A DNA stretch of 39,259 bases from contig CAMQVJ010000019.1 in the NCBI GenBank assembly GCA_947038175.1, positions 1 through 39,259 of the forward strand, in the 5' to 3' direction. The position numbers and the translations under genes were made by a program. The notes below the pieces were generated by a model. The model searched no databases and had not been told where the DNA came from. It saw nothing but the letters and a program-made list of their open reading frames with translations. Origin of the DNA: an uncultured Desulfovibrio sp. GTDB taxonomy: Bacteria; Desulfobacterota; Desulfovibrionia; Desulfovibrionales; Desulfovibrionaceae. Below, in pieces: positions 1-39,259 of this stretch (its first letter is position 1; every line of letters starts with the position of its first letter).

Positions 1-135
1 GCAGCGCGAGCGCCTGACCCACGTGTCAGGCGTGAGAGCCTATCCCGAGCGAGCAGAGCAAGAGCGAGAGGTAGGCGTTAGTATGTTGTCACGTCGGAGA
101 CACTCACGTCCCATAATCATAGCACGCAGTGCTAT
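1..135. other. hairpin-rich non-coding stretch at window edge
   Basis: No credible gene is seen. There is a perfect 8-bp hairpin (CGCCTGAC 11-18 with GTCAGGCG 25-32). There is also a perfect 7-bp hairpin with a 3-nt loop (ATAGCAC 119-125 with GTGCTAT 129-135). A weaker pairing GCCTA (38-42)/TAGGC (72-76) encloses a GAGC-rich purine stretch. It is more GC-rich than the rest of the window. It could be the end of a structured RNA or part of a repeat that continues outside the window. I do not recognise a family. Confidence 0.4.
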
Positions 136-144
136 ACCAAGGTC

Positions 145-720
145 TTAAAGCCTTTCCTCACGGCGTGGCGTATGCCACCCCCGAAAGCTATCGCCAAATA
201 CGGAAGCTTACGGCAAGCACCAAAAATATCGCAGTCCCAAAAGCCAATAAAAAAACGCCAACAGCCAAGAAAAACCCAAGAAGCCCGAACCCAATATAAA
301 GCCGAAAAGCTCAAGAAAGCTAAAAAGCAAAAACACATAAAGGTAATAGCAAAACAATTTTTTCCTTAAATGCCTTCCTCACGGCGTGGCGTATGCCACC
401 CCCGAAAGCTATCGCCAAGCACGGAAGCCATCGGCAAGCACTTAAAATATCGCAGTTCAAAACTCCAAAACTCCCAAAACCCCAAAACTCCCAAAAGCCC
501 AAAGCAAAAATGTCTCACACCAAAAATCCCAAAGCCAAGAAGAACCCCCAAAGCAACAACCCATAAGCAAATCAAAAGCCCAAAGGCAGAAACACATAAA
601 TGTAATAACAAAACAATTTTTTCTTAAATTCCTTTCCCCTCGGCATGGCGTAGACCACACACCAAATCTATCGATAAGCACGGAAGCTTACGGCAATCAC
701 TCAAAATATCGCAGTCCCGA
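145..720. repeat. three-copy tandem repeat with conserved 88-bp head and variable A/C-rich body
   Basis: Three copies of an ~88-bp head begin near 146, 367 and 625. Each contains CGGCGTGGCG-like sequence, then TATCG.CAA, CGGAAGC, CGGCAA and AAAATATCGCAGT. Heads 1 and 2 are nearly identical; head 3 is more diverged and is the last. Between heads lies a variable stretch made almost only of A and C (240-325 and 458-588). It is followed by a conserved ~35-bp tail ending in AAAACAATTTTTTC.TTAAA (326-366 and 589-629). The period is therefore about 221 and 258 bp. Short reading frames here follow the repeat and base bias on both strands, so I call no protein. Confidence 0.75.
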
Positions 721-731
721 GAGCAAATTAA

Positions 732-795
732 CTCGAGAAGTTGCTTGCGCAGACCATAACCACCTTTCGCACTACTGACACCCTAACTTCTCGAG
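732..795. repeat. 11-bp inverted repeat, CTCGAGAAGTT arms
   Basis: CTCGAGAAGTT (732-742) and AACTTCTCGAG (785-795) are exact complements separated by 42 nt. They lie just after the last tandem-repeat head. The rest of 796-895 shows nothing I can name. The inverted repeat may mark the edge of the repeat block or form a stem; function unknown. Confidence 0.45.
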
Positions 796-895
796 CCGCC
801 CACCGCAAATCATGAGCATGCTTTGTTCTACTTTACTTTTTTATCTCCTAAAATTATTCTGTATTCTAGCTCAGTGGCTAAGATGGAAATATCTC

Positions 896-924
896 TTGAC
901 ATTGAGTGTATTCTTAGTAATAAT
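896..924 (+). promoter_or_regulatory. sigma-70 type promoter for the iron-sulfur flavoprotein gene
   Basis: TTGACA (896-901) is a perfect -35 hexamer. It is followed after 17 nt by AATAAT (919-924), five of six matches to the -10 consensus. Transcription would start near 931, leaving a leader of about 94 nt before the ATG at 1025. That leader contains a 7-bp inverted repeat (ATGCTTA 948-954, TAAGCAT 960-966) that could be an operator or hairpin. Confidence 0.5.
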
Positions 925-1024
925 TCTAATATAGTAGTGGAATAGTAATGCTTATTTATTAAGCATGCATTACGATTTATATCAAAGTAAGAATATGATA
1001 TAAAAGTAAATCCGAGGTGGCAGA

Positions 1025-1651
1025 ATGAAAAAAGTGATTGCGTTTTCGGGGAGCCCTATAAAAGGCGGAAATCTTGAGAAAGGTTTGCAATTAGTATTTG
1101 ATTCCACGGGGTTGTCGACTCGATTTATCCGCCTCGCTGATTTGAATATGAAGGTCTGTATTGCTTGTAAAAAGTGTGCTGTGACCAACCGCTGTGTTTT
1201 TAATGATGATATCAACCCGTTATTGGAAGAGATTGAGCAAGCAGACGCCCTTATTTTTAGTGGTTTCCCAAGTTATGGAGCTATTAACGCCCTTACAAAG
1301 ATATTTATTGAACGACTTTGGCCCTTGCGACATCGAAAATTTTCGACAAAGGGAAAAGTAAGTGCATCTGTCATAACTTCTGCTGGTCAGCCCAAAGAGC
1401 TCTGCGATTACTTTGAACACTATTGCACAGACTATTTAGGGACAAATTATCAGGGTTCACTTGCGATAGTTGGCACTCTCCCTTGTTTATCTTGTGGTTA
1501 TGGGGAAAGTTGTCAGGTTAGCGGCTTTATAGGAATGCATGGAGAGGGAAAAGCCATAGAAGAAGAGCATTTTAATAATTTTGAAGATAATATTGAAGGG
1601 CAAAAAGAAGCCAAGCAACTGGGTGAGAAAATAGCTCAAGTATTGTTATAG
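1025..1651 (+). CDS. iron-sulfur flavoprotein / NADPH-dependent FMN reductase family
   Basis: This 208-residue cytoplasmic protein has a flavodoxin-like fold. The N-terminus has the FMN phosphate-binding loop SGSPIKGGN (residues 8-16). A compact cysteine motif CX2CX2CX5C (Cys45, 48, 51, 57) is the iron-sulfur flavoprotein hallmark, so a [4Fe-4S] cluster close to FMN is expected. The segment SGFPSYGAINALTKIFIER matches the family's second flavin-contacting loop. Such proteins pass electrons in anaerobes, often to oxygen or peroxide or to quinone-like acceptors; the substrate here is unknown. The start is supported by AGGTGG at 1015-1020 and a good promoter at 896-924. It stands alone after a repeat region. 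Confidence 0.85.
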   Translation: MKKVIAFSGSPIKGGNLEKGLQLVFDSTGLSTRFIRLADLNMKVCIACKKCAVTNRCVFNDDINPLLEEIEQADALIFSGFPSYGAINALTKIFIERLWPLRHRKFSTKGKVSASVITSAGQPKELCDYFEHYCTDYLGTNYQGSLAIVGTLPCLSCGYGESCQVSGFIGMHGEGKAIEEEHFNNFEDNIEGQKEAKQLGEKIAQVLL

Positions 1652-1805
1652 AACTCCTTCTTTTTAAGTATTTAGCCCTTGTCTGTCTTACTTTGGGAAT
1701 ATGAGTACGCAGGTCGATCGAATGTAAAAGGATTATGAGTGTGCTAGGGACAACTATATTGATTATGGTTGTTGTATTTTAAGTAATTAGATTGATTGGA
1801 GATTT

Positions 1806-2141
1806 ATGAAAGGCTTACGTTTACTTTTTATGACTGCATTACTCTTAGGTAGTTTTACTTCTCGAGTTATGGCACAAGAAATTTCTATTATTAATGGGAC
1901 AGGTTTCTCCATTACGGAACTTATTCTTGTTGATGTTGGGGCTGATAATAGGACTAATTTGCTTGATACTAAAGTTTTGGCAAATGAAAAAGAGCTTAAG
2001 GTTCAAATCACGGGCAGTTCTGAGGGCTGGCTTCTCATTGCGGGCGATGAGGCAGGCACTAGTCTACATCTAAAAAACCTTGACTTGACTGGGGTGACAA
2101 AAATTACCCTCTTTGGTGATGGTACAGTTGAGTTAAAATAA
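1806..2141 (+). CDS. small secreted protein, Desulfovibrio-type hypothetical
   Basis: This 111-residue protein has a classic signal peptide: basic start, hydrophobic run to about residue 20, and cleavage likely after VMA at about 23. The mature part (ISIINGTGFSITELIL..., then WLLIAGD and LKNLDLTGVTKITL) resembles short periplasmic proteins frequent in Desulfovibrio. In those, an N-x-TG-I-x-EL segment is followed by alternating beta strands. Function is unknown; some relatives carry misleading enzyme names in databases. GGAG near 1799-1802 precedes the ATG. It is probably transcribed alone. The last codons and stop are partly duplicated downstream (2196-2222). Confidence 0.7.
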   Translation: MKGLRLLFMTALLLGSFTSRVMAQEISIINGTGFSITELILVDVGADNRTNLLDTKVLANEKELKVQITGSSEGWLLIAGDEAGTSLHLKNLDLTGVTKITLFGDGTVELK

Positions 2142-2222
2142 AGAGTATTTATTAATCTCTATGGTCACTTTTTATAGTATTTATAACAGTAGATAATGGT
2201 ACAGATTTTGAGTTAAAATAAA
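2118..2222 (+). repeat. partial duplication of the secreted-protein gene's 3' end
   Basis: The segment ATGGTACAG...TTGAGTTAAAATAAA at about 2118-2142 (last codons and stop of the preceding gene) recurs at about 2196-2222 with a 3- to 4-nt insertion. The period is about 78 bp. The second copy is followed by a weak ACTCC/GGAGT hairpin (2224-2234). Confidence 0.55.
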
Positions 2223-2345
2223 AACTCCTGGAGTGTTTAGTTTCTTATGGATTGTAAAGACTAGGGTTCTATCAAAGATGCAAATTTGATTTAGGATATT
2301 TGCTTTTTGATAAAAAATAGGCGATCTCTAATAAAGGACGTACAT

Positions 2346-3014
2346 TTGAGTCAAGTTAAAGAAAATTCAGAGGATAGGGCATATCGTTTAATTACTGAAT
2401 CTCTTACTAAGTTGCATAAACCTGGGGATTATTTGTTTGAAAGTACACTGACTCATGACCTTGGCATGAGCAGAACCCCTGTGGCGACTGCTTTAAATCG
2501 TTTAGTTTCTGAGGGCTTACTTGTAAAGCAATCAAAGAAAGGTTGTTATATTCCTAAGGTGAGTCTTAAAGACGCACAAGACGTTTTTGCAGTGCGTAGA
2601 ATTTTAGAAATCGAAGCAATGCGCATTATTATCGCTCGGAATGATACAGCTGTCCTTGATATACTACATAAAAATACGGATGCAGCTACTTTAGCTGTGC
2701 GCCATGATAATTTTCCTGATTTTTATTGCTTGGATTTAGAGTTTCACAGGAGTTTGGTTTATAATTCACAAAATAATTATATATATGAAGCATGGCGACG
2801 CATTTTTATCCGTTGTAATATATATACGGCTTATTTTAGTGATAGTTTGCAGCAAAATCAATTTTATAAAGAAAATCTCTTGCAAGGACATTGGGAAATG
2901 TTGGATGCAATGCAAAACCGTGATTTTGCTCGAGCCATGCTCTGTATTAACGCACATTTTGATCATATCGTTGGCTACGCTGTAGATAATACGTTAGTGT
3001 ATGAAAATTTGTGA
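2346..3014 (+). CDS. GntR family regulator, FadR/FCD subfamily
   Basis: This is a transcription factor with an N-terminal winged helix-turn-helix (PGDYLFESTLTHDLGMSRTPVATALNRLVSEGLL) and a C-terminal all-helical FCD ligand-binding domain. The FCD domain keeps the usual metal ligands: Asp and His in LDLEFHRSL, then His in HWEML and His in INAHFDH. The family senses small carboxylic acids. I choose TTG at 2346 because AAAGGA (2333-2338) sits 7 nt upstream. A second TTG, 13 codons earlier at 2307 with AGGA at 2293-2296, is also possible. The target is not obvious; the neighbouring carbonic anhydrase gene is one candidate, along with autoregulation. Confidence 0.82.
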   Translation: MSQVKENSEDRAYRLITESLTKLHKPGDYLFESTLTHDLGMSRTPVATALNRLVSEGLLVKQSKKGCYIPKVSLKDAQDVFAVRRILEIEAMRIIIARNDTAVLDILHKNTDAATLAVRHDNFPDFYCLDLEFHRSLVYNSQNNYIYEAWRRIFIRCNIYTAYFSDSLQQNQFYKENLLQGHWEMLDAMQNRDFARAMLCINAHFDHIVGYAVDNTLVYENL

Positions 3015-3236
3015 TTAAGAGGCTCCAGTTGTTGGGAATCTAAATTACTGTTATTAATGTGTATTTTACAATCATTCACCCCTGTTTGCATGAAGTGGCT
3101 TTTTAGGGCATACTTACTAGTCTTTTATGTGGTATAGATTATGGGGTCATGATATTTTTAAATAAAATGGCAAAATTTAGATTGTTTGACATGGTGGAAA
3201 TCACGTTATGAATCGCAACGATATGGGCGTATTATT

Positions 3237-3785
3237 ATGAAGAATCCAATCGATAAATTGATGGAGGGGAACAAGAGCTTTATCGCAAATGATGAATATG
3301 CGGCAAAACGTGCTTTAACTGCTACGAGGGGACAAAAACCTCATACTATTGTGGTGGCCTGCTCTGATTCTCGAGTTGCGCCAGAGTTCATTTTTTCTGC
3401 TAATATTGGTGAGTTATTTGTTGTTCGCACTGCGGGACTGACTCTTGATAATTTTGCCATAGGGAGTATAGAGTTTGCTGTTTCTACTTTTGAAAGCAAA
3501 GTTATTATTGTTTTGGGACATAATAGTTGTGGCGCTGTTGCTGCAGCGGCAGAGGGCAAAAAGCATACTGGTAAGCTGCGTTTTGTTACTCGAGAAATTT
3601 CTTTGCGCATATGTGGCGCAGAAAACATAAGTGATGCTGAGCGTCTAAATGTTATGCATGCGTGCAACCTTATTCAAATGAATCCTGTTGTAAAAAGCTA
3701 TCTTGATCGTGGTGAAGTAGAGATAATTCCCGCTATTTATGATTTATATACGGGAAAAGTTGAGTTTTTGTTTGGTTATGAATAA
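3237..3785 (+). CDS. beta-class carbonic anhydrase
   Basis: It interconverts CO2 and bicarbonate in the cytoplasm. Zinc ligands are visible: Cys42 in ACSDSR (with the Asp44/Arg46 dyad), and His95 and Cys98 in GHNSCGA. The fold is complete, although at 182 residues it is slightly short for the family. I start at ATG 3237 because MKNPIDKLMEGN matches the usual N-terminus. An in-frame TTG at 3186 would add 17 residues, but it coincides with a perfect TTGACA hexamer that looks like a -35 box. The ribosome site is weak (GGG at 3225-3227). It follows the GntR gene by about 220 nt and is probably a separate unit. Confidence 0.88.
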   Translation: MKNPIDKLMEGNKSFIANDEYAAKRALTATRGQKPHTIVVACSDSRVAPEFIFSANIGELFVVRTAGLTLDNFAIGSIEFAVSTFESKVIIVLGHNSCGAVAAAAEGKKHTGKLRFVTREISLRICGAENISDAERLNVMHACNLIQMNPVVKSYLDRGEVEIIPAIYDLYTGKVEFLFGYE

Positions 3786-3807
3786 GCGTAGGTTTTGAGC
3801 CTAGTGT

Positions 3808-4611
3808 TTATTGTTGTATAATACGGCACATTATTTGTGCTATATATTCTTTCGTATTTGAGTTCATAGGTTGGATAATAACTTCCTCATAAAACATAGT
3901 ATCTAGTTGGATACTATGTTTTTTTGCGTATTCTATTATTTTTTTATACGAAGGAAGAATATTTTCAAAATTGGTTTTTACGTAAAGAATAAGATAGGTG
4001 CCACCAGGTAGTATATCTGTACTTATTTCTTTATTTGTTTCCATATAGAAATTTTGGTATGCATAGGTTATATCGAGTTGCTCTCTTGTTTTTATGGCTC
4101 CATATCTAGAATAGGTGCTTTGTTTTCCTGTTTTGAGTTGCTCTATAAGATTGGAATAGTGTTGCACATATTGGTGGGGTGAGTCTGTCTCAATATTTTG
4201 TGATAAAATGATATATTTTTGAGTTATTTTCTTTATGATTACGCTATCAAGTTTAGATTCTGTATATTCTTTTATTTCAGCAAGATGTATTCTTATAGAT
4301 TCTCTGGATTGTTCAAGGGTTCGTATTTTATTGCTAATAATATCTTGCTGTTCTTTGAGCAATTGACAATAGGACTCGATAGATCCTGTTTGTAATTTTG
4401 CTTTTATGTTTTGCAGTGAAAAGCCCAGCTCTTTGAGTGTGGAGATGGTAAAAAATTCTTCTGCCTGTATCACACTATAATAACGATATTTATTTTCTGC
4501 TATATATTGCGGTGTTAACAAGCCAATTTTATCATAGTGAATGAGGGTGTCTTTTGTTGTTCCACATAAAGATGCAAATTCAGCCGTTTTAAAATAAATT
4601 TTATTTTTCAT
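3808..4611 (-). CDS. MerR family regulator with GyrI-like effector domain
   Basis: This 267-residue activator is of the BmrR/multidrug-sensing type. Residues 1-75 are a MerR winged helix (FKTAEFASLCGTTKDTLIHY, then DKIGLLTP). A helical linker (about 80-120) forms the dimer coiled coil. The C-terminal part, from about 130, resembles GyrI-like small-molecule domains (GTYLILYVKTNFENILPSYK, YEEVIIQPM). It has no cysteine pattern of metal-sensing MerR proteins, so an organic ligand is likelier. It is divergent from a MATE efflux gene, and the 113-bp gap contains a 19-bp-spacer promoter with a dyad, the standard MerR arrangement. Regulation of that pump is therefore likely. Confidence 0.88.
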   Translation of the reverse strand: MKNKIYFKTAEFASLCGTTKDTLIHYDKIGLLTPQYIAENKYRYYSVIQAEEFFTISTLKELGFSLQNIKAKLQTGSIESYCQLLKEQQDIISNKIRTLEQSRESIRIHLAEIKEYTESKLDSVIIKKITQKYIILSQNIETDSPHQYVQHYSNLIEQLKTGKQSTYSRYGAIKTREQLDITYAYQNFYMETNKEISTDILPGGTYLILYVKTNFENILPSYKKIIEYAKKHSIQLDTMFYEEVIIQPMNSNTKEYIAQIMCRIIQQ

Positions 4612-4621
4612 AAGAAAACTC

Positions 4622-4652
4622 TTGACTATAGGGTTACCCGATACTTCATATT
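4622..4652 (+). promoter_or_regulatory. MerR-type promoter/operator for the MATE gene
   Basis: TTGACT (4622-4627) and CATATT (4647-4652) are separated by 19 nt, longer than the normal 17 and diagnostic of promoters that MerR proteins untwist. The spacer holds a dyad: TATAGGGT (4627-4634), T, ACCCGATA (4636-4643), with 7 of 8 positions complementary. It reads toward the exporter at 4725. The overlap of the dyad with the spacer is directly visible; binding by the adjacent regulator is inferred. Confidence 0.75.
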
Positions 4653-4724
4653 ACATCTTACGGGGAAGAAAGCAATCTTGAATAACCCCAATTTATATAA
4701 TTCTAAAACTCTTGCGAGGACAGT

Positions 4725-6053
4725 ATGTCTTATTCCATTTCGGAAAAGCTCACCATTAAACAGCTTTTTATGTTTGCTTTACCTACCATATTTATGTTTA
4801 TTTTTATGTCGTTTTACACTATTGTTGATGGCATTTTTGTGGCACGCTATATATCTTCCGATGCGCTTGCCGCTTTAAATATTGCTTACCCTTTCCTTTG
4901 GTTTCTGGTGGCTGTTTCCATGATGTTTGGTTCAGGTGGTAGTGCCTTTGTTGCGCATAGAATGGGAATGAAAAGGCTACCTCTTGCCAATAAATCCTTC
5001 ACTTTGATTGTGATTTTTCTTTTCTCTTTTTCCGTGGTTTTTAGTGTAACGTCCCTGTTTTTTATCGAAGAGATTTGTATTTTCCTTGGTGCAAACGAAA
5101 CCTTATTGCCTTATGCTGTCGATTATCTTTTTGTGCTTATGCTTTTTGCACCGCTTAATGCGATTCAGTGGGTGTTTCAATGTTTTTTAGTCACCGCAAG
5201 TAAACCAAACCTCGGTTTTTATTTTGCTCTTGTTGGTGGTTGTCTTAATATTGTATTTGATTATATTTTCATTGTTCCTATGGGGATGGGGATCGCTGGT
5301 GCAGCGTACGCAACGGTTCTAAGCTGGGTAATCCCTAGTGTTGGTTCGCTCATTTATTTCTTGCGGAATAAAGAAGGGCTCACCTTTGCGAGACCGCATT
5401 TCCATATGATTGTTTTAGGGCGAAGCATGTTTAATGGCTCTTCTGAAATGATTGGTCAATTAGCGCAAGCATTCACCACAATTCTTTTTAATATCCTTAT
5501 GATGAAGTTTTTGGGTGCGAATGGTGTTGCAGCAATCACAGCGGCTCTTTATTGTGATTACCTTATGATTTCTGCTTTCTTTGGTTTTTCCGTGGGGATA
5601 GCGCCTGTTATTTCCTACCATTATGGAGCAAAAAATATAGACTACCTAAGAAAAACCATTAGGCAATGTTTTCTTATAGTATTTATCGCATCTATAGCTA
5701 TTTACATTATTTGCGCCATTGGGTCACCGTATATTGTGAGTATTTTCTTTGAAGAAGGCACAGAAGTGCACTCGATTGCAAAAGCTGGTTTGGTTATTTT
5801 TTCTCTTTCATTTTTATTCAAGGGAACAAATATTTTTGCATCAGCGTTATTCACTGCACTCGGGAATGGCTTGGTTTCAGGCATACTTGCCTTTTCTAGA
5901 ACTTTCTTATTTATTGTTATTAATGTGCTTGTCTTTTCTTATTTTTGGGGCGCAACTGGCATATGGTATGCGATTTCTGCGGCAGAACTCATGGCGATAT
6001 TTGTTCTCTTGTACTACACAAAACTTCTCAGAACACAATACCAATTACTGTAA
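4725..6053 (+). CDS. MATE family multidrug exporter (NorM/DinF-like)
   Basis: This 442-residue inner-membrane protein has about 12 hydrophobic helices in two homologous halves, as usual for MATE Na+ or H+ antiporters that expel cationic drugs or metabolites. The N-terminal FMFIFMSFYTIVDGIFVARY and the FGSGGSAFVAHRMG loop are typical. GAGGAC about 6-11 nt upstream supports the ATG at 4725. It is probably controlled by the divergent MerR protein through the operator at 4622-4652. It is followed by a composite hairpin region, not another gene, so it is likely monocistronic. Confidence 0.9.
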   Translation: MSYSISEKLTIKQLFMFALPTIFMFIFMSFYTIVDGIFVARYISSDALAALNIAYPFLWFLVAVSMMFGSGGSAFVAHRMGMKRLPLANKSFTLIVIFLFSFSVVFSVTSLFFIEEICIFLGANETLLPYAVDYLFVLMLFAPLNAIQWVFQCFLVTASKPNLGFYFALVGGCLNIVFDYIFIVPMGMGIAGAAYATVLSWVIPSVGSLIYFLRNKEGLTFARPHFHMIVLGRSMFNGSSEMIGQLAQAFTTILFNILMMKFLGANGVAAITAALYCDYLMISAFFGFSVGIAPVISYHYGAKNIDYLRKTIRQCFLIVFIASIAIYIICAIGSPYIVSIFFEEGTEVHSIAKAGLVIFSLSFLFKGTNIFASALFTALGNGLVSGILAFSRTFLFIVINVLVFSYFWGATGIWYAISAAELMAIFVLLYYTKLLRTQYQLL

Positions 6054-6084
6054 TAGGCTAATAACATAATAGAAAGTGGATCAA

Positions 6085-6339
6085 TGTGGGAGGCTCTTTC
6101 TCCCACACCCACCACCAATAGAGTTGATATCTTTTTGGGAGGCTCTGCCTCCCAAACCCTCCGCCAAAGGACATGATGTCCTTTGGAAACCTCATATGCT
6201 ATTGTTCTTTATAAACTTTGTTTATAAAGAAATACTTAGTGTGAGGGTTTGCCTACCCAAAGGGCGACACCGTCGTTTACGTTTACGAGGCACGAGTAAA
6301 TATATAATGTGGGGGGTTGGGGGAGTTCAACTCCCCCAA
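6085..6339 (+). repeat. composite hairpin element, copy A
   Basis: This fills most of the 311-bp gap between MATE and ligA, where I see no gene. Ordered parts are: an extra hairpin (6085-6092/6100-6107); stem 1 with 10-bp arms TTTGGGAGGC (6134-6143) and GCCTCCCAAA (6147-6156); stem 2 with 11-bp arms CCAAAGGACAT (6164-6174) and its complement (6176-6186); the motif AAACCTCATAT (6187-6197); stem 3 with 12-bp arms (6205-6216/6220-6231); and stem 4 with arms TTGGGGGAGTT (6317-6327) and AACTCCCCCAA (6329-6339), then AAAAAG. It may also terminate transcripts from both sides. Confidence 0.8.
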
Positions 6340-6364
6340 AAAGAAAAAAGAAAAATTTCTAAAC

Positions 6365-8515
<2,151 letters not shown>

Positions 8516-8550
8516 CTACTTTATTATAATATTTTGTTGTTATATTTTAT

Positions 8551-8719
8551 CGGGAGGCTTTGCCTCCCGAACCCACCAGCAGGGAGCATTGCTCCCTGCA
8601 CCCTTTATTAACATTTTAACTACATAGTCTCTATATTTTACTAGATATTACGTATACCTCTTTTTCAAACGAAGTTTGAAAAAGTAATGTGGGGGCTAGG
8701 GGGAGCTCAGCTCCCCCTA
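8551..8719 (+). repeat. composite hairpin element, copy B
   Basis: This lies in the 351-bp gap between uvrB and ligA, which has no gene. It has the same order of parts as copy A with changed stems. Stem 1 is CGGGAGGC (8551-8558)/GCCTCCCG (8562-8569). Stem 2 is GCAGGGAGC (8579-8587)/GCTCCCTGC (8591-8599). Stem 3 is CTTTTTCAAAC (8660-8670)/GTTTGAAAAAG (8674-8684). GTAATGTGGGGG follows, then stem 4 TAGGGGGAGCT (8697-8707)/AGCTCCCCCTA (8709-8719) and AAAAAG. The AAACCTCATAT motif of other copies is missing. Confidence 0.8.
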
Positions 8720-8778
8720 AAAAGATTCTAACTGCGAATGTATACTTGTAAAATGTTTTTTAAGGAAAGGGGGAGTTT

Positions 8779-8846
8779 GAGGGGGGAAACCTCGTTTTTT
8801 TCAAAAAAACGTGGTTTCCCCTCTCAAGAGAACGTGGTTTCCCCTC
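8779..8846 (-). terminator. uvrB terminator region with a 16-bp direct repeat
   Basis: A long imperfect hairpin (8779-8801 with 8803-8823: GAGGGG, GAAAC and a run of seven T/A pairs) lies just beyond the uvrB stop. It would act as terminator on the minus strand. Its outer arm AACGTGGTTTCCCCTC (8808-8823) is repeated exactly at 8831-8846, so two alternative pairings exist. Confidence 0.55.
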
Positions 8847-8860
8847 AAAAAAAATTTATA

Positions 8861-10882
8861 TTAATCAGTTCCACTTAGTACGAGGCATTCTCTGAGTGTG
8901 CGAATGCGGTCACGTATTTGTGCTGCTTGTTCAAACTCGAGTTCTTTTGCAGCGTTTTGCATATCTTTTTCGAGTTTTGTGATGAGCTTTGCGATTTCTT
9001 TTGGATCACGTGGAATTTCTTGTGGTTCTTGTTTTGGTTGTTTTCCTCTTTTCGTTTTGCCTTTGTCTTCAGGCCTGTAGAGTTTATCTAGTGGGCTGTC
9101 GAGGGATTTGAGGACAGTTTTTGGTGTTATATTGTGTTCTTCGTTGAATGCAATTTGTTTATCACGTCGTCGAGTTGTTTCATCGAGTGCGCCTTGCATG
9201 GATTTGGTAATATTATCGGCATAGAGAATAACTTTGCCGTTTTCGTTTCTTGCTGCACGGCCAAAGGTTTGAACGAGTGCACCTGTTGAGCGTAGGAAGC
9301 CTTCTTTGTCTGCGTCGAGAATAGCGACGAGGGTGACTTCTGGTATATCGAGTCCTTCCCGTAGGAGGTTGATGCCGACGAGTACGTCAAATTCGCCTGT
9401 TCTAAGGGCTTTTATGATGGCGATTCGTTCTAGTGTGTCGATATCAGAATGTAGGTATCTTGTAGAAACGCCCATATTATTGAGATATTCTGTTAAATCT
9501 TCTGCCATACGTTTTGTGAGGGTTGTTATGAGTACACGTTCTTTTCGTTCCATATGCGCTTTGCATTCTTGTACTAAATTATCCATTTGCCCTTTTGTTT
9601 TGCGTATTTCAATGGGCGGGTCAATGAGCCCTGTGGGGCGAATAATTTGTTCAATAATGAGCCCTTGACTTCTGTCCAGTTCCCATTTTGCAGGTGTTGC
9701 TGAGACGTAAATACTTTGGCGAATGCGTTCGAGAAATTCTTGAAACATGAGTGGCCTGTTATCGAGTGCTGACGGTAGGCGAAAGCCAAAGTCAACGAGG
9801 GTGCTTTTCCTTGAGCGGTCGCCTTTGTACATGGCGCCGACTTGTGGAATACTCATATGGGATTCGTCCACAAAAAAGAGAAAATCTTTGGAGAAATAAT
9901 CGATAAGGGTGGCAGGTGCTTCACCTTGGGTACGATTATCGAGATGTTTTGAATAGTTTTCGATACCATTACAGTAGCCGAGTTCTTGCATCATTTCAAG
10001 ATCGAGCTGTGTGCGCTGTTCTAGCCTTTGTGCTTCTACAAGGTGGTTATTCCCTCTAAGTTCTATAAGGCGCCCTAAGAGTTCTTCTCGAATATCGCCC
10101 ATGGCTCTGCTTAGGTTGTCTGTGTCTGAAACATAGTGGCTTGCTGGGTAAATGACTGTTTTTGACATTTGTCCTAGGGTGTCGCCCGTGAGTGGATCAA
10201 TTTCTAAAATACGTTCTAATTCATCGCCAAAAAATTCTAAATGGAGCGCTCTATCGTGTTCATAGGCTGGGATAATTTCAAGTACATCGCCTCGAACTCG
10301 AAAGGTTGCTCTGTGAAAGTCAAAATCATTGCGTGTGTATTGTATTTCCACAAGGCGTTTGATGATATTATCCATGCTTATTTTTTGTCCCTCTTCGATG
10401 GGGATAATAAGCTTTGCATAAAATTCAGGTGAACCTAGCCCGTAAATACAGGAAACGGAAGCAACAATAATAACGTCTTTTCTGGTGAGCAGGGCGTGGG
10501 TTGCTGCGTGGCGCAGTTTGTCTATGTTATCATTAATAGAGGAGTCTTTTTCAATATAGGTATCTGAGGAAGGCACGTAGGCTTCAGGCTGATAATAGTC
10601 ATAATAACTAACAAAGTATTCCACCGCATTTTCAGGGAATAGGGCTCTAAATTCGCCATATAGTTGAGCCGCCAATGTTTTGTTATGGGCAAGAATAAGG
10701 GCTGGTCTGCCTGTTCTGGCTATGACATTTGCCATGGTGAATGTTTTACCAGAGCCTGTGACTCCAAGTAGAACCTGATCAGAAATACCCGCTTCGATAT
10801 TGGCGACAAGTTCGTCAATGGCAGCAGGTTGATCGCCCATGGGGGTATATTTCGTGTGTAGCTTAAATTTATTTTCTTGCAT
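8861..10882 (-). CDS. uvrB: excinuclease ABC subunit B
   Basis: It is the helicase-like damage-verification subunit of nucleotide excision repair, acting with UvrA and UvrC. The 673-residue length is normal. Walker A is GVTGSGKT (residues 40-47). The damage-probing beta-hairpin region is [15 protein letters not shown]. The DEAD-like Walker B is FVDESH. Helicase motifs V and VI appear in [14 protein letters not shown] and QTFGRAARN. The C-terminal UVR motif for UvrC contact is in [16 protein letters not shown]. The ATG at 10882 has only a weak ribosome site. The gene is divergent from fliD across 270 bp. No clear LexA box was found upstream by eye. Confidence 0.98.
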
Positions 10883-11043
10883 GTCGTCACTTATGGATTG
10901 AATTTTTTTTATTATCTCTTCTAAGTATAGCGAAAATCATTATTAAAGAAAATAGAAATCTTGCATAAATTACTCTATAGCATTTATGCTCTTGTCCGAT
11001 TATATAGATATGGTTAGATTTTGATCCCATGTCTGTGTAGATA

Positions 11044-11060
11044 TGGCACAAATTTTGCAT
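11044..11060 (+). promoter_or_regulatory. sigma-54 promoter upstream of fliD
   Basis: TGGCAC, AAATT, TTGCA at 11044-11059 matches the -24/-12 consensus. The invariant GG (11045-11046) and GC (11057-11058) are exactly 10 nt apart. Transcription would start near 11070, about 83 nt before the fliD ATG. The window also encodes RpoN (28118-29557). An activator site was not identified. Confidence 0.78.
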
Positions 11061-11152
11061 GATGTTTTGTGTGGTAATACCCCTAGGCAATAATTTCCAA
11101 GTATGACTCGTTACCACCCAAATTAAGCAACCATTTCCCTGTGAGGTTTCCC

Positions 11153-14032
11153 ATGGCAAGTAGTGTATCCAATTCGATTTCTGGCGGTATCAGTTTTTCT
11201 GGTATTGGTTCTGGAACTGACTTTAGTGCAATGATAGCACAGCTAAAGCAAGTTGAAGAAATTCCAAAAACTCGTATGACCTTATGGAAAGGCGAGTGGG
11301 AATATCGTATCGCCGCTATGGAAGAAGTGCTTAAAGTTATGCAGGAAGCAAAAAGCGCACTTTCTGAGTTTGATAGCATCTCTAAAATGATGGCTGTTTC
11401 TGTAGATAGTTCTAAAGAAGAAGTTGCTACTGGTAGCATAAATATTGGATCCGATCTTACCGAGGGTAACTACTCCATTGATGTTAAACAAATTGCTACA
11501 CCTTCTCTTTTTAGTACGAAGAAAATGTTTCCTGAAAAAACAGCGATTATCAATGATACAGGCGCGGCGCAAGAGTTTTCCTATACATATAAGGGCACAA
11601 CAAGGACAATAGAATGTCCTTCAGGTACGACTCTTGATCAGCTTGTCTTGCGTATTAATAACGATGCAAAAAACCCTGGTGTAAAAGCATCCATGATTAA
11701 AAACGGTTCTGAATATATGTTTCAAATTCAGGGCAATAGCACAGGAGTTGACTCGGAATTGAGCATCTCCTCTGACCTTGTTGGTTTTGATAGTAATCAT
11801 CTTTTTACTGCAAACGATGTTCGTATTAATAATACGGGTTCTGCTCAAGATTTTACTCTTTACAATGGCTCAAAATCTATCACCATGAATATTGGTGCGG
11901 ATATGACGGCTGGTGAGTTTGTCGATGCATTCAATATGAGCACAGAGAACCCTGGGCTAACGGCTTCTCTTGTTCGTGATGGTGCCGATTATGTTGTTCA
12001 ATATAAGGATAAACGAAGTGGGAATATAGTAAACCCTCCTACATCGTCAAAAATTCCTGCGCTTGGCGGCGGGGGAACAGTGACTGGTAAGGATACTATT
12101 ATTAACGAGACTGGTAAGCCTCAAACCTATACCTATACGTATTTAGGCACGAACTACACAGTACCTGTGGCAGATGACCTTACCATGGAACAGCTAGTCA
12201 AAACTATTAATGATGACCCCAATAAAGCAGCAGGGCTTACTGCCGTTCTTGATGAAAATCCTCCTGGTGAGTTTTCCATCAAAATGACAAAAGAAGATGC
12301 CATGATGAATCCTGCTGGTGGCACTGCTCAAGAAGTAAGTTATAAGGTTGACGGGAAAGATCCAGAATATAAAATGACAGTTGAGCCTGGCACAACGATG
12401 AAGGAATACGTCAAACAGTTTAATGCTCATGCAAAGAGTAGTGGTTCCGGTGTTACCGCAGAAATTATGGTTAATGCATCCACTGGCAAAAAAGAAATAT
12501 ATTATAAGAAAAAAGATGGCACAGATGTAACAAGTACTATCACCTCTGCTATGCCTGGTTTCAAAGACGGTAAAGATTTTGTAACGATGAACCATGACGC
12601 TGGACAGGCTTCTAATTTACCAGGTCTTGGTAAAAAAGAGGTTATTTCTGGTAAAGATACCATTGTTAACACAGGTACAGCAAATGAGCCCTATAGCTTT
12701 ACGAATGGTGGTAAGACGTATTCTGCAAGTGTCCCTCCTGGAACAACACTTGATGAGTTTGCTACTCTTTTTAATGCTGATCCAGCTAATGCTGGTGTTA
12801 AAGCAGTCGTTATAAAAGGCGCGTCTGGTTATAGCCTTGGTTTTACTGATGCGGCTGGGGCAGCTATTGTACCTGATTCTGGCAGTGTGACCACTAATAT
12901 GGAAGCCTTGAAATCTGGTGGTGATAACTGGTATGAGCAAAAAGCGCAAGATGCTATTGTTACTGTGAATGGTTGGCCAAAAGAGATCGTTTCCTCTTCT
13001 AATAAGTTAGATGAAGTTATTGATGGAATGACCGTAACAATTAAGAGTGAGGGGAAAACTCAATTGAGTGTTTCTGCTGACTCCAGTAAATTAAAAGAAA
13101 ATATTTTTGAAATTGTTGATATGCTCAACCTTGTTAAGGGAACTATCCTAAAGCTTCAAGAAGTAGATACCGATAAAGCTGTTGGAAGCCCCGATGAAGA
13201 TGTACTTGCATCACAGTTTACTTGGCAAAAGGGTGCAGCTCTTACAGGTAACTATGGTGTGCAAATGCTGCTTTCAGAATTTAGTAGTATTACGAGTAGC
13301 TCGGGTGCTGGTTTTATGGGCATGACAGATGCAGAAGATACTCTTAATGATACTTTTACATCTCTTAGCCAGATTGGTATTTCCACTGTAACAAACCCAG
13401 CAGAAGAAGATTTTGGTCTTCTAAAGATTGATTCTGAGAAATTAGATAAAGCACTTAAAGACGATGCCAATGGTATTGCAGAATTATTTTCAGCAAAACT
13501 AACAGGTGCAACGACTTCTACAGATTTTACCATTGCATCAGCGGGTCTGTTTGCTAAAGCCGGTACCTATGACGTTGACTATACTGTTGATGCAGCGGGA
13601 AGTGTAACGGAAGTTTTTATCAACGGAGCAAAAGCTCAAACTGACCCCATGTATCCTGGACGATTTACCGTTGCGGACTCAAAGAACGACGCTATTGGTC
13701 TTTCTGTGCAGTTTGGTGCAAAGCTCACACCGGGAACACATAAAGGTGATGTGCGAGTAAAGCAAGGGAAAGTCAATGAGATGTGTGCCTTTTTAGGTGA
13801 TGAACTCAAGAGAACAAGCCTTGAGAATGAACCACAAGGAACGCTTCCTACTATCATTTCAAACTACGCTGAAATTAACGAAAATATACAAGCAAAAATT
13901 GATAGAGAAACAAAGAGAATTGGCATCTGGGAAGAAAGACAGAAACTGAAATTCTCTAGACTAGATACTCTTTTAGGGGAGTATAATAGTAAGATGGAAT
14001 CAATGGCGAATATGTTGCCACCAATAAGCTAA
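11153..14032 (+). CDS. fliD: flagellar hook-associated protein 2 (filament cap), enlarged
   Basis: FliD caps the growing flagellar filament and helps flagellin fold. The N-terminus (ISFSGIGSGTDFSAMIAQLKQVEEIPKTRM) and C-terminus (coiled ends, ...IGIWEERQKLKFSRLDTLLGEYNSKM) are canonical. The length of 959 residues far exceeds the usual 450-650. The extra is a central array of five modules starting near residues 130, 221, 312, 389 and 500. Each has an (I/V)N-x-TG strand, a Y/F-rich strand, a PxGTTLDxL segment, a (I/F)N-x-D/A segment and a GVxA strand, like the flagellin IN motif. I choose ATG 11153 (GAGG at 11143-11146) over GTG 11141. Expression is probably from the sigma-54 promoter at 11044. 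Confidence 0.93.
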   Translation: MASSVSNSISGGISFSGIGSGTDFSAMIAQLKQVEEIPKTRMTLWKGEWEYRIAAMEEVLKVMQEAKSALSEFDSISKMMAVSVDSSKEEVATGSINIGSDLTEGNYSIDVKQIATPSLFSTKKMFPEKTAIINDTGAAQEFSYTYKGTTRTIECPSGTTLDQLVLRINNDAKNPGVKASMIKNGSEYMFQIQGNSTGVDSELSISSDLVGFDSNHLFTANDVRINNTGSAQDFTLYNGSKSITMNIGADMTAGEFVDAFNMSTENPGLTASLVRDGADYVVQYKDKRSGNIVNPPTSSKIPALGGGGTVTGKDTIINETGKPQTYTYTYLGTNYTVPVADDLTMEQLVKTINDDPNKAAGLTAVLDENPPGEFSIKMTKEDAMMNPAGGTAQEVSYKVDGKDPEYKMTVEPGTTMKEYVKQFNAHAKSSGSGVTAEIMVNASTGKKEIYYKKKDGTDVTSTITSAMPGFKDGKDFVTMNHDAGQASNLPGLGKKEVISGKDTIVNTGTANEPYSFTNGGKTYSASVPPGTTLDEFATLFNADPANAGVKAVVIKGASGYSLGFTDAAGAAIVPDSGSVTTNMEALKSGGDNWYEQKAQDAIVTVNGWPKEIVSSSNKLDEVIDGMTVTIKSEGKTQLSVSADSSKLKENIFEIVDMLNLVKGTILKLQEVDTDKAVGSPDEDVLASQFTWQKGAALTGNYGVQMLLSEFSSITSSSGAGFMGMTDAEDTLNDTFTSLSQIGISTVTNPAEEDFGLLKIDSEKLDKALKDDANGIAELFSAKLTGATTSTDFTIASAGLFAKAGTYDVDYTVDAAGSVTEVFINGAKAQTDPMYPGRFTVADSKNDAIGLSVQFGAKLTPGTHKGDVRVKQGKVNEMCAFLGDELKRTSLENEPQGTLPTIISNYAEINENIQAKIDRETKRIGIWEERQKLKFSRLDTLLGEYNSKMESMANMLPPIS

Positions 14033-14106
14033 ACCAGCCTAAGAGTGTAAACCTATTAATATGTTACCACCATTAGGTTAAACTACCCCAAGAACGTAAA
14101 TAGATT
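14009..14106 (+). repeat. 49-bp tandem duplication covering the fliD stop codon
   Basis: Copy 1 (14009-14057) holds the last fliD codons (N-M-L-P-P-I-S-stop) plus following bases. Copy 2 (14058-14106) repeats it with about ten substitutions and still reads N-M-L-P-P-L-G-stop in its own frame. The copies abut exactly. The second ends just before the fliS ribosome site (AAAGGA near 14108-14113). Confidence 0.75.
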
Positions 14107-14118
14107 GAAAGGATTCTT

Positions 14119-15453
14119 ATGAATAATGTTATGCATTCCTATAAACAAGCCCAAGTGAATACAATTGGGCGAGCAGACTTGACTGTCATGCTTTATGATG
14201 GTGCAATACGTTTTTTAGAGCAAGCGCAAGAAAAAATGTTGGCTAAAGATATGCAAGCAAAAGGGAATTTAATCTCAAGAGCTATTGATATCATAAATGA
14301 ATTAGACGCTTCTTTGAATCTTGAAAAAGGTGGTGAAGTAGCAAAAAACCTTCATCAACTTTATTTCTTATCTATGAAAAATTTGCTCATGGCGAACATT
14401 AAATTAGATATGAGTATCCTTAAAAGCGTTCAAAAGAACCTTACCAGCTTACGTGATGCTTTTGCTGAAGCTATGCAAACACCAGAAGCAAAACGGGCGC
14501 TCGCACAAATGGGGCCATTGCCACAAATGGCCGCAGGAAATACAGCTAAGTTGCAAACAGGCGGAAGTATAAATGCACGTGCTGAGCAGGTGAAACAGGT
14601 TGAGACCAGAGTGAAAGCCCTTGAGGCGGCAAAAGCGAAAGTGAGTAATGCTAAAACTCCAGAGGAGGCTCTGCAAGCTAAAGAAGAAATGAGCGCTCTT
14701 ATGGAAGGGGCAACATCGATTTTTGCGCAGAAGGCCGCTCCTACTTCTCTTGTACATAAAGCGTCGCTTGCTTTTGCAAAGGCAAATGGACAAAACCCAC
14801 AAGCAAGCCCTGTAACACAAGTAGTACCGCTTAATGGGGGCATGCATACCTCTTTACAAGGTGCAGTGAGCCAAGAACAAATAATTGCACCTGTGAATAT
14901 GGCAAGAAAAACAGCTCTTTATGGTAATACGCAAGCTGGGATTGTGAGAAGTCCTTCGGTAAACACTCCAGTGAGCCCATTGGCAGCGGTAAACGCTCAA
15001 GTGAGCCCATTGGCGAATGCTTCTCAGGGGAATAACCTCAATAGTTCCGTGCCTGCTCAGCCACTAACAAGTCCTCGTGTAATGCCGCAAGCCGTGCCAG
15101 CGCCGTTATCACAGCCATTATCACCATTATCGGCTCAATCACGAGTAGCAATGCCACAAGCAAACCCTACAGCACAAATAGGTTCTCAAGTTCATGCAAG
15201 TCAGAATCTACAGATGCAAGCACCTGTTCTAAAAGCACAACAGCCTTTAAATAATACAGCAGTTAATACTCTCATGACTAATGGCACATCTTTACAAGTA
15301 CCTAAAGATGTCAATGTCTTAACAAGAGAAGATGTGGCACAAACAAGCCCGCAAAATATTCAAGCGACGAATGTACCTCTATCTCAAGGGCAAAATACTG
15401 GTTCCTTGATGAGTCGCAAAATGGGCTTATACAAAAATATTAATAACGGATAG
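14119..15453 (+). CDS. fliS: flagellin chaperone FliS with long disordered C-terminal extension
   Basis: Residues 1 to about 125 are a normal FliS: SYKQAQVNTIGRADLTVMLYDGAIRFLEQA, then helices through LHQLYFLSMKNLLMANIKLD. FliS binds the flagellin C-terminus in the cytoplasm and prevents early polymerisation. The protein is 444 residues, about three times the usual 120-150. The remaining ~315 residues are rich in Ala, Gln, Pro, Ser and Asn, with a short coiled segment around 160-200 and a 30-bp direct repeat encoding VNxxVSPLA (14959 and 14989). It ends in SRKMGLYKNINNG, resembling an earlier ARKTALYGNTQAG. It follows fliD by 86 nt and is likely cotranscribed. Confidence 0.88.
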   Translation: MNNVMHSYKQAQVNTIGRADLTVMLYDGAIRFLEQAQEKMLAKDMQAKGNLISRAIDIINELDASLNLEKGGEVAKNLHQLYFLSMKNLLMANIKLDMSILKSVQKNLTSLRDAFAEAMQTPEAKRALAQMGPLPQMAAGNTAKLQTGGSINARAEQVKQVETRVKALEAAKAKVSNAKTPEEALQAKEEMSALMEGATSIFAQKAAPTSLVHKASLAFAKANGQNPQASPVTQVVPLNGGMHTSLQGAVSQEQIIAPVNMARKTALYGNTQAGIVRSPSVNTPVSPLAAVNAQVSPLANASQGNNLNSSVPAQPLTSPRVMPQAVPAPLSQPLSPLSAQSRVAMPQANPTAQIGSQVHASQNLQMQAPVLKAQQPLNNTAVNTLMTNGTSLQVPKDVNVLTREDVAQTSPQNIQATNVPLSQGQNTGSLMSRKMGLYKNINNG

Positions 15454-15513
15454 TACGGATAAAGAATTCTCTCCCAAAAGGGTGAAAGAATTTATCGATG
15501 AGCGCTGATATTT

Positions 15514-15578
15514 CTGCGTAAATAAAGACCTTGCATAAGCGAGACGACACCAGTTTAATACAAGGTGCCGTTACGCAG
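15514..15578. other. nested two-helix structure between fliS and the ligase gene
   Basis: The outer helix CTGCGTAA (15514-15521)/TTACGCAG (15571-15578) encloses an inner helix ACCTTG (15528-15533)/CAAGGT (15561-15566) and a ~27-nt apical region. TGCAATTTTTT follows on the plus strand, so it may be the fliS terminator. It lies between convergent genes and could serve both. A structured RNA is an alternative. Confidence 0.5.
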
Positions 15579-15613
15579 TGCAATTTTTTGCTGTGCTGTA
15601 CTGAAACTTTATT

Positions 15614-16909
15614 CTAGTTGTTTCTCAAATCAATAACACGTTTTGCTTTGCCTTCGCTCACAGGTAAGCTATTGGCTTGCACAAGATCAATAACAGGCGT
15701 GATGAGAATTTCATCATGCAAACGTCGTGATATTCTGTCTTGAAGAGCTCGAAGTACACGCATATCTTCTACGAAGTTTTCTTCTCGTACTTCTACTTTA
15801 ACACGCAGGGTTTCTTTTAGACCCTCTTTTTCTAGCTGAATAAGATAATTTTGCCCAACTTCTGGAAATGCCATAAGCACTTGCTCAATTTGCATAGGGT
15901 AAATATTCACGCCCTTCATGATAAACATATCATCGGAGCGACCCGTAATACGGTCAATTCTTTTATGTTTTCTGCCACAAGCACAATCACCTGGTATAAT
16001 TCGAGTTAAATCATGTGTGCGATAACGTAGAACAGGCATGCCCTCACGACCTAGCGTGGTCATAACAAGCTCACCCACTTCCCCTTCTGGAAGAAGAAGG
16101 CCTGTCTCAGGGTCAATAATTTCAATAATATATGAATCTTCCCAAATATGCATGCCGTATTGTTCTTGGCATTCCATGCCGACGCCAGGGCCGTTCATTT
16201 CCGACATACCAAAGCTATTATAAACCTTGATATCAAGTATGTCTTCAATGCGTTTTCTTGTTTCGTCTGTGTATGGTTCTGCTCCAACAAGGGCAATTCT
16301 AAGGGGAAGAGTTTTTGGATCTGTACCCTCAAGCTGCACTTGCTGTGCTACGTGCATAGCATAAGATGGCAAAACATGGACAACGCTTACATTAAAATCT
16401 TTGATGAGTTTTATCTGTCTTTTTGTATTACCAGCCCCTGCAGGAATAGTCATACAACCTAGGTGTTCTGCGCCATAATGTATGCCAAGCCCACCCGTAA
16501 AAAGACCGTATCCAGACATATTCTGGAAGGTATCCTCTTTCCGTATGCCCGTCATATACATACCTCTTGCCATAAGAGATGCCCAGTTTTCAATGTCTTT
16601 CTTTGTATAACATATGGCAACTGGAGAACCTGTTGTTCCACTTGAGCAGTGCATACGCACAAATTCAGAAACAGGAACACATGCGAGTTTATTAGGGTAA
16701 TTATCTCGTAAATCTTCCTTGGAAATATAGGGAAATTTTTGAATATCTTGAGGGCTCTTAATCGTATCAGCAGAAAGACCAGCGTCTTTATAGAGCTTTG
16801 CATAAAACGGCGCTTTCATCGCTTGGGTGATACTTTTCTTTAATCGAACAACTTGCTCGTTTTCGATTTGATCGCGGCTCCAATTTTCACATATGTCAAA
16901 AAAATCCAT
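15614..16909 (-). CDS. phenylacetate-CoA ligase-like AMP-forming enzyme (first copy)
   Basis: It activates an aryl or related carboxylic acid to its CoA thioester with ATP, through an acyl-adenylate. The 431-residue length fits PaaK. The P-loop is SSGTTGSP (residues 89-96). The PaaK core [16 protein letters not shown], the motif YNSFGMSEMNGPGV, the RYRTHDL segment and the GRSDDMFIMKGVNIYP hinge are all present. The C-terminal catalytic lysine lies in SEGKAKRVID. Sulfate reducers and amino-acid fermenters carry several such ligases, often linked to indolepyruvate-type oxidoreductases; none is adjacent here. A paralog is at 34993-36297. The substrate is uncertain. Confidence 0.9.
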   Translation of the reverse strand: MDFFDICENWSRDQIENEQVVRLKKSITQAMKAPFYAKLYKDAGLSADTIKSPQDIQKFPYISKEDLRDNYPNKLACVPVSEFVRMHCSSGTTGSPVAICYTKKDIENWASLMARGMYMTGIRKEDTFQNMSGYGLFTGGLGIHYGAEHLGCMTIPAGAGNTKRQIKLIKDFNVSVVHVLPSYAMHVAQQVQLEGTDPKTLPLRIALVGAEPYTDETRKRIEDILDIKVYNSFGMSEMNGPGVGMECQEQYGMHIWEDSYIIEIIDPETGLLLPEGEVGELVMTTLGREGMPVLRYRTHDLTRIIPGDCACGRKHKRIDRITGRSDDMFIMKGVNIYPMQIEQVLMAFPEVGQNYLIQLEKEGLKETLRVKVEVREENFVEDMRVLRALQDRISRRLHDEILITPVIDLVQANSLPVSEGKAKRVIDLRNN

Positions 16910-17040
16910 CTGCTACTCCGTACAATTTGCAAATTAATGATAATAGTATGCTATAAAGTTCGTTGAGATTAGCTTGTTAGTCAGGATAATGCAAGGTTTA
17001 ATGTGATAATGTGGGTATTCAAAGTTCGTGATTATTATTT

Positions 17041-17221
17041 GAGAGGCTCTGCCTCTCGCGCTCTCCACCAAAGGACATGATGTCCTTTGGAAACCTCATA
17101 TATAAGTATTTATAAACTTTACTTGCAAAAAGTAAAACTTGCGGGGTTTCCAAAGGGATTTAATCCCTTTGGCGGTGGGTTTGGGAGGCAGAGCCTTCCA
17201 ATACGAGAGGCAAAGCCTCTC
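17041..17221. repeat. composite hairpin elements, inverted pair (copies C and C')
   Basis: This fills most of the 362-bp gap 16910-17271, which has no gene. Copy C reads rightward: stem 1 GAGAGGC (17041-17047)/GCCTCTC (17051-17057), stem 2 CCAAAGGACAT (17068-17078) with its complement (17080-17090), then AAACCTCATAT (17091-17101) and a TTTACTT/AAGTAAA stem (about 17118-17137). Copy C' is in the opposite orientation: stem 2 CCAAAGGGATT (17150-17160)/AATCCCTTTGG (17162-17172) and stem 1 TTGGGAGGC (17181-17189)/GCCTTCCAA (17193-17201). An extra GAGAGGC/GCCTCTC hairpin lies at 17205-17221. Confidence 0.8.
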
Positions 17222-17271
17222 GCATTGGCATGACATTCAAAATGGCTTTTTTGTAAGATACGGCGGAGTTT

Positions 17272-18360
17272 TTATGCTTGATTTTTACGTTGTTGTTTTT
17301 CATGCATGGCGTAGAGAAGCCCAAACGCCCCTGCCAGCATCATATCCCCGTGAGGATTAATAAATTGCCCGTGCCCGTCTAGAATTTCTCGGCGAGGCCC
17401 AAGTACGTAGGTCGGGCGAAAGCCTTCTGCTTCTGCTGGAATAGAGTTGAATACGCAGCCATGCCCGCCTTTTTCACGAACTTCCTCATCGGGAAGCCAA
17501 CCAAAGCGAAATTCTTGTAAGTCTCTCAATAAAGAATCTGTATCGTGCATACCTGTGTGGTGTTCATAAATACCGCATACTTGAGATTGGTAAACCAAAA
17601 ATGCAAGCACGTGGCTATTACCTACATTCACGATAGTTATACCTTCCCGTTCAGACCGTGCGGCGATATCAGGCATGGACAAAGCTCCCAAAAGTGCAGC
17701 AGAACCCGTATCGGCAACAAAAGAAGCATCTGCGCTTTCCTGTAAGGCTTTTAGACGAGTGTAGGGCGTGGGAACGGTGTCAAAAATCCAGTCAAGGGGA
17801 TCGGTACTTTTTTGAAGTAACTCTTTCCATAAACGAAAACGCCCAATGCGATTTCCCACATCTTCATGTATTCCATGATCTTGTGCGGCTAATGCTATAT
17901 TTTTAGGTAACGCTATGCCTATGTTTTTCAAATATTCTGTCCAAAAGCTTTTTGAAAAATCCGCAAGTTCAATTATGTCATAGTCTTCGTCGCTGTATGT
18001 GGCAACTTCGTTTTCTTGAATGATTTCAATGCCAAGACTTTCGACTTTGCGAATATCATCGTAAAGAGAATAGGCCGCTTTTTGAGTCGATTTAATGCTC
18101 AAACCAGCTTCAAGGTGCGCCGTGATTGCTTTAAAAAAACCACCTCCCATGATAGTTCCCGTGAGAATAAGAGGGCGTTTTTTCGCTGTAGATTGCTGAA
18201 TTTGTTTCATAATCATTTTAGCAGGGGAAGGAAGAATAAAGCGAGTCCAGTTTTCAAAATTTACGTGTGCATGGGCAAGAAGAATGTCTTGTGTACCACT
18301 GCCGATGTCAAGAAGTAAGGTGTCTTCTTGCACGAATAAAAAAGGTGCGTTGTTTTTCAT
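17272..18360 (-). CDS. DUF1786 family protein, ASKHA-like fold suspected
   Basis: This 362-residue protein begins with LLLDIGSGTQDILLAH, the DUF1786 signature that resembles the phosphate-1 loop of actin/Hsp70/sugar-kinase ATPases. ITGxGxGG-like LTGTIMGGGFFKAI, IALAAQDHG and a late ITIVNVGNSHVLAFLV (a plausible second phosphate loop) support this. The C-terminus has GPRREILDGHGQFINPHGDMMLAGAFGLL. The family occurs in sulfate reducers and methanogens and has been loosely called pyruvate formate-lyase activating-like, which the sequence does not support. No ribosome site is evident before the ATG. Function is unknown. Confidence 0.75.
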   Translation of the reverse strand: MKNNAPFLFVQEDTLLLDIGSGTQDILLAHAHVNFENWTRFILPSPAKMIMKQIQQSTAKKRPLILTGTIMGGGFFKAITAHLEAGLSIKSTQKAAYSLYDDIRKVESLGIEIIQENEVATYSDEDYDIIELADFSKSFWTEYLKNIGIALPKNIALAAQDHGIHEDVGNRIGRFRLWKELLQKSTDPLDWIFDTVPTPYTRLKALQESADASFVADTGSAALLGALSMPDIAARSEREGITIVNVGNSHVLAFLVYQSQVCGIYEHHTGMHDTDSLLRDLQEFRFGWLPDEEVREKGGHGCVFNSIPAEAEGFRPTYVLGPRREILDGHGQFINPHGDMMLAGAFGLLYAMHEKQQRKNQA

Positions 18361-18396
18361 TGGCAGATAATAGCGTAAAAATATTTAAAGGAAAAG

Positions 18397-18420
18397 TCTT
18401 ATTCACGGTGTGGAATAAGA
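18397..18420. repeat. 8-bp inverted repeat in the divergent gap
   Basis: TCTTATTC (18397-18404) and GAATAAGA (18413-18420) are perfect complements around 8 nt. They sit 37 bp upstream of the DUF1786 start on the minus strand, a position suitable for an operator. No regulator can be assigned. Confidence 0.35.
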
Positions 18421-18484
18421 AAAATAAAATAAAAGCAGCTATATTATCTAGACTACTTTGCAGAATGGGCATAGTATATATTCT

Positions 18485-18533
18485 TATCTTTCTAAAATAC
18501 TTCGTTTTAAACATACTCACTCATAGAAAGATA
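18485..18533 (+). promoter_or_regulatory. possible structured 5' leader of the Asn-rich secreted protein
   Basis: TATCTTTCTA (18485-18494) and TAGAAAGATA (18524-18533) form a 10-bp stem enclosing a smaller TAAAA/TTTTA stem. The structure ends 57 nt before the ATG at 18591. It may be an RNA leader or an operator pair. No known riboswitch consensus is visible. Confidence 0.35.
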
Positions 18534-18590
18534 CTCTCATTGCCACCTCAGACAATGTTCAATATTTAACAATAAAGTATTAGGGTATTT

Positions 18591-19454
18591 ATGATTAATC
18601 ATTTACGTACATATAAGAAAATAGTAGGGGTAATATTTGCGTTATCACTGTCCTTTTTTTGTTTAACAAGTGTTTTTGCACGTTCAAATCCAATAGTTTT
18701 GGAGGAAGGCGCTCATACAAATATGACAGAAGAAAACAACGCAAAGCCTTTGACTAACACGACAATAAGTAACGGTCAGGAAGCTTCTCATGAAGTAAAA
18801 AGCGAAGCGCAGTTTTCCCTTACGGATTCGACTATGACAACAGAAGAAAAAAATCTAGGGACAAATAGCAACGCAATTAATGGCGCAGAAATGAATGCTT
18901 CTCCTCAAGGTATGCATGGCACAATGCAGCACGATTGGACGTCAAATTCCTATCCTCCCGTGCCCTCCATGTCTCTTAGTGATTTGCACAAGCATACGTC
19001 TAGTCCTTCCTTGGATGAGCTGTATAGTGACCCGAATTATCATACAGAAATTTATGGTGGAAGCTCTACTATTATTTCAGGAAATGATATTCTTACAACG
19101 AATAATCAGTATCCTCAAAATCAAATAAACAGTAATTCAAACTATATAAATAATAACCAGACAAATAATAACAATATGCATTATAATCAAAATGCATCAC
19201 AAAATCACAATCAAGATTATGGGCAAGATTATGGGCAAAATTCAAATAGCAATTCTAATGCTGGTGGTTTTTACTTTAATATGACGGGGCCTAATGGCTC
19301 TTCTATGTCTATGGGGACATTTTTTGGAAACTCTTCTCATAACTCCAATGACTCAAGTTATGCAAAGGGGAGTAGCCAAATTATTAACGATAATGAAAGT
19401 AGAACTTTATCGTCAAAGCCATCAAGCCGTGGTTCGTCTATTATCCGTGAATGA
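18591..19454 (+). CDS. secreted Asn/Ser-rich low-complexity protein
   Basis: I do not recognise this 287-residue protein. It has a signal peptide (basic start, hydrophobic run about 10-29, cleavage likely after VFA at 31). Residues 40-150 are polar and Thr/Glu/Ser-rich. From about 165 the sequence is dominated by Asn, Gln, Ser, His and Tyr, including NNNQTNNNN-like runs and a DYGQDYGQN repeat. A short GGFYFNMTGPNGSSMSMGTFF segment is the only hydrophobic patch. It is probably an unstructured envelope or surface protein. No Cys or anchor motif is seen after cleavage. Reading-frame length and the signal peptide support it as real. Confidence 0.65.
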   Translation: MINHLRTYKKIVGVIFALSLSFFCLTSVFARSNPIVLEEGAHTNMTEENNAKPLTNTTISNGQEASHEVKSEAQFSLTDSTMTTEEKNLGTNSNAINGAEMNASPQGMHGTMQHDWTSNSYPPVPSMSLSDLHKHTSSPSLDELYSDPNYHTEIYGGSSTIISGNDILTTNNQYPQNQINSNSNYINNNQTNNNNMHYNQNASQNHNQDYGQDYGQNSNSNSNAGGFYFNMTGPNGSSMSMGTFFGNSSHNSNDSSYAKGSSQIINDNESRTLSSKPSSRGSSIIRE

Positions 19455-19567
19455 TAGAATGTGCACTGCATAGCGTTCATGAATGTTTTCTAAGAATAGA
19501 CAAGTGTTCTCAATAGAAAAATCAGCGCAGGTAAAAATCAACACAGACGCATCAACTGGAGAGTATT

Positions 19568-19618
19568 GTGGCACAACAAGACAGCATAACTAGAAATAGG
19601 TTGAATTGTAAAAAATGA
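19568..19618 (+). CDS. possible 16-codon upstream ORF coupled to the PHP gene
   Basis: GTG at 19568 follows GGAGAG (19558-19563) at good spacing and encodes VAQQDSITRNRLNCKK. Its TGA (19616-19618) overlaps the ATG of the PHP gene (19615-19617) as ATGA. The downstream gene has only a poor ribosome site of its own, so reinitiation from this ORF may load ribosomes. There is no amino-acid bias suggesting attenuation. Confidence 0.4.
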   Translation: MAQQDSITRNRLNCKK

Positions 19619-20469
19619 ATAATCTTATTGATCTGCATGTGCATAGTACGGCTTCGGACGGTTCTTTTACGCCTACAGAAATTATACAAAAAGCGTCCCT
19701 TCTTGGTATGCGTGCCATTGCTATTACAGATCACGACACGGTGGACGGACTAGAAGAAGGTGAAATTGCGGCGGTGCAAGCGTCCATAGAATTTATCCGA
19801 GGTTGTGAACTCAGCACACGGCATGGCGTCTATGATGTCCATATTGTGGGGCTATGGATTCCAAAAGATATTGATAAATACCCTGAATTTGTTACCAGTA
19901 TACAAACATTTCAAGCCAATAGAGAGAAAAGAAATAATAGTATTATTGAAAAACTTCAAGCGCTTGGCATTGAAATTAGTATAAAAGAGGTAGAGAACTT
20001 AGCTGGTGGACGGGTGATTGGTCGCCCTCATTTTGCACAGTTTTTGAAGAATAAAGGTATCGTGGCTTCAGAGCAAGAAGCTTTTGAAGAATATTTGGGG
20101 CGTGATAAAAAAGCGTATGTGCCACGTAAAGCGGTGACACCTCATGAAGCGGTTCAAATTCTCGCTAAGACTGGGGCGACTGTCGTTCTTGCGCATCCAG
20201 CACTTATTCCCTGTAGTTTAGAAGAGCTTGACGAGCTTATTAGTGAATTGTCACCTCTTGGGCTCAACGCCTTGGAGGCCTACCATAGCGCACACTCGTT
20301 TAAAGATGAGCGAGTACTTGTTGGGTTAGCGGCAAAACACGAACTTCTTCTTAGCGGTGGTTCTGATTTTCACGGAAAATCAAAGCCTGGGGTTGCTCTA
20401 GCAAAAGGAAAAGGAAGCTTGCGCATCCCGTATTTCGTATTAGAAAAAATGAAAGCAAAGCGAGCATAG
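19615..20469 (+). CDS. PHP domain phosphoesterase, RNase AM / nucleotide 3',5'-bisphosphate phosphatase-like
   Basis: This 284-residue metal-dependent phosphoesterase of the YciV/Rnm type trims RNA 5' ends or removes the 3'-phosphate of pAp-like nucleotides. All PHP motifs are intact: DLHVHST (His8, His10), TDHD (Asp39, His40), RGCELS (Glu65), RPHFAQFL, VLAHPAL and GGSDFHG. Three metals are therefore expected. In a sulfate reducer, pAp recycling would be one plausible use; that is inference. The ATG overlaps the stop of a small upstream ORF. It converges with the large ATPase gene. Confidence 0.9.
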   Translation: MNNLIDLHVHSTASDGSFTPTEIIQKASLLGMRAIAITDHDTVDGLEEGEIAAVQASIEFIRGCELSTRHGVYDVHIVGLWIPKDIDKYPEFVTSIQTFQANREKRNNSIIEKLQALGIEISIKEVENLAGGRVIGRPHFAQFLKNKGIVASEQEAFEEYLGRDKKAYVPRKAVTPHEAVQILAKTGATVVLAHPALIPCSLEELDELISELSPLGLNALEAYHSAHSFKDERVLVGLAAKHELLLSGGSDFHGKSKPGVALAKGKGSLRIPYFVLEKMKAKRA

Positions 20470-20478
20470 AAAAAGAGA

Positions 20479-20508
20479 GGCTTTTCACCCTTTCTAGAGA
20501 GAAAAGCC
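20479..20508. terminator. hairpin between convergent PHP and ATPase genes
   Basis: GGCTTTTC (20479-20486) and GAAAAGCC (20501-20508) form an 8-bp stem within the 69-bp convergent gap. There is no T run on either side, so it is only a weak terminator candidate. Confidence 0.35.
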
Positions 20509-20538
20509 CCTGCTCACATAGAAACTATGCCATAGAAA

Positions 20539-23500
20539 TTATGCTGGGCGCACTGTTTTATTATCAACAAGATATACTTGCGTATTCTTGATTTTATCAC
20601 GCAATATTTGTGCGGTGTCTTCATGGCACGTATAAAACAATATTTGTTGCCCATGGTCTTCATTTTCGGTTTTCCCGATTGTGTTATTTCTTAAAATCCT
20701 ATCAGTTGTCGTTTGAATAGAAGTCTCTTCTTCCTTCATGCTCTCTTGGTTAGCTGCGCCTATAAGCGGCTCTTGGCGAGCCGTGATAAGTTTATTCAAT
20801 GTATCAATGGTGTTTTCCATGCGCTTTTTATCAAAATTGACGAGGATATCATCCATGAGAATAGGGATAGGCTGATGTGTTTCTGTTCGGCTTTGAACAT
20901 GAGCTAAACGCAACGCCAAATAGAGCTGTTCTTTTGTACCTTGGCTTAACACATCTGGGGTCACAGGGCTTCCATTTTTACCCACGACTTTTATGTCCTT
21001 ATCATCCATGGAAACAATAATTTTTTCCCATGCGTTATCTGTAATAGTAGCAAAAAATTCTGATGCCAATGCAATAACTTTAGGTTGTCTTTCCAGCTCA
21101 TATTGCTTTCTAGCTTTTGTAATAACTTGTTTTGTAAAGGAAAGTTCTAGCCATGACTCATAGGCTTCTTCTACTTGTTCTTCTATATCAAGTTGTTTGC
21201 GGCGCAAAGAGGCGAGGCTTGCAGACTGAATGAGTGCGTCACATTTTGCTTGTAATGCTCCATAATTATTCTGAACTTCGTGCTCATTTGCATCAAGAAC
21301 TTCATAAGATTTTTTTGTGGTTATTAATTCTTCTTGCCACATCTCTTTCGTTGTTTTAGAAAAGTAGTCAAAAATATCGGGAAGTTCTTCTACTCCCTTG
21401 AGAAGGTCGCTTGGGTATTGTCTTTTACCTGGGCTGCTGGACTTGGCTACAAATTTTGGCAAGTCAACAGAATGAAAAGGCTCTTCTAATGCAAGTGAAC
21501 TGCGTATAATTTGGCCTCGTTGCTTTTCAGCTTCGATGAGCTCACGTAATTGGCTTTCATTTTTGACCTTTGCTAAATCAAGCAAGGCTTGCATATTGCT
21601 ATGAATTTCATCAATATCCGCTTGGACACTTTCAATCTCTTTGGCTACTTGCAAACTTTGCTGCCCTATATTTTCCTTGTTTGCATTTTTGGTTATTTCG
21701 TGTTCTATGCGGGCATGAAAGCGTTCAAAGGTTTCTAAATGATTAATAGCATTATTCTCAAGGATAGGTGTGAATTTTGCTTCTTCCACTAAGTCCATGA
21801 GAAAGCTCTCAAAATCGGCAATAATATCTTCTGTGCCTATCATATCGAATTTAATTTTCTCATATTCAAGCATACTTGCATCAAAACGATCCATGAACTC
21901 TAGAACTTGCTTGAAAAGAGGAATATTGAGCTTTTTAATCGAGGCATTTATTCCAATATCTTGTTTAGTGCTAGGGGATTGTGTGCTTGCATTTGTCTTC
22001 TCATCATTCATTTTAGCATAATGTGCCTGCGCATCGGGAGACGCCAGTATGCCTTTGTTGCATAAAAATGTGATGCACTCATCATAGCTATTATTCACAA
22101 GAGCTTGTCGCTCATGAAGATTTTCGGTAACACTGTCTAGATGTGTTTTCATTTGGTTTTCAGCTTGAATTGCGGTTTCAAGCGCAACATCTTGTGCCGA
22201 TGTGTCGTTGTTTCTTAAAGCAGATAGGTGTAGCTCTTGAATATGCTTTTCAATATTTTCGATAAGGGTACTGATATTTATATCGTTATCTTCTAAATTT
22301 GCCTGCGTTTTTTCATATACTTCTACAAAATCTGATTGTGCTATTTCGTGCAACTTTTGTATGTGCTCGTCGTAACATTGACGCTCAGAATTGAGTTCTA
22401 TAAATTGTTTTTGTATATTTGCACACGCATCAATACGTAAGAAAAAGGCTTCCATGTATCGAGGGTCAGGAGCTTGCGTAAAGAAATATTCTTTAAAAAA
22501 TGATTCCCACTCTTCCTTATAGTTTGCTAAAAGTTCAGTGTTTTCATTGAATAACTCTTGATAATGAGCCTTTTCTTTTGAAAGCTCCGCTCTCTTTTCA
22601 TTTGTTTTCATATCCGCATCGTTGCTTTGTTCGCTAGCATCGTGCTCCTGCTCACTGGCAATAAAATGTGCATATTTCTTTTCTCGAATCTCAGTGCATA
22701 TATCTTGAAGAGTTTGTGTGAGTTCTCGGTAAATATGGTTATTCTTTAATATTGCTGGAATAGCTGTGAGGTTTTTACCTGAAAAAAGTTCAGTGGGTAA
22801 ACTATCTGGTTCAAGGAGATTGTGGATGTCTTCCTCGTTCTTATCATTCTCGTCATAATCGTTCTCATCATTCTCATCGTTCTTATCGTCATCTGAATTG
22901 TCAAGGGACAGTGATAGATTATGCGTTGGCAGAGCGTCTTCTTGTGGAGTACTGTCTTCCTCTTTTTCCTTTTGATTGGAATCAGTAGTAGCTATAGGCT
23001 CATCATCAAATAATACAAGTTGGTCTCTCGCATGTGTTTCTTGATTTTCTTCGATACTATCAGAGTCATACCCAAGTTTTGCTTTCGTTTTTTCATAGTA
23101 TTTAGCTTGCTCTGCTTCACTAATACCAAAGGTATGCATAATAACAAAGATTTCTTCTTTTCTTATCGCTGCAAGATTTTCTCTTTGTGCTGCTATATGT
23201 TCATCAAGCTCTCTGAGTTCTTCATATTCATCGTCGGCATCAGATCTTCTTGAAATAGGTAAATAAATACTGATAATTGCTAGAAGCGTGAGGACGAGGG
23301 GCAACCAGAAAGGAACATATAATGTGCCACTCCAACTAGGAAAAAGCTCCGCAAAGGAGATAATGCTTTGCAACTTATCAAGGGCAATCGCGTCTTGTCC
23401 GTTCATTATACGCAAAATCAAAAGTGGTAGCCCAAGGATAGCGCATAATATACCAGGAACTAAAGCAATTTTTGATATTGTTTTGTCTGCGATGCTTTTT

Positions 23501-25431
23501 TTGAGGGCGTCTTGTTTTGTGCCTAAATCTTCCAATCGTTGCATACTTTGAGCCCTAAGCCCATCAATGGTTTGCAATTTTTGAATAACACGGCTTTGTA
23601 CTTCAAGTTCTTCTTTTTCAGCCGTCAGGTCAGCGATATTTTGCGCAGGAGCATCATATGTATTCACTGGATTAGAAATTTGCGCTGTGGCGTTTAATTC
23701 TTGTTCATAGCCAGTGATACGCTCAATCTTTTCAGCGAATACTCGAGAAGAATCTTCTTCTTCTAAATATTGTTGTGCGATAGGCAAAATCTTTTCACGT
23801 TGACTTTGCATGGCTTCAATAACATTTGATGCATGAATGTAATAGTTTCTTTCATTTTCATCACTAATGGCGATTGAAAGAGATGTATCTTTATAATCTT
23901 CTTCCTCGATGGGATGCGTGTCCAAATCATCAATGGTGAGGTGGGCAATTTGTTTTTTCCATTCTCCAAAGGTAGATTGTACACGTTGTGCCTTTTCAGG
24001 TAAAAAGCGAATGGCTTCTTTTGCAAGGTTTGCATGCCCAAGTATTTCAGCATATTGTTCTTGTGTTGAAGAGGAATCGTTGCCTTGTTCATTGCTTTTT
24101 TGTTCTGAAATTGACCTGATATCGGCTTCAATTTTGAATTTCTTCTCTTGGGCAAGGTTTAGATCTCTTTGTGCGTATTCCAATGCCGTGATAGTGCTTT
24201 GTGCGTGTGATTCTGCATCTAGTATTTTGGCTTCATATGCGGAAAATTCTTCTAGGAAAAGCTCATCATGTGGGATTTTAGCAAGAGCCTGTGCCATAAC
24301 CTCTGGGTTAAACGCATGCCTTTCTGGATTTTTGCCGTCCAAAAGTTGCCACTTATCTTTGAGTCGAGTATTGGTTTCTTCAAGTATATGGAAAAACTGT
24401 TTGCTTTTGACTGTGAGCGGGGTGATTTCCCCTAATGCTTGTCTATACGAGCCTTTTTCTTCCATAAGGTCTTTCAAAGCGGTGTGTTGCTCTAATAAAA
24501 GACTATTTGTTTGATGCTCTTCTTTCTGTTTTCCAAGTTCCGTATATTTTGAATTAAGAGATTCTAACGTTTTTTGTTTGATTTTTTCTTGTTCTAAAAT
24601 TCGTTCTAAAACAAGCTCTGCATTTTCAGGGAAACTCACGGTTACTGGTGGTAAAGTTGCTATAACGCTTTGCAGTTCAAACCATTTGCGCCATTGTCCC
24701 CACATACTGATAAGTGTCTGTAACTCTTCGCCTTTGTCTATGATAAGTGATTTCTTATCCCTCAGTTCAGTGAGACTACTGTCTAATATAAGGCGTTCTT
24801 CTTGTAAGACATCAAATTGCTTCACTTCTGCAAATGCGGTATCAAGTTCACTTTTATTGTTGTTCCATGCATCGAATAATTTTTGAAGAATAGTATTTTT
24901 ACCACGTGTTTTGTGGATAACATCCATCTTTGATTGAATATTTTCAAGGGCAGCCACAGGGCCTCTAAGCCCTAGTCCAAAGCTGGCTCCGAGTATGGTA
25001 TTAAAGACTTCAGAACCGTGGAAATTATTAATATTTTGTAATTCAACCAAATTGAATCCATAAATCATGCGGTAAACATCACGGCTTACTCCGCCCATAA
25101 TTTCAGTAAGTATAGCGTCTTGGCACATGTTTCCATGGGCATCATATAGCTGTACAAGGGATGCATTATTAGAAAAGTGTCGCACAAGATTAATCTCTCC
25201 ATGATTGGTATCATGGATTTTCATGCTACCACCCTTGGAATTTCTTATATTTTGTGTGAGTGAATTTCTTTTTGTTGGAATTCCCATGAGCATAGCCCGC
25301 ACAAATTCCATGGCAGAGCTTTTTCCTGCCTCATTATTGCCAAGAAAAACCGCCATTCCGCAGGGAATATCATTCACTGAAAAGTCTTTAAGAGGCCCAA
25401 AACCTTCGATATGAAAACTTTTAATATACAT
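20539..25431 (-). CDS. very long YhaN-like SMC/SbcC-type AAA ATPase
   Basis: This is a 1630-residue ATPase of the Rad50/SbcC-related YhaN group, expected to work with the adjacent YhaO-type nuclease on DNA ends or DNA damage. The N-terminal Walker A is GNNEAGKS (residues 31-38). The ABC signature LSQGTKEQ is near 1495, and Walker B PILMDDILVNFD is near 1520-1532. Long charged coiled-coil arms lie between. As in YhaN, hydrophobic segments interrupt the coil (about 655-676 and 704-726), suggesting membrane attachment. Residues about 835-870 are an Asp/Asn/Glu-rich linker encoded by a simple DNA repeat (22830-22905). Known YhaN proteins are near 950-1000 residues, so this one is unusually large. 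Confidence 0.85.
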   Translation of the reverse strand: MYIKSFHIEGFGPLKDFSVNDIPCGMAVFLGNNEAGKSSAMEFVRAMLMGIPTKRNSLTQNIRNSKGGSMKIHDTNHGEINLVRHFSNNASLVQLYDAHGNMCQDAILTEIMGGVSRDVYRMIYGFNLVELQNINNFHGSEVFNTILGASFGLGLRGPVAALENIQSKMDVIHKTRGKNTILQKLFDAWNNNKSELDTAFAEVKQFDVLQEERLILDSSLTELRDKKSLIIDKGEELQTLISMWGQWRKWFELQSVIATLPPVTVSFPENAELVLERILEQEKIKQKTLESLNSKYTELGKQKEEHQTNSLLLEQHTALKDLMEEKGSYRQALGEITPLTVKSKQFFHILEETNTRLKDKWQLLDGKNPERHAFNPEVMAQALAKIPHDELFLEEFSAYEAKILDAESHAQSTITALEYAQRDLNLAQEKKFKIEADIRSISEQKSNEQGNDSSSTQEQYAEILGHANLAKEAIRFLPEKAQRVQSTFGEWKKQIAHLTIDDLDTHPIEEEDYKDTSLSIAISDENERNYYIHASNVIEAMQSQREKILPIAQQYLEEEDSSRVFAEKIERITGYEQELNATAQISNPVNTYDAPAQNIADLTAEKEELEVQSRVIQKLQTIDGLRAQSMQRLEDLGTKQDALKKSIADKTISKIALVPGILCAILGLPLLILRIMNGQDAIALDKLQSIISFAELFPSWSGTLYVPFWLPLVLTLLAIISIYLPISRRSDADDEYEELRELDEHIAAQRENLAAIRKEEIFVIMHTFGISEAEQAKYYEKTKAKLGYDSDSIEENQETHARDQLVLFDDEPIATTDSNQKEKEEDSTPQEDALPTHNLSLSLDNSDDDKNDENDENDYDENDKNEEDIHNLLEPDSLPTELFSGKNLTAIPAILKNNHIYRELTQTLQDICTEIREKKYAHFIASEQEHDASEQSNDADMKTNEKRAELSKEKAHYQELFNENTELLANYKEEWESFFKEYFFTQAPDPRYMEAFFLRIDACANIQKQFIELNSERQCYDEHIQKLHEIAQSDFVEVYEKTQANLEDNDINISTLIENIEKHIQELHLSALRNNDTSAQDVALETAIQAENQMKTHLDSVTENLHERQALVNNSYDECITFLCNKGILASPDAQAHYAKMNDEKTNASTQSPSTKQDIGINASIKKLNIPLFKQVLEFMDRFDASMLEYEKIKFDMIGTEDIIADFESFLMDLVEEAKFTPILENNAINHLETFERFHARIEHEITKNANKENIGQQSLQVAKEIESVQADIDEIHSNMQALLDLAKVKNESQLRELIEAEKQRGQIIRSSLALEEPFHSVDLPKFVAKSSSPGKRQYPSDLLKGVEELPDIFDYFSKTTKEMWQEELITTKKSYEVLDANEHEVQNNYGALQAKCDALIQSASLASLRRKQLDIEEQVEEAYESWLELSFTKQVITKARKQYELERQPKVIALASEFFATITDNAWEKIIVSMDDKDIKVVGKNGSPVTPDVLSQGTKEQLYLALRLAHVQSRTETHQPIPILMDDILVNFDKKRMENTIDTLNKLITARQEPLIGAANQESMKEEETSIQTTTDRILRNNTIGKTENEDHGQQILFYTCHEDTAQILRDKIKNTQVYLVDNKTVRPA

Positions 25432-25473
25432 TGTGCATCCTAATTATTTTTCTGGCAAAAACATCATATACGT

Positions 25474-26859
25474 TTATTGTTGTGGCTCAAAAACTTCCAC
25501 ACAAATTTCTTCTGACTTGTCGATTAAAGCTTCAATGCTATTTTTGGAATCTTTTGCAGGCTCATGATCTTCAGAATTTATATTTGATGTGTAGCGTGCA
25601 ATTTTAGCTTTTAGGGGCTCGGCAGCCTCTTTCTCTGTTTCGATGAGTAAGGATTTGTGGTTTCGTAAATCCTGTGTTACACGTAAAATTTCCCCTAAAA
25701 TATCATCTCGCTCAAGGGCAGTTTCAAAATTAAAAAGAGGGCGTACGGTGGATTGTATATCCTTGATAAATACTCGAGGCATTTTATGCTTTTTCTGTAG
25801 AGCATGGCTTAAATCCTTGAGAACGTCTTTCTCATGTAGTTGATTTGCTAAATCACTGCGGCCATGGAGTTTTATGCGAAAAATTAAATCTGTACATTCT
25901 TTTCCAAGTTTAGTTGCAGCAATCCGTGCACTGATTTCACGAGAGATAATATTTTGGATTTCCATAATGTTTTCAGGTTCTGTGTCATCTTTTGGTGGAA
26001 CAATTTCAACATCAAGCACATGCCACTCTACAGGTGCAAGGGTGTGAAATGAGTATTCGGGGCTTGATATATGATTTTCTTCAATGTTTTTAAATTCGAT
26101 GAGCAAGCAGCCATGTGCGCCTTCTTCATTGATGTGCAAGCCTTGCATGGAACCTGCATAGGCGATAAGTGGTGTTTCCATAAGAATAGCAGGGGAGTGC
26201 ACATGCCCTAATGCCCAGTAATGCATATTTTTTTCTTGTAAATCAGTCAGGGAGCAAGGGGCGTAATTGTTCTTAGCTTTTGTCTTTTTTTGAGTGCCCA
26301 CAACATTCGTATGTAATACTCCAATCTGTACGCAGGGAGCCTTTAGTACTTCAAGCATGCTTGCCAAATTTCTTGTTTCTTGTCTAGTTGTATGGCTAAT
26401 GCCATAAATTCTTGCAATTTCTTTATATTCTTTTGTATTATCGGTATTTTCCGTGTCCATTTCATGCGGTGGATAAGATAAATACGTCCAGTCTTCGCTA
26501 AAAGTGTGGACATTTTCAGGCCACACGATAGAGGCAAATTCCGCCTTTGCTTCTTGATTTAAAGGGTCATGATTACCATGCGCATAATAAATCGGAATAC
26601 TCATTTCGTTAAGTTCTTCAAAGGCGTCACGTAGAGCAAAGCGTGCACGTAGGCTTGCTTCTTCACTATTATACATGTCTCCCGAAAAAATGAGAAAATG
26701 TGGGGAAGTCGTTTTGCAGAGCTTAATAAGATTTTCTAAGGCTTCAAAGGGTGCGTCTTGCATGCGTTTAGCAAGCGCTTCACTGTTATCATAGGCAAGC
26801 GCACCAAAGGCTGTATCTAAATGTAAATCAGCTACATGTATAAAACGGAGCGACTTCAT
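25474..26859 (-). CDS. YhaO-like metallophosphoesterase (SbcD/Mre11-type nuclease)
   Basis: This calcineurin-like phosphoesterase is predicted to be the nuclease partner of the YhaN-like ATPase. Metal motifs are in order: HVADLHLD, FSGDMYN, YAHGNHDP, GVLHTN and GHVHSP. A C-terminal domain (to residue 461) would bind the ATPase. I start at ATG 26859 because AGGAG lies about 10 nt upstream and MKSLRFIHVADLHLD is the expected N-terminus; a TTG at 26898 would add 13 residues. The ATPase gene begins 42 nt after the stop, so the pair is an operon. Confidence 0.88.
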   Translation of the reverse strand: MKSLRFIHVADLHLDTAFGALAYDNSEALAKRMQDAPFEALENLIKLCKTTSPHFLIFSGDMYNSEEASLRARFALRDAFEELNEMSIPIYYAHGNHDPLNQEAKAEFASIVWPENVHTFSEDWTYLSYPPHEMDTENTDNTKEYKEIARIYGISHTTRQETRNLASMLEVLKAPCVQIGVLHTNVVGTQKKTKAKNNYAPCSLTDLQEKNMHYWALGHVHSPAILMETPLIAYAGSMQGLHINEEGAHGCLLIEFKNIEENHISSPEYSFHTLAPVEWHVLDVEIVPPKDDTEPENIMEIQNIISREISARIAATKLGKECTDLIFRIKLHGRSDLANQLHEKDVLKDLSHALQKKHKMPRVFIKDIQSTVRPLFNFETALERDDILGEILRVTQDLRNHKSLLIETEKEAAEPLKAKIARYTSNINSEDHEPAKDSKNSIEALIDKSEEICVEVFEPQQ

Positions 26860-27005
26860 GCTATCCCATCTCCTATAAAAACACTGCGGGTAAAGCAACG
26901 TGGGCTAATGTTATAATAATGCATATGCTTCTTTTAAAAATTTTCGATTTCGTGACATTTTGTTGGCTCAATACCAGTAAAATAGAAGATGTGCTGAATG
27001 AGAAT

Positions 27006-27596
27006 TTAGGCTTCTTCTCGTTTTGCGAGGAGTGCTTGTATCATTTTTCTAATATCTTCATTTTTTGGATCAACTTCGGTTGCTTTTTTCAAATAGAAAA
27101 GAGCTCTTGCATCTTGGTTTGCTTCTGAAAGAATTTTTGCGATATATGGAAATAAATGTTTTTCGTCTTTATAGAGCTTTAGACTTTCCTGAAACATAGC
27201 ATCAGCGTCGGCAATTTTCCCATCAGCAAGGTACCTTTTTCCAAGAATAAGGTGCTTATCTAATTTTCTTTTGCGCTCTAATGTTTCATCGTATGTTTCT
27301 GATACTGCTTTTTCTGCAATGGCATCATAGGCTCTCTTTAGAGTAGCATAGAGAGTTTTTTCTTGCCCAGGGCTATAAATAAGTGAAGCTTTCGCGTTAC
27401 TTTTAATGCTTTGCTCATTGGCATAAATTTGAGAGACTTCCCGTATTAGTGCTCGGATTTCTGTGGGAGGCGCACCAGCATTTATGCTCACGTCTCTTAA
27501 TCCTTGTAACATGAACTTGAGGGAATTAATAAAATCGCCTCGTGTTGCATATAACTTGGCTTTGCTTAAAACATCTTTTACTTTTCTAATATCCAT
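27006..27596 (-). CDS. TPR-like helical protein
   Basis: This 196-residue soluble protein is predicted to be all helical. The C-terminal half has tetratricopeptide-like pairs (RYLADGKIADADAMFQESLKL, then DARALFYLKKATEVDPKN). The N-terminal part, with KAKLYATRGDFINSLKFMLQGL, may hold another helical pair. It probably mediates protein contacts; no catalytic motif is seen. ATG 27596 is chosen because GGGGA lies about 5 nt upstream; an earlier in-frame start at 27614 is possible. Similar small TPR-like proteins occur in Desulfovibrio. Its partner is unknown. Confidence 0.7.
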   Translation of the reverse strand: MDIRKVKDVLSKAKLYATRGDFINSLKFMLQGLRDVSINAGAPPTEIRALIREVSQIYANEQSIKSNAKASLIYSPGQEKTLYATLKRAYDAIAEKAVSETYDETLERKRKLDKHLILGKRYLADGKIADADAMFQESLKLYKDEKHLFPYIAKILSEANQDARALFYLKKATEVDPKNEDIRKMIQALLAKREEA

Positions 27597-28117
27597 TAAA
27601 GTCCCCATACACATTTTTTTTCAATTTTGCATTAAAACGAAATATTCTGCAAGTATTTAATGATGATTATTCTGCTATTTAATATCTTACAAGGATAAAA
27701 GTGGTTTTTAGATAATTATTTTTTTATACTTTTTAAAAATCCGAGCATTCTAAAATAGTTTTATAAATATATATATTTTTAACTAAAATAAGAATATGGA
27801 CGAGTTAGGGCACGTTTTTTATAGAGACAGTGGGGCGATTGGACGTGTATCTTCCTGATAATAATAGTTTAATTCTCTCTTGATTGTGTTTCGTATATGT
27901 ATTATTTCAAGGGGGTTCTTGAAAGAGGAATCCGCTTGTTTTTCCTGAAATCACTTTTTTTTCTCAAAAAATCAATTCTACATATGTCTAAACTTGCTAT
28001 AAAAAAAATATTATGGCATAAGAACCTCTGTTTCTTCTTTGCTATAAGTCCATATTTTTTTAAATCCTTTGTTGAGGAGCATCATATGCTCGGAATATCC
28101 CCTGTTTAGGAGAATAG
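27597..28117. other. AT-rich intergenic region before rpoN
   Basis: This is 521 bp without a convincing gene. A 70-codon frame at 27897-28109 is Phe/Lys-rich, lacks a clear ribosome site and is probably chance. The stretch 27715-27795 is nearly pure A/T. It must hold promoters for the divergent TPR gene and rpoN, but I could not fix hexamers with confidence. Confidence 0.5.
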
Positions 28118-29557
28118 ATGTCTTTAGAACTTAAGCAGCAGTTAAAGCAAACACAGCAACTGCTCATGTCACCTCAATTGCAACAAGCAATAAAACTTCT
28201 TCAAATGTCACGTTTGGAGCTGGTTGAGCATGTGCAACAAGAACTTATGGAAAATCCATTTCTTGAAGAGGGGCAAATGTCTTTAGATACATCCGAGTTT
28301 GAAAATGATTATTCTAAGGATCCTAAGAAAAGTGAAGGTGTAGACGAAGGCTATCAATTTGAAGAGGTTGCTTCTAATGGTGATTGGGAAAATTATCTTG
28401 GAGAGCTCTCTAGCGCACCCCGTACGGCGAGTGTGAGAGATTTTGAATCCCTTGATGATAACCCTTTGGAAACACGCTACGCAGCTCGTACATCTCTTGA
28501 TGCCCATCTTATGTGGCAATTACGGCTTTCAAGGCTTGCAGAAAGCGATGTTGATATTTGTGAAGAAATTATTGGGAATTTGGATTCATCGGGCTATTTA
28601 CGGGCGAGTGCTGATGATATAGCGCTCTCTGCTCACTGCTCACCCGCGCAAGCTGAGAAGATGATACAACATGTTCAAAGGCTAGATCCTGTTGGTATTG
28701 GCGCAAGAACGGCACAAGAATGTCTTTTAGTTCAGCTTGAAGTTTTGCGTTATGATCGTGACCCTATTTTGCTTGAGCTTGTGAAATCACACCTTAATGA
28801 TTTGGAAACCTACCGCTATAAGCCGCTTATGCGAAAGTTTCGTATTGATTTAGAGACATTAAAAGAGTATATTGAGATTATACAGTCTCTCAATCCATTA
28901 CCTGGCGCAAGCTTTGGTGAGGGAGAGCCTCTTTATATTAGTCCAGACGTCTATGTGTTTTCCAATGACGGTGATTTTGCTATTCTTCTCAATGACGATG
29001 ACTTACCAAGCTTACATTTGAGTGAGTTTATGCAAAAAAGCGCTTCCAGTACTTCTAGTGAGGTAAAGGAATATACCAATAAGAAAGTGGCATCAGCAAC
29101 GTGGCTTATAAAAAGTTTAGAGCAAAGACGCCGAACTCTTTATAAGGTTATGGAAAGTATTGTCAAATTCCAAAAAGAGTTTTTTATACATGGCGTAAGC
29201 AAACTTAAGCCACTCATATTGAAGGATATTTCTGAAGATATTGAGATGCATGAATCCTCTGTAAGTCGTATTACGACTAATAAATACGCTTCGACTCCGT
29301 ATGGAATGTTTGAGTTAAAATTTTTCTTTAATAGTGCGCTGAGTTCTAATGATGGTGACCAAGTTGGCTCTGAAAGTGTTAAGGCGCTCATTAAACAACT
29401 GATTTCAAAAGAGAACCCGAAAGCACCTTTGGCAGACGAAAAACTTTGTGAACTTCTCAAAGCTGAATTAGGTGTTGCTATTGCAAGAAGAACTGTGGCA
29501 AAATATAGGACAGCATTAAATATCCCCTCCTCCTCCCGCCGTAAGGAACATTTTTAA
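28118..29557 (+). CDS. rpoN: RNA polymerase sigma-54 factor
   Basis: This 479-residue sigma factor recognises -24/-12 promoters and needs AAA+ activators. The Gln/Leu-rich region I is clear (LKQQLKQTQQLLMSPQLQQAIKLLQMS, then LVEHVQQELMENPFLE). An acidic region II follows, then the core-binding and helix-turn-helix parts. The RpoN box is ARRTVAKYR (456-464). AGGAG precedes the ATG. It stands apart from the lptB/hpf genes that often flank rpoN in proteobacteria. A matching promoter is upstream of fliD in this window, so flagellar assembly is one likely target. Confidence 0.97.
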   Translation: MSLELKQQLKQTQQLLMSPQLQQAIKLLQMSRLELVEHVQQELMENPFLEEGQMSLDTSEFENDYSKDPKKSEGVDEGYQFEEVASNGDWENYLGELSSAPRTASVRDFESLDDNPLETRYAARTSLDAHLMWQLRLSRLAESDVDICEEIIGNLDSSGYLRASADDIALSAHCSPAQAEKMIQHVQRLDPVGIGARTAQECLLVQLEVLRYDRDPILLELVKSHLNDLETYRYKPLMRKFRIDLETLKEYIEIIQSLNPLPGASFGEGEPLYISPDVYVFSNDGDFAILLNDDDLPSLHLSEFMQKSASSTSSEVKEYTNKKVASATWLIKSLEQRRRTLYKVMESIVKFQKEFFIHGVSKLKPLILKDISEDIEMHESSVSRITTNKYASTPYGMFELKFFFNSALSSNDGDQVGSESVKALIKQLISKENPKAPLADEKLCELLKAELGVAIARRTVAKYRTALNIPSSSRRKEHF

Positions 29558-29578
29558 GCCAATTTAGGAATTATCATT

Positions 29579-30472
29579 ATGCGTCAATTATTACTCATGC
29601 TTAGTTTAGTTTTGGTTTTTGGAAACATAAACGTAGCATTGGCAGATTCTTTAAATGTGAGGGGAAGTATCCTCATGGATATTGATTCTCGTGAAATTAT
29701 CTATCATCAAAATGCTAATCGTAAAATTCCACCAGCGTCCCTTACTAAAGTAATGAGCATGTATCTTGTTTTTGATGCCATTGAAGCGAAAACACTCTCT
29801 TTGAATACATTGGTAAAAGTAAGCAAGAAAGCCGATATAACCGCAGGCGCTTCTATGGGAATTATTAAAGACGAAATTGTTACGGTTAAGCAATTACTGT
29901 ATGGCATGGCTGTTGCTTCTGGGAATGATGCATGTGTTGCCATTGCTGAACATATGGCAGGGTCAGAATACGCATTCACGGTGCTTATGAATAAAAAAGC
30001 ACGTGCGCTTAAAATGAATAATACTGTTTTTAAAACTTCAAGTGGGCTACCTGCAAAAGGTCAATACACCACAGCACAAGATATGCTCATCTTGAGTAGA
30101 AATTATATAATGACACATCCTGGGTCATTGAGTTATCATAGCACTAAGAGAATTATTTTTCATGGTAAAACCTTGAGAAATAAAAACCCACAACTGGGAA
30201 CATATAACGGAACGGACGGTTTGAAAACAGGTTGGACACGTGCGTCAGGTTATAACATTATTAGCACGTCGAGGCGTGGAGACACAAGACTCATTGCAGT
30301 TATTTTGGGTGCAAAAACTTCCAAGATTAGAGCAAAAGAGCTTAACCGTCTTATGAACGCAGGTTTTTCATACAGTAAAGGTGAAACCCAAAAGACCCAA
30401 AACATTTTGAGATTAAACTCAAAACAGGAAGTCACTGCACAAAATAAAAGTAGAGTGACTAACGGATCTTAA
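29579..30472 (+). CDS. D-alanyl-D-alanine carboxypeptidase, short form (PBP5-like)
   Basis: This periplasmic serine peptidase trims the terminal D-Ala of peptidoglycan pentapeptides. The signal peptide is cleaved near ALA-DS (22-23). Active-site motifs are SLTK (Ser54, Lys57), SGN (114-116) and KTG (216-218). At 297 residues it lacks the beta-rich PBP5 C-terminal domain and the amphipathic membrane anchor present in ~400-residue homologs, so it may be soluble in the periplasm. It begins 21 nt after rpoN and is likely cotranscribed with it. Confidence 0.92.
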   Translation: MRQLLLMLSLVLVFGNINVALADSLNVRGSILMDIDSREIIYHQNANRKIPPASLTKVMSMYLVFDAIEAKTLSLNTLVKVSKKADITAGASMGIIKDEIVTVKQLLYGMAVASGNDACVAIAEHMAGSEYAFTVLMNKKARALKMNNTVFKTSSGLPAKGQYTTAQDMLILSRNYIMTHPGSLSYHSTKRIIFHGKTLRNKNPQLGTYNGTDGLKTGWTRASGYNIISTSRRGDTRLIAVILGAKTSKIRAKELNRLMNAGFSYSKGETQKTQNILRLNSKQEVTAQNKSRVTNGS

Positions 30473-30644
30473 CCTTAAAGCCCCTGTTCAAAGCATATGC
30501 GGCGGCTTAGAGCAAGGAATCTTTTTAACCTGAAGCTTCGCTATGCGAGCCGTTTTGTATGGTGAAAAATTTTCCATGATTTTTGTAGGTAGAAGAACTT
30601 ATTAACAATGTTTTAGGAAGACCTGAAACATATGAGGGGAACTT

Positions 30645-32009
30645 ATGGACGAACTTACTAAAATTGTTTCAGAAATTAACAGTGTGTTGTGGGGCATTTA
30701 CTGCCTTATCCCTCTCCTTGTAGGCGCTGGTATCTATTTCACTGTGCGTCTTAATTTTGTACAGGTGCGACGTTTTGGGCGTGCCATAAAGTATACCTTT
30801 GCAGATTTGTCTTTCACAGGAAAGAAAGCTGATAAAGACGGCATGAGTTCTTTCCAATCCCTTGCAACCGCTGTGGCGGCACAAGTGGGCACGGGTAACC
30901 TTGCGGGCGCAGCTACTGCGATTGCATTAGGTGGTCCTGGGGCTATTTTTTGGATGTGGATAGCTGCTTTCTTTGGTATGGCAACAATTTTCGTTGAAGC
31001 CGTGCTTGCTCAAATCTACAAAACACAAGACGATAAAGGCGCTATTATTGGTGGACCTGCTTACTACATATCCAAAGGTCTTGGCAGTAAAGGCTTAGCG
31101 GCGTTCTTCGCTGTTACCATTATTATTGCTCTTGGTTTTATTGGTAACATGGTACAAGCAAACTCCATCGCTGATGCTTTTTACACCGCATTTGGTGTGC
31201 CTCAATTAGCGGTTGGTATTTTTGTTGCGATTTTTGTTGGTTTTACGTTTATTGGTGGTATTGGGCGTATTGCGGCAACGACCGAAAAGCTCGTACCTAT
31301 CATGGCGGTTCTTTACCTTCTTGGTGGTTTTTATGTAATTTTCACCAACCTAGGAATGTTTTTCCCTGCTTTTGAAATGATTTTTGTTGGAGCGTTTAAT
31401 CCTGCTGCTGCTACTGGTGGCGTTATCGGCGTTGGTATCAAAGAAGCTATGCGTTATGGTGTAGCACGTGGACTTTTTTCAAACGAAGCTGGTATGGGCT
31501 CAACCCCTCATGCTCACGCTTTGGCAAAAGTAAAGCACCCAGCACAACAAGGTTTTGTTGCTATTATTGGTGTTTGTTTTGATACCTTTGTTGTTCTTAC
31601 CATGACCGCTCTTGTTATTATTATGACAGGCGCTATCGGTACAGATCCTAACGCTGTCCCTACAGGTATTACGCTTACACAAGAAGCTTTTAGAATTGGC
31701 TTGGGTAGCTTTGGTCATATCTTTGTTGCTATATGTCTTTTCTTCTTTGCTTCTTCAACTATTATTAGTTGGGGCTTTTTTGGAGAACAAAATATCAAGT
31801 TCCTTTTTGGTACAAAAGCAGTGTTCAGCTATCGCATAGTTGTTATTGGCTTCCTTGTACTTGGGTCATTGCTGAAGGTTTCTCTTGTTTGGGAACTTGC
31901 GGACATGTTCAATGGTATTATGGTTCTTCCTAACCTTATCGCTCTTTTTGCTCTTGGCAAGGTGGTAAGTAAGGCTCTTACTGAATATGAAAGTTCTTAC
32001 ACAAAGTAA
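30645..32009 (+). CDS. sodium:alanine/glycine symporter (AgcS family)
   Basis: This inner-membrane Na+-coupled importer for alanine or glycine has 454 residues and about 11 hydrophobic helices. The family motif TGNLAGAATAIALGGPGAIFWMW is intact. GLFSNEAGMGSTPHAHALAK and the substrate-site region around FGEQNIKFLFG are also present. A strong ribosome site (GAGGGGAA) precedes the ATG. It lies 172 nt after the carboxypeptidase gene and is followed by a clear terminator, so it is probably its own unit. Uptake of alanine would suit an amino-acid-using anaerobe. Confidence 0.94.
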   Translation: MDELTKIVSEINSVLWGIYCLIPLLVGAGIYFTVRLNFVQVRRFGRAIKYTFADLSFTGKKADKDGMSSFQSLATAVAAQVGTGNLAGAATAIALGGPGAIFWMWIAAFFGMATIFVEAVLAQIYKTQDDKGAIIGGPAYYISKGLGSKGLAAFFAVTIIIALGFIGNMVQANSIADAFYTAFGVPQLAVGIFVAIFVGFTFIGGIGRIAATTEKLVPIMAVLYLLGGFYVIFTNLGMFFPAFEMIFVGAFNPAAATGGVIGVGIKEAMRYGVARGLFSNEAGMGSTPHAHALAKVKHPAQQGFVAIIGVCFDTFVVLTMTALVIIMTGAIGTDPNAVPTGITLTQEAFRIGLGSFGHIFVAICLFFFASSTIISWGFFGEQNIKFLFGTKAVFSYRIVVIGFLVLGSLLKVSLVWELADMFNGIMVLPNLIALFALGKVVSKALTEYESSYTK

Positions 32010-32068
32010 ATGTAATTTTGTATAAATGTAGACCCGTGTAAACGGAGATACTTTTTGCGAGTAATAAG

Positions 32069-32099
32069 AAAGGCTAGTTTGTTTAACTAGCCTTTTTTT
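32069..32099 (+). terminator. intrinsic terminator after agcS
   Basis: The 11-bp perfect stem AAAGGCTAGTT (32069-32079)/AACTAGCCTTT (32085-32095) with a 5-nt loop is followed by a T run to 32099. It may also stop transcripts arriving from the minus-strand genes beyond 32211. Confidence 0.9.
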
Positions 32100-32210
32100 G
32101 TATTTTGTTTCACTTTGTAAAGGTGCTCCTAATTCTATTTATAAATACCTAGAAGAGAAGGGAGATAAATCATAAATACGTATCTTCTAGTACATATTTA
32201 TTTTTGTGTG

Positions 32211-32357
32211 TTACTGAAGGTTCTTATAGTACTTGTGCAATTGGGCTTCCTCTGTCATGCAGTCGGGGCTTTGGTAAACCAGATGATACGGATGAGGTGC
32301 TGTATGAGAGGGAACGAAAAATGGACCTAAAACTACAGTTGCAACTGCTAAATACAA
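32211..32357 (-). CDS. possible 48-residue small protein
   Basis: A minus-strand frame starts with TTG at 32357, six nt after AGG, and ends at TAA 32211. The product has a hydrophobic N-terminus (YLAVATVVLGPFFVPS) and a polar C-terminus ending MTEEAQLHKYYKNLQ. It looks protein-like, with no simple bias. It begins 45 nt after the stop of the gene at 32403-32819 on the same strand, so the two could be cotranscribed. It could equally be a degraded gene remnant. No homolog is recognised. Confidence 0.4.
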   Translation of the reverse strand: MYLAVATVVLGPFFVPSHTAPHPYHLVYQSPDCMTEEAQLHKYYKNLQ

Positions 32358-32402
32358 ATAGAACCTATTAATCGATTAAAATAGTTATAAATTATTTATT
32401 CT

Positions 32403-32819
32403 CTATATAAACTCATCCTGTTCTCCTACCTGTGCTTCACCATCAATAAAATATAGAGCAAGGCCATTATCAGGATCATCTTCACTGTCTATTAGAACTC
32501 CCCATGAACCATCTCTTTGAAATAAAATCTCAGTGATTTCAAGGCTTGTAGCTATTTCTTCAGGGGTTTTCTCTTCTAATTCAAAAGCGTCCATACAAAA
32601 ATCTACAATGGCAGGAAAGTTCTCATCTATAATCTCTGGAATACTATCCTTCACCGTTTGATACGCTTCTTGCTGAACGGCAAGAATCCCTTCTTCGTCA
32701 AGGTCACTGGCGACAATACGTATATCAAAGGTGCGCCCCCACATTTCTAAGGTCTTGCTCTTCTTCCAATTAATGTTGTGTTCCATCAAACCAAAAACAG
32801 AATCTTGTACATTTTTCAT
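32403..32819 (-). CDS. uncharacterised acidic protein, DUF6985/DUF2004-like
   Basis: This 138-residue acidic cytoplasmic protein has the pattern FGLMEHN...W......MWGRTFDIRIVASD.DEEGILAVQQEAYQTVKD, then ...FCMDAFELEE and a late strand GSWGVLIDSEDD. This resembles DUF6985/DUF2004-type proteins, which often occur alone or as immunity-like proteins near toxins. No toxin is seen nearby. The family assignment is tentative. It stands alone apart from a possible small ORF downstream on the same strand. Confidence 0.55.
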   Translation of the reverse strand: MKNVQDSVFGLMEHNINWKKSKTLEMWGRTFDIRIVASDLDEEGILAVQQEAYQTVKDSIPEIIDENFPAIVDFCMDAFELEEKTPEEIATSLEITEILFQRDGSWGVLIDSEDDPDNGLALYFIDGEAQVGEQDEFI

Positions 32820-33123
32820 TGTATATCTCTCTATTTTACATGTTTTACAATATTAATCACAAGGCATTCATTTGTAGCTTATTTTAATGTACTTGAATTG
32901 CACTTCAAAGTATACATCCCCATAGGGTGTTTATTTTAAAGGAACAGAGTAATTTATTTCGAAGAAAGAATGAAGCCACCCTGTGGAGACTAAAGTGACA
33001 ATATTTCGTTTTACGTGTGCAGTGTCGTGGTCAAGCAAAAACAAGAGATTCTTTATCAACCATGCAGCCAAAGCACATCACAAAAGATTAACGCTTCTTG
33101 GCAGTGTTTATTCTATAAATAAC
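32820..33123. other. intergenic stretch with no identified feature
   Basis: There are about 300 bp between divergent genes. I looked for a cobalamin riboswitch, because the gene to the right is a B12-related protein. I found none of the conserved boxes. Only very short frames and minor hairpins are present. Confidence 0.5.
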
Positions 33124-33152
33124 TTGACCTTATGAAATGAGGCATATAGAAT
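33124..33152 (+). promoter_or_regulatory. sigma-70 type promoter for the MetH-activation gene
   Basis: TTGACC (33124-33129) and TAGAAT (33147-33152) are separated by 17 nt, each with five of six consensus matches. The start site would be near 33159, giving a leader of about 79 nt before the ATG at 33238. Confidence 0.6.
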
Positions 33153-33237
33153 AGCAAGAATGATTTTATAGTGTTTGCATATGTTGTCGTGCGGTTTTTA
33201 TCAATTTCTGTCACATTAAAGTATTAAGGAGCCTTAT

Positions 33238-33900
33238 ATGCAAGACGATCTTTGTGTTATTGATACGATTCCAATTTCTTTTGACTTGGAAAGTATGTGT
33301 AAGAAATATAGTAGCCCCGACAACTATGAAGGTATAATGGATACACTAAAAGATGTATCTGTTCGAGTCTTAAACGTCGCTCGTCCTAAAGCAGTATTTA
33401 AGCTCTCTGCTCTTGATGTGCTCAATGATGAACAAATAAAGATAAAAGGGGTGACTTTTACTAGTGCTTTATTGCGAGAAAAACTTGAAGGAAGAAATCG
33501 TATTTTCCCTTATATTGCTACAGAAGGCCCAGAACTCTCAGAATGGAATAGTTCGTTAGATTTTTTTGATCAGCTTTTTGTTAATTATTTCAGGCAAGAA
33601 ATTATGACGCAGTGCAAAAATCATGCAGAAGAAACTATTCTAAAAAAATATGGAATTGATCAGGTTTCATCAATGAATCCAGGTTCTTTAGCCGCATGGC
33701 CGCTTACACAGCAAAAAGAATTTTTTGAACTCATGGATCTTGCACCTGAAGAAATTGGGGTTCAGTTGTTTCCAAGCATGCTTATGGCCCCTGAGTTTAC
33801 GGTTTCTGGCATTTTCTTTCAAACTACAACAAAATTTCACAACTGTGAGCTTTGCCCAAGAGAAAATTGTCCAAATCGCAAAAAACCCCAAAATGTTTAA
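33238..33900 (+). CDS. stand-alone vitamin B12-dependent methionine synthase activation-domain protein
   Basis: This 220-residue protein resembles the C-terminal activation (AdoMet-binding) domain of MetH, which supports reductive methylation of cob(II)alamin. Supporting segments are the PYIATEGPELSEW region, EEtILKKYGIDQVSSMNPGSLAAWPLTQQKEFFEL (MetH-like RxSPGY counterpart SMNPGSL) and MLMAPEFTVSGIFF. The C-terminal tail has Cys residues in CELCPRENCPNR, which could bind an Fe-S cluster or zinc. AAGGAG with 6-nt spacing marks the start. Such stand-alone forms may reactivate a shortened MetH or other corrinoid proteins. No metH is in the window. Confidence 0.78.
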   Translation: MQDDLCVIDTIPISFDLESMCKKYSSPDNYEGIMDTLKDVSVRVLNVARPKAVFKLSALDVLNDEQIKIKGVTFTSALLREKLEGRNRIFPYIATEGPELSEWNSSLDFFDQLFVNYFRQEIMTQCKNHAEETILKKYGIDQVSSMNPGSLAAWPLTQQKEFFELMDLAPEEIGVQLFPSMLMAPEFTVSGIFFQTTTKFHNCELCPRENCPNRKKPQNV

Positions 33901-33969
33901 TGTGAATAAACACTGATGGCTCTTCCTCAAAGAAGGGGGGGGCGTTAGAAATAAAGTGCGTCAAGCTCA

Positions 33970-34000
33970 CCCATTTTCACTCTGAAGGTTGAAAATAGGG
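33970..34000. terminator. hairpin downstream of the MetH-activation gene
   Basis: ATTTTCA (33973-33979) pairs with TGAAAAT (33990-33996). Nearby C and G runs (33970-33972, 33998-34000) extend the stem with one unpaired base. It lies 70 nt past the stop. No clean T run follows, so termination is only possible. Confidence 0.35.
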
Positions 34001-34026
34001 CTAGAAATCGTATTTTCTTAAAAGAG

Positions 34027-34059
34027 AAAGGCTTACGAAAGAAAATTTCGTAAGCCTTT
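34027..34059 (-). terminator. terminator of tRNA-Arg
   Basis: A 14-bp perfect stem (34027-34040 with 34046-34059) with a 5-nt loop lies 10 nt beyond the tRNA 3' end. On the minus strand a T-rich tail (TTTCTCTTTT) follows, as expected for an intrinsic terminator. Confidence 0.85.
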
Positions 34060-34068
34060 GAAATATAA

Positions 34069-34145
34069 TGGTGCGCCTGGAGAGATTCGAACTCCCGACC
34101 TACGGCTTAGAAGGCAGTTGCTCTATCCGACTGAGCTACAAGCGC
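34069..34145 (-). tRNA. tRNA-Arg (anticodon UCU)
   Basis: The minus strand folds as a cloverleaf. The acceptor GCGCTTG pairs with CAGGCGC, including one G-T pair. The D arm is GCTC/GAGC. The anticodon loop CTTCTAA gives TCT, reading AGA and AGG. The T arm is GGGAG/CTCTC around TTCGAAT, and CCA is encoded. The anticodon stem ACTGC/GCCGT has one T-C mismatch. A TTGACC-17-TAGTCT promoter (34183-34188, 34160-34165) starts about 8 nt upstream of the mature end. Confidence 0.95.
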
Positions 34146-34159
34146 ACACAAGAAAAGAT

Positions 34160-34188
34160 AGACTATGGCACCTTTCGCTTTTGGTCAA
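34160..34188 (-). promoter_or_regulatory. promoter of tRNA-Arg
   Basis: On the minus strand TTGACC (34188-34183) is followed after 17 nt by TAGTCT (34165-34160). The predicted start near 34153 leaves a leader of about 8 nt before the tRNA. The -35 is good and the -10 is weak. Confidence 0.5.
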
Positions 34189-34252
34189 GTCTTTTTTATG
34201 CATTAAAAGCAATATGTAGGCTTATTCTGCGTTAAAAGCAGTGGAGCTTCTC

Positions 34253-34993
34253 TTATGTTCTCAATATATAAAAATTATCTTGCAATTTTTTATGCAAATC
34301 TGGGGAGTGAGTCTCTTGTATTTTTAGCCCTGCGCCTTTGCAAATAAGGTTTTGCATGTCGGGGTTATGAATTTCTTCCATACACATCGCATCACTACCA
34401 AGCACAAGCTGAGCGCCATTCTTATGTGCTATATTTGCTATATGGGCGTTGCAATACGCATGTTTTTTATTGGTCGAAATTTCTAAAAAAACTTGGTTTT
34501 TTGCTGCGGTTTCTGCCGCTTTTTCGTCAATAAGTCCTGGGCAATAAAGTATATCTGCCTTGGCGTTACAAGCTGCAAAGTTTGTTCCTTCTTCAACCGT
34601 ATCGCTTATGCTTTCCCCGTATACCCCAACGATTTCGATACCAGCAAAACGGTATTGCAAAATTGCTTCTTCTAATAAGGCAGGTGGAATATGCATGAGT
34701 TTAACGGCAAAATAGGTATGCACATCATAATACACGCTAAAGGTTCGAATTTGTTTTTGTGTTTCTCGCAGGGTTTGGAGTAAAGGGCTTTCTTTTTTAA
34801 GATATGCTTCCCTTTCTTGATAATTCAAGGAGCGATCCTCGTCATATAAGACGTCCGCATCTGTGATAAAATGAGGAACTTGGTCTGTGGCATATGTTAA
34901 GGCAAGTACCCTCAGGCCAGCTTTTTTCGCGTAATGAATAGCTTGGGCTGGCAAGAGGGCATTTTTACCAATATTTATATTGAAATCAGTCAT
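34253..34993 (-). CDS. PHP-superfamily protein with degenerate metal site
   Basis: This 246-residue protein aligns by motif with histidinol-phosphatase-like PHP proteins of archaea and sulfate reducers, but most metal ligands are replaced. The usual HTHT near the start is NINI (Asn5, Asn7). TDH is TYA (33-35). VHGE is VYGE (124-127). AHPG is YCPG (150-153). The final TDAH is SDAM (200-203). HIPP (His101), the EGTN segment and LEIS are kept, so the fold is probably intact. Hydrolysis by the usual mechanism looks unlikely; a binding or regulatory role is inferred. Its ATG overlaps the stop of the ligase gene (TAATG), implying translational coupling. Confidence 0.7.
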   Translation of the reverse strand: MTDFNINIGKNALLPAQAIHYAKKAGLRVLALTYATDQVPHFITDADVLYDEDRSLNYQEREAYLKKESPLLQTLRETQKQIRTFSVYYDVHTYFAVKLMHIPPALLEEAILQYRFAGIEIVGVYGESISDTVEEGTNFAACNAKADILYCPGLIDEKAAETAAKNQVFLEISTNKKHAYCNAHIANIAHKNGAQLVLGSDAMCMEEIHNPDMQNLICKGAGLKIQETHSPDLHKKLQDNFYILRT

Positions 34994-36297
34994 TATTTTG
35001 GTCTGTTATCAATAACACGAACAGCCTTACCTTCACTTCTAGGTATGCTTTGTGGTTCAACGAGGCGCACTTTGGTACTCACACCAAGAAACTCTTTGAT
35101 TGTTTTTTGAATAGAACTTTCACGTTTTTGCAGACCTTTAATGGTGTCGTCAAAATGTTCTTCTGAAATTTCCACTTGCACTTCAACATTATCAAGGACG
35201 CCGTCACGGGTGACTATAATTTGATAATGTGGTGAGGTGCCTGCTTCTTCTAAAATAATGCCTTCAATTTGAGATGGGTAAACATTCACGCCACGAATGA
35301 TAAGCATATCATCAGATCGACCAGTCAAGCGGTTAATGCGTGAAAACGTTCTGCCACAAGAGCAAGGAGTGGTGTTAATAGACGTCATATCCCTTGTGCG
35401 ATAGCGCAAGAGGGGTATGCCTTCTTTTGTAAGGGTAGTTATAACAAGTTCCCCTTCTTCACCGTGTGGCACTTGCTCGCCTGTAATTGGATTAATGGTT
35501 TCGATAAAAAACTGATCTTCTTGAATATGCATAGTGCCGTGTTGCCCTTCTGTGCATTCAATGGCAACACCAGGCCCCATAACTTCTGAAAGACCGTAAA
35601 TATTATAGGCTTTTATGCCGAGTTTTTCTTCAATGTCGTGGCGCATAGCTTCTGTCCAAGGTTCTGCACCAAAAACACCCACTCGTAAAGGAAGTTCTTT
35701 AATATCAATGCCAATTTCCTTAGCTGCCTCATGTAAATAAAGGGCGTATGACGGCGTACAGCAAAGCCCTGTTGCGCCAAAATCTTTCATGAGTTGTACT
35801 TGACGTTTTGTTGAGCCACCAGACATAGGAATGGCTACAGCACCAAGCCTTTCTGCGCCGTAGTGAGCTCCAAGACCACCCGTGAAAAGCCCATAACCAT
35901 AAGCAATATGGAGTACGTCTTTTTGATTCAAGCCAACGCTTGCATAGGAACGAGCCATGCAGTCTGCCCAGTTATTGATATCTCTTTGAGTGTAACCAAC
36001 AACCGTCGCTCTTCCTGTTGTTCCGCTTGAGGCATGCAGGCGAACAATATTTTCTTTTGGCACAGCAAAAAGCCCATAAGGGTAATTATTGCGCATATCT
36101 TGTTTTTCAGTAAAGGGAAGGAGTTTTATATCAGCAAGACTTTTTACATCAGCAGGAGTAATACCAATTTCATCAAACTTTCTTTGATAGAATGGTACGT
36201 TTGCGTAAATTCTTGCGCAAAGGTTTTGTAAACGACGTAATTGTAAAGCCTCTAGCTCTTCACGAGGTAGGGTTTCGGTCTCTGTTTGAAACATCAT
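34993..36297 (-). CDS. phenylacetate-CoA ligase-like AMP-forming enzyme (second copy)
   Basis: This 434-residue acid-CoA ligase is a paralog of the one at 15614-16909. The P-loop is SGTTGRA (91-97). The PaaK core is [35 protein letters not shown] is conserved, the hinge is [20 protein letters not shown], and the C-terminal catalytic lysine lies in [10 protein letters not shown]. It forms arylacetyl-CoA or a similar thioester in the cytoplasm. AAGGAG lies upstream of the start. The stop overlaps the start of the PHP-like gene by one base, so they form an operon. Three GTTAAC sites lie in the 322-bp upstream region. Confidence 0.92.
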
Positions 36298-36369
36298 AAA
36301 GCGAACTCCTTTTTATTGAAAACCACTCAAAGGTGATTTTAAAAAATGCCTTATTTTAGATTTATGGTC

Positions 36370-36420
36370 AAGGTTAACACGTCATCATTTTATAATTTAA
36401 TTTATTTTTTTGTTAACCTT
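36370..36420. promoter_or_regulatory. 9-bp inverted repeat upstream of the second ligase
   Basis: AAGGTTAAC (36370-36378) and GTTAACCTT (36412-36420) are perfect complements 33 nt apart; each core GTTAAC is itself a palindrome. A third GTTAAC is at 36588-36593. The pair lies 73-123 bp before the ligase start on the minus strand, a suitable place for a looped or paired operator. The remainder of 36298-36619 is AT-rich with no gene. Confidence 0.4.
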
Positions 36421-36619
36421 CAAGCATCATCATTATAAATGCGTAAAACGGCATGACAGAAATGTGAAAAAGGAAGGGCGCAAAGCTTAGAATTAAAAGG
36501 AAGGAATATAGAGTAAGTTGATAAAATGAAAGGGGTTTATTAGAATAAAAGAGAGATATGAGAGGAATAGTAAGATGATTCTATAGAGTTAACGAACTAA
36601 TGATAAAAATCAGAATGTC

Positions 36620-38002
36620 TTATGTGCTTATTTTACGAGAAGAGGGATTAGCCATTAAACCAAACTGTTGCCATGTGCGTTTATAAAAAAACAGAAGTAA
36701 GAAGCATGTTGATAATATACAGCTAAAGAGGGCAGTTAGATACACTGCGAAGATGCCATATTGCAAAGTCACGCCAAAAAAATACGCGCAGGGGACATTA
36801 AACACCCATGTGCTACTCACATTGACGAGTGCGTTGAGTTTATTAGCGCCAACGCCTGAGAAAATCCCCGATAGGGTAGCATTTATGGACATAAAGGGCA
36901 GCATGAAACACGCAAAATTCAGGTAGTACATGGCTTCGAATATAACATTTGCGTCTTCACTCATAAATTGAGCGATGGGATAACGTACAGCGTAGAGAAT
37001 GCAAGATAGAAAACATGAAAGTAGAGCAATTGCATAGAGGCTTTTTTTGCTAAACAAATAAATGCCTGCGTAGTCCCTCGCGCCCATGAGATGTCCAACG
37101 AGTATGCCTAAAGATATTGCAATGGCGGATATGATAAATAAAATAATGGATTGCACTCGCACCCCAAGCGTCATGCCTGCAATAATGCTACTGGTATTTA
37201 TGGGGAGTGATAATATAATCAACATAATCAGCATACTACCAGATTGAGAAATAAATGATCCAAGGGCTGCTGGTATGCCAATGCGAAAAACATAGGGCAG
37301 GGCTTTTTTGTTCCAGCGTATAGATGTTATTGATTTTGTTGTTAGTATTTTGGAATGCCAAAGCTCGTAAATATTATACAGGCAGCCGATTATGCCTGAT
37401 AGCGTTGTCGCCCACGCAACACCGTGATAGGAAAAATTAGGAAAACCAAACGCACCAGTGCCAAAACCTATGCTGGCTACAAAATTTATTGTGCATACGA
37501 TAAAAAGTGTTCGGCATGGTATTTTTGTGCGCTTGTAAGCACGAAAAACTCCATTTATCATTATCATAAGATAATAAAACGGTAAATTACAGGCGTATGC
37601 GATTATAAATGTTTGTATGATAGGGACAAGGCTCGAATCTTCCAAATGGGAGAGAGGTAAATAAAATATTCCAAGAATGGTCATGCTTGCAATAAAAATT
37701 CCCATGGAAAAACAAATATATAACATGGAAAAAACATAGCGAGAAGCACGTATTGGTTTTTGCGCCCCTAAGGATTGCGCTATGGTGCTTGAAAATCCCG
37801 TTCCTGCAAAAGACACAATAAGAATAATTATCATATAAATTTGAGAGACAATTCCAAGCCCTGCTTGAACCGATTCGCCAAGCTTACCTGCTACCCATAA
37901 ATCGGTGAGGGATATGCACATATGACAAAGCATTAAGGCGAGTTGAGGTATACTAAAATAGAATAACTCTTTAACTGTGGGTGTTTCTCGCTTTGTGTTC
38001 AT
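36620..38002 (-). CDS. MATE family exporter (second copy)
   Basis: This 460-residue inner-membrane antiporter has about 12 hydrophobic helices and two-fold MATE repeats. LTDLWVAGKLGESVQAGLGIVSQIYMI in the first half and the AISLGILVGHLMGARDY loop in the second are typical. The substrate could be a drug or a metabolite. A strong inverted repeat at 38025-38069 lies between the upstream flavodoxin gene and this one, so its expression is probably separate or reduced by partial termination. The ribosome site is weak. Confidence 0.9.
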   Translation of the reverse strand: MNTKRETPTVKELFYFSIPQLALMLCHMCISLTDLWVAGKLGESVQAGLGIVSQIYMIIILIVSFAGTGFSSTIAQSLGAQKPIRASRYVFSMLYICFSMGIFIASMTILGIFYLPLSHLEDSSLVPIIQTFIIAYACNLPFYYLMIMINGVFRAYKRTKIPCRTLFIVCTINFVASIGFGTGAFGFPNFSYHGVAWATTLSGIIGCLYNIYELWHSKILTTKSITSIRWNKKALPYVFRIGIPAALGSFISQSGSMLIMLIILSLPINTSSIIAGMTLGVRVQSIILFIISAIAISLGILVGHLMGARDYAGIYLFSKKSLYAIALLSCFLSCILYAVRYPIAQFMSEDANVIFEAMYYLNFACFMLPFMSINATLSGIFSGVGANKLNALVNVSSTWVFNVPCAYFFGVTLQYGIFAVYLTALFSCILSTCFLLLFFYKRTWQQFGLMANPSSRKIST

Positions 38003-38024
38003 AGATTATTTTTATGTGTATGGT

Positions 38025-38069
38025 GAAAGAAACACGGGTATACATTTTCTTTGTACCCGTGTTTCTTTC
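38025..38069 (-). terminator. strong terminator after the flavodoxin gene
   Basis: A 16-bp perfect stem (38025-38040 with 38054-38069) with a 13-nt loop begins immediately after the flavodoxin stop codon. The minus strand continues with TTTCTTTC inside the closing arm. It should end or attenuate transcription before the MATE gene. Confidence 0.75.
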
Positions 38070-38606
38070 TTAGTTAGATTGACTTGTGAGAAGATTCTTT
38101 ATGAAAGTTTGAACATTCAGTAAGTCTGCTTCATTGGGGTGTTTTTTTGCTTCCTCAATGCGTTCTTTTCTTTCGTCTGTCATGGGGTGTGCTTGATTTT
38201 GTGGCATTTTCGCCATGGCGGTAAGTAGTTTTGGGTCAACTTTTCCCATGCAGAGAAAAGAACCCAAAACTGTATTATTTAATGCAGGGTCAGATAAAAG
38301 GGCTTCTGCTTTTTGTATGCAGTCTTGTGCGTGTGCTGAGTCGGGATATGCCCCTAGTGTTCCAAAAAGTATGATAGTCGTATTCTTTATTGTTTTAAAA
38401 TAGTTTAGGACTTTTTCATCAGGTAGACCTTTATCCACCCAATACCCAATGGCTAAGAGGTCAAAATCCTGATAGTTTTCAGCGCTGCCAGTGCTATCGA
38501 TGCTGCCAATGGGACATAGAGTGGGATTTGGCATAACAGCAGAAACGGCTTCGGCGAGCATTTGCGTGTTCCCTGTGCGAGATGAATAGACGATAAGTGA
38601 TTTCAT
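38070..38606 (-). CDS. flavodoxin family protein
   Basis: This 178-residue FMN protein has the phosphate loop SSRTGNT near the N-terminus, the 60s-type loop in AIGYWVDKGLPDE and a LFGTLGAYPDSAHAQ segment. The C-terminal HPMTDERKERIEEAKKHP region is found in a flavodoxin subgroup next to heme or tetrapyrrole reductases (HmuF/BilS-like). It probably supplies single electrons to a partner enzyme. It follows the hutX-like gene by 34 nt in the same direction, so a role in anaerobic heme handling is a reasonable inference. The partner enzyme may lie outside the window. Confidence 0.82.
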   Translation of the reverse strand: MKSLIVYSSRTGNTQMLAEAVSAVMPNPTLCPIGSIDSTGSAENYQDFDLLAIGYWVDKGLPDEKVLNYFKTIKNTTIILFGTLGAYPDSAHAQDCIQKAEALLSDPALNNTVLGSFLCMGKVDPKLLTAMAKMPQNQAHPMTDERKERIEEAKKHPNEADLLNVQTFIKNLLTSQSN

Positions 38607-38640
38607 TATTTTTCCAATGTACGATTTGTTGCTGTACGAT

Positions 38641-39156
38641 TTATGCTGTATGGTTTGTTGTAAATTCTTTTTTCATATTTAGAAAGGAATCTTTGGCTTC
38701 TGGAATTAAGACACGGTTTTCACGTCCCACGTAAATGGAAAATTTGACCTCGCCAGCTTCATTGAAAAATTGAAGAGATAGACTTTCTAAGCCCATAAAA
38801 GGCATAGATAAAAAGGCAATAGAAGCAAGATCTTCTACGTCTATATGTCCATGTAAAGCCTCTTTTCCATTTAAGTTGAAATAGCCATGACCGAAAGAGC
38901 CTTTATTTAATGCGCCACAAATTTCAAATGTTGAGCCTAAATGTTGCACAATAAATGTACATTTTTCCCAGGTGATGAGTTGCTTCCATATTTCTTCAAA
39001 TGCGTCTTTTGAGGCAAAGCTAATCATTGTTTCAGGTAAAGCTGAGGCGACTTCGAGTTCTGTCGTATTATGTTCCTTTGCTATTTGTGAAAGCATAAGG
39101 GGCTTATTTTCTTCTAAATACTTTGTGAGAACCGTTTGTAGTTCAGTATTACTCAT
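38641..39156 (-). CDS. hutX: HutX/ChuX-family cytosolic heme-utilisation protein
   Basis: This 171-residue protein binds or carries heme in the cytoplasm after import. Family signatures are the N-terminal helical part with MLSQIAKEHNTTELEVASALP, VQHLGSTFEICGALNKGSFGHGYFNL, HGHIDVEDLASIAFLSMPFMGLESLSLQFF and KFSIYVGRENR. AAGGAG precedes the ATG (39165-39170 on the minus strand). It is the first gene of a pair with the flavodoxin. A heme importer or a radical-SAM heme-opening enzyme is expected nearby but is not seen here. A composite hairpin element lies upstream. Confidence 0.85.
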   Translation of the reverse strand: MSNTELQTVLTKYLEENKPLMLSQIAKEHNTTELEVASALPETMISFASKDAFEEIWKQLITWEKCTFIVQHLGSTFEICGALNKGSFGHGYFNLNGKEALHGHIDVEDLASIAFLSMPFMGLESLSLQFFNEAGEVKFSIYVGRENRVLIPEAKDSFLNMKKEFTTNHTA

Positions 39157-39204
39157 TTTTATTTCTCCTTGATTTTATAAATGTAAATTCCTGTCAATTC
39201 CAAC

Positions 39205-39259
39205 ATATGAGGTTTCCAAAGGACATCATGTCCTTTGGTGGAGAGTTTGAGAGGCAAAG
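39205..39259 (-). repeat. composite hairpin element, copy D, cut by window end
   Basis: In reverse orientation: ATGAGGTTT (39207-39215), stem 2 CCAAAGGACAT (39216-39226) with its complement (39228-39238), then the left arm of stem 1 GAGAGGC (39250-39256) and the window end. It lies about 50 bp upstream of hutX, so it may also affect that promoter. Confidence 0.75.

Follow-up and report, generated by a model that had tools for sequence, protein, structure and literature searches.

A FliS chaperone with a long C-terminal tail

FliS is a cytoplasmic chaperone and not a secreted substrate, and in an uncultured Desulfovibrio sp. the gene encoding it raises the question of what such a chaperone does with a tail of some 320 residues beyond its folded domain. 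The gene lies at 14119-15453 on the forward strand of the 39,259-nucleotide stretch of DNA analysed here, which we refer to as the window, and consists of 444 codons uninterrupted by stops. Directly upstream on the same strand is fliD (963 aa, 11141-14032), identified from its ORF translation, Pfam and NCBIfam, which gives fliS a flagellar gene context. The translated FliS matches Pfam PF02561 over aa 6-119 with 120.5 bits (cut-off 26.7) and NCBIfam TIGR00208 with 96.5 bits (cut-off 53.75). The four-helix FliS domain occupies aa 1-119 (14119-14475, forward strand), as supported by Pfam, AlphaFold2 and solved FliS structures. The AlphaFold2 model gave pLDDT blocks of 88-98 across aa 21-120, and Foldseek matched the domain model to 5maw, 6gow, 6ch3 and 3iqc with a probability of 1.00. 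These matches stop at about residue 120-150 of the window protein; chimeras apart, the solved chains are 130-145 aa long, in contrast to the 444 aa of the window FliS with its conserved terminal motif. The fold and the N-terminal tyrosine segment are the same as in FliS of Salmonella and Bacillus (PF02561/TIGR00208), and here the gene adjoins fliD. The N-terminal segment, MNNVMHSYKQAQV (14119-14157, forward strand), contains Tyr8 (14140-14142) and aligns with the helix by which characterised FliS proteins dock to FlhA, from which its role is taken (PMC5932034, PMC8527033). Tyr8 is invariant in 48 aligned sequences, and across the family the segment reads MxKAAxAYLxTQV. The open reading frame is thus a genuine FliS flagellin chaperone, in a long-tailed form that is found family-wide.

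Beyond the domain the frame continues, as the sequence-only reading had proposed, into a tail of about 320 aa that starts near residue 120-126. Positions 14494-15453 encode aa 126-444, a total of 319 residues containing 14.7% Ala, 10.7% Gln and 8.8% Ser, with Leu, Pro, Asn and Val at 8.5% each. The same reading took about 315 residues to be disordered, which is right for about four fifths of them; the exception is a predicted helical hairpin at aa 151-202 (helices 151-176 and 181-202; 14569-14724, forward strand), an insertion specific to the genus that stands at the tail's start. This hairpin was confidently modelled by AlphaFold2 from a 48-sequence alignment (pLDDT blocks 83-96), aligns in congeners and in the genus only, and has no Pfam match at a meaningful score. 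It is followed by a low-complexity linker (aa 203-429; 14725-15405, forward strand), which is predicted to be mostly unstructured, with a helix only at 211-222; from aa 203 to the C-terminus at 444 the pLDDT is mostly around 45-60. The repeats proposed for the tail are present but minor, namely a tandem repeat of a 30-bp unit in 1.9 copies within the linker (14957-15014, forward strand) and a second repeat of a 12-bp unit, also in 1.9 copies.

The tail carries two tyrosine motifs, previously suggested to form a self-similar pair. One is internal, ARKTALYGNTQAG, around Tyr268 (14902-14940, forward strand), and the other, SRKMGLYKNINNG, sits at the very end around Tyr438 (15430-15432, within 15412-15450, forward strand). 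The two share 6 of 13 positions, a level that 17 of 2000 shuffled versions of the remaining tail reached, so their likeness is slightly above chance. Alignment showed that the terminal motif is conserved, and that the internal one is not in the congeners aligned. The terminal motif, defined by alignment, profiles and codon comparison, is the one that we propose as a candidate second docking tag.

The tail is a family trait

We searched 99 relatives with the FliS family and obtained matches in 80 genomes. A search of the genome contigs with the single protein returned no FliS relatives; the alignment-based search returned 80 loci, from which L189 and L195, which run off their contigs, were dropped, and 20 duplicates among the remaining 78 named loci were left uncounted. 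The Desulfovibrionaceae set contained 59 genomes including that of the window, and the 49 with FliS had one copy each, all of which were read. These proteins range from 167 to 444 aa with a median of 242, the window FliS being the longest, and the tailed form is not unique to it. In other families of the order FliS is 121-160 aa (30 loci). Ten further loci from beyond this family in the phylum, mostly picked for their long open frames, have FliS no longer than 172 residues when measured from where the Pfam match begins. The distance from the domain to the terminal tyrosine is 44-320 residues in the 49 family proteins; two further families in the order have a similar end, only about 15-40 residues past the FliS domain.

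These comparisons bear on two other accounts of the tail. That two genes have been fused by a frameshift or misassembly is excluded in practice, and nothing was found in its favour: the four other genus members whose FliS was read match that of the window in their continuous architecture and in their end. All 49 family proteins are likewise uninterrupted and finish in a similar way, and that end is under codon-level selection (below). A ruler or tape-measure function as in FliK was suggested by a tail that is long, of low complexity and part of a flagellar protein. We consider this very improbable, because aa 121-444 match no Pfam family even at E ≤ 1, including the FliK/hook-length-control domain, because the length varies between 44 and 320 residues within one family and similar ends elsewhere in the order lie close to the domain, and because FliS stays in the cytoplasm. 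None of the open-access papers listed in our literature searches describes, in its title or the beginning of its abstract, a FliS with a long tail or with a docking motif at its C-terminus.

A conserved motif at the end of the tail

A tyrosine is present in the last 25 residues of all 49 family FliS proteins, compared with 707 of 3744 interior windows of 25 aa. Lysine or arginine occurs between positions -8 and -5 relative to this tyrosine, again in 49 of 49 and against 28% of interior four-residue windows, and acidic residues account for just 6 of the 738 between -8 and the C-terminus. The residue immediately before the tyrosine is Ala, Leu, Ile, Met or Val in 44 of the 49 proteins, and 35 proteins have a hydrophobic residue or Ala at -3 and 33 have one at -4, in a region where AlphaFold2 predicted no confident helix. 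Between 3 and 24 residues follow the tyrosine, the outlier being L061, whose tyrosine lies 24 residues from the end. The commonest pattern in the family is [KR]-A-A-[SN]-A-Y, and in the window's genus the ends read KKMSLYKN, KKISLYKN, KKMSLYKS or RKMGLYKN.

We compared synonymous and replacement codon differences in four congeneric pairs, out of 14 pairs aligned. Summed over the four, the terminal segment showed 17 synonymous differences against 1 replacement, the linker 69 against 114 and the chaperone domain 84 against 26. The terminal segment of the tail is under strong purifying selection and the linker drifts. In the pairs of the window FliS with L032 and L034, MAFFT misaligned the very end (0/15 and 4/15, respectively); the end was taken from a correct alignment for L032 and from the sequence for L034.

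A short, conserved, tyrosine-containing end could also be a C-terminal degradation tag of Lon or Clp type that holds FliS levels low, as tyrosine-containing C-terminal degrons are known, for example in SulA. We think this improbable: the basic residue 5-8 positions before the tyrosine is as constant as the tyrosine itself, the residues after the tyrosine vary from 3 to 24 in number, and a degron would leave the likeness of the end to the N-terminus, described below, unexplained.

Scored against a strict motif threshold, 36 of the 49 family ends passed, together with 5 of 7 in family f5, where the ends read RYARNAYK and similar, 1 of 10 in f4, and none in f2 (0/8), f3 (0/4) or f6 (0/1). Most f4 ends are tyrosine motifs by eye (KAAAYYAR or similar) that score below the threshold. 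None of 26 FliS from other families of the phylum passed the threshold; 30 of 43 additional named Desulfovibrionales-like loci did, as did 3 of 15 named outgroups. These three (L208, L215 and L217) all belong to the Magnetococcales and are short-tailed FliS proteins whose last residues are exactly GRRLAGGAY-COOH, an end similar to the motif of the Desulfovibrionaceae. It is possible that the terminal tyrosine motif on FliS has had more than one origin. A DNA pattern of the terminal motif was found at 12 places in the window's own genome, five of them on one short contig, compared with 5 places for the reversed control; it says nothing on other carriers.

Likeness of the end to the FliS N-terminus

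The N-terminal segment offers a possible explanation of what is being conserved. Using a profile of this segment, the five columns before the tyrosine in their true order ranked second of 120 column orders on the terminal motif, whereas the columns after the tyrosine (TQVxT) ranked 54 of 120 and did not fit. Matches to AAxAY are inflated because the tails are rich in Ala, and the column-order test controls for this composition. Over whole tails the N-terminal profile placed the terminal tyrosine first in 24 of 49 proteins and among the top three in 33. Conversely, a profile of the terminal motif, built each time without the genus of the protein being scanned, placed the N-terminal tyrosine first in the FliS domain of 35 of 49; with the tyrosine unscored and tyrosine positions only compared, the N-terminal one was best in 42 of 49, with 10.7 expected. 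Five internal motif copies above the strict threshold were found in 5 of the 49 tails, against 0.14 expected from shuffles, the window's own copy at Tyr268 scoring below the threshold. The end of FliS thus resembles the N-terminal segment ([KR]AAxAY), as judged from these profiles, only in the half upstream of the tyrosine.

Free FliS keeps its N-terminal segment buried (PMC5932034), and an end that looks like this segment might fold back on its own chaperone, take the resting place of the N-terminal segment and so control the freeing of the docking helix or of the flagellin groove. We regard this as unlikely. In the two proteins folded by AlphaFold2 the end was not placed against FliS and stayed unstructured, with a pLDDT of about 50 in both; this is weak evidence either way, because the N-terminal segment was also modelled with low confidence (blocks 39-66). 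A linker of 44-320 residues is, moreover, longer than folding back needs.

A candidate second tag for the FlhA gate

In Salmonella FliS docks to the export gate protein FlhA through Ile7, Tyr10 and Val13 of its N-terminal helix (PMC5932034), and the same FlhA cleft is used by Leu102 and Tyr106 of FliT and by Tyr122 of FlgN (PMC5932034, PMC8527033). Free FliS and free FliT conceal their docking motifs, the FliS helix staying hidden until flagellin binds (PMC5932034), whereas FlgN binds FlhA with or without cargo (PMC5932034, PMC8527033). How the order of export is set is described as unknown in PMC5932034.

The genome of the window encodes a flagellar FlhA (TIGR01398), in which the cleft residues P457, A458, F459 and L461 are identical, D456 is replaced by Glu and I440 by Met. 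Glutamate at 456 is present in all 30 other FlhA proteins read from the order, including those from genomes where FliS is tailless, and the search for a change in the gate that matches the tail therefore found none. FlhA Glu640, the partner of FliT Arg98, is Val in this genome as read from the alignment, so that the conserved basic residues of the FliS end have no explanation of the Arg98 type.

We hypothesise that the end of the tail is a second, permanently exposed docking tag for FlhA, carried on a flexible tether, and give this reading a probability of roughly 45%. It is favoured by the reports of FliS, FliT and FlgN docking together with the retention of the cleft in the same genome. The tail would act as a fast-evolving flexible tether with a basic-plus-tyrosine motif at its very end, and in this motif FliS would have an apparent second copy of its N-terminal segment, the part that docks in the hydrophobic FlhA cleft. 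On a free tether the tag would always be exposed, as in FlgN, unlike the N-terminal helix, which is buried until flagellin binds. It may keep FliS at the FlhA ring through avidity across the ring subunits or, as an alternative to avidity, by giving way to the N-terminal helix after flagellin loading; in either case an exposed, FlhA-binding end could speed or gate flagellin export. Against this stands the half of the motif after the tyrosine, which is not like the N-terminus although Val13 contacts FlhA in Salmonella (PMC5932034). The suggestion of the sequence-only reading that the tail binds a second partner such as FlhA or FliW fits FlhA well at the level of sequence, given the selection on the end, its presence throughout the family and its likeness to the N-terminus; for FliW we found no evidence.

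The closest working analogy is FlgN, in which a C-terminal tyrosine region of a chaperone docks in the FlhA cleft without cargo (PMC5932034, PMC8527033), but the FlgN end in this order, PKxxxYSxxGRY...GRL, is another sequence and we claim no homology. In helix 4 of FliT the binding residues, Leu102 and Tyr106, lie upstream of and at the tyrosine, and position -8 is basic, a layout that the tail motif may share (PMC5932034). Its motif, however, lies within a folded FliD chaperone, FliT was not detected in the order and its FlhA partner Glu640 is Val here. HP1076 of Helicobacter is likewise an added element working with FliS (PMC7248283), but it is a separate protein of 171 aa (PMC7248283), and the hairpin in the window FliS has no meaningful Pfam match.

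Separately, FlgN was considered as a possible sharer of the FliS terminal motif and ruled out by its different end, seen in 30 of the matching loci.

The terminal motif might instead bind another export component or client (FliI, FliJ, FliH, FliD, FlgM or FliW), for example if FliS serves FliD where FliT is missing. The fliD gene is directly upstream of fliS, and a search of 99 relatives for FliT-family proteins found none, with a model that is insensitive, matching only 2 of 14 controls. FlgN and FliT also bind FliI and FliJ, which FliS does not according to PMC8527033, and the tail could supply this binding. Yet those families of the order that have a tailless FliS likewise yielded no FliT, so its absence does not track the tail, and the motif is like the FlhA-docking segment and unlike any known FliI or FliJ motif. 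We would give binding to such a partner a minor share of the probability, though a larger one than folding back on FliS. As a replaced partner FliT was set aside, since it was found in none of the order and is hence uninformative. The genes 3' of fliS vary among genomes and, by eye at 19 loci, contained no partner candidate.

Returning to docking at FlhA, it is quite possible, though somewhat less likely than not, that FliS of the Desulfovibrionaceae acts as a bivalent or multivalent chaperone, combining a cargo-gated N-terminal helix with an always-exposed tethered copy and sometimes with further internal copies. If so, FliS could already occupy the FlhA ring ahead of flagellin loading; this would violate the rule that only cargo-bound FliS reaches FlhA, and would alter the way in which export order is set. 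A whole family of FliS proteins with an apparent second, freely exposed docking motif would then be a natural experiment on FliS gating.

Further observations

Besides the flagellar FlhA, the genome of the window encodes an SctV-type export gate at G000:C1:59349-61364 (L140; TIGR01399, 859.9 bits), which probably belongs to a separate injectisome-type secretion system. Other kinds of FliS ending were also seen. Gastranaerophilales-like FliS (L199, L201, L202, L205, L206, L207 and L209) have an acidic stretch and, after it, a terminus of GEYI type with another conserved terminal tyrosine. FliS from other families of the phylum (L110, L111, L115, L121, L125, L130 and L135) often ends in VTI, VRI, LTV or LRI, a short hydrophobic pattern, and L261 and L265, from two other families, share an AYxxGFxCxG end. 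In the FliD encoded upstream of fliS, about 400 residues separate the Flagellin_IN match from the FliD C-terminal domain, and this inter-domain region contains repeated units resembling IxNxTG, seen by eye.
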